This document shows positions 1 through 64,000 of a DNA stretch of 64,000 nucleotides, piece by piece (positions within the stretch are counted from its first letter, which is position 1; each line of letters opens with the position of its first letter). The stretch comes from Mojavia pulchra JT2-VF2. Its GTDB lineage: Bacteria; Cyanobacteriota; Cyanobacteriia; Cyanobacteriales; Nostocaceae. Where the stretch lies: positions 62,001 to 126,000 of the forward strand of contig JAHHHN010000004.1 in assembly GCA_019359325.1 (NCBI GenBank), read 5' to 3'. The notes beneath the pieces were generated by a model. It did not search any database. It had not been told where the DNA came from and saw nothing but the letters and a program-made list of their open reading frames with translations. The position numbers were made by a program, and so were the translations under genes.

Positions 1-270
1 CCCGACTATATCCAAGCGATGCAGGAGGTTTTTCAGCTAGGAACCAAACAAGGGCGTGAGGGAAAACCTATTACAATTATTGCCCCGCTGATTAACCTAA
101 AAAAAACAGAAATTATCCAGCTTGGTAATCAGCTCGGTGTACCTTGGGAACTAACTTGGTCTTGTTATGCTGGTGCTGATGTCGCCTGTGGTGTATGTGA
201 TTCTTGCCGTCTCAGGCTAGCAGCTTTTACCGAATTGGGATTAAAAGACCTACTTCCCTATGCTCAGTAG
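1..270 (+). CDS. queC: QueC, 7-cyano-7-deazaguanine synthase, C-terminal part
   Basis: The frame is open from the first base, so the true start lies left of the window. QueC makes preQ0 from 7-carboxy-7-deazaguanine with ATP and ammonia, for queuosine tRNA modification. The visible end has the IIAPLINLKKTEII stretch followed by the zinc cluster SCYAGADVACGVCDSCRLR, with the family spacing of four cysteines (C-x8-C-x2-C-x2-C). The stop at 268-270 is about 30 bases from the end of the convergent CorC-like gene. The family assignment is secure; the N-terminal PP-loop half is not visible. Confidence 0.93.
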   Translation, partial: PDYIQAMQEVFQLGTKQGREGKPITIIAPLINLKKTEIIQLGNQLGVPWELTWSCYAGADVACGVCDSCRLRLAAFTELGLKDLLPYAQ

Positions 271-300
271 GGGGAGGCAGAGAAGATGCAAAGAAGATTG

Positions 301-1662
301 TTAAAAAGTTCTGGTGTCCACTTGCAGGCGTCGCATTTGGACTTGGTGCAAGCGTGGCCCGATAACTGAAACCACAGTGAATTCAAGATTTTGAAAGGAA
401 AAAGTTTCACCTTTGGCGGGAATTTTCTGTAGATGGTATAGCAGAAAGCCCCCTAGTGTCTGATATTCCTTTGTTAAAGGCAAGTTTAGATCTAAGACTT
501 CATTGAGGTCTTCTAGGTTGATTTGTGCTTGCACCAGAAATGTCTGCTCGTCTAACATCTGGATTAGCAATTCTTCAGCACTGTCAAGAACACCTGCACT
601 ACCGATGATTTCGGCAATGACATCTTGAAGTGTCACTAATCCCACAATACCGCCAAATTCATTCACCACCATTACCATAGTGGGTTTCTCTTGCTGCATC
701 ATCGGCAAGAGTTCACTTAAAAGCGTGTGTTCTGGTACAAATCGAGCAGGACGCATCCACGCTTGGATGGATGTTTCTAGAGTTAATTTCCCCACAGCTA
801 GAGGTTGTGCCAAGTCTTTAAAGTAAACAATGCCGCGAATGTCGTCTAATGAATCTCCAATTACAGGATAGCGAGAGTGACCGCTAGAAGCCATTTCCTT
901 GAGTAATCTTTGGAAACTGGCATCTTTAGGCAGGGCGACAATGCTGGTACGGGGAATCATTACATCTTGTGCCATAACATCCCCAAATTCAAAGACGTTA
1001 TTAAGCAATTCTCTCTCTGAAAGCTGGAGTCCAGTGGATTCCCGTTCTGTAGAGATAATGAGCTGCAATTCTTCGGGAGTGACAGGTGGTCTCCAGCCTT
1101 GACCTGTGTATTCGATGCCAAATAGTCTTAACAGCCAGCGGTTTGATTGGTTGAGTATCCAAATGAAAGGGCTAAAAAAACGGACGATCGCTTTTACTGA
1201 TGGCCCTAAAAATCTTGCTAGCTGTTCTGAGTACAGCATTGCTACGGATTTAGGGCATAGTTCGCCTAAAACAATTTGCAAATAGGCTATCAGAAAAAAG
1301 GCGATCGGGATTGAGAAAGAATGAGCGATAAAATTACTCATTCCTCTAGGTAAAGGCCAGGATTTTAGCCATGCATCTACCAACACGACAATGGAACTTT
1401 CACCAATCCATCCCAGTGCCAAACTAGAGAGGGTAATACCCAATTGGGTGGTAGATAGCAATCGGTCAATACTGCGTTGCAACATTTCGACAGCGATCGC
1501 GGGAATGTCACCAGCTTGGACTAACTGATGGATACGCGATCGCCTTACAGTCACCATTGAAAACTCTGCTGTAACAAAAAAAGCATTGATGGCAATCAGT
1601 AACAGCACTGTTAACAATCGCAGCCCCACATCTGTCCAAATTATGCTAGAAAAACCACTCAC
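301..1662 (-). CDS. CNNM/CorC-family membrane protein (DUF21 + CBS pair)
   Basis: This 453-residue protein has the order typical of TlyC/CorC/CNNM 'hemolysin-like' proteins. Residues about 10-190 are a DUF21 membrane domain with several hydrophobic segments. A tandem CBS pair follows at about 215-340 (MIPRTSIVALPKDASF, then VNEFGGIVGLVTLQDV). The end is a CorC_HlyC domain at about 355-445. Such proteins are linked to magnesium or cobalt efflux, and the CBS pair probably senses a nucleotide. The old name hemolysin should not be taken literally. It is convergent with queC. Length is normal. Confidence 0.9.
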   Translation of the reverse strand: MSGFSSIIWTDVGLRLLTVLLLIAINAFFVTAEFSMVTVRRSRIHQLVQAGDIPAIAVEMLQRSIDRLLSTTQLGITLSSLALGWIGESSIVVLVDAWLKSWPLPRGMSNFIAHSFSIPIAFFLIAYLQIVLGELCPKSVAMLYSEQLARFLGPSVKAIVRFFSPFIWILNQSNRWLLRLFGIEYTGQGWRPPVTPEELQLIISTERESTGLQLSERELLNNVFEFGDVMAQDVMIPRTSIVALPKDASFQRLLKEMASSGHSRYPVIGDSLDDIRGIVYFKDLAQPLAVGKLTLETSIQAWMRPARFVPEHTLLSELLPMMQQEKPTMVMVVNEFGGIVGLVTLQDVIAEIIGSAGVLDSAEELLIQMLDEQTFLVQAQINLEDLNEVLDLNLPLTKEYQTLGGFLLYHLQKIPAKGETFSFQNLEFTVVSVIGPRLHQVQMRRLQVDTRTF

Positions 1663-1873
1663 CGCTAAAGCTCGTGTACAACTTACGCACCCACTCTTTG
1701 ATTTTGGATTTTAGATTCGGAAATTAAGAATACTATTTGCGATTTTTTTCAGTTCACAGTTCCAATACCAGTTAATGCACTAGTAAAAAGTTGTTTTTAG
1801 GACTTTTATTTGCATATAACTGAACTTCCCAGTATTCAACTCCAATCTCAACTGACATCTAAAATCGTCCTAT

Positions 1874-2572
1874 TTACCTTTCTACAGGGATATCCCGCAC
1901 CTCTAACTTCAATTGTTGAGCAGGATAATCTGTCAAAGCGAGTGATATTTTCTTGACATCATCAAGTAAAGCCGTAGGAATAATCACTGTACCTGAAAAA
2001 CTTGGCCCATTTGTAGGTAATTCTGCTGGTAATCCCTCTGTACTAGCACTGAGAGTTCGTCCTTTATCATCAGTAACATCTAAAAAACTATACAGGAAGC
2101 GCACAGAATCAGCACCTTTATTCTGCATTTTTACTCTCAGTAGTAAATCTCCGCCAGAGTAGCGAACAGATTGTACAGCTAGAGTTACACCTTTATTGAC
2201 AGCGGTAACTGGAAATCCTTTTTGGGGTTTTTCTTCTACTTCTTGGGGTTTTTCCTCTGGCTTTTGCTTAGTATTACTGATCTCCTCATCGTCTTCGTCT
2301 AATTTTTCCGATTTAGCAGCCTTGGTTTTACCCTCAACTCGGGCCTTGACAATTTTGAGGATTTCTTCTTCTCTCAATAGCGCTAAGTTTGCTTGTTGCG
2401 AGTTAGCGGACTTACCGCTGGTAAATTTGGTTGTGGGACGACCATCAGGCGTTGTTATACCTTTGAGTGCTGAACTCCCTAGAGTAAATCCCAAAAACGC
2501 ACTCACAGAACCTGCGCCCAACATTAGGGTTAATAAAAATAACGTAAGAAGTACAGTCGAATTTAGTTTCAT
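1874..2572 (-). CDS. Conserved cyanobacterial hypothetical, membrane-anchored or exported
   Basis: I do not recognise a named family. The protein starts with a hydrophobic segment (VLLTLFLLTLMLGAGSVSAF) that could be a signal peptide or anchor. A charged linker rich in Glu and Lys follows (about residues 75-115), then a C-terminal region that looks like a beta-sandwich (SVRYSGGDLLLRVKMQNKG), as in DUF4352-like or cell-surface domains. I place the start at the second Met (MKLNS, 2572) because the hydrophobic segment follows at once; the frame also allows a start at 2593. No operon partner is evident. Confidence 0.6.
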   Translation of the reverse strand: MKLNSTVLLTLFLLTLMLGAGSVSAFLGFTLGSSALKGITTPDGRPTTKFTSGKSANSQQANLALLREEEILKIVKARVEGKTKAAKSEKLDEDDEEISNTKQKPEEKPQEVEEKPQKGFPVTAVNKGVTLAVQSVRYSGGDLLLRVKMQNKGADSVRFLYSFLDVTDDKGRTLSASTEGLPAELPTNGPSFSGTVIIPTALLDDVKKISLALTDYPAQQLKLEVRDIPVER

Positions 2573-2760
2573 CACTGACAAGCTATTGCACAAAAATGCT
2601 GGTCTATTTAAACTTATTGAAGCTGATTAGCTCAAGCCTTAAAATAACTTAGTCAATATTAGTCTGTATGATTTCATAATAAAATTATGTAATAAAAAAT
2701 CTGGTAAACTATCTTCGAGGGTACACGAGCTGGTGAAAACACGCTACAATTAAAAATCGA

Positions 2761-2833
2761 CCAGGGTTGGCCGAGCGGTTGAGGCAGCGAACTCATAATT
2801 CGCCCAAGGCAGGTTCAACTCCTGCACCCTGGA
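2761..2833 (+). tRNA. tRNA with CAU anticodon, probably tRNA-Ile2
   Basis: A 73-nt cloverleaf can be folded by hand: 7-bp acceptor stem CCAGGGT/ACCCTGG, D arm GCC/GGC, anticodon stem GCGAA/TTCGC with loop CTCATAA, 5-nt variable loop, T stem GCAGG/CCTGC with loop TTCAACT, and discriminator A. CCA is not encoded. C1 pairs with G72, which argues against initiator tRNA. The D-arm and anticodon-arm pattern resembles chloroplast trnI-CAU, so I favour isoleucine tRNA whose C34 is changed to lysidine by TilS. Elongator tRNA-Met remains possible. Confidence 0.92.
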
Positions 2834-2852
2834 TTAAATTAGTATATAGTTT

Positions 2853-2977
2853 TGAGTGCTGAGTTCTGAGTTACCTAATAATTCAATTCTAATGAACTCC
2901 AAGCTCTTTGTTGTGGTTAAAACCTCAGACTCATTCTTAGTCTTAACTTTTAATTTTTGCTCACTACTCAGCACTCA
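2853..2977. repeat. Inverted repeat between tRNA and exported-protein gene
   Basis: The 12-base arms TGAGTGCTGAGT (2853-2864) and ACTCAGCACTCA (2966-2977) are exact inverted copies about 100 bases apart. They resemble the dispersed 'gagtgctgagt' repeats common in Nostocales intergenic DNA. The right arm lies just downstream of the minus-strand gene ending at 2984. Confidence 0.6.
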
Positions 2978-2983
2978 GTAATA

Positions 2984-3421
2984 TTACCGGGGTGGTACAG
3001 TCTCAAACCGGAATTCTGTGCCGACCTTGAGCTTATCAGCGTTGTTGCGAGGAGACATCAGCAGCGATGTACCATAAGGATTAGGTAAATCTGGGGTACG
3101 GATATATGGATCGTTACCAACTTGCTGAGTTAGCATATCCCGATAAACCCCATTGATCAAATCACCATCGCTAGCAATTTCATTTTCTGGGAAGGAAGTT
3201 GAGAAAGAACCAAATCCTAGAAAAGAATCTAGTTGACGCTTGACGCTGGTATTTTCATAGAAATTGCGATCGTGTTGAAAATAAGCTCGTTCAATTGCAT
3301 CATTAGGCGTTTCATAATTAGGTGTTTGCGTTTCGGCGATCGCAACGGAAGGAAAAGCAATACCAGCTGCTACTAGCACCAATAAACCACTTAAGGTTTT
3401 AAATTTTCTACCCATACCCAT
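2984..3421 (-). CDS. Exported cyanobacterial hypothetical protein
   Basis: This 145-residue protein starts with a clear signal peptide: a positively charged start (MGMGRKFK), a hydrophobic core and a likely AIA-E cleavage site near residue 29. The mature part of about 116 residues has no cysteines and ends in a VGTEFRFETVPPR tail. I do not recognise a family. It is divergent from pyrE, with about 100 bases between the starts. The start is well placed because the signal peptide begins immediately. Confidence 0.65.
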   Translation of the reverse strand: MGMGRKFKTLSGLLVLVAAGIAFPSVAIAETQTPNYETPNDAIERAYFQHDRNFYENTSVKRQLDSFLGFGSFSTSFPENEIASDGDLINGVYRDMLTQQVGNDPYIRTPDLPNPYGTSLLMSPRNNADKLKVGTEFRFETVPPR

Positions 3422-3522
3422 GTTTATTACTCCTCAATTTCTGGGCGAAACTTAATTTATGCTTAAATTCAGAACTCTAATGAGTTCAACCTTTGGTGTA
3501 GCACAACTTTTAATGTTTTGTA

Positions 3523-4143
3523 ATGACTTATTCTACTGAAACCACTACCCACTCGGATATGTGGGCCGCTGATGCTGATTTGACGACCCTACGCTACAAA
3601 TTACTAGATTTATTTTGCCAACTTGCTTATCAAGAGGGTGATTTTGTTCTCTCTTCTGGATTACGTAGTTCTTATTACGTGAACAAGACACAGGTAACAC
3701 TCCATCCCCAAGGCGCTTTAGCTGTAGGACGTTTGGTTTTTCCTTTGTTACCTGCTGATACCCAGGCGGTGGCTGGTTTAACATTGGGTGCTGATCCAAT
3801 TGTGACAGCAGTAAGTGTGGTTTCTGTCTATGAAAACCGACCGATTCCAGCTTTGATTATTCGTAAAGAAGCCAAAGGTTATGGAACAAGGGCATATATT
3901 GAAGGTCCTCTTTTGCCAGAAGAAGCGAAAGTAGTGGTTTTAGAAGATGTAGTTACCACAGGACAATCTGCTTTAAAAGCAGTTGGCCGCCTCAAAGAAG
4001 CAGGTTATACCGTTGAACAAGTAATTGCACTGGTAGATCGCCAGCAAGGTGGAGCAGAATTGTATGAGTCAGCTGGGTTGAAGTTTGAAGCTTTATTTAC
4101 GATCGCGGAGATTCAACAGCGGTATCGGGAATTAGGAATTTAG
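3523..4143 (+). CDS. pyrE: Orotate phosphoribosyltransferase
   Basis: PyrE joins orotate to PRPP to give OMP, the fifth step of pyrimidine synthesis in the cytoplasm. The PRPP-binding motif is VVVLEDVVTTGQSALKAV at about residues 137-154, and KEAKGYGTRAYIEG is the catalytic-loop region. The length of 206 residues is normal. pyrG (34.1 kb) and pyrF (57.4 kb) are elsewhere in the window, so the pathway is scattered as is usual in cyanobacteria. A HIP1-containing repeat followed by a T-run (about 4158-4222) could serve as its terminator. Confidence 0.95.
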   Translation: MTYSTETTTHSDMWAADADLTTLRYKLLDLFCQLAYQEGDFVLSSGLRSSYYVNKTQVTLHPQGALAVGRLVFPLLPADTQAVAGLTLGADPIVTAVSVVSVYENRPIPALIIRKEAKGYGTRAYIEGPLLPEEAKVVVLEDVVTTGQSALKAVGRLKEAGYTVEQVIALVDRQQGGAELYESAGLKFEALFTIAEIQQRYRELGI

Positions 4144-4279
4144 TTGAGTGATGAAGGATGCGATCGCAAAATAGCTTTGTTGGCGACTTTTCAATAAAGT
4201 TTGCTTGCGATCGCGTTTTTTGATATCCCAATTACTACTAGTAGTATGAACTTCTGAACATAAGTGCATCTACAATACA

Positions 4280-5125
4280 ATGGCAAAATCCGCAGATGTC
4301 AGCACAAAACGCTTGATTAGCCTCGCACCAGATAACTGGGTAAAATGGGTTACAGGAATTCCAGATATTACAGCAGGGGAAATACTCAACTCAGAATTTC
4401 AGTGGATAAGTCGAGAAAGTGACGTTTTAATTCGTGTAAAAAATCCCCAGTACGGTAATTTTCTCGTTCTTAATGAACTACAACTGCGTCCATCACCAGA
4501 AATGTCACGGAGAATGCGTGCTTATGCAGCACTTGCAGAAGAAAAATATAAATTGCTGACGTATCCTGTATTAATCAACATTCTAAAAACTGGTGATGTT
4601 GAAATACCTACAACTTATGAATCGAATATTGCTGGTTTGCGGGCAATTCAAGATTATCGCGTCATCAATTTGTGGGAAGTTGATGTAAATATTGCTTTTG
4701 ATCAACCTTTACCATCCTTACTCCCTTTTGTCCCAATTCTCAAAGGTGGTGAAAATGAATCAACAATTAGAGAAGCGTTACAAATTCTCCGGGCTGATGA
4801 ACAGCTAAACCAACTTGAGACGGTTTTAGCATTTTTTGCTACGTTTGTATTAGAAAGCACCCTAGTTCAAGAAATCATGAGGTGGGATATGGCTGTATTG
4901 CGCGAACCGCCTTGGTATAACGAAATTGAGCAGCGTGGAGTAGAACGCGGACGACGGGAAGAGTTATTTTCAAGTATTGAATTACTATTAGAGATCAAGT
5001 TTGGTAGCGCAGGTTTAGAATTGATGCCAATAATTGCTCAAGTTAATGATTTGGAAAGATTAAAATTGATTCAACAAGCGATTAAAACTGCAAATTCAGT
5101 TGAGGATTTACGACAACTGCTGTAG
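4280..5125 (+). CDS. PD-(D/E)XK nuclease-like protein (Rpn/DUF4351-type)
   Basis: This 281-residue protein resembles the large cyanobacterial group of Rpn-like recombination-promoting nuclease or putative transposase proteins. The N-terminal half has a restriction-like core: ESDVLIRVKN, then the strand FLVLNELQLRPSPEMSRRM, where ELQ would supply the E-x-Q/K active-site pair. The C-terminal part (LLLEIKFGSAGLELMPIIAQ) matches the helical tail common in DUF4351-type members. It is convergent with the next gene, with about 45 bases between stops. Biological role in cyanobacteria is unknown. Confidence 0.6.
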   Translation: MAKSADVSTKRLISLAPDNWVKWVTGIPDITAGEILNSEFQWISRESDVLIRVKNPQYGNFLVLNELQLRPSPEMSRRMRAYAALAEEKYKLLTYPVLINILKTGDVEIPTTYESNIAGLRAIQDYRVINLWEVDVNIAFDQPLPSLLPFVPILKGGENESTIREALQILRADEQLNQLETVLAFFATFVLESTLVQEIMRWDMAVLREPPWYNEIEQRGVERGRREELFSSIELLLEIKFGSAGLELMPIIAQVNDLERLKLIQQAIKTANSVEDLRQLL

Positions 5126-5170
5126 TGCAGGGTGATCGTATTCCTAATCATTTCATCTGCAAATGTGTAA

Positions 5171-5875
5171 CTAAGCAGTATGAATCGGAATTCGCTGTTC
5201 TCGGCAAGTCCGCTCATAAATACCATCTAATTCTACGGGTAAGCAAATTTCACCATGCAACCACAATGGCAAAGTCGGTAACGCACAGCCTACAGTTAGT
5301 TTTTCTTGCCAAATATCTAATTTATACTGCCCATTTTGCTGGATGGGTCGATAAGCCGTAGCATAAAGTTCAGCGTTAAACAGTAATGCATTAGTTTCTG
5401 CGACACGGGTTAATAATTCATTGTGGAGATTTGTCTTGCGTTCAGTCACAACATCAACAATAACCAAACCAATACCCTGTCGTAAATAGGTTTCACATTT
5501 AGAAACAAAAGCATTGCGATGAGTAGAACGGTCTTTATTTGCAGGACTTACTAATTCTATTGCTCCAGCTAAAATAGGGCCAGCTTCAGTATTAAAAATA
5601 TTTATTTCTACTGTTTCATCTGTAGGTAGAAAAGCTATTGTTTGAGCAGGTGGTGGAGGCATCCAAATACTATCAATATCTTTTGATTCCTGCCATGACT
5701 CTTCAAAAGCTGCTATATCAATTTCAATGCCAAATTGTACATTTGGTTCAGCAAAGTAGCCCTCTGGCAATTTAGCGTTTAAATCAGATGCAATATAAGT
5801 CGCCCAGGCGTTATGAAATGCGTGCCAGTGACGGCGAACTGAGAGTGGTGGACGAAAATGGTCTTGCAGCATCAT
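5171..5875 (-). CDS. DUF4058-like protein
   Basis: The central GAIELVSPANKDRSTHRNAF and the following LVIVDVV resemble DUF4058, in which an (I/V)ELLSPANK strand sits in a PD-(D/E)XK-like fold. The frame continues upstream to 5962, but the upstream 29 residues are hydrophobic and unlike the family. I therefore place the start at the Met-Met pair (5875), which has a GAG a few bases upstream and is followed by LQDHFRPPLS. Function is unknown. It is convergent with the preceding nuclease-like gene. Confidence 0.55.
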   Translation of the reverse strand: MMLQDHFRPPLSVRRHWHAFHNAWATYIASDLNAKLPEGYFAEPNVQFGIEIDIAAFEESWQESKDIDSIWMPPPPAQTIAFLPTDETVEINIFNTEAGPILAGAIELVSPANKDRSTHRNAFVSKCETYLRQGIGLVIVDVVTERKTNLHNELLTRVAETNALLFNAELYATAYRPIQQNGQYKLDIWQEKLTVGCALPTLPLWLHGEICLPVELDGIYERTCREQRIPIHTA

Positions 5876-5962
5876 TGTCTCTACATTCGCAATTTCAGTA
5901 ATTATCCACAAACAAACGTAAATAAAAGAATTCGTCAATAACTGTAATAACTCGGAAGCCAC

Positions 5963-6279
5963 ATTCCGTAACAGCAGGTCATGATGTTATTAAAGAAGCA
6001 ATGTTATTTGGTTGTGTATTTAAGAGCATTCATCTGGAAGTATTTTCACTATGCCATTAAAACAACCTACTATATCTGTGGTGGTAAACTTTACCAACTT
6101 TTCAGCTAAATTAGTTACTTTATTAAGTGCTTTTTATTTTTGGCTATAAATTCTAAAAATTCATCTCGTCGCTACAGACAAATCAATCCTTACAGTCCTG
6201 TTATACCAATTCTCTAAAATTTGGCAACAAATTCAAATCTAGAACCCTAGATGCTATCGGAATTTCGTAATTACGAATT
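5963..6279. other. Intergenic stretch, no gene recognised
   Basis: This AT-rich stretch has no supported gene. Its right end holds a short-period repeat built on GAATTAC and TAATTAC, of the sort found between genes across Nostocales. That repeat runs directly into the small open frame at 6280. Confidence 0.4.
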
Positions 6280-6444
6280 ATGAATTACGAATTACGAATT
6301 GGTATTAGACCACCATATCAGTATGTAGGTTATTGTCGCTGCCCTTACGACCTAGATCCAAGAGGATATGAATGTGGAGATAGGTCAGCGTATGTGAGAA
6401 CTGGAGGATCTGAACCAGTATGCTATTTTGGTGATCTTCGTTAA
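6280..6444 (+). pseudogene. Small cysteine-containing protein fragment
   Basis: This is a 54-codon frame below the usual length cut-off. Its first residues (MNYELRI) come from a repeated GAATTAC array, so the original N-terminus, probably a signal peptide, seems to be lost. The rest has YVGYCRCPYDLDPRGYECG and ends RTGGSEPVCYFGDLR. Four cysteines and the GYCRCPYD...GDRSAY pattern recall small secreted cyanobacterial proteins. It may be a fossil 3' end or a short gene that acquired a new start. No ribosome-binding site is visible. Confidence 0.4.
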
Positions 6445-6513
6445 TTTTATGTAAACGTGTCCACAGATTTTACAAGAAATAAATTAGTCCAAAAAATTTG
6501 GCTTTTTTGTATA

Positions 6514-6536
6514 CCCTCAGATTTTTAATCTGAGGG
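6514..6536. terminator. Hairpin downstream of thiC
   Basis: A perfect 10-bp stem CCCTCAGATT/AATCTGAGGG with a 3-nt loop lies 15 bases past the thiC stop. On the thiC strand it is not followed by a T-run, so it may act as an RNA 3'-end stabiliser or a factor-assisted terminator rather than a classical one. Confidence 0.5.
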
Positions 6537-6550
6537 CTATTGGTTATTAA

Positions 6551-7924
6551 TTAACTTTGTGTGACAGCTTCTTTCGCCAAGAACTTCTCTAGTTCTGTTA
6601 GTGCATCAGCATCAACTTTGGTTTGCATTGGACAGAACTTGGGGCCGCACATAGAACAAAACTCAGCAGTTTTATAGATATCTGCTGGCAGAGTTTCGTC
6701 GTGGTATTCCTTGGCTCTTTCTGGATCGAGGGATAACTCAAATTGACGGTTCCAATCAAAGTTATAACGGGCTTTGGAGAGTTCATCGTCTCTGTCCCTT
6801 GCACCTGGGCGATGTCTAGCGATATCCGCCGCATGGGCCGCTATCTTATAGGCAATTAAGCCATTTCGTACATCTTCGGCATCGGGCAATCCTAAGTGTT
6901 CTTTGGGCGTAACATAGCACAACATTGCTGTACCGTACCAACCAGCCATTGCAGCCCCAATAGCTGAGGTGATGTGGTCATAACCAGGAGCAATATCGGT
7001 TACCAATGGCCCCAGCACATAAAAAGGTGCTTCAGAACACTCTTCCATCTGCTTGCGGACGTTGAACTCAATTTGATCCATTGGGACGTGTCCAGGCCCT
7101 TCTACCATCACCTGTACGTTATCTTCCCAGGCTTTACGAGTTAGCTGTCCGAGGGTTTTAAGTTCAGCTAATTGTGCGGCATCTGAGGCATCATGGGTGC
7201 AGCCAGGGCGCAGGGAATCCCCCAAGCTAAAAGAGACATCGTATCTCTTGAAAATTTCAATGATGTCGCGGAAGTGCGTATAAAGAGGATTTTGTTTGTG
7301 ATGATGTAGCATCCACCGTGCTAGAATACCACCGCCACGAGAGACAATACCTGTGATCCGGTCTCTTACTAAAGGCAAATGCTCAATTAAAATTCCGGCG
7401 TGGATGGTTTGATAGTCTACCCCTTGCTGGGCGTGTTTTTCGATGACGTGGAGAAAGTCATCAGGGGTAAGCTTTTCAATTGTGCCGTGAACGCTTTCTA
7501 AAGCTTGGTAAACTGGCACTGTGCCAATAGGAACGGGTGAAGCGTTAATGATAGCGGTACGAATTTCATCCAAGTTACCGCCACCTGTGGACAAGTCCAT
7601 CACGGTATCAGCACCGTACTTCACGGCTAGTTTTAGCTTATCCACTTCTTCCTGAAGATTGGAAGAGTTGGGAGAAGCCCCGATATTAGCATTTACCTTA
7701 CATTTAGAGGCAATGCCAATGCACATCGGTTCTAGGTTGGTGTGATTAATGTTAGCAGGGATAATCATCCGCCCCCGCGCCACTTCCTCTCGAATGAGAT
7801 CGGCGGGGAGATTTTCCCGCTGGGCGACGTAATGCATTTCTTCGGTGATAACACCGTGACGTGCGTAGTGCATTTGAGTTACATTGCTCTGCCCACGCCG
7901 CTTGGCAACCCATTCTGTCCGCAT
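6551..7924 (-). CDS. thiC: Phosphomethylpyrimidine synthase ThiC
   Basis: ThiC is a radical-SAM enzyme that rearranges AIR to HMP-phosphate for thiamine synthesis. The 457-residue protein has the full core, including [19 protein letters not shown] and [15 protein letters not shown], and the C-terminal iron-sulfur motif [11 protein letters not shown] (C-x2-C-x4-C) near residue 430. The start ATG at 7924 lies about 20 bases after a TPP riboswitch aptamer, so expression should fall when thiamine pyrophosphate is plentiful. Length and motifs are normal for the cyanobacterial short form. Confidence 0.97.
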
Positions 7925-7945
7925 ATTTTTGAAATCCTCGATAAA

Positions 7946-8023
7946 CAGCTTCCCTCCGCTGGTATTACCCAGACTCAGGTGTTAAGGGTGTGATCTCAGC
8001 CTAGTTATTCAGGCACCCCTAGC
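7946..8023 (-). promoter_or_regulatory. TPP riboswitch (THI element) of thiC
   Basis: Read on the minus strand, the leader has the conserved THI-box pieces in order: TAGGGGTGCC, then GGCTGAGATCACACCCTT, ACCTGA, GGGTAATACCAGCG and GAGGGAAGCTG. The CUGAGA and ACCUGAU..GGUAAUACC-type segments are the pyrimidine-sensor and pyrophosphate-sensor cores. Only about 20 bases separate it from the thiC ATG, with GAGG between, so it probably controls ribosome access rather than premature termination. Confidence 0.93.
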
Positions 8024-8187
8024 ATGGATGTAGATTGTACCACCTTGCTTGTGGCTGGGAACAAGAGGGTTAACAATTCCTGAGAATGCGGGCGGTGATG
8101 GATATTAAGCAGTTCGCTGCTTTTGCTCAATAATGTCTAAGACTGCCAGTTGCTATATTTATTCTCTTGCTATTTGCATAAATCATT

Positions 8188-8232
8188 TTTGTTCGCGCAA
8201 AGGCGCAAAGGCGCAAAGAAAAGCGCGCAAAA
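8188..8232. repeat. Short tandem repeat GCGCAAAG
   Basis: Several tandem copies of a GGCGCAAA unit lie between the thiC leader and the nuclease-like gene. A similar cluster (CTCTGCGC units) is at about 39530. These are typical dispersed micro-repeats of Nostocales. Confidence 0.6.
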
Positions 8233-8256
8233 CACCTAAATGTACTAATCTGTAAA

Positions 8257-8718
8257 TTAAATATTAGCAAAAACAGATTGCTCACAATACTTTTTAATTA
8301 GGGCTTTGGCATTCTCACGCCGTTCTCCTGTGAATAAGTTAAATACTACTTCTTCATCTTTAGAGTAAAGATGCAAGAGTCCAAAATCTCTCACTCTTGA
8401 ATAAAGTAAGGGAACGCCAGCAAGAGTAAGTAAAGTTGCCTTTTTACGATCGCGCTCTTTTGCTTCAAGTGAGTCATGATATGAAGACTGGAAATCTACA
8501 ACTAAACAAGGTTTGTAATCATAGTCTGTTATTAAAGCATCTACACTAGAGCTAAAGAAAAAATTTTTAAGTTCCCAGTCAAGGTTGCTATTTAGTTCAC
8601 AGAATTGGGATAAGCTTACTTGTGTATGAATTTTAAAATTATCCTCAACGCAGGTTTGCAGAAACTCCAGCATCCTTTCTTCGTAAAGATTGACCAATCT
8701 TTTGGTTTTTAAAGACAT
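8257..8718 (-). CDS. DUF2726-like nuclease protein
   Basis: This 153-residue protein has the pattern DALITDYDYKPCLVVDFQSS ... ERDRKKATLLTLAGVPLLYSR. That matches the DUF2726/PD-(D/E)XK layout, in which an Asp and an acidic residue in the next strand are followed by a basic helix ending in AG(I/V)PLL. The usual H of the 'GxxH' segment may be the YHD after the second strand. Its ATG overlaps the stop of the upstream gene as TAATG (8716-8720), so the two are translationally coupled. Target and role are unknown. Confidence 0.6.
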   Translation of the reverse strand: MSLKTKRLVNLYEERMLEFLQTCVEDNFKIHTQVSLSQFCELNSNLDWELKNFFFSSSVDALITDYDYKPCLVVDFQSSYHDSLEAKERDRKKATLLTLAGVPLLYSRVRDFGLLHLYSKDEEVVFNLFTGERRENAKALIKKYCEQSVFANI

Positions 8719-9422
8719 TACTGTTGCTCCATTAGGATTTTTGCAAAATAACTAATAAATTCTTCAAGAACCTCTTTATAACCAATACATACCTGCCATG
8801 CATAAGGAAAAAGTTTATCTTCATGAATTATTAGATAGCTACTAATGTCACCTAAATGTTCGATTTTGAACTCTTCAGGTGACATCGATACTATTCCACC
8901 CCAATCAACACCATCATCATCGATATAATTTTCATAACTATTTAATGAAAAACTACCTTGAACTTCACCCTTCAAACTATTTGGGTAGGAAACTTGCATT
9001 GAATCCAAAAATATGTCTTCTTTACTAGGTAAAACCCAAAACCTACCTAAAATATTTGTTTTATACTGTTCAAAATGATCTCCACGATCTATTAATATTC
9101 CTTCAGTCTCACAAGTAAGTTCCAAAATTTCTTGTTGAAATACGTTTTTAGGAATAGAAATACATAACCCTTCCTTTCGTTGAGCTAAAACAAGTTGATA
9201 ACGTTTAGCTCCTTTTCCAGGATTTTTAAGTCGATATCCTATATATTGAGATGTCCGATTCTCCTCGAACTTGTCGTAAAAACCAAGTCTCTCCAGCATA
9301 TTGATAGCCAAAGACAGCAAATCTTCTCCACCTTGAATTACTTGAATATTTGTTGAAATCAAGCGTGGAACGCCGTTTTCTACCTCAAAACGCTGGATGA
9401 CATCGTATATTATTTTTAACAT
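8718..9422 (-). CDS. Unknown protein coupled to DUF2726-like nuclease
   Basis: I do not recognise this family. The frame is open to 9566, but I choose Met at 9422 (MLKIIYDVIQRFEVENGVP), giving about 234 residues. The upstream part would have to translate through a perfect hairpin and a repeated sequence. No membrane segment or signal peptide is seen. The protein is mixed alpha/beta with many acidic residues near the C-terminus (DDDGVDWGG). Together with the downstream nuclease-like gene it forms a two-gene unit. A defence or addiction role is possible but not shown by the sequence. Confidence 0.55.
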   Translation of the reverse strand: MLKIIYDVIQRFEVENGVPRLISTNIQVIQGGEDLLSLAINMLERLGFYDKFEENRTSQYIGYRLKNPGKGAKRYQLVLAQRKEGLCISIPKNVFQQEILELTCETEGILIDRGDHFEQYKTNILGRFWVLPSKEDIFLDSMQVSYPNSLKGEVQGSFSLNSYENYIDDDGVDWGGIVSMSPEEFKIEHLGDISSYLIIHEDKLFPYAWQVCIGYKEVLEEFISYFAKILMEQQ

Positions 9423-9429
9423 TGCTAAT

Positions 9430-9459
9430 TTCCATAAACCTTGGCTAAGGTTTATGGAA
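9430..9459. repeat. Perfect 13-bp hairpin abutting a start codon
   Basis: The arms TTCCATAAACCTT (9430-9442) and AAGGTTTATGGAA (9447-9459) pair completely around the loop GGCT. The hairpin ends 7 bases from the ATG at 9422, so in mRNA it would cover the ribosome-binding region. As DNA it could be an operator. A half-copy of its centre (CCTTGGCTAAG) recurs at about 9492-9502. Confidence 0.75.
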
Positions 9460-9625
9460 ATAGTGTAACGTGTATTTCTAAGTTTTCCAATAGCCTTGGC
9501 TAAGATTTTTAGATTTCGCAGATAGATGCTAATTCCCGCCATGACTTGCAGCCTTGGGAAAAGCAAATACTATGACTATGCTGAAGGCGACGCACGGCAC
9601 TCCTCGCACCTTCAACCAAAAGCTT

Positions 9626-10021
9626 CTAAATACTGGATATCACGAGGCGATCGCCTTGTTGAAACTTCATCCACGCCTGCCGTAAACTATCGGGAGCAGG
9701 TTTTTTGGCATTCTTAACAGAAAAAGTGCCATTGGCAATCACAGCGGCGCGTTGTCGAGCTACTAATGTGCTAAACTCCTCATCACCACTAGTCTTCTGA
9801 GTAGTATTAGCAAAAGGTGCATTATTCGCCAAACCTATAGTAATAAAGCTTTTGGGGTCGGTGAGGTCGATAACAGTTTGATAAAACGAGATACCATTGA
9901 CTTTACCCTTCTTCACTTGTACGGTTTGAGCAGCAACGGGTAGTGCCAGTGTCAATCCTTGTGCCAGGGTAGCACCTCCCAGAAACAAGAAAGACCGCCG
10001 AGATATTTTGAAACTTGGCAT
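9626..10021 (-). pseudogene. Truncated phosphodiester glycosidase-like protein
   Basis: The N-terminus is a twin-arginine-type signal (RRSFLFLGGATLAQ) followed by an ALPVAAQ cleavage region. Residues about 33-105 (KVNGISFYQTVIDLTDPKSF ... AAVIANGTF) match the start of cyanobacterial NAGPA/DUF2233 phosphodiester glycosidases, which normally run to about 260 residues. Here the frame ends after 131 residues, and the last 30 codons run into repeat-like DNA containing a HIP1 site. I read it as a gene that lost its 3' half. The product, if made, would lack most of the catalytic domain. Confidence 0.55.
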
Positions 10022-10134
10022 AGTTTACTCTTGGCTATATTGTTTCTCTTAAAATGCCCAAACCCTTGCATAATTTGGTACGCAGCACTGATAAGTTACT
10101 GAGAGAGAGTTGAGGAAATAAGCACAGAAGGATA

Positions 10135-10764
10135 ATGACTTCTAACTATAGATATATTATTTTTTACAAACCTTATGGTGTCCTCAGTCAGTTTACACAG
10201 GAAACTCCCAAACACAGCACCCTCAAAGACTATATCCTGGTTCCTGATGTGTATCCTGTGGGACGTTTAGACTGGGACAGTGAAGGGTTACTACTGTTGA
10301 CCAACAACGGGCAATTGCAACATCGCCTTGCTAATCCTCAGTTTGGGCATAAACGTACTTATTGGGTACAGGTAGAACGAATTCCTGATGCTGCTGCTAT
10401 AAAGAAATTGCAAACTGGTGTGAAGATTCAAGATTACCGCACTCGACCAGCAGAGGTACGCTTATTGTTAGAAGAACCAACTATTGGCGATCGCAATCCA
10501 CCAATCAGATTTCGCAAAAATGTACCAACAGCTTGGCTAGAAATGACTTTAACTGAGGGAAAAAACCGTCAGGTGCGCCGGATGACGGCGGCTGTAGGGT
10601 TTCCTACTTTGCGACTGATCAGGGTAAGCATTGCCCACCTAAAATTAGATGGACTACAACTAGGTGAGTGGCGAGACCTGAGTTGCTCTGAAATAGAATT
10701 CCTGCATAATCTGCCTAAAACAGGTGGAATAGCGAACAAAGCCAAGACTTCAGCATTATTTTGA
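10135..10764 (+). CDS. RluE-like rRNA pseudouridine synthase
   Basis: This RsuA/RluE-family enzyme isomerises a uridine in large-subunit rRNA. The catalytic Asp lies in [19 protein letters not shown] near residue 44. Other conserved parts are the start [12 protein letters not shown] and the late [23 protein letters not shown]. There is no N-terminal S4 domain, as in RluE and unlike RluB or RsuA. Length of 209 residues fits. The exact target base cannot be told from sequence. Confidence 0.88.
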
Positions 10765-11292
10765 AAAGTACTTAGTTCTTACTATCATTTAAATTTCAGG
10801 TTAACCCATTCTTAATGCTGAAACTAGTAGCTGGATTTAAATCAACTCCATGATGAAAATCGCCGCTCAAAAATTGTCTGTAGCTAGTAGTGAGTAAAAC
10901 GAAAGATTAACTATTGGTACTAACGATGAAAACCAACGTCTAAATTCATACTTAGCTAATTTATCTACCCCCATTATGATATTAATTTACTAAGTATTTG
11001 GCTGTGACTTTTTCTCAAGTTCTGACCGAGCTAGACTTTACAAATTTAAATGTTTTTATAGTGTATCTGCCATCTCATTACTTTTTAGTAAAAGCCGAAA
11101 TCCGCGGATTGCTACATAATTTAGTCAGTAATTTTGAGCTAAAAAATTAATCCTGCAAAAACAGTGGTTAACAATTATTAACTAAGTTTTTCTTTGCACC
11201 TTTGAACCCAAATTGATCCAAAAGAAGTATAATAATATTTTTTTATTCCTGCCCTGTCTAAATCAGCCCTTGGGTGCAAATAATTAACTCTT
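10765..11292. other. Intergenic region, probable promoter of histidine kinase
   Basis: About 530 bases of AT-rich DNA with no supported gene, RNA or array. It must carry the promoter of the histidine kinase gene that starts at 11293, but no clear -10/-35 pair could be fixed by eye. Confidence 0.4.
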
Positions 11293-12657
11293 ATGAGCCG
11301 TAATCAGCAATCGATCTGGCATAACACTCACCAACAACAAGATATTGTAGCTGCAACACCTGCACGCTTGGAACTTGTGCCTGAACGAGCCTGCGATTTA
11401 GAACTTTGCACAGCAGAAACTCTGCGTCGTACCCAAGAGGAACTCTTGTTATATCGTAGGCTTTATGAAAATATCCCTTCTGTGTATTTCAGTTTGGATA
11501 TTACAGGAATAATTTTATTTGTAAACCAGTTCGGTGCAAACTGTCTTGGTTACACTCCAGAAGATTTGATTAATCAACCTATTTTTAATTTATTCGCATC
11601 GTCAGACAGACAAAGATTATCTGATGCATTGATGAGGTTATTAAAGGCCTCGCCTAAGAGTGAAGTTGTTAGTTGGGAGTTTCGTTTAAACTGCCCTGCC
11701 AGTAAGATTTTATGGGTAAAAATCGTGGCGCGTCTATTACCTGATGGGAATGGACAATATCTTTCAGATCCTAACCTTGCTGATAAGTCCTCTCGGAAAA
11801 ATCCGGTCATTCTCCTAGTTTTTGAAGACATCACTGCTCACAGGCAGGCGGAAGATGCTTTCCGAGAAAGTGAACAGCGCTTTCATAAAGCAGTGCAAGC
11901 GCAGTTAGAGGAGATGGAAAGCCTCAACCGTTTAAAAGATGAATTTCTGAGTACAGTGTCGCATGAACTACGCACGCCACTAACTAATATGAAAATGGCG
12001 ATCCAAATGCTAGGAATCGCATTAGATCGAGAGCAAAACTTTTTGTCGGAAATGGCGAAGCCACAAGCACAACGTTCCAAAGCTGCTCGCTATTTTGAAA
12101 TTTTAGATAATGAGTGCGATCGCGAAATTAATCTGATTAGTAACTTTTTGGATTTGCAACGGTTAGATACAGGCGCTAAACCTTTGGTACTGGAAACTCT
12201 TGAAGTACAGCAATGGCTTTGGCGGGTGGTAGAGCTATTTAAAGCCCGCAATCGCAATTCTTGCCAGCAAAACTTGCACCTTAACGTAGCTCCCAATCTT
12301 CCCCCACTCATGTGCGACCCATTCAGTTTAGAACGCATTTTGATAGAACTGCTCACTAATGCCTGTAAATTCAGTCCTCCAAATGCAGAAATCACTGTTT
12401 GCGCCCAACGGAAATCCCGTACTATTCAATTTCAGGTAATCAATTCTGGTGTAGAGATTCCTACTTCAGAACTACCACACATTTTCGACAAATTTTATCG
12501 CATTCCCAGTAACGACCCTTGGAAACAAGGTGGTACAGGATTAGGTTTAGCATTGGTACAGAAACTCACCAAACACTTAGGAGGAACAATCGAGGTCGAA
12601 AGTGGGTCAAATCGTACTTCTTTCGCTATCCAACTTGCTCTAAGTAGTGAGGCGTAA
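11293..12657 (+). CDS. PAS-domain sensor histidine kinase
   Basis: This 454-residue soluble kinase has a PAS domain at about residues 55-190 (IPSVYFSLDITGIILFVNQ). The HisKA domain follows, with the phospho-acceptor His at about residue 224 in STVSHELRTPLTNMK. The HATPase part has the N box LIELLTNACKFSPP, the F box IFDKFYRIPSND and the G box GGTGLGLALVQKL. There are no membrane segments, so the signal is probably sensed in the cytoplasm through PAS. No response regulator is adjacent, making it an orphan kinase. It lies ahead of a phosphatase and a Ser/Thr kinase gene. Confidence 0.92.
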   Translation: MSRNQQSIWHNTHQQQDIVAATPARLELVPERACDLELCTAETLRRTQEELLLYRRLYENIPSVYFSLDITGIILFVNQFGANCLGYTPEDLINQPIFNLFASSDRQRLSDALMRLLKASPKSEVVSWEFRLNCPASKILWVKIVARLLPDGNGQYLSDPNLADKSSRKNPVILLVFEDITAHRQAEDAFRESEQRFHKAVQAQLEEMESLNRLKDEFLSTVSHELRTPLTNMKMAIQMLGIALDREQNFLSEMAKPQAQRSKAARYFEILDNECDREINLISNFLDLQRLDTGAKPLVLETLEVQQWLWRVVELFKARNRNSCQQNLHLNVAPNLPPLMCDPFSLERILIELLTNACKFSPPNAEITVCAQRKSRTIQFQVINSGVEIPTSELPHIFDKFYRIPSNDPWKQGGTGLGLALVQKLTKHLGGTIEVESGSNRTSFAIQLALSSEA

Positions 12658-12906
12658 AAGAAGAAGATGAGGAGGATGAACTTAAATCCCCTGCTCCCTC
12701 ATCCCCCAATTCGCGCCTTTAGGAAGAATTGGCTTGCTGACATCGGAAATATTTAGCTAATATGCGTCACAATTAATACTGCCACCAAAATTCACTGGTA
12801 AAACCACAATCTTTTATAGGTCTACTGTAGGCAGGGACAGTCAGTTGTGGCACTTTGGATCTTAGTGGCTAGAAGCACCTTGGAACGGGAATAAGGAACT
12901 TCCACT
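12658..12906. other. Short intergenic region before PP2C gene
   Basis: About 250 bases with a small inverted repeat around 12707-12731 (CCAATTC...GAATTGG). No gene is seen. Confidence 0.35.
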
Positions 12907-14883
12907 ATGCTGATTTGCCCTCAGTGTAAATTTGAAAACTTCAATACCAACAAATTTTGTCAAAACTGTGGTACGTCCTTGACCTACAAGGTCTGTTCTG
13001 AATGTAGTACCGATGTACCTGTAAACGCCCAACATTGCCCTAACTGTGGTGCAGACTGCGGAACAGTGTGGTGGGCAATTATTGCTCACAAAGGAACTGG
13101 GGATGAAGGAGAAGAGAAATTGAGGGAACAAGGAGATGAAGAAAGCTACCTTCATTTCTCCATCTCTCTATCAAAATTCTCAGTCGGCTCTTATTTAGAT
13201 CAAGAGCAGCGCTATCAGATATTAGAACCGCTACCCAACCCAGAAGAATTCACTGCTAGTACTGAGGTGTGCATTAGAGTTCTAGACTGCCAACCTTATC
13301 AAATTTCGCCCCTTGAGGCAATGATAGAAAATCAGCAACAGGGGGTAGTTACACCATCAGTAGAGGCAAGTGGAATTCCCAGCTTTGCTAAACCTTATAT
13401 CGCCTTACAATCTCTGGGTCACTCAGGGATACCGCCAATTCACGACGCATGGCAGCAGGGTGATATGCAGGTGGTGCTTATCCAAAACCGCTCGGATTGG
13501 CCGTATTTACTTGATCTGTGGCAAGACAACACAACCAGTTCGTTACAAATTTTACACTGGTGTTATCAGATGACCCAACTTTGGGTATTACTAGAACCAG
13601 TGAATTGTCTTCCAAGTATTTTAGAACTGTCGAATCTGCGATTGGATGAAGATCAAACACTATCGCTAGGGCGTTTATATGTGGAACCATTGAATAGTCA
13701 GCCAGTTGCTGTACCAACAACGGCAGAAGACGAAACGTCTGCTCAACAAGGTCAACCGTTAACCATCACCACATTGGGGCAAGTATGGCAGGCGTTATTT
13801 AGACATTCCCAGCGCACTCAGTTTGGCTCTATAGTCCAGATGTTGGCAGATTTAGAGATAGGTAAAATTGAAACGATCGCCCAGTTGCGATCGCGTTTGG
13901 AGGAGATGGCTATGGAATTAGAAGAACCTACCACACAACCTTCTCTTCCAACGGAGGAGAAATACACCACCGCACCAACAACCTTGCAACTGAATGAGTT
14001 AGTAGAAGATTCTGATATCAAAAATGACGATTTGCCAACAATTGTGCTGCCAATGCAATTAAGCACTTTGGAAGATGCAGGACGCACTGATGTAGGACGT
14101 CAGCGACATCACAACGAAGATTACTTTGGCATTGAGACAAAACTTAATAAATTAGAGTTACCTAAAAGTAGAATTTTACAAGCGCGAGGTTTGTATATTC
14201 TCTGCGATGGTATGGGGGGACACGCCGGAGGCGAGATAGCCAGTGAGTTAGCAGTCAACACTCTACGGCAATATTTTGAAGAAAACTGGATTGCTAACCA
14301 GCTGCCAACAGAAGAGAGTATTCGTGAGGCAGTATATTTAGCTAATCAGGCAATTTACAATCTCAATCAAAAAGATGCCCGTTCTGGAGTCGGGCGCATG
14401 GGTACTACCCTAGTGATGCTCTTAATTCAAGATAGTCATGCAGCGGTAGCACACGTGGGAGATAGCCGCCTCTATTGCCTGACTCGCAAGCGAGGGCTGG
14501 AACAAATGACGGTAGATCACGAAGTTGGTCAAAGGGAAATTGCTAGAGGAGTGGAAGCAAGCATAGCTTATGCCCGTCCGGATGCTTATCAACTCACCCA
14601 AGCATTGGGGCCGCGTGATGAAAACTCGATTAATCCCAGTGTGGAGTTCTTCGAGATTAATGAAGATACTCTCTTCATCCTGGCTTCGGATGGTTTATCG
14701 GATAATGATTTATTAGAAATACATTGGCAGAATCACTTACTTTCTCTGCTGAGTTCTGGTACTAACTTGGAAGGAGGCGTTACAGACTTAATTGATTTGG
14801 CAAACCAATACAACGGTCATGACAATATTACCGCTATCCTTATCCGGGCAAAAGTACGCCCAAATTTGGAAAGTCCAAAATAA
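12907..14883 (+). CDS. Zinc-ribbon PP2C-type Ser/Thr phosphatase
   Basis: The N-terminus has two or three zinc-ribbon knuckles (CPQCKFENFNTNKFCQNCG, then CSECSTDVPVNAQHCPNCG). A long middle part of about 300 residues looks like a degenerate kinase-type or regulatory region. The last 260 residues are a complete PP2C/PPM catalytic domain: TDVGRQRHHNEDYFGIE, LYILCDGMGGHAGGEIAS, VAHVGDSRLYCL and GHDNITAILIR give the metal-binding Asp residues. It should dephosphorylate Ser/Thr in the cytoplasm. The kinase gene downstream also carries FHA and zinc-ribbon elements, so the two are a likely kinase/phosphatase pair. Confidence 0.9.
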   Translation: MLICPQCKFENFNTNKFCQNCGTSLTYKVCSECSTDVPVNAQHCPNCGADCGTVWWAIIAHKGTGDEGEEKLREQGDEESYLHFSISLSKFSVGSYLDQEQRYQILEPLPNPEEFTASTEVCIRVLDCQPYQISPLEAMIENQQQGVVTPSVEASGIPSFAKPYIALQSLGHSGIPPIHDAWQQGDMQVVLIQNRSDWPYLLDLWQDNTTSSLQILHWCYQMTQLWVLLEPVNCLPSILELSNLRLDEDQTLSLGRLYVEPLNSQPVAVPTTAEDETSAQQGQPLTITTLGQVWQALFRHSQRTQFGSIVQMLADLEIGKIETIAQLRSRLEEMAMELEEPTTQPSLPTEEKYTTAPTTLQLNELVEDSDIKNDDLPTIVLPMQLSTLEDAGRTDVGRQRHHNEDYFGIETKLNKLELPKSRILQARGLYILCDGMGGHAGGEIASELAVNTLRQYFEENWIANQLPTEESIREAVYLANQAIYNLNQKDARSGVGRMGTTLVMLLIQDSHAAVAHVGDSRLYCLTRKRGLEQMTVDHEVGQREIARGVEASIAYARPDAYQLTQALGPRDENSINPSVEFFEINEDTLFILASDGLSDNDLLEIHWQNHLLSLLSSGTNLEGGVTDLIDLANQYNGHDNITAILIRAKVRPNLESPK

Positions 14884-15030
14884 ATCGGGGCTGGGGGCTG
14901 GGGATAGGGGACTAGGGACTGGGAAAAAGCAGCTTGTGCAGGGGAGCAGAGGAAAAAAACTTCTTTAATCCCCAATGCCCAATCCCCAATCTCCAATGCC
15001 CAATCCCTAATCCCTAATCCCTAATCCTTT
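14884..15030. repeat. STRR heptanucleotide repeats
   Basis: The gap between phosphatase and kinase is filled with degenerate 7-base repeats (GGGGCTG, GGGACTA, CCCCAAT, CCCTAAT) on both strands. They match the short tandemly repeated repetitive sequences known from heterocystous cyanobacteria. Confidence 0.85.
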
Positions 15031-15048
15031 CACCTTTTAGGTTGTATT

Positions 15049-16320
15049 GTGGTTACTCTAACGCTACTAGAACCGCAACAAAAAACGCTGCTTCAGCAAT
15101 GGTATTTTGAAAACTCCACCGTAATTCGGATTGGTCGAGCGGCGGATAATGACGTTGTGTTAACTGATAGTTTGGTTTCTCGCCATCATCTAGAACTCAA
15201 GAAAGTTGGTTCTGGCAGCAATAGTGCTTCATGGCAGGTGATTAATCACGGCACGAATGGCACTTTCCTTAATGGCGTGCTTGTGACTCAGAGCCAATTG
15301 CCAGATGATTGCCTCCTGCAACTAGCGCAGGGAGGCCCATTACTAAGGTTTGAAATTCAGGAAATAACTGCACCTGATTCTTGGTTACAGTGGCAAGAAA
15401 ACCTTGGCTCAACGGAAAAAACTACTCCCACGCCAATTTCATTAACAAAAAACCCTTCAAATTGCACCCATGAAGGTAACTCTCCTAACAACCTATTTTG
15501 CATTCATTGTGGTCAACCCCTCTCGGTGCAAAAGACTATTCGCCAGTATCAAGTATTGCGAACTTTAGGGCAAGGAGGCATGGGTACTACTTATTTAGCT
15601 TGGGATGCAATGGGAGTGACAACAGAGCATCCACAACTACTGGTGTTAAAGCAGATGAACGCCGATATGGTGAAAATTGCTAAGGCCCAAGAATTATTTG
15701 AGCGGGAGGCACATACTCTTAAATCCCTTAACCATAGTGGAATTCCCAAGTATTATGATTTTTTTGTTGAAAATGGAAAAAAATACCTGGCAATGGAATT
15801 AGTCCATGGACAGGATTTAGAAAAACGAATTTATACTACAGGCCCAGTGATACCAAGCCAAGCGATCGCCTGGATGATCCAAACCTGCGATATTTTAGGC
15901 TATTTGCATAGTCAGCAACCACCACTGATTCACCGGGATATAAAACCGGCTAACCTGATGGTGCGAAATTCTAATAATCACATAGTAGTGCTAGATTTTG
16001 GCGCTGTTAAGGAAATTGGTACAGCACCAGGTACTCGGATTGGCGCAGAAGGTTACTGCGCTCCTGAACAGGAACGAGGACAACCCCTGACTCAATCTGA
16101 TTTATATGCGATTGGGCCAACCTTAATTTTTTTGCTCACAGGTGAAAACCCTTTCAAGTTTTACCATCAACGTGGGCGAAGTTTTAGGTTTGATGTTGCT
16201 AGTGTTCCGACTATTACTCCCAAATTAAGAGAGATTATCGACCGCGTTACAGAACCGTTGCCACGCGATCGCTATCAAACCGCACAGGAACTAGCTATGG
16301 CATTAGCTACTTGCCAATAA
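15049..16320 (+). CDS. FHA-domain Ser/Thr protein kinase
   Basis: The GTG start at 15049 begins a 423-residue protein. An FHA domain lies at about residues 20-100 (IRIGRAADNDVVL ... LVSRHHLEL ... NGTFLNGV) and would bind phospho-threonine. A two-cysteine-pair zinc ribbon is near 140-162 (CTHEGNSPNNLFCIHCG). The kinase domain follows, with P-loop LGQGGMGTTYLAWD, the LKQM lysine, HRDIKPANLM near residue 295, DFGAVKE and APEQE. All catalytic residues are present. There is no membrane segment. It follows the PP2C gene on the same strand across a repeat-filled gap. Confidence 0.92.
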   Translation: MVTLTLLEPQQKTLLQQWYFENSTVIRIGRAADNDVVLTDSLVSRHHLELKKVGSGSNSASWQVINHGTNGTFLNGVLVTQSQLPDDCLLQLAQGGPLLRFEIQEITAPDSWLQWQENLGSTEKTTPTPISLTKNPSNCTHEGNSPNNLFCIHCGQPLSVQKTIRQYQVLRTLGQGGMGTTYLAWDAMGVTTEHPQLLVLKQMNADMVKIAKAQELFEREAHTLKSLNHSGIPKYYDFFVENGKKYLAMELVHGQDLEKRIYTTGPVIPSQAIAWMIQTCDILGYLHSQQPPLIHRDIKPANLMVRNSNNHIVVLDFGAVKEIGTAPGTRIGAEGYCAPEQERGQPLTQSDLYAIGPTLIFLLTGENPFKFYHQRGRSFRFDVASVPTITPKLREIIDRVTEPLPRDRYQTAQELAMALATCQ

Positions 16321-16387
16321 AGGTACTAGAAATTGGGTAGATAAGAATATTCCTAATACCTAATACCCAGCCCCTGATACCCAATCC

Positions 16388-16606
16388 CTATTCTTCATCC
16401 CAAGCTTCTACAGCTAGCAACTCACTAATTGGGTCTTGCATAGTAAATCCAAAATCCAATAGTTCCTGTTTCCAGTGCGGCCATTCATTGCCATAGAGCA
16501 GAGCGATTTTCCAAATGCTATCATTTGGCTTGATAATATTAGATTCCACGAGTGATTGCACGTTACGCTGCAATTTCACCATTGGGTGAATTACTTGCTG
16601 AGTCAT
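16388..16606 (-). CDS. Small DUF4327-like protein
   Basis: This 72-residue protein begins MTQQVIHPMVKLQRNVQSLV and has SIWKIALLYGNEWPHWKQEL in the middle. The layout (a helix ending in LVE, a short turn, then an I-x-L strand/helix and an acidic tail) resembles DUF4327, a small cyanobacterial family of unknown role. The family call is moderate. It is convergent with the kinase gene. Confidence 0.55.
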   Translation of the reverse strand: MTQQVIHPMVKLQRNVQSLVESNIIKPNDSIWKIALLYGNEWPHWKQELLDFGFTMQDPISELLAVEAWDEE

Positions 16607-17373
16607 AACCTCGATTCAATTCAGATTTTGTTTGCTAAATACTTAATCAAAACTGCTTTCCGTTCTGCAATTGTTACCGATGCGTAGAGCGTTATACTTT
16701 TGGGCAAAGCTAGTCTTAACTTTTTAACTATACCACAACTAACTCTACTAAGTTGCTAGCGAATTCGGTTTTGTACGGTAATTACCACCACACAATACCA
16801 ACTCCGCCGAACTCTCATCGCCAACACCAAACACAAAAATTAGCCGTCCTGACAATTGCATTGGTAGCACAAGCTAAGACGGCTTGTGAGATTGTATTTG
16901 TTTTATTTACCAAAATGCGTTTGATTTTTGAAAAACCCATAGAATACGGGCTGTTTTGAAGTTTTTTGATTAAGGGTAAAAGAATTTTACCGCTCTATTT
17001 AAATGTTATATACATTATCGCAAACATCTGAGGTCAGGCAATCTTATTGGAAAACTTTATATAAATTTAATATTGCCAACAGGAATATATCTGTGAGTTA
17101 TGTAATTTTCTGGCTTAAGACGGTGGCGAGATGAAGAGATATAACTCAATTACCTCACCTAAATTCTATTTTTCGCAACCTTGCATTACTTAGTGTCTTG
17201 AAATACAGGAATTGTTGTAATCAGGAAGTGAAAGCTGCAAATGCCTTGTAATGAGCCAGAGCGATCGCAGGACACAATGTAAGTGTGAAATTGACATAGC
17301 ACAAAGCTCAACTTAGTGTCCAGAGTCAGCTTTTAAATTTTGTGTAAAACATTTATAGCCAAGATGATAGTTT
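16607..17373. other. Long intergenic region without recognised gene
   Basis: About 770 AT-rich bases. A 68-codon frame at 16753-16959 is present, but its composition and lack of ribosome-binding site do not support a gene. A HIP1 site lies at about 17261. Nothing else stands out before the hairpin leader at 17374. Confidence 0.4.
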
Positions 17374-17434
17374 CTGTGGAAGAGTGGGTATCCTCATAAC
17401 GGGAGGATGGCTAATCCTTAAGTAATTACCACAG
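17374..17434 (+). promoter_or_regulatory. Possible structured 5' leader
   Basis: An outer pairing CTGTGG (17374-17379) with CCACAG (17429-17434) encloses an inner hairpin ATCCTC/GAGGAT (17390-17395 with 17403-17408). The structure ends 14 bases before the ATG at 17449. It matches no riboswitch class I can name and may be a simple stability or translation-control element. Confidence 0.35.
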
Positions 17435-17448
17435 CATCTACATAAAAT

Positions 17449-17844
17449 ATGGGTTCATCGGAAGATTATCTGATTGCTCGCAGCAAGCAGATTAAGCGGC
17501 GACAAAAAATTTTGACGTTAGTATCAATTGTGTCGTTTTTTGGTTCTACGGCATTTGCAGCGATTCCGGCGATACAAAAGGCTATTCAGCCTCAGTCACC
17601 AACAGTAGTTGCATCTCCAGATAATTCATTAGAAACACAGGCAAAAGGTTTTGAGTTGGTTTTACAACGAGAACCAGAGAACCCAGTGGCGCTGGAAGGG
17701 CTAGCAAATATACGAATACAGTTGAAGGATACTCAAGGTGCAATTCAGCCTTTGGAAAAGTTGGTGAAATTACGCCCTGAACGACAAGAGTACAAAGTGA
17801 TGTTAGAGCAGCTGAAGAAAGAACAAGGCAAGAGCGATCGCTGA
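17449..17844 (+). CDS. Membrane-anchored TPR protein
   Basis: This 131-residue protein has a short basic N-terminus (KQIKRRQK), one transmembrane helix ([20 protein letters not shown]) and then about one and a half TPR units ([20 protein letters not shown] ... [15 protein letters not shown]). TPR domains bind peptides. The orientation would place the TPR outside the cytoplasm if the positive-inside rule holds. It starts the glycosylation island, about 45 bases before the methyltransferase. Confidence 0.7.
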
Positions 17845-17887
17845 AGAATTACAACACTTGTTCTATAGGCAATTTAATCAAACAGTA

Positions 17888-18421
17888 ATGGCTATGTTAC
17901 AACCCCTAAAAGACTTAGAAATATTTTATCAACAAGATGATCCTTGGCAATATGAAAACACGCCTGATGATAAAAAAAGAAAAGAAATAATTTTAAGTGA
18001 AATTCCTAATAAAGATTATAAAAATGTTCTCGATATAGGTTGCGGGCATGGCTTTATTACAAGAGATCTGCCGGGAAAAAATATATTGGGAGTAGATATC
18101 TCATCTAATGCAATCATTCAAGCAAAAAAACATGAAACTACCAATCTTAAATTTATTCAATCTTCAATTTTTGATATTCCTAAAAAAACGTCAGTCAAGT
18201 TCGATTTAATCATTATAACTGGTGTCTTATACCCTCAATATATTGGTAGTTCGCACAATCTTATATATCTAATTATAGATCAACTAATAGTAGATAATGG
18301 TATTCTTATATGCTGCCATATTGATGATTGGTATAGAACTCGCTTCTCTTATTTAATGCTTGAATATTACTTATTTGAATACAGACAATACACTCAAAGA
18401 TTGGAGATTTACGTAAAATGA
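17888..18421 (+). CDS. Class I SAM-dependent methyltransferase
   Basis: The Rossmann-type SAM site is VLDIGCGHGFITRDL, followed by ILGVDISSNAII (acidic residue for ribose binding) and the FDLIIITGVLYP strand. The layout resembles NodS-like or ubiE-like small methyltransferases that modify sugars. The frame opens with TTG at 17858; I prefer ATG at 17888, giving 177 residues. Its stop overlaps the ATG of the next gene (ATGA at 18418-18421), so both are made from one message and probably act on the same glycan. AT content is clearly higher than in flanking core genes. Confidence 0.8.
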   Translation: MAMLQPLKDLEIFYQQDDPWQYENTPDDKKRKEIILSEIPNKDYKNVLDIGCGHGFITRDLPGKNILGVDISSNAIIQAKKHETTNLKFIQSSIFDIPKKTSVKFDLIIITGVLYPQYIGSSHNLIYLIIDQLIVDNGILICCHIDDWYRTRFSYLMLEYYLFEYRQYTQRLEIYVK

Positions 18422-21400
18422 CTATTCTAATGTATCACAAAGTTTCTCTAGATAACCCGACGATGTGGTGGGTGTCTGTTGATGAATTTTACAGACAGAT
18501 GCTCGAATTAAAATATAAAAACGTGGTTTATTTAGATGATTACAATCCAAATGACCCCAATCAAGTTGTAATTACATTTGATGGAATTTACAAAAATGTT
18601 TTAGATTATGCAGTACCTATATTAAGTAAATTCAACTATCCATTTGAATTATTTATATCCAGTGACTACATTGGCAAAGATAATTCATTTGACAAATCAG
18701 AACCATTAGCAAAATTTGTTACTTTGGAGGATTTGAAGTCTCTAATTGATATGAATGGTAGGTTACAATGGCATACCAAATCACATCCCGATTTGTCACA
18801 AGAGGAGGATATTTCAAAGATAATATGTGAATTAGAAATTCCTCTTGTTTTGAAAAATTTAGATCAAAAAGGATTTAATTGGTTTGCGTACCCTTATGGT
18901 AACTTTAATCAAATAGTACTCGAAGAAGTTAAAAAAAGATTTATAGGCGGATTATCTTGCGATCAAGGTAATGATACAGATGTTTATTGCTTGAATCGTA
19001 TAACTGTAACTAACAGTACTATATTTAAAAAGGCTACCATAGCTGTTATCATAGCATCATATAACTATGGCCCCTTCCTGATTGAGGCAATAGAGTCAGT
19101 ATTACGCCAGACAAGGATGCCTGATGAAATTTTAATTACGGACGATGCATCTGACGACAATACGTATGAAATAGCTAAATTTTATCAAGATAAATATCCC
19201 CGACTGATTAAAGTTAATAGAAATATTCATAATCTTGGAATAGTAAAACACTTTAACAAAGCTATTAGTTTAACAAATTCTGATTATGTTACTATTCTCG
19301 GTGCAGATAATCGATATCGTAGTGATTTTATTGAAAAAACTTCAGTAATACTTGACCAATGTCCTGATGTAGGAATAGCTTACTCAGATTTTGCTTTGTT
19401 TGGTTCAAGAGCTAAGTTAGTATATGATCGTTTTCCTAGCAACAGACATGGCTTGATCAAAGCAGAACATTTTTTCATAATCAACTTTCCTAACTTCGAT
19501 GAAAATGCCAAGCAAGAATTATTAACCCAAGGAAACTTTATTCATGGCTCGTCCATGTTTAGGCGGCAGGCTTTTGATGAGGTAGGAGGATATATTGAAT
19601 TATCAACTATACCTGAAGATTATAATCTTTTTGCACGAATTGTAAAAGCAGGATGGAATGCTAAACGAGTACCACTGCCCATTTTAGAGTATAGGCAACA
19701 TTCAAAAACTCAAGCAAACATCCGCCTAACAACCTTTGCAGAATTGCAATTTTATAAGCAGCTTGCTAAAAATTTGCATGGAGAATTAGAACAGCTTAAG
19801 CTACGATTAAATCCCACTCAACAAAAATCTTTTGGCAAGACTGATCAGTCCGCAACAAACTTTAAATTTAATTTAACTGATATCAATCTGATCGTTTTCC
19901 CAGACTGGCAGCAACCGGAAGAGGTTTTGCATGAAGATTTAGCAATTCTTATTAAGAGCATTATTACTCATCCAGAAAAAAACCGAATTACATTGTTGCT
20001 CGATAACAATGGTATTTCTGAAGAAGATGCAAACCTTATAATATCAGATGTTGTTTTTAGTCTGCTTCAAGAAGAAGATTTTGATTTTACAGAAGAACCA
20101 GGAATTACATTAATTGGCAACCTCACTCATAGAGAGTGGAAATTGCTGCTCTCTCGGACTAACGCTAGAATTACATTAGAAAGAGAAAATAAATCAGTTA
20201 TTGCAAAAACAATAGCTAACAAAATTCCTGTTTATGAGTTAGATACTATAGATAAAATCCATCTTGATCTTGAATGTAGTCTGAATTTTAACAGCAAAAA
20301 TGCTGAGATTTTCAAAAATATAATTAATATTATAGAGCAATATAAAGGAGAAAAGTTTGAGACCTCAGTAATAGAATATTTGCGCCAAGGAAGAAAAGAA
20401 ATAGCTAAATTATGGCTGTGTACAAAAGAAATTCTGCTTGAGAAATTATATTTAAGCAAAGTTGGTCAGTCCCATCAAGCACTGTTAAGAAGTGGTATTC
20501 ATAAAGAAGCATTAACGGATGATGAACAGAGCTTTATGGCTGAGATATTAGCAAAAATTTCTTCAGGATTAAATGAACCAAAAGCCACTCAGTACCTCCT
20601 GGTAGGAATGCTATATCTCCATCCTCAGCAGTTATCATTATTCCGTGAAATTGCATTCATACCTAACTGGCTGCTAAATGACTATGTAAAATATCTATTT
20701 AATTCTCAGTCTTACTTCCAAGAATTTGGAGAAGCAGATAATTACTACTGCTATATGCAGGGTTGGATTGGTTACTTGTATTCATCTATATTGCATGAGC
20801 AGGATTCTGTTCTTTGGAATACTTTTGCAGAATATTTTGTGCAAAATATTAATTTTATACCTTTATATTTTAATGACAGTAATCTTAAAGATATCTATGT
20901 AAAACGTGCAAAAGTTATAGAGTATTTTCTAAAAGCCAACAAGTATGAATTAGATTATGAACTAACTGAGCGCTCAATTAACAGGAAAAAAATTCGGTTA
21001 GGTATATTGGCAACCCATTTTCTACCCTCATCTGAGACGTTTGCTACCCTTCCTGTTTATGAATATCTTAGCAGAGATTTTGAAGTTATATTGTACTCTC
21101 TAATAGAAACTGGTCATCTATTAGAGCAATATTGTCAAAGTTGTGCAAACTCTTTTAAACTGCTGCCGCAGGATTTAGCAGAACAAGTAAATTTCATTCG
21201 TGCTGACGACCTCGATATATTATTCATTGCTACTAATGTAACGGCGGTAACCAATCAAATCTGTCTCTTATCAATGCACAGATTAGCTAGGATACAAGTT
21301 ACAAGTGGAGGATCGGTTGTCACAACTGGAATGCGGCACATTGATTATTACATCTCTGGTAAGTTAACAGATCCATCACCAACAGCACAAGAACATTATC

Positions 21401-22551
21401 AAGAAAAATTGGTAAAAATAGAAGGAACTGCTCATTGTTTTAGTTATGGTTATGAACAAGAAAAGGTAACTGTTGAAGTTGATAGAGTAAATTTAGGAAT
21501 TGCTGAAGATACTGTAGTTTTTATCTCTGCTGCCAACTTTTTCAAAATTATTCCAGAACTAATTAATACATGGGCAAAAATTATTGCGAAAGTGCCAAAT
21601 TCAGTTCTGGTACTTCTACCCTTTGGCCCGAATTGGTCTAATGCCTATCCAAAGAAAAATTTTGAAAATCACTTGAGTAAAGTATTTTTAAAATATGGGA
21701 TATCAGCAGAACGATTGATAGTTTTAGATCCTCAACCAGTGCCAAATCGAGAAGAGGTGAAGGAATACTTCAAAATTGCCGATGTCTATCTAGATTCTTA
21801 TCCATTTGCAGGTACAACTTCACTAATAGAACCGCTGCAAGTTAATCTACCAGTCATTACTAGACAAGGTAATAGTTTTCGTTCTGCAATGGGCGCTGCA
21901 ATGTTACAAGCTCTAGATGTTCCTAGTTTAGTTGCAGATAGTGAAGATTCTTACATACAGCTAGCGATCGCACTTGGTACAGATCCTGAATTACGTCAAC
22001 AAAAGAGCGTCCAAATTAAAGAAAAAATGCAGGGTAACCCTAGTTTTCTGGATAGTCGCTCATACTCAGCTAAAATAGGTAACCTATTCCAAGAGCTATT
22101 CAACAATTACCTTGCAGATACTTTAAATCAAAATTTGCGTCTAAGAGATATTAACCTAATTATTTTTCCCGATTGGAGCCAATCAGAAGAATTCATTGGT
22201 TTAGAATTAGAGCAAGTAATCAAAATTCTTGCTACTTATCCTGATAGCCGAAAAACTACCTTACTTATCGACACGGATAATATTGCAGTGGAGGATGCAG
22301 AAATATTTTTATCCAGTGTTGCTATGAATCTCTTGATGAATGAAGATTTAGATATAACTGAGGAATTAGAAATTTCTTTGCTGGATAAACTGGCAGATAA
22401 TCAGTGGAAAGCTCTACTACCTAGTCTCACAGCTAGAATTGTTTTGGAATATGAGAATAAACAAGCATTGACACAAGTGCTTATTCAACAACTTTCTGTT
22501 TGGGAATTGGATAGCTTAATCAGTTCCAGCTTGGAAGTTGCACCTGTATAG
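18418..22551 (+). CDS. Giant deacetylase-GT2-SPINDLY-like glycosyltransferase fusion
   Basis: This 1377-residue protein joins several enzymes. Residues 1-200 are NodB-like polysaccharide deacetylase (VVITFDGIYKNV and WHTKSHPDLS). Residues about 205-450 are a GT2 glycosyltransferase (AVIIASYNYGPFLIEAIESV, LITDDASDDNT, AYSDF). Residues about 488-600 form a domain (INLIVFPDWQQPEEVL ...) that recurs at about 1244-1365 (INLIIFPDWSQSEEFI ...). Between the copies, residues about 857-1230 are an O-GlcNAc-transferase/SPINDLY-like GT41 domain (LDSYPFAGTTSLIEPLQVN). The deacetylase motif lacks the second Asp of TFDDG, so that activity is uncertain. It overlaps the methyltransferase gene by 4 bases and ends at a strong terminator. 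Confidence 0.85.
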   Translation: MTILMYHKVSLDNPTMWWVSVDEFYRQMLELKYKNVVYLDDYNPNDPNQVVITFDGIYKNVLDYAVPILSKFNYPFELFISSDYIGKDNSFDKSEPLAKFVTLEDLKSLIDMNGRLQWHTKSHPDLSQEEDISKIICELEIPLVLKNLDQKGFNWFAYPYGNFNQIVLEEVKKRFIGGLSCDQGNDTDVYCLNRITVTNSTIFKKATIAVIIASYNYGPFLIEAIESVLRQTRMPDEILITDDASDDNTYEIAKFYQDKYPRLIKVNRNIHNLGIVKHFNKAISLTNSDYVTILGADNRYRSDFIEKTSVILDQCPDVGIAYSDFALFGSRAKLVYDRFPSNRHGLIKAEHFFIINFPNFDENAKQELLTQGNFIHGSSMFRRQAFDEVGGYIELSTIPEDYNLFARIVKAGWNAKRVPLPILEYRQHSKTQANIRLTTFAELQFYKQLAKNLHGELEQLKLRLNPTQQKSFGKTDQSATNFKFNLTDINLIVFPDWQQPEEVLHEDLAILIKSIITHPEKNRITLLLDNNGISEEDANLIISDVVFSLLQEEDFDFTEEPGITLIGNLTHREWKLLLSRTNARITLERENKSVIAKTIANKIPVYELDTIDKIHLDLECSLNFNSKNAEIFKNIINIIEQYKGEKFETSVIEYLRQGRKEIAKLWLCTKEILLEKLYLSKVGQSHQALLRSGIHKEALTDDEQSFMAEILAKISSGLNEPKATQYLLVGMLYLHPQQLSLFREIAFIPNWLLNDYVKYLFNSQSYFQEFGEADNYYCYMQGWIGYLYSSILHEQDSVLWNTFAEYFVQNINFIPLYFNDSNLKDIYVKRAKVIEYFLKANKYELDYELTERSINRKKIRLGILATHFLPSSETFATLPVYEYLSRDFEVILYSLIETGHLLEQYCQSCANSFKLLPQDLAEQVNFIRADDLDILFIATNVTAVTNQICLLSMHRLARIQVTSGGSVVTTGMRHIDYYISGKLTDPSPTAQEHYQEKLVKIEGTAHCFSYGYEQEKVTVEVDRVNLGIAEDTVVFISAANFFKIIPELINTWAKIIAKVPNSVLVLLPFGPNWSNAYPKKNFENHLSKVFLKYGISAERLIVLDPQPVPNREEVKEYFKIADVYLDSYPFAGTTSLIEPLQVNLPVITRQGNSFRSAMGAAMLQALDVPSLVADSEDSYIQLAIALGTDPELRQQKSVQIKEKMQGNPSFLDSRSYSAKIGNLFQELFNNYLADTLNQNLRLRDINLIIFPDWSQSEEFIGLELEQVIKILATYPDSRKTTLLIDTDNIAVEDAEIFLSSVAMNLLMNEDLDITEELEISLLDKLADNQWKALLPSLTARIVLEYENKQALTQVLIQQLSVWELDSLISSSLEVAPV

Positions 22552-22602
22552 TTATAAAAGTCTAATATTGATTCCACCTACTTGTGTGGACTTGAGCTAT
22601 GA

Positions 22603-22633
22603 GCCAGAGATTTGAGTCTCTGGCATTTTTTTT
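22603..22633 (+). terminator. Rho-independent terminator
   Basis: An 8-bp stem GCCAGAGA/TCTCTGGC with a 6-base loop is followed by a run of eight T after one A. It lies about 50 bases past the giant glycosyltransferase stop. Confidence 0.88.
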
Positions 22634-22714
22634 GGTTAATGCAAAATAAAAAAGCACGCAAAAGCAAGCTTTTTATACAGCCCTATACTGGGTAGGCAAG
22701 TATATTCAATATCA

Positions 22715-22880
22715 TTGTCCATCAAGATACCTCTACTACATCTGCTCGTAAGGCTTCTCCATCTCATGCGTAAATTGCTTTCAATTCCAAAGCGGTGCTG
22801 TTTGCCTTGACTATAGCAGCTTTCATGCTACTTGCTCTCTTAAAGTCTTATATTTACTCATTCGTACATCCCCGTCTACA
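22715..22880 (-). pseudogene. Decayed 3' end of a SPINDLY-like transferase gene
   Basis: On the minus strand this stretch aligns base by base with the 3' end of the transferase gene at 23702-25942. The intact gene encodes PLWNAKQFTLEMEKAYQQM; the fossil reads PLWN-stop-KQFTHEMEKPYEQM-stop-stop-RYLD. Three in-frame stops show it is not translated. Similarity fades at about 22880, where the antitoxin promoter region begins. It marks a former second copy of the transferase that has been largely deleted. Confidence 0.8.
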
Positions 22881-22936
22881 CATAGCATACAATGAGGTAA
22901 AGTACACCACAAATTTATATTATTCCCACCCAATTT

Positions 22937-23191
22937 ATGAAAACCGTAACCATCCAATTACCGGAAACAGTATTTTCTTCACTTCGCAAAAATCCCGAAG
23001 AATTTGTGCAAGAAATGAGGATTGCAGCAGCAATTAAATGGTATGAATTAGGTAATATATCGCAAAATAAATCCGCCGAAATTGCTGGGTTAACTCGTGT
23101 AGAATTTATCAATGCTTTATCTCGTTATCGAGTTGATTTTATGCAATATACTACAGAAGAGTTGGCTGAGGAAATGGAGAATGTCCATTAA
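22937..23191 (+). CDS. UPF0175-family antitoxin
   Basis: This 84-residue protein has the UPF0175 layout: start MKTVTIQLPETVFSSL, then RIAAAIKWYELGNISQNKSA and EIAGLTRVEFINALSRY, a predicted helix-turn-helix. UPF0175 proteins are antitoxins paired with DUF3368 PIN nucleases. The gene overlaps the toxin start by 11 bases. The antitoxin should neutralise the toxin and repress its own promoter. Confidence 0.85.
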   Translation: MKTVTIQLPETVFSSLRKNPEEFVQEMRIAAAIKWYELGNISQNKSAEIAGLTRVEFINALSRYRVDFMQYTTEELAEEMENVH

Positions 23192-23669
23192 TCGTATTAT
23201 CATTAATTCTTCCCCTCTGATTGTTCTGTTTAAAAGTCAACAAGCACAATTGTTACCACAATTATTTACAGAAATTTTAGTACCTGAAGGTGTATTTCAA
23301 GAAGTCACCAAAGGAGGAGAAGATGATAATGCGTCAAGACAATTACCTACCGTTTCTTGGATACAACGAGTAGAAATTGATAGCATAGCGCCTGAAGTAG
23401 CAGCTTGGGATTTAGGAACAGGAGAATCACAAGTATTAAGTTTAGCTTTGAAAAACTTAGATTGTGCCGCTATTGTCGACGATAGAGCAGCGCGGCGTTG
23501 TGGTCAATCATTAAGTATTATTACTATAGGTACAGGAGGTTTACTAATACTAGCAAAAAGACGCGGACTAATTCCTAGCATATCTCCAGGAATTCAGGCT
23601 TTACGCGATGCTGGTTTATGGCTATCAGATACTATAGTCAATATGCTTAAACACCAAGCTGGTGAGTAA
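23181..23669 (+). CDS. DUF3368 PIN-domain toxin (VapC-like)
   Basis: PIN-domain RNases of this group are toxins. The start of the domain is INSSPLIVLFKSQQAQLL, with the first catalytic Asp replaced by the family's N-S-S-P pattern. Acidic residues follow in WDLGTGESQVLSLAL and CAAIVDDRAARR. The frame opens upstream at 23112, but ATG at 23181 is preceded by GGAGA and sits at the correct family start, giving 162 residues. It overlaps the antitoxin gene. The pair sits between a transferase gene fossil and an intact transferase gene. Confidence 0.85.
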   Translation: MSINRIIINSSPLIVLFKSQQAQLLPQLFTEILVPEGVFQEVTKGGEDDNASRQLPTVSWIQRVEIDSIAPEVAAWDLGTGESQVLSLALKNLDCAAIVDDRAARRCGQSLSIITIGTGGLLILAKRRGLIPSISPGIQALRDAGLWLSDTIVNMLKHQAGE

Positions 23670-23701
23670 TAATCGACCTCAACATTGCAAGTTGAGGTAG
23701 T

Positions 23702-25942
23702 TCATCGATCAATATATCTCTGCCACATTTGCTGATAAGCTTTCTCCATCTCAAGAGTAAACTGTTTGGCATTCCATAGCGGTGCTGTGTACCTTGATTG
23801 ACGCAACTTCCAAGAAATTTGCTGTCGCAATTTCTCATCCTTACCCAAGCACACGCCCCACTCTACGTACTCATCTTCACTCCAAGCAATACCTTCTGTT
23901 ACACCTACATTCATCATCATGCTGTAGCTGTTTCGGGCTGCAAATTGCTGTCCAACTCTTGTTACCATCGGTATACCCATCCAAAGGGTTTCTAATGTTG
24001 TCGTCGCTCCATTGTAGGGATAAGTATCAAGAACAACATCTGCAAGCCCCAAGTTAGCACGGTGAATCGCTTCAGAAGGAGCATTAGGTAAAAATCGTAG
24101 TTGAGAAAAATCAACACCTTCTTCTTCTGCAATACGCTCAAAAAATTCTTTGGATGATTCTGGATCAGCATCACCTTTAATTAAAAGATAACTATTGGGT
24201 ACTTCTTTGATAATTTTCAATTGTAATTGCAGGTGTTCCTGATGCCTTTTATACCCCTTTTGAGTCATAAAATAAACTATGGCATCACTAGGAATATCTA
24301 AGTTTTCCCGTCGTAAATTAGGTACATCCACCTCAAAACCATCAACAGCTATATAAGTTTGAGGTAATCTCCAAATTGTTTCACTGTAATAATCCTGTGC
24401 TGATTCAGGTAATACATAAGGATCAGCAATAAAGTAGTCAATTGATGGCAATCCTGAAGCATCCCAACCCAGCCAAGTTACTTGTATAGGGGCTGATTTA
24501 ATTGACATCAACTGACAAGAGTGATCTAAAGTAATACTATCTAAATCTACCAGAATATCAATTTCATCTTTCTGGATTTCATCCCATATATTATAGTCAC
24601 GAATCCCAAATTTATGAAATTTATATGATGTGTCAATAAAATTATTTTTTGTAAATTGTTCTACGACATCTGCATCATATAAAAAATAACTATGTATTTT
24701 AAATTTTTCGGGATTATGATTTCTAAACAACCATCGGCATAACCACCCTACAGAATGTCTCTTTAAGCAATGAGAAATATAGCCTATATTAAGAGCTTTT
24801 TTGTCTTTATTTATACTCTGTTTGCGAAATTGCAATAACTTATTCTGCCGTTCTGCAACTTCTAAATGATTTTGAATAACATTAGCTTGGCATAAACTAG
24901 AAATATCATTTTGAAGTTTGCGGTGTTTTTCAGGATTGTCATAAATATATGGCAAGAAAAAGCCTGAAGTAAAAAGTCGCGCAGTGATAACTATATCAAG
25001 ATTATTAGGTTTTTCTTGAATAAGTTGTTTGGCAAGCAATACTTGCTGATCTAATACAGAACATACCTCCTCCCAATAACTACCCGCTGTCATTAAACCT
25101 CTAAGAACTAAGGCATTGATACAAATTTTTTCAGCTAATGTATTAACTATTTCATAACATTTTTTGGCTGTTTCGATACCTTGTGTATATTTTTGGCAAT
25201 TTTGGTAAAAATTAGCTAATGTTACGAGAATTTCTCGTTGTTCTATTACCCTGTCTACAGGAACTAGTTGCCAACAGATTTCCGCAAACTTTGATGCTAA
25301 TTCTGGCATTTTTTGAAACATAGCAATTGCTATGCTTTCTACCATTACTGTTTCAATAATAGTTACAGTTTTAGGGAAATACTTAATACTAGTTTCAACG
25401 AAAGTGAATACTAATGGTTCGTTGGTTGCGTAAATTAAAATATTTTTTACAATATTCAATAATAAGTCTGTGTCATAGGAAATTGTTTCTATAGCTAATA
25501 AATTGATTATTGATTCTAATAAATCATGAATATCTTCATTAGAATCGTGCAAGTTGAGTAAGATTTCAACAATGTGCAGTAAATTATTGATATCTTCAGG
25601 GACAATTTCTCTGATATGCTGACGAATTGCCAAAGCGATTCGATAGTCTTCAATAGTTATCCGACGTTCAGCTTCCGTTTCTAAAACTTTTACTAGCTCT
25701 GCCGTGTATACTTCTCCTTCATCTTCTGATAAGGCCATCAACCAAGTCATTTGTGCCTCAGTTTCTTGCCCTTGCAGCAGCAACATTAGTCCTAAATTCC
25801 AGTAATATGACTTAATATCTGGCTCACTTTCAATTGCCTGCTCATAAAGAGTAGCGGCTGCACTGTAGTTTTCTGCTATTAAATATTGTTCTGCTTGTTG
25901 TTGCCAATCATGGCTATTAAGAAAAGATTGTTTTAATACCAT
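23702..25942 (-). CDS. TPR/SPINDLY-like O-GlcNAc transferase (GT41)
   Basis: This 746-residue protein has N-terminal TPR helices (residues about 10-110: NYSAAATLYEQAIESEPDIK), a helical middle, and a GT41 catalytic region from about residue 385 (LNIGYISHCLKRHSVGWLCR) to the end (APIQVTWLGWDASGLPSIDY, DVVLDTYPYNGATTTLETLW, GIPMVTRVGQQFAARNSYSM). Enzymes of this kind add a sugar, often GlcNAc, to Ser/Thr of proteins. A decayed copy of its 3' end lies at 22715-22880. A pilin gene is next downstream of its start, on the same strand, making the pilin a possible substrate. Confidence 0.9.
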   Translation of the reverse strand: MVLKQSFLNSHDWQQQAEQYLIAENYSAAATLYEQAIESEPDIKSYYWNLGLMLLLQGQETEAQMTWLMALSEDEGEVYTAELVKVLETEAERRITIEDYRIALAIRQHIREIVPEDINNLLHIVEILLNLHDSNEDIHDLLESIINLLAIETISYDTDLLLNIVKNILIYATNEPLVFTFVETSIKYFPKTVTIIETVMVESIAIAMFQKMPELASKFAEICWQLVPVDRVIEQREILVTLANFYQNCQKYTQGIETAKKCYEIVNTLAEKICINALVLRGLMTAGSYWEEVCSVLDQQVLLAKQLIQEKPNNLDIVITARLFTSGFFLPYIYDNPEKHRKLQNDISSLCQANVIQNHLEVAERQNKLLQFRKQSINKDKKALNIGYISHCLKRHSVGWLCRWLFRNHNPEKFKIHSYFLYDADVVEQFTKNNFIDTSYKFHKFGIRDYNIWDEIQKDEIDILVDLDSITLDHSCQLMSIKSAPIQVTWLGWDASGLPSIDYFIADPYVLPESAQDYYSETIWRLPQTYIAVDGFEVDVPNLRRENLDIPSDAIVYFMTQKGYKRHQEHLQLQLKIIKEVPNSYLLIKGDADPESSKEFFERIAEEEGVDFSQLRFLPNAPSEAIHRANLGLADVVLDTYPYNGATTTLETLWMGIPMVTRVGQQFAARNSYSMMMNVGVTEGIAWSEDEYVEWGVCLGKDEKLRQQISWKLRQSRYTAPLWNAKQFTLEMEKAYQQMWQRYIDR

Positions 25943-26002
25943 ATTATTACGTTTCTACTATCCAAAATTATTGAACTGTTAGATTATAATTGAAAATTTT
26001 TA

Positions 26003-26039
26003 AATTTACAGGGTGCGTTAACAACGCACCCTGTAAATT
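26003..26039. repeat. Perfect 17-bp-stem palindrome
   Basis: Arms AATTTACAGGGTGCGTT (26003-26019) and AACGCACCCTGTAAATT (26023-26039) pair fully with a 3-base AAC loop. GGTGCGTT/AACGCACC palindromes are dispersed in many cyanobacterial genomes. It lies between pilA and the transferase gene and may end pilA transcripts or be a mobile remnant. Confidence 0.75.
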
Positions 26040-26155
26040 GATCAACTATTTTAACTGTGTTACGTTACTACGTCTAAATCTAATAAAAATTTTAAACTTT
26101 TATTTTTACTGATAGTCTTAGTATCTCTAAAAATAATCATATTTAAAACTTTTAA

Positions 26156-26195
26156 GAGTTAAGAACATCACCTCATAAGGTGGCATTCTTAACTC
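26156..26195 (-). terminator. Hairpin downstream of pilin gene
   Basis: The outer arms GAGTTAAGAA/TTCTTAACTC and the inner arms CACCT/AGGTG form a two-part stem about 50 bases past the pilin stop. A TTAAAAGTTTT tract follows on the minus strand, so it plausibly terminates the pilin message. Confidence 0.5.
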
Positions 26196-26242
26196 CTTTG
26201 AATTTGCTAGATTTTCTACAAGTATGAGTTATTTATTAACTC

Positions 26243-26779
26243 TTACTTAATGAATTTTGCGGCACTGGTGCAGCTGGTTACGTCAGTCAAACCAGAACCA
26301 CTCACTCCTACATTGTTAGCTTCACACAGGAAAGCGATACTAGTTAACTCTGAGTTAGCCCCCACAGCTTTTAAATAAACCCTACCACCATAATTTCTCA
26401 AGCCAGTGATATTATCATTCAAATCTGAATAGCTTGTAGCGTAAGCAAGAACAGTACCTGCTGCCGCAGTTGCAGCTGTGCCGTATTTATAGTTAGAAGT
26501 TGCAGTACTAACACCAATTCCTAAGTCATCAACTGAACTTGTAAAGCTGGAATTTTCTGTGTAGAAAGCTTGTTGACCTCTGTTCATAGAACCAACATAG
26601 GTTTTAGCTTCAGATTGTTTTGCTTTATTAGCTTGGTTCAAGAAAGAAGGTAGTGCAATAGCTGACAAAATACCAATGATGATAATTACTACCAACAATT
26701 CAATAAGTGTAAAACCTTCGTTTTCTTTCTTTTTGCCGAGAATGTGTTGGATGAATTTAGCTTTTAGTTCGGTTTTCAT
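26243..26779 (-). CDS. Type IV major pilin PilA-like
   Basis: The start at 26779 (MKTELKAKFIQHILGKKKENEG) gives a basic leader of about 22 residues ending in G, then FTLIELLVVIIIIGILSAIALPSFL, the class III signal cut by prepilin peptidase between G and F. Glu5 of the mature protein is present. The globular part of about 155 residues is rich in Ser, Thr and Ala and has two Cys near the C-terminus that could form the D-region disulfide (LCEANNVG ... VTSCTSA). AGGGAAAAC before the ATG is a fair ribosome-binding site. It probably builds pili for motility or DNA uptake. Confidence 0.92.
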   Translation of the reverse strand: MKTELKAKFIQHILGKKKENEGFTLIELLVVIIIIGILSAIALPSFLNQANKAKQSEAKTYVGSMNRGQQAFYTENSSFTSSVDDLGIGVSTATSNYKYGTAATAAAGTVLAYATSYSDLNDNITGLRNYGGRVYLKAVGANSELTSIAFLCEANNVGVSGSGLTDVTSCTSAAKFIK

Positions 26780-26949
26780 AAGTGTTTTCCCTGCCGTGGG
26801 GTGGGTTGTTTGTTCTATAAATAACTTACCCACCTCGGATCAGTTTCATATCACTTGTAGTAAAAATATTTTTCAGATTAGGGTTTTATCGCCGGGTGGA
26901 CGTGATGGAGTGCCAAAATCTAGAATCCTCGCATTTAAAAATGCCATAC

Positions 26950-27130
26950 ACATATAGGACTTACCCATTCACAATGAAAAACAAGGCTTTGCGATCGCGT
27001 AGCGTGTCCGTAAAGCCCTTCGGGCATAGCTTCGCTTACCGCGCAGCGTGCCCGAAGGGCTTAGGACTTATGCTTTCCTACGGTCGCAATGACGAAACTA
27101 CGTTATTGGTACGTAAGCTCTGGCATAAAT
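26950..27130. repeat. Repeat element with 14-bp hairpin, HIP1-rich
   Basis: This intergenic element contains GGACTTAC/GGACTTAT copies about 100 bases apart and a perfect stem AAGCCCTTCGGGCA/TGCCCGAAGGGCTT (27013-27026 with 27049-27062). A CGGTCGCAATGAC end follows. Such 'GCCCTTCGGGC' elements are common dispersed repeats in Nostoc-type genomes. Confidence 0.6.
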
Positions 27131-27182
27131 AAGCCCCTGGCTGGAACCAAGGGCTAGATTCTTAATTTCGATTATGGGAGTA

Positions 27183-27746
27183 TCAATCAAATTCAGGTGG
27201 CCATAGTTCTGATATTGCCAGTTCCCAACTTGGCAGCAAATCTGGTAACGTGAGTGTGTCTCCATTCTGCAATACAACTGGAGCTTGGTTTAGTCGGTAA
27301 ACCGTTACTGTCAAGATGTCAGGATCAATCAGTATCCCGACTGTAGACCCAAGTTTTAGGAATAGCTGAATCTTCTCTTCCAGCGGTTGAATTTTGTCTG
27401 TTTTGGATTTGATCTCAACCATCAAGTCTGGAACTAACTCTACAAAGTCGCGCTTGGTTTTCTTTAATCTGTCAGCCCGCACAAAAGACACGTCAGGCGC
27501 ACGCAGGTTTTTTTTTTCAGAATCTTCTTCTATCTGAGGCAAAATAAACCCAGCGCTAGAACCAGTTACACGCCCTAGCTTGCGCGACATTACCCAAATA
27601 TTTAAAAACGTAATTAGACGACCGCCAATTTCCTCTGACTCGTAATCTGATGGCCCCATAAGTATAATGTTTCCTTCTACCAGCTCCATCTGCCATTCTG
27701 GATGCTCGGTTTGTAATTGTTCTAAATCTGTAATGGTGAAAGACAT
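27183..27746 (-). CDS. Uma2-family (DUF820) PD-(D/E)XK protein
   Basis: The true start is probably MSFTITDLEQL at 27746, as in other Uma2 proteins; the frame upstream to 27902 lies in repeat DNA. The fold has ELVEGNIILMGPSDYES, LRAPDVSFVRADR (catalytic Asp) and the strand LVPDLMVEIKSKTDKI, where E-x-K completes the nuclease site. A late ILIDPDILTVTVYR strand follows. Uma2 genes occur in tens of copies per cyanobacterial genome and their role is unknown. Length of 187 residues is normal. Confidence 0.85.
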   Translation of the reverse strand: MSFTITDLEQLQTEHPEWQMELVEGNIILMGPSDYESEEIGGRLITFLNIWVMSRKLGRVTGSSAGFILPQIEEDSEKKNLRAPDVSFVRADRLKKTKRDFVELVPDLMVEIKSKTDKIQPLEEKIQLFLKLGSTVGILIDPDILTVTVYRLNQAPVVLQNGDTLTLPDLLPSWELAISELWPPEFD

Positions 27747-28190
27747 AAGATTACAGAAAATACTCTTATACATATCATAGGTACTGTTCGCACAACAATT
27801 GGCTAGCTGCGTAGACGCGGAGCGGTGAGCCAGTCCGGTGGTGAGGCAGTCCGGTCTTGGGGGTTTCCCCCAGGAGGAACTGCCGAAAGGGTTCCCCGGC
27901 ATAAAGGAACTGGCGTTCGCGCAGCGTATCCGTAGGATTTACCCGTAGGGCTTGTCATAGACATCGCCAATAATATCTCCAATTTTTCCCATTTGCGATC
28001 GCCCACACTACTAGTAAAGCCAATTGCAGTTTTTATGGCAGATTCAGCGTAGTTGTTGTGAATTTTTATATTACGCACATAATGCAATAAATAACACTTT
28101 TGTATCTATTTTAAATAGCTTACCCTACGAAAGCTACAATGTATTGTATCTAACCAAAAACGACTGTTTAGTTTGCCATTAATAGCATCA
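27747..28190. repeat. Repeat-rich intergenic region
   Basis: The stretch 27800-27960 is made of GC-richer repeat blocks (GTGAGCCAGTCCGGT..., GGGGGTTTCCCCC, GCGTTCGCGCAGCGTATCC) seen also at about 54310-54410. A minus-strand frame of 94 codons crosses it. Its first half (28087 to about 27960) could be a fragment of a gene, but I do not recognise it. Confidence 0.5.
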
Positions 28191-28976
28191 ATGAAAACAG
28201 ATGTCATTTTTTATGAATTTATTAAAGAACTACCACAGTTATTTTTTGAACTTATTGGAAAACCTAATACTAATCCCAATATCTACACATTTACCGCACC
28301 TGAAATCAAACAACAGTCATTTCGTTTAGATGGTTTATTTTCTACTATCGAGGGATTTGAAAATGAACCTTTATACTTTGTAGAATTACAAACTTACAAA
28401 GATGAAGAATTTTATGAACGTCTTTTTGGTGAAATTTTTGTTTACTTCCGTCAATATAAACCAGCCAACTCCGACTGGTATGCAATTGTTATCTACGACA
28501 AACGCATTCATGAAATCCCACCTCACCCTCGCTACCGGGTTTTAATAGAACAACATCTGCGCTGCATTTATTTGAATGAACTTTCTGTTGGATCTGAATA
28601 TTCATTAGGTATAGGAATTGCCAAACTATTTATAGAATCGCCTACAAAAGCTACTTCCCTAGCCCAACAGCTAATTAATCAGGCAAGAGAAAATTTACCT
28701 GATGAAACTCTTCAAAAGAAAGTGCTAGCATTTATCCAAGCCATTGTATTTTACAAATTTCCCAATCTTGCTGTAGAGGAAATTGAAGCCATGCTTAATT
28801 TAGATGAATTCAGAAATACTCGATTATACGAAAGTATACTGGCAAAAACCGAACAAGAAACAAAATTGAAATTAGTACCAAAATGCCTTGAAAGAGGTAT
28901 GAGTATTCAAGAAATAGCAGAATTTTTAGAAGTAGATGCTGAAACTATTAGGAAATATCTGCAAGAACAGTCTTAG
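28191..28976 (+). CDS. DUF2887/Rpn-like nuclease-family protein
   Basis: The family start is MKTDVIFYEFIKELPQLFFE at 28191; the frame opens slightly upstream with TTG. Residues about 40-70 give the PD-(D/E)XK core: FRLDGLFSTIEG with the Asp, then LYFVELQTYKDEEFYERL with E-x-Q. The C-terminal 40 residues (CLERGMSIQEIAEFLEVDAETIRKYL) look like a helix-turn-helix. Rpn-like proteins promote recombination in E. coli, but the cyanobacterial members are not characterised. The family call is fairly sure. Confidence 0.75.
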   Translation: MKTDVIFYEFIKELPQLFFELIGKPNTNPNIYTFTAPEIKQQSFRLDGLFSTIEGFENEPLYFVELQTYKDEEFYERLFGEIFVYFRQYKPANSDWYAIVIYDKRIHEIPPHPRYRVLIEQHLRCIYLNELSVGSEYSLGIGIAKLFIESPTKATSLAQQLINQARENLPDETLQKKVLAFIQAIVFYKFPNLAVEEIEAMLNLDEFRNTRLYESILAKTEQETKLKLVPKCLERGMSIQEIAEFLEVDAETIRKYLQEQS

Positions 28977-29111
28977 CAATTAAGAGGATGTTTTGCAAGG
29001 TATTGAGCGCATAGTGCCGTAGGCGTTTTCCTATCGCTTACCATCTGGCGTAGCCAATCACGATTTGCTATGCTATATTAAGCGTAGTCGTTATGAGTTT
29101 GTATAACTGTT

Positions 29112-30485
29112 ATGACCAACCCGACAGTAGAAAACTTGGTAATCATCGGTTCTGGGCCAGCAGGATACACAGCGGCCATATATGCAGGACGAGCTAACTT
29201 GAAACCTGTTGTATTTGAAGGTTTCCAAGCTGGGGGATTACCTGGCGGACAACTTATGACAACGACGGAAGTAGAGAACTTTCCTGGGTTTCCTCAAGGT
29301 ATTACTGGGCCGGAACTGATGGATCGGATGAAGGTGCAAGCAGAACGCTGGGGTGCTGAGTTATATACAGAAGATGTGATATCAGTTGATTTAAGCCAGC
29401 GTCCTTTTACCATCCGTTCAGAAGAAAGAGAAGTTAAAGCTAACAGCATCGTCATCGCTACTGGTGCAACAGCAAGGCGTTTAGGTTTACCCAATGAACA
29501 TGAATTTTGGAGCCGGGGTATCTCTGCTTGTGCAATTTGCGATGGTGCGACACCAATTTTCCACGGTGCGGAATTGGCTGTGATTGGTGCTGGAGACTCG
29601 GCGGCGGAAGAGTCGATTTACCTGACTAAGTACGGTTCTAAGGTGAATCTGCTGGTGCGTTCTGATAAGATGCGGGCTTCTAAAGCCATGCAAGACCGTG
29701 TTTTAAGTAACCCGAAAATCCAGGTACATTGGAACACAGAAGCCGTGGATATTTTTGGTAACGGTCACATGGACGGGGTGAAAATCCGTAATACCAAAAC
29801 TGGCGAAGTGAGCCAAATACACGCTAAGGGCTTATTCTACGCTATCGGTCACACTCCCAATACTTCTTTATTCAAAGGGCAATTGGAACTAGATGATGTA
29901 GGCTATGTTGTCACCAAGCACGGTTCTGTAGAAACCAGTGTAGAAGGTGTTTTTGCGGCTGGTGACGTGCAAGATCATGAGTTTCGTCAGGCAATTACGG
30001 CTGCTGGTACTGGTTGTATGGCGGCGATGCTGGCAGAACGCTGGTTGTCTTTTAATGGTTTAATTCAAGAGTTCCATCAAAAGCCAGAAACAGCAGATAA
30101 TGAATTAGAACATCAGCCAGTAGCGAAGAAGACTGAAGCCGAGCAAGAAGCAGAATTTAACTTGAATGCAACGCGCCATGAAGGTGGTTATGCTTTACGG
30201 AAGCTCTTTCATGAAAGCGATCGCATACTCTTAGTTAAATACGTCGCTCCCGGTTGCGGCCCTTGTCATACTCTAAAGCCAATATTAAATAAAGTAGTCG
30301 ATGAATTTGATGGCAAAATCCACTTTGTAGAAATTGACATCGACAAAGATAGAGATATTGCCGAAAATGCAGGTGTGACAGGAACACCAACAGTTCAATT
30401 ATTCAAGGATAAGGAACTGTTGAAAGAAGTTAAAGGCGTGAAGCAAAAGAGTGAGTATCGGCAGTTGATTGAAAGTAATCTTTGA
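29112..30485 (+). CDS. trxB: NADPH-thioredoxin reductase/thioredoxin fusion (NTRC)
   Basis: Residues 1-310 are thioredoxin reductase: FAD site [18 protein letters not shown], redox site CAICDG near residue 138, NADPH site [12 protein letters not shown] and FAAGDVQD. A linker of about 40 residues leads to a thioredoxin domain with active site [12 protein letters not shown] near residue 380. The fusion is the NTRC type found in cyanobacteria and chloroplasts, where it reduces 2-Cys peroxiredoxin using NADPH, including in the dark. The length of 457 residues fits. The gene stands alone, followed by repeat DNA. Confidence 0.93.
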
Positions 30486-30655
30486 GCGATTGGGGACTGG
30501 GGACTGGGGACTGGGGAATGGGGACTGGGGACTGGGGACTGGGGACTGGGCAATTTACCTAATATCCAATACCTGATACTCAATACCAAATACCCAATAC
30601 CCGATACCCGATACCCGATACCTAATACCCAATACCCAATACCCGATCATCAATC
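30486..30655. repeat. Dense STRR array
   Basis: The first half is eight or so GGGGACT heptamers and the second half a run of degenerate CCCGATA, CCCAATA and CCTAATA heptamers. The array fills the gap between NTRC and the four-helix gene and reaches the stop codon of the latter. It is the longest and cleanest STRR block in the window. Confidence 0.9.
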
Positions 30656-31051
30656 TCCTAATCGAGTACCGTACTCTTCTTTACCTTGTTGCTGGGAACG
30701 AATGAAACGGCAGTAACCATTAAGACCTTTTTCAATCTGGTCTTTAAGCTGGCTAACCCAGTTTAATTGTTCTGTATTGCAATACCCCAAGCTCTCAGCA
30801 ATAATGAAAGCGCTTTTGGTTTCAGCTAATGAACCGCGAGCAATGTACATGAAACGCAATCTATCTAAATAATGATAACGTCCATAGCCCTCAGCTATGT
30901 TAAGTAATACACTGCAAGCTGCTCTTCGTAATTGATCGCTTAAATTGTAACGTTCACAATCTGGCAAACTATCTGCTAGTCGATAAGCGGCTTTTAGCAG
31001 CTTGAGGCTATCGTGATAGAAGTCTAAAGACTCAAAGCCCTTATCTCCCAT
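30650..31051 (-). CDS. Four-helix-bundle protein (IVP-like)
   Basis: This 133-residue protein matches the family related to 23S rRNA intervening-sequence proteins: SLDFYHDSLKLLKAAYRL, SDQLRRAACSVLLNIAEGYG and the third and fourth helices IARGSLAETKSAF and WVSQLKDQIEKGLNGY. The conserved R-RAA-S---NIAEG segment is intact. Free-standing copies are very common in bacteria and may bind nucleic acid. Its last codons overlap the STRR array, so the C-terminal residues may vary between strains. Confidence 0.85.
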   Translation of the reverse strand: MGDKGFESLDFYHDSLKLLKAAYRLADSLPDCERYNLSDQLRRAACSVLLNIAEGYGRYHYLDRLRFMYIARGSLAETKSAFIIAESLGYCNTEQLNWVSQLKDQIEKGLNGYCRFIRSQQQGKEEYGTRLGD

Positions 31052-31191
31052 ATCATCCCAATCTAAAGTCCCTCAATTTTATGAGAGATTTTTGCCAAGT
31101 CCCCAATCCCTAGTCCCCAATCCCTAGTCCCCAATCGCTACTCTGATATGTAAAATGGTCAGCGTATCTTGCTCAATGCAGGCGATCGCTC
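31052..31191. repeat. STRR repeats upstream of ABC permease
   Basis: The stretch 31098-31137 has tandem AGTCCCCAATCCCT units. A HIP1 site lies 10 bases before the permease start. Confidence 0.7.
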
Positions 31192-32088
31192 ATGACCATG
31201 ACAAAACGGCAATTGCCGTCATTTTTACGCTTTCCTAAAAATCCCAATCTTTCCCAGCGATTAATGCTGATAGGGTTAGCCATTACTCTATTTTTTCTAT
31301 TCTTGGCATTCTTTGCTCCCGTATTTCAAGCTTGGGGATGGCTGCAAAATCCCAAAGATTTCCTAACTAACCCCATTCAAGAGCCACCTTCAGGCAAATA
31401 TTGGTTTGGTACTAGCCGCCTGGGCTATGATGTATTCTCTCGTACACTGTTTGGCGCTCAAGCTGCGTTGCAAGTGGTAATTTTAGCAACAGCGTTGAGT
31501 ATGGTAATAGGTGTACCTTTGGGTATGGTCAGCGGCTATCTAGGCGGTAGATTAGATAAGGTTTTGCTGTTTCTCATGGATAGCATTTATACCCTACCTG
31601 GTCTGCTGCTTTCAGTAACCCTGGCTTTTGTTGTGGGGCGTGGGATATTAAATGCAGCGATCGCCATCAGCATTGCTTACATTCCTCAATATTACCGGGT
31701 TGTTCGCAACCACACTGTGAGCGTTAAAACTGAAGTTTTCATAGAAGCTGCTCAAGCAATGGGCGCTTCAACCTGGATTGTGCTTTCTCGCTATCTATTT
31801 TTCAACGTCATTCAAAGCGTACCCGTACTATTCACTCTTAACGCCGCCGATGCAATTTTGGTATTAGGCGGTTTGGGCTTTTTGGGGCTAGGACTTCCGG
31901 AAGAAGTGCCAGAATGGGGACATGATTTAAGACAAGCTTTAGAAGCATTACCTACCGGTATTTGGTGGACTACACTTTTTCCGGGTTTAGCGATGACATT
32001 CATGGTGGTAGGGTTATCACTACTAGGTGAGGGGTTAAACGAATTTGTCAATCCTCGTTTACGGAGACAAAATAGTATCCGGAAATAA
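31192..32088 (+). CDS. Oligopeptide-type ABC transporter permease (DppC/OppC-like)
   Basis: A first membrane helix (LIGLAITLFFLFLAFFAPVF) is followed by a periplasmic loop with GTSRLGYDVFSRTLFGAQ, typical of OppC/DppC N-termini (GTDxxGRDVxSR). Four or five more helices follow. The permease EAA loop is EAAQAMGASTWIVLSRYLFFNV. The protein is one half of the membrane channel for a peptide or nickel-type importer. No partner permease, ATPase or binding protein is adjacent, as is common for scattered cyanobacterial transporter genes. Confidence 0.9.
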   Translation: MTMTKRQLPSFLRFPKNPNLSQRLMLIGLAITLFFLFLAFFAPVFQAWGWLQNPKDFLTNPIQEPPSGKYWFGTSRLGYDVFSRTLFGAQAALQVVILATALSMVIGVPLGMVSGYLGGRLDKVLLFLMDSIYTLPGLLLSVTLAFVVGRGILNAAIAISIAYIPQYYRVVRNHTVSVKTEVFIEAAQAMGASTWIVLSRYLFFNVIQSVPVLFTLNAADAILVLGGLGFLGLGLPEEVPEWGHDLRQALEALPTGIWWTTLFPGLAMTFMVVGLSLLGEGLNEFVNPRLRRQNSIRK

Positions 32089-32225
32089 TTGCTCAACAGT
32101 GAACAGTAATCAGTACACGTGTTGAGCATTGATAACTGGGGACTGGGGGACACGGGGACAAGGATCGCTCGTGAATGGTTGATAACTAATAACTAAACTT
32201 TTGTATTTGTTACTGAGAGATTTGT

Positions 32226-32429
32226 GTGAAAGACAATATAACTTTAATTGCTGCCGCTGCTGGCGGGTTCATGCTTTCTGTAGCTTTAGCTGGTATCTTA
32301 CGGGGAACGCCAGTCACAGCTTGGCAGGGGCAATCGAGTACTCGTCTAGCAAACGTTACTGATTTACAAATTACGGCTAAGAAACCAGAAAGTTCGGAAT
32401 TTTTTCGCGCCAAAACGCAAAAAAGCTAA
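32226..32429 (+). CDS. Small single-helix membrane protein
   Basis: A GTG-started frame of 67 codons encodes a short charged start (MKDN), one hydrophobic helix (TLIAAAAGGFMLSVALAGIL) and a polar tail ending AKTQKS. GAGAG lies 7 bases upstream as a possible ribosome-binding site. No family is recognised. A translated gene is plausible because the hydrophobic helix and polar tail look protein-like. Confidence 0.5.
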   Translation: MKDNITLIAAAAGGFMLSVALAGILRGTPVTAWQGQSSTRLANVTDLQITAKKPESSEFFRAKTQKS

Positions 32430-32439
32430 TATGCTTTTT

Positions 32440-32560
32440 TAAAGTGATTGAGTATAGGGTATTAGGTATTGGGGATTGGGTATTGGGTACTAGGTAAATT
32501 GCCCAATCCCTAGTCCCCAGTCCCCAGTCTCTAATATCCAGTACCCAACCCCCGCTTTGG
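32440..32560. repeat. STRR repeats before ROK gene
   Basis: Degenerate heptamers (GTATTGG, GGGATTG, CCCAATC, AGTCCCC) form an imperfect inverted arrangement around 32450-32550. Confidence 0.75.
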
Positions 32561-32569
32561 TGTAAAGAT

Positions 32570-33469
32570 TTGAAAGTGGTGAATTCTGAAGTAATTGGTA
32601 TTGATTTGGGTGGAACAGCGATTAAGCTGGGACGGTTTGGACAAGATGGCACTTGCTTGCAATCTTTAACCGTGCCTACTCCCCAACCAGCGACACCAGA
32701 AGCTGTGCTGGCGGTGATGGTGGATGCGATCGCGCAAATTAATTCGGATCAAACTGTTGCCATCGGTGTCGGGACTCCTGGCCCTGCTGATGCTACAGGA
32801 CGCATTGCTAAAATCGCCATCAACCTCCCAGGTTGGTGTGATGTACCTTTGGCAGATTGGTTGGAAGTTAAAACTGGCAAACCAACGATTCTGGGTAACG
32901 ATGCAAACTGTGCAGGCTTGGGCGAAGCTTGGTTGGGTGCTGGTCGCCGCTTTCAAAATTTTATTATGCTGACTTTGGGAACTGGGGTAGGCGGTGCGAT
33001 TATCCTAGATGGCAAATTGTTTATCGGACATCAAGGTGCAGGTGGAGAATTGGGTTTAATCAGCTTCAACCCTGATGGCCCCATGTGTAATAGTGGCAAT
33101 CACGGCTCTTTGGAGCAATATACTTCACTCAAAGCGATTCGTCGTCGCACTGGCAAAGAACCGTTTGAATTGGGCGTTCTTGCTGAAGCAGCAGATGCCG
33201 ATGCTTTGAATTTTTGGCAAGAATATGGTAGAGATTTGGGTATTGGCTTGACGAGTTTGATTTACGTTTTAACGCCAGAAGCGATCGTCATTGGTGGCGG
33301 AGTGAGTGCCAGCTTCAAGTTTTTCTTACCAGCAATGAAGGCAGAAATTGAGAAGCGAGTTATGGCTACATCTCGTGTAGGTTTGCAAATTATACCCGCA
33401 GAATTAGGCAATGCTGCGGGAATGTTGGGTGCAGCGAAGTTGGCATGGCAACAGCATTCAAGATTTTGA
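32570..33469 (+). CDS. ROK-family sugar kinase (glucokinase-like)
   Basis: The ATP site DLGGTAIKLGRFGQDG is at residues about 11-26, and the catalytic Asp lies in GNDANCAGLGEAWLG. The sugar loop GHQGAGGELGLI has the E-x-G-H-like pattern. The ROK zinc motif C-x-C-G-x-x-G-C-x-E reads CNSGNHGSLE here, so two of three Cys are Ser. The protein probably phosphorylates glucose or a related hexose. The start is ambiguous: TTG at 32570, or GTG at 32576 or 32579. Length of about 299 residues is normal. Confidence 0.87.
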   Translation: MKVVNSEVIGIDLGGTAIKLGRFGQDGTCLQSLTVPTPQPATPEAVLAVMVDAIAQINSDQTVAIGVGTPGPADATGRIAKIAINLPGWCDVPLADWLEVKTGKPTILGNDANCAGLGEAWLGAGRRFQNFIMLTLGTGVGGAIILDGKLFIGHQGAGGELGLISFNPDGPMCNSGNHGSLEQYTSLKAIRRRTGKEPFELGVLAEAADADALNFWQEYGRDLGIGLTSLIYVLTPEAIVIGGGVSASFKFFLPAMKAEIEKRVMATSRVGLQIIPAELGNAAGMLGAAKLAWQQHSRF

Positions 33470-33475
33470 ATTGCA

Positions 33476-33590
33476 GATTGGGGGCTGGGGATTAGGGACT
33501 AGGGACTAGGAAAGAATGCAGTAGGGGGAACTCTAGCCATTTCTTCTCATCTGCCCCTTCTCCCCAATGCCCAATGCCCAGTGCCCAATT
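33476..33590. repeat. STRR repeats
   Basis: GGGGCTG, GGGACTA, CCCAATG and related heptamers separate the ROK gene from the convergent two-repeat protein. Confidence 0.75.
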
Positions 33591-34012
33591 CAAGACCAAG
33601 AATAACCTGTTATCTTGTGAACAAATTGCAAGACTTTTTGATAAGATTCTGGATTATTTATTGGATTAATAATAATAGGGATAGTACCATCAGGCAACCA
33701 AAAAGTTATCCTGCCGTTAGATTCTTGGCAAAAAGAACTGATGCAATGAAGGTTAATTACATATTCATTGTTTTCATAAAGTATTTTTACCCAGTAAGCA
33801 TTTTCTAGCTCTAACCCTGTAACGCTTTCTAGATATTTTAAAATTTTTTGATAGTCTTGGGGATTACTTTGTGGGCTAATCACAATAGGAATGGCAGAAT
33901 CGGGCAACCAAAAGGTAACCCTGCCGTTTTGTTCATAACAAAAAGCATTAATACGGTCAAAATTAACGACATATTGTTTCCTCTCGTAAAGGATTTTCAC
34001 CCAGTACGCCAC
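33590..34012 (-). CDS. Two-repeat protein of unknown function
   Basis: This 140-residue protein is made of two copies of a unit of about 69 residues. Both copies begin AYWVKILYE and continue (RVTFWLPDSAIPIVI and RITFWLPDGTIPIII), ending with SNPQDYQKILKYL and NNPESYQKVLQFV. Each unit looks like a beta-strand pair followed by a helix. I do not know the family. The DNA of the copies is clearly diverged, so the duplication is old. No signal peptide or membrane helix is seen. Confidence 0.65.
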   Translation of the reverse strand: MAYWVKILYERKQYVVNFDRINAFCYEQNGRVTFWLPDSAIPIVISPQSNPQDYQKILKYLESVTGLELENAYWVKILYENNEYVINLHCISSFCQESNGRITFWLPDGTIPIIINPINNPESYQKVLQFVHKITGYSWS

Positions 34013-34125
34013 AAAATCTCCTCAAGCCCCTATTGAGTGTCGCTGTCACTTTAGCAAAATTCACAATTTAAAACGCAAAAAACCTGCTTTTAATTGTGAA
34101 TTTTAATTAACTTCTGCCAGCGTAC

Positions 34126-35754
<1,629 letters not shown>

Positions 35755-35832
35755 TTAAATTGCTAGCAACTTCTAAAAATACATCCCGTCATTGTGCCAC
35801 AGCACGTTGTGAAATCTTAGTGTAATCACGTT

Positions 35833-37650
35833 GTGAAAAAACTTTTAGGATTAGTAATATTAAGCTGTATTGTCACCTCCTCAGTAGCCTTGGCAGAGTC
35901 ATCTTTTGTAGTTGTTTTTCCTCGAACAAACTACCAGACAAGTGCGGAAAAAATCTTCTTTCTTGGTACTGCACCATTAGACGGTCAAGTGTTAATTAAT
36001 GGTAAGCCAGTTACCCGCAGTCAGGCTGGTCATTTTTCTCCAAGTTTACCCTTGCAATTGGGCGATAATCTTTTTACTGTGCGTCACCAGAATCAAGAAA
36101 TAAAGATTAAGGTGATAAGGCTTACTACTCAGCCAGAGATACCACAAGGTTTAGCCTTTGCCAAAGATTCTCTTCGTCCAGCAACTGACATTGCTAGACT
36201 CCCAGGGGAGTTAATTTGTTTTAGCGCGATCGCACCCTCTAATGCCAGCGTTTCTGTTAATCTGGCTAATCAAATTGTTGTGCTTTCGCCCCAGCCTACT
36301 CAGGCAAAACTACCAAATAATTTGGCAGCTCTGACAGGACGAAACCAACCTGCTAACCAGTCTACCGTAGGAAGGTATGAGGGTTGTACTGTAGTACAAC
36401 AGCCTAGCTCCTTTAATTACGGTAACAATATAATCTCCGGTGCTATTACTCCAGATTCCGGGAAAAATTTCGATTTGGGTAAACCAGAATTTCGATTGAC
36501 ACTTAATGGTAAGACAATTACTCAACCAGGAAGTGGCAATCTTCAAATCCTCTCACCCGCACAATTACCAGTTGTTGAAGTAACGGCAGACTCAGGCGTT
36601 GCTCGCACTGGCCCTGGTACCGACTATTCTAGACTCACACCACTGCCCAAAGGAACACGAGCAACAGTTACGGGTAAAGAAGGTGAATGGTTACGCCTGG
36701 ATTATGGGGCTTGGATTAACAATAAGGAAACCCAAGTTTTACAAGGCGCTATCCCACCACGGACAAAAATTCGCAGTGTCGGATATCGTCAACTACCTAA
36801 TGCTACAGAGATTATTTTCCCTTTAGAAGTTCCCGTTCCTGTAAGTGTGCAACAAGGTAATCGCACTTTTACCATCACTCTACACAACACCACCGCCCAA
36901 ACAGATATTGTTCGTACAGACGACAGCCCGCTAATTTCTCGCTTAGATTGGCAACAGGTAGCTCCCGGACAAGTACAGTACACCTTTAATCTGAAAAAAT
37001 CTCAACAGTGGGGATATAAGATGAATTACGAGGGTACGAGCTTAGTTTTGGCTTTGCGTCATCCGCCTGTAATCGGACACAGAAAACAAAAGCCTTTAGG
37101 TGGTATTAAAATTTTACTAGATCCAGGGCATGGAGGTAAAGAATCAGGTGCAAGTGGCCCAACTGGATATCTAGAAAAAGATGTGAACTTGGTAGTATCC
37201 AAGCTGCTGCGCGCTGAGTTGGTGAAGCGTGGCGCGACTGTGGTATTAACGCGGGAAGATGACAAGGATCTATCTTTAGCAGAACGTCAAGCAATTATTA
37301 GTCAAGAAGAACCCGCGATCGCTCTTTCTATTCATCATAACTCTTTACCTGATGATGGCGATGCCCAAAAAACTAAGGGATTCTCAGCTTTTTGGTATCA
37401 CCCCCAGGCTCACGACCTATCAGTTTTTCTGCATAATTACATAGTTAAAAAGCTCAATAGACCTTCCTATGGTGTGTTGTGGGATAACTTGGCACTGACA
37501 CGTCCTGCTGCTGCACCCTCGGTGTTACTGGAATTAGGTTTTATGAGTAACCCTGATGAATTTGAATGGATAGTAAATCCAGAGGAACAGAAAAAGATGG
37601 CAAAGACCCTAGCTGAAGGAATTACTGAGTGGTTCAAAAGCGTGAAATAG
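35833..37650 (+). CDS. Exported N-acetylmuramoyl-L-alanine amidase (Amidase_3)
   Basis: The GTG start leads into a signal peptide (KKLLGLVILSCIVTSSVALA-E). A periplasmic region of about 240 residues follows, then an SH3b-like domain near residues 250-300 (DSGVARTGPGTDYSRLTPL) and an AMIN-like part. The catalytic domain has ILLDPGHGGKESGASG (first zinc His), EKDVNLVVSK (Glu), SIHHNSLPDDGD (second His) and PSVLLELGFMSNPDE (catalytic Glu). It cuts peptide stems from peptidoglycan in the periplasm. AmiC-type enzymes in filamentous cyanobacteria also drill septal nanopores, but which paralogue this is cannot be told. Confidence 0.9.
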   Translation: MKKLLGLVILSCIVTSSVALAESSFVVVFPRTNYQTSAEKIFFLGTAPLDGQVLINGKPVTRSQAGHFSPSLPLQLGDNLFTVRHQNQEIKIKVIRLTTQPEIPQGLAFAKDSLRPATDIARLPGELICFSAIAPSNASVSVNLANQIVVLSPQPTQAKLPNNLAALTGRNQPANQSTVGRYEGCTVVQQPSSFNYGNNIISGAITPDSGKNFDLGKPEFRLTLNGKTITQPGSGNLQILSPAQLPVVEVTADSGVARTGPGTDYSRLTPLPKGTRATVTGKEGEWLRLDYGAWINNKETQVLQGAIPPRTKIRSVGYRQLPNATEIIFPLEVPVPVSVQQGNRTFTITLHNTTAQTDIVRTDDSPLISRLDWQQVAPGQVQYTFNLKKSQQWGYKMNYEGTSLVLALRHPPVIGHRKQKPLGGIKILLDPGHGGKESGASGPTGYLEKDVNLVVSKLLRAELVKRGATVVLTREDDKDLSLAERQAIISQEEPAIALSIHHNSLPDDGDAQKTKGFSAFWYHPQAHDLSVFLHNYIVKKLNRPSYGVLWDNLALTRPAAAPSVLLELGFMSNPDEFEWIVNPEEQKKMAKTLAEGITEWFKSVK

Positions 37651-37820
37651 AGATTCCTGTTTTTAGTAAGAAGTAAAAACTGGTAGTTTTGAAATCTAAA
37701 GTTTTAGGTAAAGGTGGCGATGCCTGCGGCGGGCTGCGCCTACGCCGATTTCATGCAAAATTTATTGATGGTATATTGCACTTCCCCGGTTTAGTAACAG
37801 AACATTAAATGTGCATAACT

Positions 37821-38231
37821 ATGACAAGACTATAATTAAAAAATCATCAAGTTTGGCAAGATTTAACTGCAATATTAGAAACTTTAGATGCCGATGCTCT
37901 TATTAAAGAACATCTGGAATTATGTGATTATAAAATATGCGGGTATTGGGATGAACAAGATAAATATTATGAAAAAATTACTTTACCTCGTACACTAAAA
38001 GCCGAATTAGTTAGCAGTTCTATTGGCATTACCCACAAAGAACGCTTTATCCAACTAAAGTTTGTCCTGATAGCTGATGCTATTGATAGTATACAAACTG
38101 CAAGCAATAAATCTCAAAAAGTGGCTGAATTGGTTCTTGTTTAAAATGAAAATTTAGAATTTGTTGATGAAAATTGGCTTTTAGATATCGATTATTCAAT
38201 TCTTGAGATACAAAGTACCAACCTTGGATAA
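37821..38231 (+). pseudogene. Broken hypothetical gene with two internal stops
   Basis: From ATG 37821 the frame reads MTRL then a TAA stop at 37833. It stays open for about 100 codons (NHQVWQDLTAILETLDADAL ... KERFIQLKFVLIADAIDSIQ), meets TAA at 38142, then continues as NENLEFVDENWLLDIDYSIL to TAA at 38229. The long protein-like stretch in one frame across two stops indicates a recently dead gene or translational recoding, the former being likelier. The family is unknown. Confidence 0.6.
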
Positions 38232-38300
38232 TTATTGAACAGAAAGACATTGCAGTCTTGACTTTTATCTGGCTATTGTTATTGTGGTTTGATGATATCA

Positions 38301-38528
38301 CTACTCAATAATTTCCTCATACTGATTAGGATCTTCTTCTGGACGCTGTTTCATTTGTGCAAAAACATCCTCTAGAGATTTTTTGTCTAGCCACTGATGA
38401 CGTTCCTTCGTGTAGTCACCTTGACCTGGACTGAAATGTTGAATAAATCTTATTGCATCGACAACCCCCAAGGAATCAACTAATGCTTGATAACCTTGTC
38501 TGATTATTTCCTGCTGTGTTCTAGTCAT
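38301..38528 (-). CDS. Small antitoxin-like protein beside broken PIN gene
   Basis: This 75-residue protein (MTRTQQEIIRQGYQALVDSL ... DKKSLEDVFAQMKQRPEED) is mostly helical and acidic at the end. Its start overlaps the 3' end of the PIN gene by 8 bases, so toxin precedes this partner on the minus strand. This size and position suit an antitoxin, but no known antitoxin fold was recognised. Since the toxin gene is broken, this may be a solitary survivor. Confidence 0.5.
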   Translation of the reverse strand: MTRTQQEIIRQGYQALVDSLGVVDAIRFIQHFSPGQGDYTKERHQWLDKKSLEDVFAQMKQRPEEDPNQYEEIIE

Positions 38529-38988
38529 TATTTTGTTCCTCTATTTGTATAACTTCTACTAGCCATTGCATAGGATTATTAATTTTTACGTTAATCAATT
38601 GAGGGTTTCTCTGGGCTTTTTTGAGGAGTCTATCGTCTGTCGTGAGGAAAATGTCGGCTTGGCTTCTTTCAGCGCTTGCGATATGAGTGGCATCATAGTT
38701 AGAAAATCCCAGGCTTTGGAGTTCTGCCGATCGCTTTTCGATGAGTTGGCTGCTGATGACTTTGATTTTAGCGATCGCGAGTATTTTTTTGACATTCTTG
38801 AGTCTTTCTAGATCGGGAGTTTGGTCTAATTCTGCATCCAAAGCAGCGCTTGCGATCAGTCTCCAGATTCCTGAGTAGCATTGGCTAAGAATTGTCAGGA
38901 TTGCTTGTGTTTACAGTGCAATCCGGGATTGTGTTTGATCGTCAAACGGACGATTGAGGCAACAAGCATCTAGATAAATTCTATATTT
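38521..38988 (-). pseudogene. VapC-like PIN-domain gene with internal stop
   Basis: A 106-codon frame (38521-38841) uses a TTG as nominal start, but protein-like coding continues upstream in the same frame: IYLDACCLNRPFDDQTQSRI, then AL-stop (TAA at 38911-38913), then TQAILTILSQCYSGIWRLIA. The Y-L-D and later NYDATHIASAERSQADIFLT supply PIN catalytic acids. No ATG precedes the first strand; a GGACTTACGCA repeat end lies there instead. Thus both the start codon and one codon are damaged. I read it as a dead PIN toxin. Confidence 0.75.
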
Positions 38989-39017
38989 ATAGGACTTACG
39001 CATTCATTAGAAATAAG

Positions 39018-39524
39018 CTAATTGCTTGAAAATCGCCCGTGCAATATTGGCATAGTAAATAACCCCCACGCCAAACCCGTAATTAACCCAAAGGGCGTGA
39101 CAATATAGTTATTAAAACTCCATAAACCGAAAACCTGTGCTGCTAATTCCAACGGATAAGCCATCATTAATACACTAGCTAAAGCTGCACCATTCCAACC
39201 ATATTGGCTCAACCAATAAAAACCTTTACCATCGGTCACAGCATATAGTAGGCGGGTAATAAATAAACCTGTAACAGTGCCATAGCAACGCATACATACA
39301 GCCATCATAAATGGGGGTGCTAAATCTAAGCCCATATCTGGTTGCGGACATACATGATTGCCCATGAAATAAATGATGTTCGCAATACTCCCAAGTAACC
39401 ATACCCCAGACGCAGCAAGAAAGGGAGCAGCTAGCGGGCCAATCACCATACCCGCCAGCATAAAATCAGCGATTGCACTGACCCAATTAACCTGCAACTC
39501 TCTTCTGAAAGCTACTCTCATCAT
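39018..39524 (-). CDS. DUF2085 membrane protein
   Basis: This 168-residue protein has about four hydrophobic helices. Family residues GNHVCPQPD (H-x-C) and MAVCMRCYGTVTGLF (C-x2-C-x-G) are those of DUF2085, which may bind a metal at the membrane. The function is unknown. The next gene on the strand, agrE, is upstream; about 40 bases of CTCTGCGC repeats separate them. Confidence 0.8.
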   Translation of the reverse strand: MMRVAFRRELQVNWVSAIADFMLAGMVIGPLAAPFLAASGVWLLGSIANIIYFMGNHVCPQPDMGLDLAPPFMMAVCMRCYGTVTGLFITRLLYAVTDGKGFYWLSQYGWNGAALASVLMMAYPLELAAQVFGLWSFNNYIVTPFGLITGLAWGLFTMPILHGRFSSN

Positions 39525-39565
39525 TCCCTTTCTCTGCGCCTCTGCGCCTCTGCGTGATACCTTTC

Positions 39566-41677
39566 TTAACCTACCACTGCCCGATAAGGACTTGTCAACT
39601 TATCCAGTTGCTGTGTCAACAGACTGAGGAACAATCCCACATCTGTAACCACACCTACCGATTCTATCGAACCGCGATCGCTTAACTTAGTAACCACAGC
39701 TGGATTAATATCCACACACACCATTTTCACACCAGCCGGGGTCATATTCCCTACGCCAATCGAGTGCAGCATTGATGAAAGCATCAAAATCATCTCCGCA
39801 CCTTCTAAAAGTTGGGCGTATTCTTGCTGTGCTTTGATTAAATCCATTTGGGTATCAGGCAAAGGCCCATCATCCCGAATCGAACCGGCAAGAACAAAAG
39901 GTACGTAATTGCGGACGCACTCATACATAACGCCACTCTTAATCAGCCCAGCTTCCACTGCTTTGGCAATACTTCCATAACGGCGGATAGTATTAATTAC
40001 CTTCAGGTGATGGCGGTGTCCACCACGAACAGCAACACCCCGTTTCATGTCTACACCGAGGGATGTTCCCATCATATTTTGCTCGATGTCGTGGACAGCG
40101 ATCGCATTCCCGCCCAAAAGCGCCTGTACGTATCCTTCTCGAATTAGCCGTGATAGATGTTCGCCGCCGCCTGTGTGAATTACTACAGGCCCCGCTGTGA
40201 CAACTACTTTACCGCCTGCATCTCGGATTTTACGCAATTCCCAAGCTACTTGTTCCACAACTAATTCCACACGCCGTTCGCTGGAAACACCTGCGGACAT
40301 AAAGCTAAATTCTTGGGCGTTGCGTTGTTCGCGCGATTCTGTTTTCCGAATCGTGCGGATACCTAGTACGTCTACTATTACCTGTTCGCCTACTACTAAA
40401 TCCCGTAAGATTTTACACTTAGCTACTAAGCCTTGAGGTGTTTGGGTAATTGCGATCGCACCGTCCATGCGTTGATTTTGTACTTTCACCCACTGTCCTT
40501 TAATCCGTACTTCAGTAGGATAAATCGTACTTACATAGAAATCATCAGGAGCAACACCATCTTGAACCACAGGCTCCAGTTTGGCATCGCGCTCATCTTG
40601 GGGCAAGTCTACCGCACCCAAATCAATCAACAGCGAGATGATTTCTTCCATCACTTCATGCGATGGTGCTGATACTTTCACTTCAGCTGCTGAGGTACTT
40701 TGGCGTTGTTCTCCCAAGTTGAAATTTAATACTTGGAAACTTCCACCTGTGTCTACAATTAAATCCAAAGCGCGGTTAATCAAGCCAGAGTCGAGCAAGT
40801 GTCCTTCTAGGCGAATGATGCGGCTTTCTACTGAGACATTGGCATGAATTTCATCTCTGACTGGTTCTGTCACCCGCAGGGTAAGACATTTCGCTGCACC
40901 ACCAGCTTTGAGAAATTCAGTTAGCGGTGTTTCAATTACTTGGAAACCTGCATCTGCTAGGCGTGCTTTTAAAGCATCACTCGCCTTGTTCATAATCACG
41001 ATGCTGTCAACATTCACCGCATTACAGGCGAAGTTTACCGCGTCGGCTTCTTCAATAGCGATGCGCTTTTCTGCTGCTACTCGCATTTCAATTAAACGGT
41101 TGGAGTAGGAATCAAAAGCGCCTGGATAGTAAAGCAAATAACCGTTGGCTAGAGGACAGAAGCAGGTATCTAAATGATAGAAGCGCTCATCAATTAATCG
41201 CAAAGATAGTACTTCTATATCCAGCCATTTAGCTAGATAAGGATGAGAATCTAATTCAGAACGGAAGCCGTATCCTGCCCATAGCCAACGTCCTTCCCGG
41301 TCTAGCAGTGCGTCCCCTGCGCCTTCAAAGGGTAAGTCTTTTGGCAATACATGGACTGTGTAACCATTTCCTTCAAACCATTGTTGAAAGTAAGGTTCTT
41401 CTCCCTGACGTTCTTTGTGCAGGAAGCGGCTGAGAACAACATTATCCCCCAACACCAAGCCGGCATTGGCGGTAAATACCATATCAGGCCAACCTTTTTC
41501 AGGCGTTACTAAATCTACAATGGCGTGTTCTTTGAGGACGTAGTGTAGTTTTTGCCACTGTTCGACGGCGCGATCGCGCGATGACTTGTGAATGTTCCCT
41601 TCCATCCAGGGATTAATCACATAGTCTACATCGTAGTGGTCAGGGGCACACATCAAAAAGCGAATGCGGGAAGTCAT
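39566..41677 (-). CDS. agrE: AgrE/ArgZ arginine dihydrolase with ornithine cyclodeaminase-type domain
   Basis: The N-terminal part is a guanidine-group-modifying domain: RFLMCAPDHYDVDYVINPWM, MVFTANAGLVLGDNVVLS, and FYHLDTCFCPLANG with the catalytic His and Cys. It converts arginine to ornithine, CO2 and ammonia. A middle domain (about residues 280-400) leads into a C-terminal LOR/SDH-type NAD-binding region that turns ornithine to proline in the Anabaena enzyme. The full length of 703 residues matches AgrE of heterocystous cyanobacteria, where it mobilises nitrogen from arginine and cyanophycin. Confidence 0.93.
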   Translation of the reverse strand: MTSRIRFLMCAPDHYDVDYVINPWMEGNIHKSSRDRAVEQWQKLHYVLKEHAIVDLVTPEKGWPDMVFTANAGLVLGDNVVLSRFLHKERQGEEPYFQQWFEGNGYTVHVLPKDLPFEGAGDALLDREGRWLWAGYGFRSELDSHPYLAKWLDIEVLSLRLIDERFYHLDTCFCPLANGYLLYYPGAFDSYSNRLIEMRVAAEKRIAIEEADAVNFACNAVNVDSIVIMNKASDALKARLADAGFQVIETPLTEFLKAGGAAKCLTLRVTEPVRDEIHANVSVESRIIRLEGHLLDSGLINRALDLIVDTGGSFQVLNFNLGEQRQSTSAAEVKVSAPSHEVMEEIISLLIDLGAVDLPQDERDAKLEPVVQDGVAPDDFYVSTIYPTEVRIKGQWVKVQNQRMDGAIAITQTPQGLVAKCKILRDLVVGEQVIVDVLGIRTIRKTESREQRNAQEFSFMSAGVSSERRVELVVEQVAWELRKIRDAGGKVVVTAGPVVIHTGGGEHLSRLIREGYVQALLGGNAIAVHDIEQNMMGTSLGVDMKRGVAVRGGHRHHLKVINTIRRYGSIAKAVEAGLIKSGVMYECVRNYVPFVLAGSIRDDGPLPDTQMDLIKAQQEYAQLLEGAEMILMLSSMLHSIGVGNMTPAGVKMVCVDINPAVVTKLSDRGSIESVGVVTDVGLFLSLLTQQLDKLTSPYRAVVG

Positions 41678-42151
41678 AAAAATATTACAAGCGTTGAGAA
41701 GCTACAAGCCTTAGTTTATACAAACTATTACTGCAACAATATGTCAAATTTGCTACGATTCATTGAAATTTTTTAGTATTTCAAGACGTAAAATTTTTGC
41801 TCTCATTCTATTATCCCAAAAGGATAAAATGCGGCAAAAACTGACAACATAGCAAAAAGACTAATGGTACAAAACCGAAAGCTCAATTGCGTGCCATTGT
41901 AGCGCTATTTGGCTGTAGGAACTCAATATTTTATCCCCAAAAATATGGACATAAATTAGACATAAATATAGCAAGGCTTGACACAGTATGAAGTTTAGTG
42001 ACGAGGTACGGGGGAAAGTGCAGATCGTAAACCTACTAAACTAAATCGCTTTCACAATAAGTTAATTCGGCAACTCCGCAATTGTTTTGTCTATTTTGGG
42101 AATGCGCTAACATACCATTGTATAAATAACAATGTTATACCGCGTAAATGT
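41678..42151. other. Divergent promoter region of agrE and 42152 gene
   Basis: About 470 AT-rich bases between divergent genes. An imperfect inverted repeat CATTGT-N7-ACAATG is at 42116-42134, about 20 bases before the GTG start on the right. No RNA gene is recognised. Confidence 0.4.
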
Positions 42152-42559
42152 GTGGATATTGCTTTAATCGTTAAGTTTCTTGCGCCTTGTCTGCCATTTC
42201 TGCTGAATGTAGGTAATAAAGCCGTAGAAGGAGCATCACAGAAACTAGGTGAGGATGTTTGGAATAAAGCAAAGGCTATTTGGGCTAAGTTACATTCCAA
42301 GGTAGAGGCTAAGGAAGCAGCGAAAGAAGCAGCGGTGGATGTGGCTGCAAATCCAGAGGATGAAGATTTACAAGTAAGCTTGCGGGTGCAATTAAAGAAG
42401 ATTTTAGAGGCTGATAAAGGGCTTGCAGAGGAAATAGCCAAGATTTTGCAAGCATCGACTGACAAACCTGGTGACAATATTGCGATGAGTGCTAATGCTT
42501 ACGACCAAAGTACAGTCAAGCAAGTTGGGAAAATTGACGCAAACCAAGTGAGTTTTTAA
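42152..42559 (+). CDS. Helical protein with conserved beta-like tail, TPR-associated
   Basis: GTG-started frame of 135 residues. The first half is a hydrophobic segment (LIVKFLAPCLPFLLNVGNKA) and a helical Lys/Glu/Ala-rich part (KVEAKEAAKEAAVDVAA). The tail (AMSANAYDQSTVKQVGKID) looks like short beta-strands with polar repeats, a pattern I associate with a multi-copy Nostoc family found beside TPR or NLR-like effector genes. The downstream gene is a broken TPR protein, which fits. A signalling role by tail-tail interaction is inference only. Confidence 0.5.
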   Translation: MDIALIVKFLAPCLPFLLNVGNKAVEGASQKLGEDVWNKAKAIWAKLHSKVEAKEAAKEAAVDVAANPEDEDLQVSLRVQLKKILEADKGLAEEIAKILQASTDKPGDNIAMSANAYDQSTVKQVGKIDANQVSF

Positions 42560-42611
42560 CTCAGCTATAGTAGTTCCCATTTAGATACAGTACAACATTA
42601 TATCGCCAGGT

Positions 42612-42640
42612 GTAAGGGCACGGCAGTGCCGTGCCCTTAC
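42612..42640. repeat. Perfect 14-bp-arm palindrome (GGGCAC family, copy 1)
   Basis: Arms GTAAGGGCACGGCA and TGCCGTGCCCTTAC flank one unpaired base at 42626. Two related copies lie at 44088-44108 and 44170-44190 and differ by matched changes in both arms. Confidence 0.85.
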
Positions 42641-42695
42641 TTACTTCTACGTTCGCAGTCACAACATCCAGCAAAATTTTTACCTGCTAACAATA

Positions 42696-43233
42696 ATGGC
42701 AGAAGAACCCAACCCCAGTAACTCGAACAATATTGAAATCAATATTCGAGGCGAAGGTATTTCCTTAATCGGTTTGGGCAATGCTTACAACTCCCTGGGA
42801 CAATACCCACGGGCGATTGAGTTCTACCAGCAGTCTTTGGATATCAAACGGGAGATCAGCGATCGCAATGGCGAAGGTGCTTCCTTAAACAATTTGGGCA
42901 ATGCTTACGACTCCCTGGGACAGTACCAACGAGCGATTGAGTTCTTCCACTTTGGATATCAAAAGGGAGATTAGCGATATTCGAGGGGAAGCAGACACCT
43001 GGTTTAATTTAGGTTTGTCTTTGCAAAACGTCAACCGAGAATCAGACGCGCTGGGTGTTTATCGCAATGTGCGTGAACTGTATCAGACAATGGGAATTAA
43101 TGCTAATGTGCAACTTTGCAATGATGCAATTGAGCGTCTTTCGCAACCAAAAGCGCCTGTAGTTTCTCGGCGTGGGTTTTGGGGGTGGTTGCATCGGTTG
43201 TGGCGTTGGGTTTGCGCTTGGTTTCGCCGGTGA
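42696..43233 (+). pseudogene. TPR protein gene broken by a 5-base deletion
   Basis: The first frame (42696-42974) encodes an acidic start with SNSNNIEINIRGEG and two FGxGxY-type TPR units (LGNAYNSLGQYPRAIEFYQQ and LGNAYDSLGQYQRAIEFF). The second unit lost 5 bases relative to the first (GTTCTACCAGCAGTCTTTGG versus GTTCTTCCACTTTGG near 42943), shifting the frame. The rest continues as LDIKREISDIRGEADTWFNL to 43233, with a Trp-rich, basic end (GWLHRLWRWVCAWFRR). An undamaged version would have about 178 residues. A sequencing error is the alternative. Confidence 0.75.
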
Positions 43234-43284
43234 AAAAGATTCTTTATTTATGGAAATATAAGAAACTGGCTATTTTTTACCTAT

Positions 43285-43641
43285 ATGCTGCCGAAATATC
43301 TACCATTACCAATAGTTAGATTTTTCACCATGGGATTGCTTATACAACCCATTGCTGCTCACTGCAAGACTCTAATCTATAATTACAGCAATTACAGCAC
43401 AACAAGTTTATCCGAGCAATCCTTACTAATAAGCCAATTTAGACCTGGGGATAGTTGTGAAGCAAACGACAACTTAAGTTTGTTGGCTGATACGTTTATT
43501 AGTGTGTGCCTAAAAGCATCAATTAGGCGAGAGTTTCCTAGCGAATTTCTGAACTTTTATTTAGAAGACATCAAAAGCAATAAATCTGCAACTGGTAAAA
43601 AAGCTTGGAAGTTATTGAATGATAATAGATTCAAAAAGTAA
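43285..43641 (+). CDS. Probable exported hypothetical protein
   Basis: This 118-residue frame begins with a hydrophobic stretch (VRFFTMGLLIQPIAAHC) that could be a signal peptide, followed by a Ser/Asn/Tyr-rich region and a C-terminal KKAWKLLNDNRFKK. The cysteines (three after the signal) may bridge outside the cell. It is 14 bases from the DUF4288-like gene, so the two may be co-transcribed. No family is recognised. Confidence 0.45.
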   Translation: MLPKYLPLPIVRFFTMGLLIQPIAAHCKTLIYNYSNYSTTSLSEQSLLISQFRPGDSCEANDNLSLLADTFISVCLKASIRREFPSEFLNFYLEDIKSNKSATGKKAWKLLNDNRFKK

Positions 43642-43655
43642 CTGGGGAAAATGGG

Positions 43656-44018
43656 ATGACACCTGAAAGTACAAATAGACCAGAATCATTTTACATCGCT
43701 ATTATTCTCTATAAATCATCTTCAGATGCACCTGATTATAAACCTTTGTACCAAGAAAGCTTTGTGCTAATTAAAGCTGCTTCTTTAGAGTCAGCAAAAG
43801 CAAAGGCTTTAAATTATGGAAAAAATGAAAGCGTCAGCTATACAAATGAGAATGGAGAAACTATTACTTGGTCTTTGCAGCAAGTAGTAGATGTTAATTC
43901 AGTTTTGTATGATGACTTTGATTCATCTGAGGATGTTATTGATTTATATACTCGACATTTTTGCAATTATGACGCTTACCAATCATTTGAACCATTATTA
44001 TCTCAAGAGCAATTTTAG
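43656..44018 (+). CDS. DUF4288-like protein
   Basis: This 120-residue protein fits DUF4288 by FYIAIILYKSSSDA near the start, ESFVLIKAASLESAKAKALN (family 'E-x-x-x-L-A-A-S-x-E-A-x-x-x-A') and ITWSLQQVVDVNSVLYDDF. The role is unknown. It is the second of two same-strand small genes and is followed by a MITE-like element. Confidence 0.7.
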   Translation: MTPESTNRPESFYIAIILYKSSSDAPDYKPLYQESFVLIKAASLESAKAKALNYGKNESVSYTNENGETITWSLQQVVDVNSVLYDDFDSSEDVIDLYTRHFCNYDAYQSFEPLLSQEQF

Positions 44019-44046
44019 GATTTATGCATTCTTTCGTTGTGATCTA

Positions 44047-44142
44047 TATAGCGGTTCTCTATTGTTTAGAATACAGATCATTCGTAGGGGCACAGCAATG
44101 CTGTGCCCTATAGTGTAGTGCATCCAAACGAGAACCGCTATA
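44047..44142. mobile_element. MITE-like element, 96 bp
   Basis: Terminal inverted repeats TATAGCGGTTCTC (44047-44059) and GAGAACCGCTATA (44130-44142) are exact over 13 bases. Inside lies a second palindrome with arms GGGCACAGCA/TGCTGTGCCC (44088-44108). There is no coding capacity, as expected for a non-autonomous element. Confidence 0.7.
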
Positions 44143-44169
44143 ATCACTCCACACATAAGTTATTCATCA

Positions 44170-44190
44170 GGGCACAACAATGTTGTGCCC
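44170..44190. repeat. GGGCAC-family palindrome, copy 3
   Basis: Arms GGGCACAACA (44170-44179) and TGTTGTGCCC (44181-44190) flank a single A. See copies at 42612 and 44088. Confidence 0.8.
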
Positions 44191-44268
44191 CTACCAATCT
44201 GTCGCATTTTTTTTCAAATTGGTAAGCGCCTTTCTGCCCTAGTCTTGGCTAGTAGGTGCAACCGTGCT

Positions 44269-44634
44269 TTAACGCACAGTAGGCTTGCGATTGGCTTCGA
44301 CACCGCGCTTGGCGCGATCGCTTTTGCGAGTACCTCCAGCCATTTGATACTCATGGCTATTGTTACCAAATTTATAAGCTATACCACGCAAAATTTTCTC
44401 AGAATAGTCTGCCAAAATTTCTTCGTTTTCGTTGAGCTGGGTTAATAAAATATCAATAGTCGAGAGGGTGGTATTGTATACTTCTAGATTTTTTCGGAGG
44501 CGTTCGATTTTGTCAGTATAATCTTTGACTGTCAACCCTTCTCCTACATCTAGAGTTGGACTGATAGATTTAATACTAGCTAGACGTGTTTCAGCTTTGC
44601 TTAGAATACGTGAACTCCGTTTAGGTCTTGCCAT
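44269..44634 (-). CDS. Conserved cyanobacterial coiled-coil-like protein
   Basis: I place the start at MARPKRSSRILSKAETRLAS (44634); the frame upstream is AT-rich and unlike protein. The 121 residues are basic at both ends, with a central helical stretch (DYTDKIERLRKNLEVYNTTL ... TQLNENEEILADYSEKILRG) that could form a coiled coil. No named domain is recognised. The basic ends suggest nucleic-acid contact, as an inference. Confidence 0.6.
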   Translation of the reverse strand: MARPKRSSRILSKAETRLASIKSISPTLDVGEGLTVKDYTDKIERLRKNLEVYNTTLSTIDILLTQLNENEEILADYSEKILRGIAYKFGNNSHEYQMAGGTRKSDRAKRGVEANRKPTVR

Positions 44635-44763
44635 AATTAATACTTGTTTTTCCAAATTGTCATAACTCCATAGTGGACAGATGTTGAAAAAGTTGTCATA
44701 CGTAAATTTGTTGATTTTTTTTAAAATCCAAAATTTAAGTAATATCATGTTCGACTAAACACT

Positions 44764-44851
44764 TGTCATTACGAACGCAGCCATAGCGAAGTGAAGTAAT
44801 CGCAGAGTCCTTACGATTGCGTCGTTCCACTGCGTTTCACTCGCAATGACA
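44764..44851. mobile_element. MITE-like inverted-repeat element
   Basis: Ends TGTCATTACGA (44764-44774) and TCGCAATGACA (44841-44851) are inverted copies with one mismatch. The inside is built of imperfect GCGAAGTGAAGTAATCGC-type sequence, a common dispersed bacterial and cyanobacterial repeat. Confidence 0.65.
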
Positions 44852-44856
44852 CATCC

Positions 44857-45013
44857 AGGACTTACGCACTCATATCCCCTAACCCCCTTAAAAAGGGCAG
44901 CCCTGCGCCCTTGCGGGTTTCCCGACTCCCTCAGTGGCGTGGCTTTAGACGTTCCCCCTTTTTTAAGGGGGGTTAGGGGGGATCAGGGTTTCAGACTTCA
45001 GTGCGTAAGCCCT
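44857..45013. mobile_element. MITE-like element ending in AGGACTTACGCA
   Basis: The left end AGGACTTACGCACT and right end AGTGCGTAAGCCCT are inverted copies. Next to them, CCCCTAACCCCCTTAAAAA and TTTTTTAAGGGGGGTTAGGGG pair further inside. The element is about 157 bases and non-coding. It sits 6 bases from the previous element, so repeats have stacked here. Confidence 0.7.
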
Positions 45014-45142
45014 AACATCGTAAGTAATTAAGCGGACTTGAGTAATTTATCTCAATTCCTAATTACGAAAGTCCAACAGAATCTAGGTTCTAGGCTTTGA
45101 ATCTGTTGCCGAATTTGAGAGCGCAAGTCTGTTTCTGATAGC

Positions 45143-45409
45143 GTGAAGGCAGAAGTTGCTTCAGACTGCGCGGAACACGGAAACGTGAAGGCAGAAGTTG
45201 CTACAGACTGCGCGGAACACGGAAACGTGAAGACGGAAGTTGCTACAGGGAAGGCAGAAGTTGCTACAGACTGCGCGGAACACGGAAATGTGAAGACGGA
45301 AGCTGCTACAGGGAAGACAGAAGTTGCTACAGACTGCGCGGAACACGGAAACGTGAAGACGGAAGCTGTTACAGGGAAGGCAGAAGTTGGTACAAGGAAG
45401 ACAAAATAG
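45143..45409 (+). repeat. 21-bp-modular minisatellite, open reading frame on + strand
   Basis: Tandem units of 42 and 63 bases are assembled from 21-base modules (GTGAAGGCAGAAGTTGCTAC followed by a CAG- or GACTGCGCGGAACACGG-type module). Because every module is a multiple of three, an 88-codon frame starting with GTG stays open, with seven-residue periodicity (KAEVATDCAEHGNV). The minus strand is also partly open. There is no clear ribosome-binding site. A strong terminator follows at 45432. Whether it is translated, is an RNA, or is inert cannot be settled from sequence. Confidence 0.7.
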
Positions 45410-45431
45410 AGAAATGTACTGAATAATTTTG

Positions 45432-45458
45432 CACCACTGCGATCGCAGTGGTGTTTTT
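45432..45458 (+). terminator. Strong rho-independent terminator containing HIP1
   Basis: The 9-bp stem CACCACTGC/GCAGTGGTG with loop GATC is followed by TTTTT. The HIP1 octamer forms the tip. It is oriented to stop plus-strand transcripts, that is those crossing the minisatellite, and not gatA. Confidence 0.85.
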
Positions 45459-45479
45459 AAGATTCATTCCTCAGTAATA

Positions 45480-46940
45480 TCAAGATAGTTGTGGTTTACG
45501 CTCGCGCCAATTAGTTGATTGCTCATAAGCGTAAGCTACATTAAACAGTTGGTCTTCTCGCAGCACCTTACCAATTAGCTGTAATCCAATGGGGAGTCCC
45601 TGATCATCAAATCCGCAAGGTACACTTAAACCCGGTAAACCCGCAAGATTGACAGGAATAGTCATCAAGTCGGTTAAGTACATACTCAAGGGGTCAGTAG
45701 TTTTTTCTCCTGCTTTGAATGCTGTGGTGGGAGAAGTAGGACAGGCTAACACATCGACTTGTTCAAAAGCTTTATCAAAATCTTGCTTAATCAGAGTGCG
45801 GACTTTCTGAGCTTTGAGATAATAAGCATCGTAATAGCCAGCAGAAAGGGCATAAGTTCCAATCATAATCCGCCGCTTAACTTCCGTACCAAAACCACTA
45901 GCACGGGTACGGGTGTACATCGACAGCAGGTTATCTGCGTCAGCAGCACGCAAGCCATATTTAACGCCATCGTAACGAGCTAGGTTTGCAGAGGCTTCCG
46001 ATGGAGCGATGATGTAATAACTAGGTAAGCCATAGCGGAAGCGGGGACAGGAAACTACATGAATTTCTGCTCCCAAGTGTTGGAGTTGATCAATTGCTTT
46101 GGTAACTGCTTGCTCTACCACAGAGTCTAAGCCTTCACCAAAGGTTTCTTTAATTACACCAATCCTGAGCTTTTTTCTAGCTTTGAGGTCTGGTTTTAAA
46201 CTGGCGGCGTAGTCAGGAATATCAACTTTGAGGCTAGTAGAGTCTTTAGGATCGTAACCCGCGATCACACTCAATAATATTGCTGCATCTTCTACTGTGC
46301 GTCCGAATGGCCCAATTTGATCCAAAGATGAAGCGTAAGCCACTAAACCGTAACGAGAAACCAGCCCATAAGTTGGTTTCATTCCTACTACACCACATAA
46401 AGATGCAGGTTGACGAATTGAGCCACCGGTATCAGAACCGAGAGCAACAACACATTCTTCCGCCGCCACCGCCGCCGCCGAACCACCAGAAGAACCACCA
46501 GGAATCCGTGACAAATCCCAAGGATTCGCCGTAACTTGATAGGCAGAATTTTCTGTAGAACTGCCCATGGCAAACTCATCCAAATTGGTTTTGCCTACCA
46601 TAATTGCCCCAGCATCTGCCAGCTTTTGCGTTACCGTTGATTCATAAGGTGGCACAAAATTTTCCAAAATTTTAGAGGCGCAAGTAGTCGGAATTCCCTT
46701 AGTACAAAGATTGTCTTTGATACCGATAGGAATCCCCGCCAGCAAGCCAATTTCTTCGTTGGCGGCGATTTTGGCATCCACAGCACGAGCCTGCTCTAAC
46801 GCCTGTTGTGCCGTCACGTGTAAGAAACTGTGCAATTTTGGCTCTAAAGCTTGAATGCGCTCTAAAGCTTCTTGGGTGATTTCAACAGCAGAACGTTCTT
46901 TTTTAATTAGCTGTTCGTGCAACTCGCGGATGGATGCCAT
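45480..46940 (-). CDS. gatA: Glutamyl-tRNA(Gln) amidotransferase subunit A
   Basis: GatA is the amidase of the GatCAB complex, which turns Glu-tRNA(Gln) into Gln-tRNA(Gln) by releasing ammonia from glutamine. The Lys of the triad lies in [20 protein letters not shown], and the Ser-cisSer pair in [17 protein letters not shown] and [14 protein letters not shown]. The length of 486 residues is normal. gatB and gatC are not in the window, as cyanobacterial gat genes are dispersed. Confidence 0.96.
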
Positions 46941-46984
46941 GACTGCTCCCTTTGTGATTCAAGTCCTTGATTTTAGTACATTAT

Positions 46985-47095
46985 GATTGGGCATGGGGCA
47001 TGGGGCATGGGGCATGGGGATTGGGGATTGGGTACTGGGGATTGGGTACTTACTGAGTAAACTCTTCCCAGTCCCCAGCCCCCAGTCCCTCTTTT
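46985..47095. repeat. STRR repeats between gatA and dnaE-C
   Basis: Tandem GGGGCAT and GGGTACT/GGGGATT heptamers are followed by an AGTCCCC array. They lie upstream of both divergent genes. Confidence 0.8.
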
Positions 47096-47220
47096 CGTGT
47101 AAAAGTATAGCAGTGTTCGCTCTGCCATAAATTTTGTAGTATGGGCATTGTCTAGCTAACAATGTTGATATTTTTATAAATTAAACAATTTAACAGATTT
47201 GCTTTTGGGGCTTGGGAAAG

Positions 47221-48570
47221 ATGGTTAAAATAGTTACCCGTAAATTTATAGGCGAACAAAATGTTTATGACATTGGGGTTGAGCGTGACCATAATTTTGT
47301 CATCAAAAATGGTTTAGTAGCTTCCAATTGCTTCAATAAATCTCATTCAACCGCCTATGGGTATGTAACTTATCAAACAGCATATTTAAAAGCTAATTAT
47401 CCATTAGAGTATATGGCGGCACTGTTGACGGCTAACAGTGGCGATACAGACAAGGTGCAGAAATATATCTCCACCTGTATGAGTATGAATATTCAAATAG
47501 AGCCGCCAGATATTAATCGCTCTGGTGTGGATTTTACACCAGTGGCAGGAAAAATTTTGTTTGGATTTTCGGCAGTTCGCAATGTCGGACAGAATGCGAT
47601 CGCCTGTATTTTGTCAGCCAGAGAAGAAGGTGGGGAGTTTAAATCTCTAGGGGATTTTTGCGATCGTGTAGATTTGCGTGCTGTTAACCGCAGAACTTTA
47701 GAGTCACTAATCTCTTGTGGAGCTTTTGACAAAATTCAACCCAACCGTCACCAATTAATCCAAGACCTACCATTAGTATACGATTGGGCACAATCCCGCG
47801 CCAAAGATCGAGCTAGCGGACAGGGAAGTATCTTTGATTTGTTAGGGGGATTTTCTACTACTAGTAATAAACCTGTAAATAATGCTTTTGAAATCGCTCC
47901 CAAAGCTCAAGCTGTTTCCGATTTTCCACCACAAGAAAAATTGCGGATGGAAAAAGAACTCTTAGGCTTTTATGTATCAGACCATCCCCTCAAGTCTCTT
48001 AAACAATCATCTTCAGTTCTAGCGCCTATTAACCTTTCGCAGCTTGGCGAACAAAGGGAAGACACAATGCTTTGTGCGGTTGTCATGCTCAATGGTGTGA
48101 AAAAGGTGATCACCAAAAAAGGCGATCCAATGGCGATTTTACAAATAGAAGATTTAACTTCACAATCAGAAGCAGTGGTCTTTCCCAAAAATTACGAACG
48201 TATTAGTTCTTTACTCCAAGTTGATGCTAGGTTGATTATTTGGGGTAAAGTAGACCGACGAGACGAGCAAACTCAATTGATTGTTGAAGATGCAGAACTA
48301 GTTGATACCGTAAAACTAGTAATGGTAGAACTAACTCCCCAACAAGCAGTTACTATTGAAGAACGCGATCGCCTCAGAACGATTTTAAAAGAACAATCAG
48401 GGGACAAAGAAAAAGCAAAGATACCTGTGATTGGCATTGTACAGGCTGGTAATTCTCGTCAACTCGTCCGTTTTGGTAGGCAATTTTGGGTGCAAGATTC
48501 TCTAACTACTGTGATAGCTCTTCAAAATGCCAGATTTCCTGCTCATATAAAACCGCTTACTAGTAGTTGA
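47221..48570 (+). CDS. dnaE: DnaE C-terminal half with split intein C-fragment
   Basis: The first 36 residues (start MVKIVTRKFIGEQNVYDIGV, ending NGLVASN) are the IntC part of the cyanobacterial DnaE split intein; Cys-Phe-Asn follows as the C-extein junction at 47329. In the cell this part joins the DnaE-N/IntN protein made from a distant gene and trans-splices to give the whole alpha subunit of DNA polymerase III. The extein half carries an HHH region (CDRVDLRAVNRRTLESLISC) and an OB-fold (LCAVVMLNGVKKVITKKGDP). I place the start at ATG 47221, preceded by GGGAAAG, rather than the TTG at 47212. Confidence 0.97.
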   Translation: MVKIVTRKFIGEQNVYDIGVERDHNFVIKNGLVASNCFNKSHSTAYGYVTYQTAYLKANYPLEYMAALLTANSGDTDKVQKYISTCMSMNIQIEPPDINRSGVDFTPVAGKILFGFSAVRNVGQNAIACILSAREEGGEFKSLGDFCDRVDLRAVNRRTLESLISCGAFDKIQPNRHQLIQDLPLVYDWAQSRAKDRASGQGSIFDLLGGFSTTSNKPVNNAFEIAPKAQAVSDFPPQEKLRMEKELLGFYVSDHPLKSLKQSSSVLAPINLSQLGEQREDTMLCAVVMLNGVKKVITKKGDPMAILQIEDLTSQSEAVVFPKNYERISSLLQVDARLIIWGKVDRRDEQTQLIVEDAELVDTVKLVMVELTPQQAVTIEERDRLRTILKEQSGDKEKAKIPVIGIVQAGNSRQLVRFGRQFWVQDSLTTVIALQNARFPAHIKPLTSS

Positions 48571-48816
48571 AGCTAAAAGATAAAAAATTTACCACTACTA
48601 AAGTTTCGTTTAAAGACGTTTTTTTATCGTCATACTTAAAATTGCTGAAGTAGCTTGACATAGAATTTACTCCTACGTCAACAGTATATAGCCGTAGCTA
48701 AATGGCTATATAGACGTTTATTTGGTTACTTTTGCGGATGATTACTTCCCTGACTAAATGGTATCTTTTTATGCCATGGCGTTTCAGCCATAACCAGGGG
48801 AAGGAGTAAGGACTTG

Positions 48817-49359
48817 ATGATTGTCAATGAGCTACATAAATTTGTTTCATATTGTAAAAGAATTCAACCCCAAACGCAGGAAGATATCAAAAAGTTTTTT
48901 GAGGGAGTGATTGCTTTTCCCTACGATAAAGAACTTCTATTACAAGCTTATTTATTTTTAAATATTCAAAAATTCTTTCCCTCATGCACTGAATTACTAC
49001 TATTTGAAAAGTCTCCGATTGCAGATTATACAGATTTGGGAAAATGTGATTTCCTTTTTCTTACATTACAAGGTAATTTGTTTTTAATTGAAACTAAATT
49101 TATTGATACAGAAGCAACAGGAGCCACAGAAAGAAAACGAAGAAATAAGCACAGAAACAAAGTTTTTGAACAAGTTATTACATTAAAAAGCCGATTTAGT
49201 GAATATTGGAGTATCAGAAATGAGCAATTAGAATGTGGAGTATTTACTACAGATCCAGAACTAGATTGGCGGGGAAATGGCGTGAATGTGATTACTAAAT
49301 CAGTAACTATAGATAATCTTGAGCAATGGCGAAGAAACTATCAAATAAATAAGCTATAA
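48817..49359 (+). CDS. PD-(D/E)XK-like hypothetical protein
   Basis: This 180-residue protein carries GKCDFLFLTLQGNLFLIETK, in which Asp and a downstream E-x-K have the spacing of a restriction-type nuclease core. A basic ERKRRNKHRNKVFEQVITL helix follows. It may be a DNA or RNA nuclease of a REase-like family. No methylase or toxin partner is adjacent. The frame offers TTG at 48814 directly before ATG 48817; GGGGAAGGAG lies 13 bases upstream. Confidence 0.6.
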   Translation: MIVNELHKFVSYCKRIQPQTQEDIKKFFEGVIAFPYDKELLLQAYLFLNIQKFFPSCTELLLFEKSPIADYTDLGKCDFLFLTLQGNLFLIETKFIDTEATGATERKRRNKHRNKVFEQVITLKSRFSEYWSIRNEQLECGVFTTDPELDWRGNGVNVITKSVTIDNLEQWRRNYQINKL

Positions 49360-49494
49360 AAAAATTCCAAAAAATCCTATCATGGCAGTTTAATACTATT
49401 TTGCTCCAATATCGCCATAAATAGGCAGCAAGCAAAAATAATATGTATCTCGGATTTAGGGAATTAGTACGAGATGAAGTAACATAAGAGCAAA

Positions 49495-49625
49495 ATATAG
49501 CAATCCGATTTGATTTCTGAATCACTCGTAGAGGTAAGGGACTGGGGATTGGGGACTGGGGGCTGGGAAGAAGGAATAAAGGTGTACTGAATTTTGTTCA
49601 AAAATCAAATATGAGTCCTATATAA
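49495..49625. repeat. 131-bp direct repeat, left copy
   Basis: The sequence starts ATATAGCAATCCGATTTG and ends GAGTCCTATATAA. It matches the right copy at 50486-50616 over 131 bases with one difference (GGGGGCTG versus GGGGACTG) inside its STRR-like core. Both copies have the same orientation and bracket the Nif11-type gene. Confidence 0.9.
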
Positions 49626-49798
49626 TTAATTTGAGTTTTAATAAATAAAAATATTAATAATTTTTATTTGCTGGCTACTAAACAAAATTTTAGTTTCAGG
49701 TATTGATCAAATACAACTTTTATCCTCATCAATAAATTTTTACAACACAAGTTGATAGCTTTTTGGTACAACGTATAAGCCCTATATTTATTGACTAT
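49626..49798. other. AT-rich spacer downstream of Nif11 gene
   Basis: The spacer between the left direct-repeat copy and the hairpin at 49799 is very AT-rich and has no gene. Confidence 0.35.
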
Positions 49799-49828
49799 CC
49801 TGACTCAGATCGTCATGTCTGAGTCAGG
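49799..49828 (-). terminator. Hairpin downstream of Nif11-type gene
   Basis: An 11-bp perfect stem CCTGACTCAGA/TCTGAGTCAGG with an 8-base loop lies about 105 bases past the Nif11 gene stop. There is no T-run on the minus strand, so it is a candidate 3'-end structure only. Confidence 0.45.
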
Positions 49829-49932
49829 TAAATGTAGGATTAATAAAAAACTATTTGCTTCAAGCTAGGGATACTCCAAGTGGAAGACTCACTACGTTAG
49901 CCTTAATTTTGGGTATTTACCTGAACACACTA

Positions 49933-50166
49933 TTATCTAGGATTAATGTGACGTCTAGGCCCCCACCCTGGATTGACAATTGCTGCCAAATCTTCTTCAG
50001 ACAATTTGCTGATTTCAGACTCTAGCTCTTGGATAGTGAAGTCATAACCACGCTCTTTAGCAATCTTCATGAATGTTTCTGAGTCAGCTGTTGCTTTGAG
50101 TCTTTCCTTAAGCGCTTGATCTTGTTTAACGGCTTTAAAAAGTTGAGCAGCATTTTGCTGTGACAT
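49933..50166 (-). CDS. Nif11-type leader peptide (RiPP precursor-like)
   Basis: This 77-residue protein has the Nif11 domain: MSQQNAAQLFKAVKQDQALK, then ETFMKIAKERGYDFTIQELE and the segment LSEEDLAAIVNPG. The last 10 residues (WGPRRHINPR) follow the PG and could be a very short tail or core. Nif11 leaders usually guide modification of cyanobacterial RiPP precursors, but there is no Cys, Ser or Thr in this tail, and no maturase or transporter gene is near. AGGAGATGG is a good ribosome-binding site. It could be a non-precursor member of the family. Confidence 0.85.
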   Translation of the reverse strand: MSQQNAAQLFKAVKQDQALKERLKATADSETFMKIAKERGYDFTIQELESEISKLSEEDLAAIVNPGWGPRRHINPR

Positions 50167-50485
50167 GATAGTCCATCTCCTGTTTTAAATATCAGGTTTG
50201 AAGGTATTATTTTGACTTATGTAGTTTCGCCAAATCGAGTAGTGGTCTTTTAACTTGTGAAATACATTTTGGCTAAGTCTTCGCATACTATGCCGAAGAC
50301 CATAGCTAGAAATGTGATGTCAATAAAAACGCTGTAATGATAAAATCACTAACCTCTAGAATCAGGCTAATGATTAAATTTAGTGCAGTATGAAATCATA
50401 TCCCAGAGATACGTATAGATGTATCCATCAAACGGCTGAGTTTACGGATGCGATTAAGAGTAGCAAGGTGTTGAGCAACGTCTAT
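50167..50485. other. Region upstream of Nif11 gene
   Basis: About 320 bases that must include the Nif11 gene promoter. No gene is recognised. The right direct-repeat copy begins at 50486. Confidence 0.4.
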
Positions 50486-50616
50486 ATATAGCAATCCGAT
50501 TTGATTTCTGAATCACTCGTAGAGGTAAGGGACTGGGGATTGGGGACTGGGGACTGGGAAGAAGGAATAAAGGTGTACTGAATTTTGTTCAAAAATCAAA
50601 TATGAGTCCTATATAA
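50486..50616. repeat. 131-bp direct repeat, right copy
   Basis: This copy is near-identical to 49495-49625. The distance between copies, start to start, is 991 bases. See the left copy for the single difference. Confidence 0.9.
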
Positions 50617-50968
50617 CTTACGATGCGATTGCACTAGCACTGCACAAACATGAGTACGGCTGATGCTGACTCAATCACTTTTTCTCGCAAGTGCTAATCA
50701 ACAAAACTTAAAGTTATAAAGATACAACTACGGCACACCTCTTAAACTGTAAAAGCTATGCTGATTAAAGTGGTAGTCAGTGCTTCTTCCCTAGATTTGC
50801 TAGTGCCATACGCCATTGCAGCCTGTACAAACTTTCCCTAGTCCACAGCAGTGGAAATGTTACTTCTCAAAATGCAAAGGCGAACCTGCCCTAAGAGTTG
50901 CACTTAGGTAAACAAGATAGTGCAATACAAGGGACGATCAATCAGCGCATAAAAGAGGTAAAGAAAAA
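50617..50968. other. Intergenic region before DUF6464 gene
   Basis: About 350 bases without a supported gene or repeat array. The ribosome-binding-like AGAGG lies 14 bases before the GTG at 50969. Confidence 0.35.
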
Positions 50969-51295
50969 GTGTTAAGAACTTTTTTGGTGATCGTCATTGG
51001 TTTCTTGCCATCTCTATTTTCCTTGTGGGTAATCCGTAAAAATTATTTACGGACACGCTTAAGGATGAGGCAAGCAGCGATGAACTTTTCTGTAGTAAGA
51101 AGACCGCAAAACATCAGACAATTAGAGGGCGATCGCTACTATTTAGAAGGGGTAGGTTACCTCGTTGGCGACATCAGCTGCAAATTTAATGCTCGCTCCG
51201 GCTATATCCGCTGTGCTGTCAATCCTAATGGCCCCTGTCAGGGATGCCGTTACTATGAACCAAGGGAATTGGCTGACAGTGAACATAAAATTTAA
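50969..51295 (+). CDS. DUF6464 membrane-anchored protein
   Basis: The GTG start is followed by one N-terminal membrane helix (TFLVIVIGFLPSLFSLWVIR) and a basic stretch. The C-terminal half has ARSGYIRCAVNPNGPCQGCR-YYE, the cysteine pattern of DUF6464, a small cyanobacterial family. The three or four Cys may bind a metal. A HIP1 site lies in the coding part. Role unknown. Confidence 0.75.
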   Translation: MLRTFLVIVIGFLPSLFSLWVIRKNYLRTRLRMRQAAMNFSVVRRPQNIRQLEGDRYYLEGVGYLVGDISCKFNARSGYIRCAVNPNGPCQGCRYYEPRELADSEHKI

Positions 51296-51399
51296 GATTC
51301 TTCAAAGCTCTAGATTTTTCCGTAATCTTTATAGCGACATTACTGCCAAGTGATGTATTTGTTGCTAACAACCAAGTGCCAGCAAATTTTATAAAAGAG

Positions 51400-51507
51400 A
51401 TGCGATCGCGTATGTTTGAAAATCAAGAAAAGTTAATGCAAAATATTCTAGCTGCTAACGTTAAACAACATTATCAAATCATAGAAAAACACAAAGGTAA
51501 AATATAA
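51400..51507 (+). CDS. Possible small protein or gene remnant
   Basis: A 35-codon frame (MRSRMFENQEKLMQNILAAN ...) is preceded in the same frame by LLPSDVFVANNQVPANFIKE, which looks protein-like but has no start codon. It may be the 3' end of a lost gene. No family is recognised. Confidence 0.25.
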   Translation: MRSRMFENQEKLMQNILAANVKQHYQIIEKHKGKI

Positions 51508-51753
51508 ATAATCTTTGACATTTAGTAAGGAGCATAATTTGTAATTTACTTGCCAATAACAACTTTGCAAAAACAAATTTCAAATTAAAATATTACTATT
51601 GTTAAGTAAGCCGACACAATAAAATCAAGCTGTGTAAAGAAAGATAAACAAGACTCAAATCCTTTTTCCCCCTGCTCCTTGCCCCCTGCCTGATCACAAC
51701 GATAATTCTTTACACCGACCTACTCATATCTGCCGAACTGTTGTATAAATTCG

Positions 51754-52191
51754 ATGACTATCTACTTTTATACTACTCGTGAACAATATGGTTGTTTTTC
51801 TAACTTTTCGCCTCATGGCTTTGAGCTAGATGGATTATATTGGTATACAAGCGAACACTATTTTCAAGCACAAAAGTTTATTAATACTTTCCATTTAGAA
51901 CAAATCCGTTTAGCAAGAACTCCTAAGGATGCTGCGAAAATGGGGCGAGAAAGAACCCGTCCTCTGCGTCCAGATTGGGAGCAAGTAAAAGACGAGATTA
52001 TGCGAAAAGCGGTATTACGCAAATTTGAAATCCATAGAGATATTAGGGAAATTTTGCTTTCCACAGACAATGAAGAAATTGTTGAAAACTCTCCCATCGA
52101 TAGTTACTGGGGTTGTGGATCTGATGGAAGTGGTAAAAATATGTTGGGAATAATTTTAATGGAAGTACGAGAAATACTGCGCCATGCCTAA
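51754..52191 (+). CDS. NADAR-family (YbiA-like) N-glycosidase
   Basis: The family signature is present: FYTTREQYGCFSNFSPHGFE, then LYWYTSEHYFQAQKF (catalytic Glu region), ARTPKDAAKMGRERTRPLRP and the late SYWGCGSDGSGKNMLGIILM. NADAR proteins split N-glycosidic bonds in damaged riboflavin intermediates or ADP-ribosyl adducts; some reverse DNA ADP-ribosylation by DarT-like toxins. No such toxin is adjacent. Its 145 residues are typical. Confidence 0.88.
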   Translation: MTIYFYTTREQYGCFSNFSPHGFELDGLYWYTSEHYFQAQKFINTFHLEQIRLARTPKDAAKMGRERTRPLRPDWEQVKDEIMRKAVLRKFEIHRDIREILLSTDNEEIVENSPIDSYWGCGSDGSGKNMLGIILMEVREILRHA

Positions 52192-52457
52192 AGTGCAGAG
52201 ATTGGCAGCAGTAATGTTGTAAACTAATATTGTTACTGTTATTGCTATCTCTTACAAAGTTATAAAATAAGTATTCAGCAGCAAGCTATAACAAAGCGTA
52301 AAACTTTGTATCGAGAATTAGCAAAATTAGGTATTGTGGCGCTTTCCAGGAGAATTTTACTAGATTTCTTTAAAATACCCGCTTGCCTAAATTTACAATA
52401 ACTGTATTCTCTATAAAGTAACTTGAAGTAGTACCCTCTCGCAGGAGCAAAGTAATT

Positions 52458-52760
52458 ATGCCTTTAACGACAAAAATCAAGAAATATTGTAAATGGTTTT
52501 GGGATGAATCCCTGGGAGGAGATTACGACACTTGGGGTACTAGCACCTACTTTATGGAAGTTGGTCATAATTTATGTGCGATTAGACAAATAGAGGTTTA
52601 CGAAAACGGAAACGTATTGTTTTATGATGGCAGCCACTTTGCAGATAACTATGGGATGTTAAGCGATAAGCCGCTAAATGAAGAGGATATTCAAGAGTTT
52701 GGCATTACTAAAGCCGAATTTGAGCAAATCTGGAATACAAAAACACCAATGAATAGATGA
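52458..52760 (+). CDS. Hypothetical protein, possibly DUF6881-like
   Basis: This 100-residue protein has FMEVGHNLCAIRQIEVYENG and VLFYDGSHFADNYGML followed by an acidic helix ending FEQIWN. The order 'R-x-I/V-E-V/F-x-x-x-G' recalls the DUF6881 family of small immunity- or defence-associated proteins, but the match is by eye only. AGGAG lies about 13 bases before the ATG. No signal peptide. Confidence 0.5.
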   Translation: MPLTTKIKKYCKWFWDESLGGDYDTWGTSTYFMEVGHNLCAIRQIEVYENGNVLFYDGSHFADNYGMLSDKPLNEEDIQEFGITKAEFEQIWNTKTPMNR

Positions 52761-53101
52761 GGGTATTTGCCAGATATAGAGAAATATCTGAATCCTCAAA
52801 CCATAACAGCATTGCAAATGTCTGTAAACGTGTAGTGGCTTTTAGTTAGATATATTTTGGACATTGAAAAGTATTTAATGACCGAAATTTAGATATTTTT
52901 TAGACGATAGTTATAGTAAATCGTCTCTCATTAATTTAATGTGAATTTTAGCCTGATTAAACACTCTAAAGCTAGAAAAGCAGTTGCTGTACTGCATCTA
53001 GTGTCAGTTTAGGGTCAAGAGAATAGGAAATATCTAAGTAAAAATGTATTTGGGATTTTGGGAATACTAAATACATCACCAAACTCAACAGGATTTGGTC
53101 G
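52761..53101. other. Intergenic region before TPR gene
   Basis: About 340 bases with no gene, RNA or repeat array that I can support. Confidence 0.35.
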
Positions 53102-54202
53102 ATGTCTACAAGCAAAGAAAATCCTAGCTTAAAAAATACAGTTCCCTTACAAGTCCCAGCAAAATCCTTGAAACCAACAAAGCGCAATACAATTGCCCAC
53201 GACTTTGGGCAAGGCTTATCAGAAGAGACAGTCCTTTCACAAGAAGGTGACGGACAGTTATTAGAAGCATCCAAGTTACTGCGACAAGGAGTTCAACAGC
53301 AGCAAGCAGGTGATTTAAATACTGCTATGAAGTCCTTAGAACAATCCCTGGTGCTGTTTCAAGCTGTTGGTGATTTCCAAAAACAGGGACAGGTACTTTC
53401 TTTGTTAGCATTGGTAGCTTACACCGTAGGGGACTATAAGAACACTATCTCCTACTCTCAACAGTGTTTATCTTTAACAAAAGATACTTCAAATGCATTC
53501 ATAAAAATGCAAGTGCTGTCTCATTTGGGTAATGCTTACCGTCATTTAAACGATTATGACAAAGCTATTCAGTGTTTAGAAGAATGTTTAAAGATAACCC
53601 AGCAGAAGCAAGACAAGCGTAGTCAAGTGGCGACGCTGAATAATCTGGGATTGGTCTATAAAGCTTTGGGTAGTGTTGCACGAGCAATTGAGTATCAAGA
53701 GCAAAGCTTAAAAATTGTGCAAGAACTCCAAGACCGATGCGGTGAAGAACAGGTACTAAAGAATCTGGGCAATGCTTGGTATGCATTAGACAATTACCCA
53801 AATGCGATCGCCTACTATGAAAAGTGTGTACTATTATCACGCTCCCTGAACAACCTTCGCAGCGCTATTCACGTACTGAAAAATTTAGGTAATGCCTACT
53901 ATGCCACTGGCGATTATGCTAAAGCCATTGTGTATTACCAGGAGCGTTTGCAATTAGCCAGAGAACTTCAAGATAAGCGCAGCGAGGAACAGTCACTAGG
54001 GAGTTTAGGAGTTGCTTGTGAAGCCTTAAGTGATTATGCTAAAGCGATTACATACTATGAAGAACGTTTATTGTTAGCTAGGGCTATGAAAGACCGTCGC
54101 AGCCAAGAACAAGCTCTAGCCAACCTTAAACTTGCTTGCTACGCCATAGGCAATTACGCCAAAGCAATGCAATACCAAGATTGGAAATCGACAAACAGTT
54201 AA
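53102..54202 (+). CDS. TPR-repeat protein (LGN/Rapsyn-like type)
   Basis: After a basic, low-complexity start of about 60 residues, this 366-residue protein consists of about seven TPR units of 40 residues, typified by LGNAYRHLNDYDKAIQCLEE, LGNAWYALDNYPNAIAYYEK and LGNAYYATGDYAKAIVYYQE. The 40-residue period is that of the LGN/kinesin-light-chain-type repeats found in bacterial regulators. It is a protein-protein interaction scaffold in the cytoplasm. No effector domain is attached. Confidence 0.85.
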   Translation: MSTSKENPSLKNTVPLQVPAKSLKPTKRNTIAHDFGQGLSEETVLSQEGDGQLLEASKLLRQGVQQQQAGDLNTAMKSLEQSLVLFQAVGDFQKQGQVLSLLALVAYTVGDYKNTISYSQQCLSLTKDTSNAFIKMQVLSHLGNAYRHLNDYDKAIQCLEECLKITQQKQDKRSQVATLNNLGLVYKALGSVARAIEYQEQSLKIVQELQDRCGEEQVLKNLGNAWYALDNYPNAIAYYEKCVLLSRSLNNLRSAIHVLKNLGNAYYATGDYAKAIVYYQERLQLARELQDKRSEEQSLGSLGVACEALSDYAKAITYYEERLLLARAMKDRRSQEQALANLKLACYAIGNYAKAMQYQDWKSTNS

Positions 54203-54217
54203 ATATCTGCCTTGAAA

Positions 54218-54530
54218 ATGGGGCATGGGGCATTGGGCATTGGATAAAGAAGACAAGGAGCATGGGGGATGGGGGGACAAGAAGCAAGAGTTAATCATGG
54301 TTCTTTCCCCTTGTCCCCCTTCGGGTACCCTTCGAGAACCCCTTCGGGGAACGCAGTCGCCTGCGGAGGAGCCAGCGCGGTCTTGGGGGTCTCCCCCATG
54401 AGCGGCTGGCGTTGGAAACCCTACCAAGAGCGCTGTCTCACCTTGTCCCCTTGTCCCCTTGTCTCCCCTGCTAAGAGCTCTTTGCACAAGCTGCTTTTTC
54501 CCAGCTCCCAGTCTTCAGTCCCCATTTCCT
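54218..54530. repeat. STRR and GC-rich repeat mosaic
   Basis: GGGGCAT, GGGGGAT and CTTGTCC heptamer arrays flank a CCCTTCGGG...GGTCTTGGGGGTCTCCCCC block (54310-54410). The GC-rich block is shared in part with 27840-27900. Confidence 0.75.
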
Positions 54531-54636
54531 TTTTCATTAGGACTGCCTTCAAATCCTGCAAGGCTAAGGAGGATGGCATTGCCTTGCTCATGACCGATTG
54601 TTGCTCAAACGAATCGATACAACTGATACAATAAAA

Positions 54637-54768
54637 GTTCTATCAAATACTGTGGGACACACAGAAATTCAAGCTTGTGGAGAGACTGTAAGACTCATTG
54701 GTACTTGTGCCAAAAAGCGGGTTTCTAAGAAACAAGAATCTCCCGCCACAGCTCCCGCTTGGCGGTGA
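54637..54768 (+). pseudogene. 3' remnant of IS605-type TnpB gene
   Basis: In one frame this stretch reads VLSNTVGHTEIQACGETVRL and on to ATAPAWR, stop at 54766. The GHTEIxACGE pattern is the usual C-terminal tail of cyanobacterial IS200/IS605 TnpB proteins. No TnpB core (RuvC motifs) lies upstream, where the repeat mosaic begins instead. The element therefore survives only as its end. A GTTTCTAAGAAAC palindrome at 54721-54733 lies within it. Confidence 0.7.
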
Positions 54769-54885
54769 GAGTGTCAAAAAACAATTTCCAGTAATAACTC
54801 ATTTCTGAGAAATCCCCAACACAACAAGATTTCATTCAGATATTCAGATTCAGACAGGCGCATCGACACCAAAATTTAGATTGTC

Positions 54886-55572
54886 ATGAGCAGTGAAACC
54901 CAACTCAGCCTCTTCGACGACTCAACCTTTAACAAAAGAGATCTGATTCCCACAGACGCCAAGATTCCTATCCCGCCCGATACCTATGCGAATATGACTG
55001 AATTGACACAGCATTGTAATCAGTGCCATCGTTGTGGGTTAGGAGACAACCGTACTCATGCAGTCGTTGGACGCGGGAACCTCAAGGCAACAATCATGGT
55101 TGTAGGGGAAGCACCAGGCCAAAATGAAGATGAAACGGGTTTACCATTTGTAGGTAGATCGGGACAGTTGCTAGAAAAAATTTTGGCATCTGTGAATCTT
55201 AATACTGAAACCGATGTATACATCGCCAATATTAATAAATGCCGTCCTCCAGAAAACCGAGTTCCTACAACTGAAGAGATGGCGGCTTGCTTACCTTATT
55301 TATTAGAACAAATTCGGCTAGTTGACCCCAAAATAATTTTGTTAACAGGTGCAACTGCGGTTAAAGGTTTAACTGGCGATAAACGCGGAATCACCAAAAT
55401 TCGCGGACAGTGGATAGAATGGCAAGGGCGTTTATGTATGCCAATTTTCCACCCTTCATACTTGCTGCGTAATCCTTCTAAAGAAAAAGGCGCGCCTAAA
55501 TGGTTAATGTGGCAGGATATACAGGCGGTACGTGCCAAGTTTGATGAAATTCAAAAAACTAGTGACAGTTAA
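54886..55572 (+). CDS. Family 4 uracil-DNA glycosylase
   Basis: This iron-sulfur enzyme removes uracil from DNA. The cluster cysteines are in TQHCNQCHRCGLGDNRTHAV, INKCRPPENRVP and nearby CLPYLLEQI. Motif A is VGEAPGQNEDETGLPFVGR, and the C-terminal active segment is IFHPSYLLRNPSKEKG. The 228 residues fit UDG type 4/5 of cyanobacteria and thermophiles. It is preceded by a TnpB fossil and ends before a hairpin shared with a convergent gene. Confidence 0.92.
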   Translation: MSSETQLSLFDDSTFNKRDLIPTDAKIPIPPDTYANMTELTQHCNQCHRCGLGDNRTHAVVGRGNLKATIMVVGEAPGQNEDETGLPFVGRSGQLLEKILASVNLNTETDVYIANINKCRPPENRVPTTEEMAACLPYLLEQIRLVDPKIILLTGATAVKGLTGDKRGITKIRGQWIEWQGRLCMPIFHPSYLLRNPSKEKGAPKWLMWQDIQAVRAKFDEIQKTSDS

Positions 55573-55620
55573 TGCGATCGCTGGCGTTTGTGTTGATTAA
55601 ATAATTAGGTTGGAAAGTTT

Positions 55621-55660
55621 CAGAGTCGGTAGTTCATTTACTGTGAACTATCCGACTCTG
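55621..55660. terminator. Hairpin between convergent genes
   Basis: Arms CAGAGTCGGTAGTTCA and TGAACTATCCGACTCTG pair over 16 bases with one bulged A. It lies between the convergent UDG and stress-protein genes, so it may terminate both. No long T-run is present. Confidence 0.65.
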
Positions 55661-55705
55661 ACACTGGAAATAGGTGTTGGCAAAAAAGCGTTGCAGATAT
55701 TGATT

Positions 55706-56266
55706 TTATTCGTTTTTAGCTTCTGGGGAATCATAAATGCCCCAGTTTTGAATATCATGTTCACGCAATATTGATTCAGCACGATTGAGTTCTTCATGTG
55801 TGCCATTAAGTATGAGCAAATAATAACTTTGCTGGAGGCGATCGCTATAAACACTCGCCCGTTCTTCAGGTATACCTAAATTAGCTAGAGCCTTAACTAA
55901 ATTCTGAGTTGCTGATGCTGCTACAGCCACACCTCCAATGCTAGTAACTAACGCTACGCCCACAGAACCCGCAGCCAGTACAGCGCCTAAACCGGGAAGC
56001 GCCAAACTGCTCATACCAAGTAACAAAGTACCCCAAGTAGCTGCTGAAAGTGTGTCTCCTACAGCTCCCGTTGCATTAACATCTTGATCGCCAATGCGAT
56101 CGCTCATCTCTGCTTCGGCCAGGCGATCGCCTTGTTCTACATTTTTGCCAATAATAGAAACTTGTTCAATGGGAAAGCCTGACTCTTTCAAAGCGTTTAT
56201 TGCTGGCTCTACTTCTTGAGCTTTGGCAAATACTCCTAATCCGTGTTTAGTAGTTTTAGTTAGCAT
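55706..56266 (-). CDS. General stress protein-like (YflT/DUF1269-type)
   Basis: The N-terminal 60 residues (HGLGVFAKAQEVEPAINALK ... FPIEQVSIIGKNV) fit the heat-shock YflT domain. A Gly/Ala-rich hydrophobic middle (LLLGMSSLALPGLGAVLAAG, VALVTSIGGVAVAASAT) could insert in membranes. A second alpha/beta part (LVKALANLGIPEERASVYSD) closes it. Proteins of this shape are induced by stress in several cyanobacteria, but the role is unclear. Confidence 0.7.
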   Translation of the reverse strand: MLTKTTKHGLGVFAKAQEVEPAINALKESGFPIEQVSIIGKNVEQGDRLAEAEMSDRIGDQDVNATGAVGDTLSAATWGTLLLGMSSLALPGLGAVLAAGSVGVALVTSIGGVAVAASATQNLVKALANLGIPEERASVYSDRLQQSYYLLILNGTHEELNRAESILREHDIQNWGIYDSPEAKNE

Positions 56267-56737
56267 AGTTTTCTAGTTCGCAATTTCACAGGAATAAACA
56301 ATTGTTTTTATATTTGAAATAAATATGTATTTAATTCAGACATGAAAAAAATAAAAATCTCATCAAACATAACGGTTTAAAGCCAATTTAGCCAAGAAAA
56401 ATGATGATAGTGGTTATAATTAACGCTACACTTATCACTTCTTAAACCGGGTGAGTTTGTACGTTGTTGTACTTACTTAAGTAGAACGAATTATTAGTGA
56501 AATTGTCCTCTAACTAAAGATACGATTCCTAATGAAATCGCAGCATATTTATCTATAACTTTTGGGGTTTGCTCTAATTGCTTTATTAAGATAATTCTGA
56601 TACAAGCTGTGGCTATCGCTGAACATTATGTATATTTAATTACAATAAGCTGGTGTTGGTGTATAATTAGCTGCCACAGCGATTAAGTTTAAATAAGGAT
56701 GAGCATTACAGGCAAAAAAGTTGGTACTTCAAACCTT
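56267..56737. other. Intergenic region without recognised gene
   Basis: About 470 AT-rich bases upstream of the stress protein gene, which must contain its promoter. No gene is supported on either strand. Confidence 0.4.
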
Positions 56738-57370
56738 TTAATTTACGGTACGCATCCGCACACTACTCGCTTCACAATCCCGTAACCAAGCATTGATTGC
56801 TTGGGCAATAGCACTATTACTGCTATCTCGTGGCGGGGATGGCGGTTGTCGCTTGGGATAAGAACCAGTTTGGGTAAACATCATTACCAAACGCCAACCA
56901 CTTTGAGTTTTAGTCAAGAATAGCCAGTGAAATTGCTGCAATTCTATCGCTTTTTGATCGATGTACTGCCGCTCTAAGGTAGTAAAGAAAACCTGCTCAA
57001 CTCCTGAGGCTGTACTTTTGGAGTTATCTGCGGTATATCCACCAGGGTTTAGGGGCAATGGTATAAACTCAGGCCTACCTGCTACCTGCATATAGCTATA
57101 AATATCAGCACTTCTCCTCAGACGACGGGCGCGTTGACTAATGCGATTGCTGTAGCTAGGTAAATCGCGCAATAATTGAGTAATTAAAGTTTCTAAATCT
57201 TGCTGAGAGCAAAAAGACTCTACCTTATTACTGTCTACCCCCCTCTGTGTTGACGGAGAGGGGGTGATGTTTTGCGAAAATGCTGAGTTATCAAAGCTAT
57301 TTGCTATTGCCAGCCAGAAGCCACATATCAGCCACAAGCGTTTTCTTCTCTTTCTGACTCCTGCCTTCAT
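56738..57370 (-). CDS. Exported hypothetical protein downstream of pyrF
   Basis: A basic start ([13 protein letters not shown]) and hydrophobic stretch ([18 protein letters not shown]) form a likely signal peptide. The mature protein of about 180 residues has one conserved-looking patch ([20 protein letters not shown]) and ends with [12 protein letters not shown]. Two Cys could bridge. Its ATG overlaps the pyrF stop as ATGA, so it is translationally coupled to pyrF. Function unknown. Confidence 0.65.
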
Positions 57371-58086
57371 GCCAGCGTAGTTATCTCCTCAGAAATCCTT
57401 TTCCAGGCTAACTCAGGCTCGGTAGCATTAGTGATGGGACGCCCAATTACTAAATAATCTGCGCCAGCTTTGATAGCTTGTGCTGGAGTGAGCGATCGCT
57501 TTTGATCCGCCTTGTCTGCCCAAATGGGGCGTACCCCCGGACAAACTAACAAAAAATCATCCCCGCAAGTTTGCCGCAACTGTGCTGCCTCTTGGGGCGA
57601 ACAAACTGCCCCATCCAGCCCCGCCTCTTGAGCTAGCAGTGCCATTGCTAGGGCGTATTCTGGCAATTCCAGAGGAATTTTTAAATCAAATGCTAACTCT
57701 CTGGCAGAAATACTTGTCAGTAGAGAAATGGCAATCAATTTCGGCGGTTCAACACCCGCCTGTGCCGCCCCTGTTTGTGCTGCCTCAGTTGCCGCTTTCA
57801 GGGCATCTTTACCAGCAGTAGCATGAATTGTCAGCAAATCCACCCCGTAACGAGCCGCAGCCTGACAAGCGCCAGCAACGGTGTTAGGGATATCGTGAAA
57901 CTTTAAATCCAGGAAAATACGCTTTTGCCGGGATTTTAGCTCCTCTAGAATTTTTGGCCCAGTGCTGGTAAATAACTCTAAACCAACTTTCCAGAAACTT
58001 ACTTGTGGCAGTTGATCCACAAGGGCGATCGCACTTTTTTCATCCGGCACATCCAAAGGGACAATAATTCGCTGCTCGGCGTTCAT
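57367..58086 (-). CDS. pyrF: Orotidine 5'-phosphate decarboxylase
   Basis: PyrF makes UMP from OMP. The catalytic Lys/Asp network lies in [20 protein letters not shown] near residues 58-70. Other family parts are the start [16 protein letters not shown], the middle LLTIHATAG and the late [14 protein letters not shown]. The length of 239 residues is standard. It lies between tyrS, 20 bases upstream, and the coupled exported protein, so the three form a likely operon. Confidence 0.96.
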
Positions 58087-58106
58087 TAGCGGTTCTTTAA
58101 CTCAGA

Positions 58107-59303
58107 TTAAGGTAGTAAGCGCATAAACTTATTTTTTCCCACTTGCAGAACTCTTCCATATAATTCACTGGGCTGCTGGAAAGTGGTATCAACATCTTTA
58201 ATGCGATCGCCATCTAAGTACACTCCACCCTCTTGAATTTTTCGCTTGCCTTCACCGCTACTTTTGCACAAACCGCTAGCATTGAGAAGATAAGCCAACT
58301 TCACCGGAAACTGTGGTATCCCAGCTAAAGAAAATTCAGGGACAGCACCTTCTTTACCACCGCTTTTTGCTGCTTCTTTAGCTTCATTCGCAACTTGATC
58401 GCCATGGTACTGTCTGACAACTTCCCATGCCAGAAGCATTTGGCGATCGCGTGGATTTTCTGGCAACTTATCCAAAGATAAATTTGTCAAAAGTTCAAAA
58501 TATTGTGCTAGTAACTGGTCTGGAACTCCCTGCAACTTTTGATACTTATCAGACGGGTGTTCAGACAAGCCTATATAATTATTTAGAGACTTGGACATTT
58601 TTTGCACACCATCTGTGCCAATTAAAATTGGCAGCAGCAACCCAAATTGAGGCTTTTGACCAAAATGACGTTGCAAATCTCTGCCCACAGCTATGTTAAA
58701 TTTTTGGTCAGTTCCGCCTAATTCCACATCAGACTCGACGGCAACTGAATCATACCCCTGCATCAATGGATAGAGGAACTCATGGAGGAAAATTGGATTC
58801 TCTTTCTTATAGCGTTCTGCAAATCCCTCCTTAGCCAACATCTGACTTACCGTCATCGTTGAGAGTAACTCTAAAATTTTTCCCAAATCCAGGCGGGAAA
58901 GCCATTCGGAGTTATAACGTATCTCTAACCTTCCAGGTGTGTCAAAATCCAATATAGGACGCACTTGATCAAGATAAGTCTGGGCGTTTTGCGCTACCTC
59001 TGCCTCTGTCAGTTGGCGACGCACCTCAGATTTACCTGTCGGATCACCAATGCGAGCCGTAAAATCACCAATAATTAGAACTGCTGTATGACCGGCATCT
59101 TGAAAAGCTCGCAGTTTTCGTACTGGTATGCTATGACCTAGATGAATATCAGCGCCCGTTGGATCAATACCCAACTTGACCCTTAAAGGTCGGTTTGTAT
59201 TAGCCAAGCACTTTTCTAAACTGTCACTTTCACTATCAGCATCAGTTGGTTGTGGGAAAATTTCAGCTACACCACGACGCAACCAAGCAAAATCTTGCGT
59301 CAT
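58107..59303 (-). CDS. tyrS: Tyrosyl-tRNA synthetase
   Basis: TyrS charges tRNA-Tyr. The class I HIGH-like motif is [12 protein letters not shown], the KMSKS motif is [11 protein letters not shown], and an S4 RNA-binding domain is at the end ([20 protein letters not shown]). I prefer [17 protein letters not shown] at 59303 as start; the frame continues 22 codons further to 59369, with low-complexity residues. About 400 residues is normal. It heads a likely tyrS-pyrF-exported protein operon. Confidence 0.94.
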
Positions 59304-59478
59304 ACTAGTAAATTCGCTATTAATTAAGTTTTCGACTTGAGAAGTTGGGTTGGTTCTGTTCACTGGCAATTTGTCCGCTCTCTTATTCTGCCAAACTACT
59401 ATAATTGCAAAAAATTAACCGCCTTGCTTCGTCAAAGGAATTACAGTTAATATCTACAAGTGAGGAAGTGAAATCGCC

Positions 59479-61401
59479 GTGTCGTCAAGGTTTTTTGAAG
59501 ACAAAGAAGCCCAAAGTAAGGCTTCATCAGGTTTTGAGTTTTTCAAAGGAGTAGGTCAGGTAGCTGGCGGAACTCTATTATCAATCACGATGCTGGCAAG
59601 TTCAATTGTAGCGGGAGGATTGGTTGGGCTAGCTATTAGTTTTCGTAATTTGCCGGATGTTAGGCAATTACGTAACTTCTTTCCTTCAGAAACTACTTAT
59701 ATTTATGACATTAAAGGCAAACTGTTAACGAGTATTCACGGGGAAGCGAATCGGGAAGTCATACCCCTAGATAAAATTTCTCCAAATTTAAAACGGGCGG
59801 TACTAGCAAGCGAAGATAGTCATTTCTACACTCATCACGGTATTAACCCTACCGGTGTTGGTCGTGCTGTGGTCGTTAACTTGGTAGCAGGCGGAGTCAA
59901 GGAAGGTGGCTCTACCGTTACGATGCAGTTAGTGAAGAACCTGTTTTTGTCTCGCAAGCGTGCCTTTACCCGAAAGCTGGCGGAGGGAGTGCTGGCAATT
60001 CGCTTAGAGCAAATTCTTACCAAAGACCAGATTTTAGAGATGTACCTCAATCAAGTTTATTGGGGTCATAACAACTATGGCGTTCAAACCGCAGCACGCA
60101 GTTACTTTAATAAGTCATCGGAATTTTTAACCTTGGGTGAATCGGCAATGATGGCTGGTTTAATCCAAGCGCCAGAAGAATTCAGCCCATTTGCGAGCAT
60201 GAAACTGGCAAAACAGAAACAAAAGGAAGTGCTAGGACGAATGCTGGACTTGAATTGGATCAGCCAGCAAGAGTATGACGACGCCCTCAAGCAAGAAATC
60301 AAACTAGGTAGGATTAAGTCATTTCAAGGTAGTGCCTTACCTTATGTGACTAATGCTGTAGCGCAAGAGTTGGCGAAGAAGTTTGGGCGTGAAGCACTGC
60401 TAAAAGGCGGGATGCGGGTACAAACGACAGTTGATGCCGAATTTCAAAAAATGGCGGAGCAAATTGTTGTTCAGTCGCATCAGAGGCTTAAGGGGCTGGG
60501 ATTATCTAAAAACCAAATAGCTCTGGTAGCAATTGATCCCCGGACGCATTTTGTCAAAGCATTGGTCGGTGGTGTAGACCCCAAAATCAGCGAATTCAAC
60601 CGTGCAACTCAAGCCCAGCGTCAGCCTGGATCTTCCTTTAAGCCGTTTGTTTACTATGCTGGTTTTGCCAATGGTAAGTTTGCACCAGATACAACGGTGC
60701 TAGATGCACCAGTCAGTTATCGAGACGGTGATGGTTGGTATTTTCCCAGAAATTATGATGGTGGTTTTTCGGGATCGATGTCAATTCGTACCGCCCTAGC
60801 CCAGTCTCGCAATATTCCCGTAATTAAGGTTGGTAAGGCTGTGGGGATGAATAAAGTTATCGAAACCTGCCGCACTTTAGGTATTATGAGTCCGATGGAA
60901 CCCGTAAGTTCTTTACCTTTAGGTGCAATTGGTGTCACACCTCTGGAAATGGCTAGCGCCTATGCTACGTTTGCCAATTACGGTTGGCAGTCGCCACCAA
61001 CGGTAATTGTGCGGATTACCGATAGTAGCGGCAACGTATTGCTAGACAATACGCCTAAACCCCAGTTAGTTCTTGATCCTTGGGCTTCAGCAGCAATTAT
61101 CGATGTGATGCGCTCGGTAATTACTGATGGTACTGGTAAAAATGCGGCTATAGGACGCCCTGCCGCCGGTAAGACGGGCACAACGTCTTCAGAAAAAGAT
61201 ATTTGGTTTGTGGGTACAGTACCGCAGTTAACAACTGCTGTCTGGGTAGGTAGGGATGACAACAAACAATTAGCCAGTGGTGCAACCGGTGGTGTAATGG
61301 TAGCTCCTATCTGGCGTGAGTTCATGGAGAAGGCATTAAAGAATGTGCCCGTTGAGAACTTTAAACCACCATCCCAGTTTCCTCGACCAAAATCGAATTA
61401 A
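59479..61401 (+). CDS. Class A penicillin-binding protein (PBP1A-like)
   Basis: This bifunctional enzyme builds and cross-links peptidoglycan in the periplasm. After a GTG start, a short cytoplasmic part and one membrane helix (LLSITMLASSIVAGGLVGLA), the glycosyltransferase domain has EDSHFYTHHGINP, GGSTVTMQLVKNLFLS and EMYLNQVYWGHNNYGVQTAA. The transpeptidase has QPGSSFKPF (catalytic Ser near residue 388), SRN and KTGTTS. The length of 640 residues fits. It is divergent from tyrS. Confidence 0.94.
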   Translation: MSSRFFEDKEAQSKASSGFEFFKGVGQVAGGTLLSITMLASSIVAGGLVGLAISFRNLPDVRQLRNFFPSETTYIYDIKGKLLTSIHGEANREVIPLDKISPNLKRAVLASEDSHFYTHHGINPTGVGRAVVVNLVAGGVKEGGSTVTMQLVKNLFLSRKRAFTRKLAEGVLAIRLEQILTKDQILEMYLNQVYWGHNNYGVQTAARSYFNKSSEFLTLGESAMMAGLIQAPEEFSPFASMKLAKQKQKEVLGRMLDLNWISQQEYDDALKQEIKLGRIKSFQGSALPYVTNAVAQELAKKFGREALLKGGMRVQTTVDAEFQKMAEQIVVQSHQRLKGLGLSKNQIALVAIDPRTHFVKALVGGVDPKISEFNRATQAQRQPGSSFKPFVYYAGFANGKFAPDTTVLDAPVSYRDGDGWYFPRNYDGGFSGSMSIRTALAQSRNIPVIKVGKAVGMNKVIETCRTLGIMSPMEPVSSLPLGAIGVTPLEMASAYATFANYGWQSPPTVIVRITDSSGNVLLDNTPKPQLVLDPWASAAIIDVMRSVITDGTGKNAAIGRPAAGKTGTTSSEKDIWFVGTVPQLTTAVWVGRDDNKQLASGATGGVMVAPIWREFMEKALKNVPVENFKPPSQFPRPKSN

Positions 61402-61549
61402 AGAGGCTGGAGATTAGGGATTAGGGATAAGAAATAAGGATTAAGTACTCTGGGTACTGGGTAATGAGTTCTGGAAATTTTAGATTTGCTGTTTTGAATA
61501 ATGATTTTTTATCTGTAGTCTCTAATCCCTAGCCCCTAATTCCTAGTCC
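61402..61549. repeat. STRR-like repeats
   Basis: AGATTAGGGATTAGGG and CTAGTCCCT heptamers sit at both ends of the gap after the PBP gene, partly in inverted arrangement. Confidence 0.65.
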
Positions 61550-61873
61550 CTATGGTTGCTTTTCTAACTCGGACTTCATCCGCTGTAAGGTAAGATGCAT
61601 TTGGTCAAACATTTGTTGGGGGGTTACCCCAAACTGACCTAGCTGAGTTTTCATCTGTTCCATAGTCATTTGTGCCATGAAATCTTCTGATAGCTCGAAG
61701 CGCTTCATAAAGATGCGATAGCGATCCATCATGGCTTCCATTTGCTCAATAAACAGCTTTTTACCCTCGCGGTCAAATTTGCCGTAATTGTTGCCAACCT
61801 TAATCAGTGCTTGATAATCGTCAAACAACTGTTTTGCTTCTTGCTGAACTATATCAGAATCAAAGAATCCCAT
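61550..61873 (-). CDS. DUF1825 family protein
   Basis: This 107-residue helical protein matches DUF1825, conserved across cyanobacteria: MGFFDSDIVQQEAKQLFDDY, YGKFDREGKKLFIEQMEAMM and LSEDFMAQMTMEQMKTQLGQ. No signal peptide. Its role is unknown, although it is near universal in the phylum. Confidence 0.9.
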   Translation of the reverse strand: MGFFDSDIVQQEAKQLFDDYQALIKVGNNYGKFDREGKKLFIEQMEAMMDRYRIFMKRFELSEDFMAQMTMEQMKTQLGQFGVTPQQMFDQMHLTLQRMKSELEKQP

Positions 61874-61998
61874 TTTGCTTAATATTCAACTGAGTACTAA
61901 CCCTCAGTAGCTTATGGTTATGCTTATATTTTCATTCTAGTCTAGGGCAATCATCTAAGGATCAAGCTTCGGTTTGAGTACGGTTATTTAGCGAAATT

Positions 61999-62451
61999 TC
62001 ACCACTTGACTCCAGAGCGTGGCTGCGCTGAAAAGAAACTTAATATAGCGGCAATACTTATAGCTGTTGCCATTGATTTGGGATTGGTGTTTTCACCTTG
62101 TTTAATTTTCAAATTGGCAGCGTATTTTAAAGCTAGCTGGTTTTGGGGATTCAGTTTTAATGCTTGACGGATATAAACCATTGCCATCCCACGAAGATTC
62201 TGTTGGAGATGTACTAACCCTAGTAATGCATGATAGTCGCTATTATTTGGCTCTAGTTTAATAGCATCCCGCAGTTCTTGTACAGCTTGTGTCCAGTTAG
62301 CTTGGTTATTATATTCAATAGCCCGCTGATAGTGCCGTTGAGCGTATTTGTTAACAGATGGTTTGGCATTGCTTGTTTCATCTAATGCCAAGTCCTCTGG
62401 TTTCACTATAACCTCAGTAATTATAGGGACAGCTTCTTGCGGGAGGAGCAT
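61999..62451 (-). CDS. TPR protein related to J-domain/TPR proteins
   Basis: Residues about 38-110 contain two TPR units (AIEYNNQANWTQAVQELRDA and LGLVHLQQNLRGMAMVYIRQ). A short hydrophobic C-terminal part follows (SMATAISIAAILSFF). The pattern ALKLNPQNQLALKYA resembles the C-terminal half of cyanobacterial DnaJ-like TPR proteins. No J-domain is encoded here, so it may be a truncated paralogue or a stand-alone form. Confidence 0.65.
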   Translation of the reverse strand: MLLPQEAVPIITEVIVKPEDLALDETSNAKPSVNKYAQRHYQRAIEYNNQANWTQAVQELRDAIKLEPNNSDYHALLGLVHLQQNLRGMAMVYIRQALKLNPQNQLALKYAANLKIKQGENTNPKSMATAISIAAILSFFSAQPRSGVKW

Positions 62452-62794
62452 ATCAGATTTGTGTGGTGAGAAGTTAACTAAATTGAGTGTATTTAATTTT
62501 TGCCTTAATTAGGAGAATTTACTGAGAACTTTAGATTAAGCTTCTGCATCGAAAGCGATCGCCTGTTTATAGAACAACTGTGCTTACCAGCTAGGCACTG
62601 CCAGCAGTTAATGTACTATGAACAAATTTTCTTAATTTACCTAAGTTATAGGTAGCTAATAACTCCTAGCTGGAATTAATAAAATGGATTCAGAGATTCG
62701 GTGTTAGGTACGATAACACTAATGCTGAATTTATGCAGGCGCTTTGCTACGATGACTATCTGATTGTGAGAAATATAGTAGTAAATTTAAGAAT
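62452..62794. other. Divergent promoter region
   Basis: About 340 bases between divergent genes, with a HIP1 site near 62557. No gene is seen. Confidence 0.35.
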
Positions 62795-63169
62795 ATGTTG
62801 ACTAAGCGAAAAAGCCGTAGTGTTGCTGCTGTTTTAGCTTTTGCTGGCACGCTGACAGTTTCAGGATTGCATAAGTTTTATTTAGGACAGCCGTTATGGG
62901 GTATTTTATATGTTTTGCTTTCCTGGACGCCTATTCCCAAGGTAGCTAGTGCTATTGAGGGAGTGTGGTACTTAGCCCAAGACGAAGAAGCTTTTGATCG
63001 TAATTTTAATTTTGGTAAGTCGGCGGCTAAAAATTTACAGCAAGTCAGCAATCAGGTAGGAGCGATCGCAGACGCTTTGCGCGAGTTAGATGCTTTGCGT
63101 CAAGATGGATTAATTTCTGAGTACGAATTTGAGCAAAAGCGCCGCCAGATGCTAGACCAAATTTCTTGA
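62795..63169 (+). CDS. TM2-domain protein with SHOCT-like tail
   Basis: Two hydrophobic helices with the TM2 pattern (VLAFAGTLTVSGLHKFYLGQ, then LWGILYVLLSW) occupy residues 10-50. An amphipathic linker follows, and the end (LRELDALRQDGLISEYEFEQ-KRR) is a SHOCT-type oligomerisation motif. The protein is probably in the inner membrane. It is 15 bases upstream of the HHH protein gene, so the two are likely co-transcribed. Confidence 0.85.
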   Translation: MLTKRKSRSVAAVLAFAGTLTVSGLHKFYLGQPLWGILYVLLSWTPIPKVASAIEGVWYLAQDEEAFDRNFNFGKSAAKNLQQVSNQVGAIADALRELDALRQDGLISEYEFEQKRRQMLDQIS

Positions 63170-63184
63170 TACCAGCGAAATGTT

Positions 63185-63718
63185 ATGAATAACTGGCTAC
63201 CTTTGAACCCCAAGTTGCAAAAACTCCGTGCCAAGCTCCTTAACGACCCGTACTATAGACTACAATCTGGGGAAGAAATTCAAATGGCAGTGCAACTGGG
63301 TATCCAAATTGATGCCAATCAAGCAACTGTAGATGATTGGTTACGCCTACCTGGGTTATCGATTCACCAAGCGCGATCGCTGGTGGAACTTTCGCGTTCA
63401 GGTGTGAAATTCTACTGTATTGAAGATATAGCTGCGGCTTTGGCTATACCAGTACAACGGCTAGCACCACTAAAGCAGTTGCTTAATTTTGTTTACTATG
63501 ACGAAGAATCTCTAGATAATCTTACGCCTTTGGTAAATCCAAATACAGCAACAGTTGAGAACCTGGCAAAAATTCCCTTTATAGATATGTCTATGGCGCA
63601 AGCAGTAGTGCAAAATCGGCTATCTTCTGGGCCTTACCGCAACTTAGTTGATTTTCAGCGTCGCCTAGAGTTACCTGGGGATGCGATCGCCCAGTTAATG
63701 TATTATTTAAGATTTTGA
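63185..63718 (+). CDS. ComEA-like helix-hairpin-helix protein
   Basis: Three HHH-like units are visible: NQATVDDWLRLPGLSIHQAR, a middle one (VKFYCIEDIAAALAIPVQRL) and NPNTATVENLAKIPFIDMSM with QAVVQNRLSSGPYRNLVDFQ. HHH repeats bind DNA without sequence preference. Unlike ComEA there is no membrane anchor, so this is a cytoplasmic DNA-binding protein of unknown use. Its 177 residues fit the cyanobacterial group. Confidence 0.8.
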   Translation: MNNWLPLNPKLQKLRAKLLNDPYYRLQSGEEIQMAVQLGIQIDANQATVDDWLRLPGLSIHQARSLVELSRSGVKFYCIEDIAAALAIPVQRLAPLKQLLNFVYYDEESLDNLTPLVNPNTATVENLAKIPFIDMSMAQAVVQNRLSSGPYRNLVDFQRRLELPGDAIAQLMYYLRF

Positions 63719-63755
63719 GTCTCAGTTAACAGGTTGTTAACTGACTACTGACTAA

Positions 63756-64000
63756 TTAAATGAACCCGATACGACTAAGAGGCCAAAAGCGAAATGTTGC
63801 TCGGCCAATAATATTTGCTCTAGGTAAAAAGCCCCAGTAGCGAGAGTCATTACTATCGTTACGGTTATCTCCCATAACAAAAAATTCATTTTCAGGAACT
63901 TGCTGTGGTGGGTAAGGGCTATTTGGTGGTTCAGCGATGTAGTCTTCTTGCAAGGCTTGACCGTTAAGGTAAACTTTGCCATGAGCAACGCTGATTATTT
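63756..64000 (-). CDS. lepB: Signal peptidase I, C-terminal part
   Basis: The frame is open to the right window end, so the start lies beyond it. The C-terminal signature FFVMGDNRNDSNDSRYWGFL is box E of signal peptidase I, preceded by VYLNGQALQEDYIAEPP. It cleaves signal peptides at the outer face of the cytoplasmic membrane. The catalytic Ser and Lys lie in the unseen part. The end is ATFRFWPLSRIGFI. Confidence 0.93.
   Translation of the reverse strand, partial: IISVAHGKVYLNGQALQEDYIAEPPNSPYPPQQVPENEFFVMGDNRNDSNDSRYWGFLPRANIIGRATFRFWPLSRIGFI

Follow-up and report, generated by a model that had tools for sequence, protein, structure and literature searches.

The near-identical direct repeats on either side of a Nif11-domain gene in the window, by which we mean the whole 64-kb stretch of DNA analysed, are best read as two copies of a probably IS630-derived MITE, and the second of them (MITE 2) lies on the seam at which a DUF4112-Nif11 segment meets the old locus of another gene, ORFx. 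As the best explanation of the whole, we consider it quite probable that the MITEs form an IS630-type family and that the seam arose through a MITE with loss of ORFx. A suspected Nif11-specific switch hereby becomes a general mobile-element family, one place shows a MITE on a gene-replacement seam, and whether MITEs drive gene-order change in Nostocales becomes testable copy by copy.

The Repeat Pair and a Dispersed MITE Family

Sequence comparison reproduced the two same-orientation 131-bp copies described in the earlier note (49495–49625 and 50486–50616), which lie 991 bp apart on the same strand and have a single mismatch, G at 49562 and A at 50553, within a heptamer array. The identity ends exactly at both edges of each copy and the flanks are unrelated; the 131-bp match is made up of a 123-bp MITE, two TAs and four chance bases (Table 1).

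Table 1. Features of the Nif11 region, with positions in the window
Feature	Position	Strand	Basis or remark
REase-like left neighbour, conserved	48814..49359	+	PF22558 below cut-off
MITE copy 1	49498..49620	+	123 bp, TAGCAATCC...GAGTCCTA; TA at 49496-49497 and 49621-49622
GGGACTG-type heptamer array in MITE copy 1	49538..49567	+	
Stable hairpin	49799..49828	-	~100 bp downstream of Nif11, before MITE 1
Stand-alone Nif11-domain gene, 77 aa	49933..50166	-	PF07862, TIGR03798
Conserved stretch upstream of Nif11	50167..50239	-	nhmmer profile of 10 orthologue upstream regions
DUF4112 gene, decayed 5' part	50260..50485	-	blastn to 7 relatives' loci and alignment
MITE copy 2	50489..50611	+	123 bp; TA at 50487-50488 and 50612-50613; on the seam of DUF4112 remnant and ORFx tail
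Ancestral right flank	50624..51042	+	last 14 ORFx bases, spacer, DUF6464 upstream region
DUF6464 right neighbour, conserved	50969..51295	+	

A search of the same genome (8,192,881 bases in 85 contigs) gave 42 matches, of which 41 are complete or almost complete copies and one is a piece of 36 bases; the best 40 of 304 candidates were scored, so that the copy number, at least 41, is a lower bound. Because the genome holds at least 41 copies, the repeats are not a chance match, and the presence of the repeat in many unrelated places, which the earlier note had named as an outcome that would count against its reading, is largely what the search found. Identity to the query among the 41 listed copies is 97–100% in 34, 89–95% in three and 72–78% in four, and the best explanation is that the MITE recently multiplied in this genome.

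The element proper, TAGCAATCCGATTTGATTTCTGAA...TTCAAAAATCAAATATGAGTCCTA, has a TA on each side, and its terminal inverted repeats have arms of 27–28 nt that are 81–82% complementary. When the copies are aligned in register, the left junction reads TATA in 40 of 41 and the right junction CTATA in 36 of 41; TA stands at both junctions in most copies, and no pair of filled and empty sites proving a TA target-site duplication was found. Short (123 bp), transposase-free and dispersed over at least 41 places, the element has in these respects the properties of a MITE. Insertion, one of the origins that the earlier note had considered, therefore holds in the sense that the repeats are a mobile-element family, with its many places, inverted ends, TA flanks and IS630 relatives with like ends. 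The heptamer array varies: among 37 copies at least 89% identical, two are short by 7 bp and a third by 14 bp, and matched lengths of 131, 124 and 117 were seen across the variants. A G-quadruplex-type motif was found in 36 of the 41 copies when each was scanned together with the 60 bp on either side.

After in-script removal of the MITE, 36 of 38 copies (the window pair and the copy L045 were left out) had no ORF of at least 100 aa across the site, and MITE insertion is therefore mostly intergenic. An RNA element was considered and rejected, as an Rfam search of 48400–51800 gave no match at the gathering score and the fold of the MITE is no better than that of shuffled sequences on the plus strand (z 0.47) and slightly better on the minus strand (z -1.89). 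Promoter-like sites number 4 against 5.8 expected, and terminator-like sites 3 against 1.1 expected.

Two close MITE pairs occur among the 41 copies (P ~0.016 under a uniform model and 0.006 under a crude intergenic one, with a limit of 1 kb that was set after the data were seen). The second pair, on the same strand at 177767–178133 of contig C19 (L019), is 238 bp apart, and its right flank has homologues in five relatives (G003, G004, G005, G015 and G018) that lie away from the left-flank homologues. As the flanks of this pair are non-collinear, gene-order breaks near MITEs may be frequent without involvement of the MITE.

These data bear on two origins that the earlier note had raised for the pair. 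A local segmental duplication could have left two repeats in direct orientation, but what the two copies share stops where the element does, save for a few chance bases, and the element belongs to a family that is spread over the genome and has inverted ends of its own; we rejected this origin, including the recent duplication of the segment named in the earlier note, as scarcely credible. Hardly less improbable is a device for excising or amplifying Nif11, to which the same orientation, 99% identity and ~1-kb spacing of the copies would be suited: 39 of the 41 listed copies lie elsewhere, another close pair exists in the genome, and a search of the genome with the Nif11 protein at E 0.001 returned one match, itself, so that a special tie to Nif11 is unsupported. 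Among ten relatives whose Nif11 loci were read, nine showed no pair of MITE-like ends around the gene; in the tenth, G003, the orthologue too is enclosed by IS630-type MITE-like ends, though these differ in sequence (L139, ~915–1014 and 1570–1745), one of which stops a few bases past the Nif11 stop codon. We infer that the bracket around Nif11 is a by-product and no such device. Two direct repeats could, like any such pair, permit rare deletion of the segment via ordinary homologous recombination.

IS630-Type Elements as the Likely Movers

The genome has 13 DDE_3 (IS630-type) places, and the only one with TATAGCAATCC ends, on contig C58, is a 1,123-bp element with two transposase ORFs whose ends agree with the left end of the MITE at 19 of 26 bases. 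An IS630 of this genome was accordingly rejected as the parent with the best-matching ends, and no IS630 with such ends was found in the draft genome. The C58 transposase was matched in 35 of 60 genomes, this one included. When 30 IS630 loci were read, ten, all of them in relatives, had two ends that each agreed with a MITE end in at least 22 of 26 bases, and no TATAG pair was found in five. The IS630 elements with matching ends are ~1.14–1.17 kb long; L254, for example, is a 1,139-bp element with 24/26 agreement at both ends and two ORFs. Similarity to the MITE extends 41–44 bases inward at one end in several IS630 elements. In G003, eight matches to the C58 transposase with equal score suggest recent activity of IS630. 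Inspection by eye of 20 stretches bearing single or paired ends (L063–L082) revealed no autonomous element. Judged from sequence, the MITE is best read as IS630-derived, with an IS630 transposase as its likely mover; acting in trans, the transposase would have carried MITEs into mostly intergenic TA sites.

Distribution of the MITE

The MITE was matched in 41 of the 60 genomes searched, which comprise this genome and none other of its genus: in 34 of 36 of the same family (this genome included) and in 7 of 24 from other families of the order. Copy numbers in the relatives are lower bounds, the best 14 candidates per genome having been scored. Listed copies in G033 and G006 (L280 and L281) are 96–98% identical to the window MITE, and the identity of the REase region to that of the window is 80% in G033 and 75% in G006; the simplest reading of these values suggests recent passage of the MITE between genera. 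Eleven plasmid records have a MITE match (Nostoc 8, Calothrix 2, Anabaena 1). In G035, a MITE 75–76% identical to that of the window lies ~70 bp past the REase gene (L114:1879–2008), near the position of MITE 1 and not at it.

A MITE on a Gene-Replacement Seam

We compared 100 loci of relatives (20 + 80), all picked by a match to the REase-like gene. The REase-like gene and DUF6464 occur together on one strand in 30 of them, on 28 distinct contigs; neither Nif11 nor DUF4112 lies between the two genes in any of these linked loci, nor was either found in the stretch examined at any of the 100. The DUF4112-Nif11 segment sits where 18 of the 30 linked relatives have ORFx, which encodes a ~136-aa protein with no match in Pfam or NCBIfam. 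ORFx is absent from the other 12, mostly with a short gap, and is encoded in 21 of 104 loci searched overall. It had no match in the genome of the window, an empty search that by itself is weak evidence.

An nhmmer profile of the ORFx end and its downstream sequence, built from 19 loci, matches the ancestral right flank of Table 1 over its full length with an E-value of 4.4e-74. In the model, the match starts at position 27 and the stop codon of ORFx ends at 40; thus, ~14 ORFx bases remain, starting 10 bp to the right of MITE 2 and its TA. On the other side, of the seven relatives' loci aligned, five show DUF4112 homology as far as 50486, where MITE 2 has its left edge, and the others as far as 50495 and 50472; the place of the DUF4112 start codon abuts MITE 2 and reads ATA here. 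MITE 2 is therefore the mark of the seam between the DUF4112-Nif11 segment and the old ORFx locus. A role of recombination in shaping the locus, which the earlier note had envisaged as excision or amplification, is supported in this other form.

The DUF4112 piece is decayed (61% amino acid identity over 54 residues, one stop), and another DUF4112 copy, on contig C12, has 90% identity to the DUF4112 protein of a relative. The earlier statement that the repeats flank only the Nif11 gene is right as to the gene and has to be widened to this decayed 5' piece, which is also inside. In the relative G026, DUF4112 and Nif11 have the same order and orientation as in the window, and therefore both probably arrived together.

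For the left seam, both flanks of MITE 1 were compared with relatives, and neither gave a match better than expected by chance. An ORFx piece to the left of MITE 1 was considered and rejected, as pairwise shuffle tests on 15 targets were unconvincing (a single target reached the best value, 2 of 200) and a profile search found no match there. Joined outer flanks, as expected of an empty site, were absent from the intervals compared in five linked relatives and from those of the 15 targets. Farther to the left, the window holds at 47212–48570 the C-terminal part of DnaE after an intein C-terminal stretch, probably split, with a Pfam intein match below cut-off; split DnaE inteins are common in cyanobacteria. 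At 45143–45409 lies an ORF of near-repeats like KTEVATGKAEVATDCAEHGNV, repeat DNA that may or may not be coding.

Origin of the Seam

The seam would come from homologous recombination between dispersed MITEs or from a deletion next to an inserted MITE, and ORFx would have been lost as it formed. We infer the link between MITE and seam, and regard these two routes as its likeliest cause. The right end is compatible with either route and with composite transposition; recombination and deletion are the more economical, since ORFx sequence would be expected to the left of MITE 1 after a clean composite insertion. Against a seam driven by a MITE, gene order changes often in the compared genomes, and the 12 of 30 linked loci without ORFx indicate that loss or absence of this gene does not need a MITE. 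As to a reciprocal recombinant, neither ORFx nor the 108-aa neighbour gene of G026 had a match in the genome, an empty answer that shows little. The proteins of eight relatives, compared with loci of this genome, revealed DUF4112 copies and, at L016:11–208 on contig C18, a homologue (47% amino acid identity, E 4e-14) of the 77-aa gene that neighbours Nif11 in G026. This homologue, for which no Pfam match was found, is ~290 bp from a MITE with its 5' end toward it; as an exchange partner it was rejected, its orientation being opposite to the prediction of a simple exchange and its identity only 47%.

Three other accounts of the seam have to be weighed against MITE recombination or MITE-adjacent deletion. 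In a composite cassette, the outer MITE ends would have acted jointly and carried the MITE-Nif11-MITE segment as one unit into the ORFx locus. Two complete same-orientation MITEs do bracket the segment, which is foreign to the locus in 30 of 30 linked relatives; one outer end, the right, is at the seam, and Nif11 orthologues stand beside different genes in most of ten relatives, as judged by eye from translations. We nevertheless hold such a transposition to be unlikely: the ORFx upstream profile has no match left of MITE 1, so that an extra deletion is required, a flank as short as TA does not reveal whether the outer ends were paired, and a second copy of the Nif11 gene was not seen in the genome. 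Somewhat less probable still are two independent late insertions, by which the segment would have replaced ORFx otherwise and the MITEs landed later, one of them at the seam by chance. The MITEs are numerous and mostly intergenic, gene-order breaks are common in the compared genomes, ORFx is missing from a good part of the linked loci, and both window copies are near-identical to those of the recent burst. However, the unassigned DNA amounts to only ~10 bp on the ORFx-tail side of MITE 2 and to nothing on the side of DUF4112, and by our own estimate such a landing is about one in a hundred in a 1.3-kb gap.

To an exchange of MITE-bounded cassettes, in which MITEs alongside ORFx and at its end would have recombined with MITEs around a DUF4112-Nif11 segment elsewhere and swapped genes at one chromosomal slot, we give about the same small chance as to the late insertions. 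If it were true, dispersed IS630 MITEs would be portable recombination sites that move stand-alone Nif11 genes between genera.

The Nif11 Gene and Its Product

The Nif11 gene is real, its product scoring above cut-off with both PF07862 (62.3 bits, cut-off 23.8) and TIGR03798 (49.9 bits, cut-off 32.3). Two further statements of the earlier note are borne out: the tail, VNPGWGPRRHINPR, is without Cys, Ser or Thr, and maturase neighbours are lacking, RiPP maturase or exporter families having been found in none of the ten gene models scanned between 43656 and 56266 (~6 kb on each side, shorter ORFs left out).

Ten orthologues (loci L133, L135, L137, L139, L141, L143, L144 and L146–L148) were aligned with the window protein. 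Mean identity over the 11 proteins is 0.726 in residues 1–63 and 0.804 in residues 64–77, where V64, N65, P66, G67, R71, H73, I74, P76 and R77 are invariant and the tail follows the pattern VNPG[WV][GA]xRxHIxPR. For precursors related to Nif11, the motif given by Haft et al. (2010; PMC2887384) is ELSDEELEAVAGG; at this place the window protein reads KLSEEDLAAIVNPG. It shares with Nif11-type RiPP precursors (N11P, TIGR03798) a Nif11 leader domain above the model cut-off, and differs from them in having NPG in place of the GG site of the family and, as far as the available text of PMC2887384 describes the precursors, a tail that is conserved instead of hypervariable and contains no Cys, Ser or Thr. 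A GG site followed by a modifiable variable core, as in a RiPP precursor, was not found in the window protein. From these sequence features, the orthologue group appears better seen as a stand-alone small protein, unlike a RiPP precursor. The group is also a warning against calling a protein a natural-product precursor from its Nif11 domain alone, the tail of the orthologues being conserved and without the residues usually modified.

The stretch directly upstream of the gene (Table 1) is conserved in the orthologues, and Nif11 therefore keeps its own upstream region. As read by eye, its neighbours vary in most of the ten relatives, with one neighbour shared by G015 and G035 and another by G026 and G004. 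The hairpin listed in Table 1 has a z of -4.40 in the RNA fold of 49770–49850 and is absent from the terminator-scan list.

Comparison with Known Systems

The window MITE shares with IS630 insertion sequences the TATAG(C/G)A... ends, the TA flanks and some subterminal sequence. It differs from them in its inner GGGACTG-type array, while the insertion sequences carry a transposase in two ORFs and the exact autonomous parent is absent from the draft-genome finds. A literature search for the short repeat returned no paper, and among works on IS630-type MITEs in cyanobacteria no title about the window MITE was found. A MITE has been described from cyanobacteria under the name of Nezha (Zhou, Tran and Xu, 2008, as cited in PMC10969869 and PMC3733652); known here from these citations alone, it resembles the window element in being a cyanobacterial MITE. 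For Anabaena sp. 90, 147 MITEs are reported (PMC3542288); 132 lie between genes, and they bear no evident resemblance to the ends of the IS elements of that genome. A tandem array inside a MITE has a parallel in BrickBuilt of Porphyromonas gingivalis, a MITE with an internal minisatellite whose unit, in the accessible description (PMC4596501), is 23 nt compared with 7 nt in the window MITE; the two are likened by description only.

Mobile segments bounded by MITEs are also known, namely TIME-COMPs with Tn3-type MITEs, as outlined in the accessible portion of PMC13367494, and MITE-flanked integrons, as outlined in that of PMC10969869. The window arrangement resembles both, within what these portions describe, in that two MITE copies stand around a foreign gene; those systems are, however, Tn3-type or integron cases, whereas in the window the right outer end lies at the seam and the left end is without a match.
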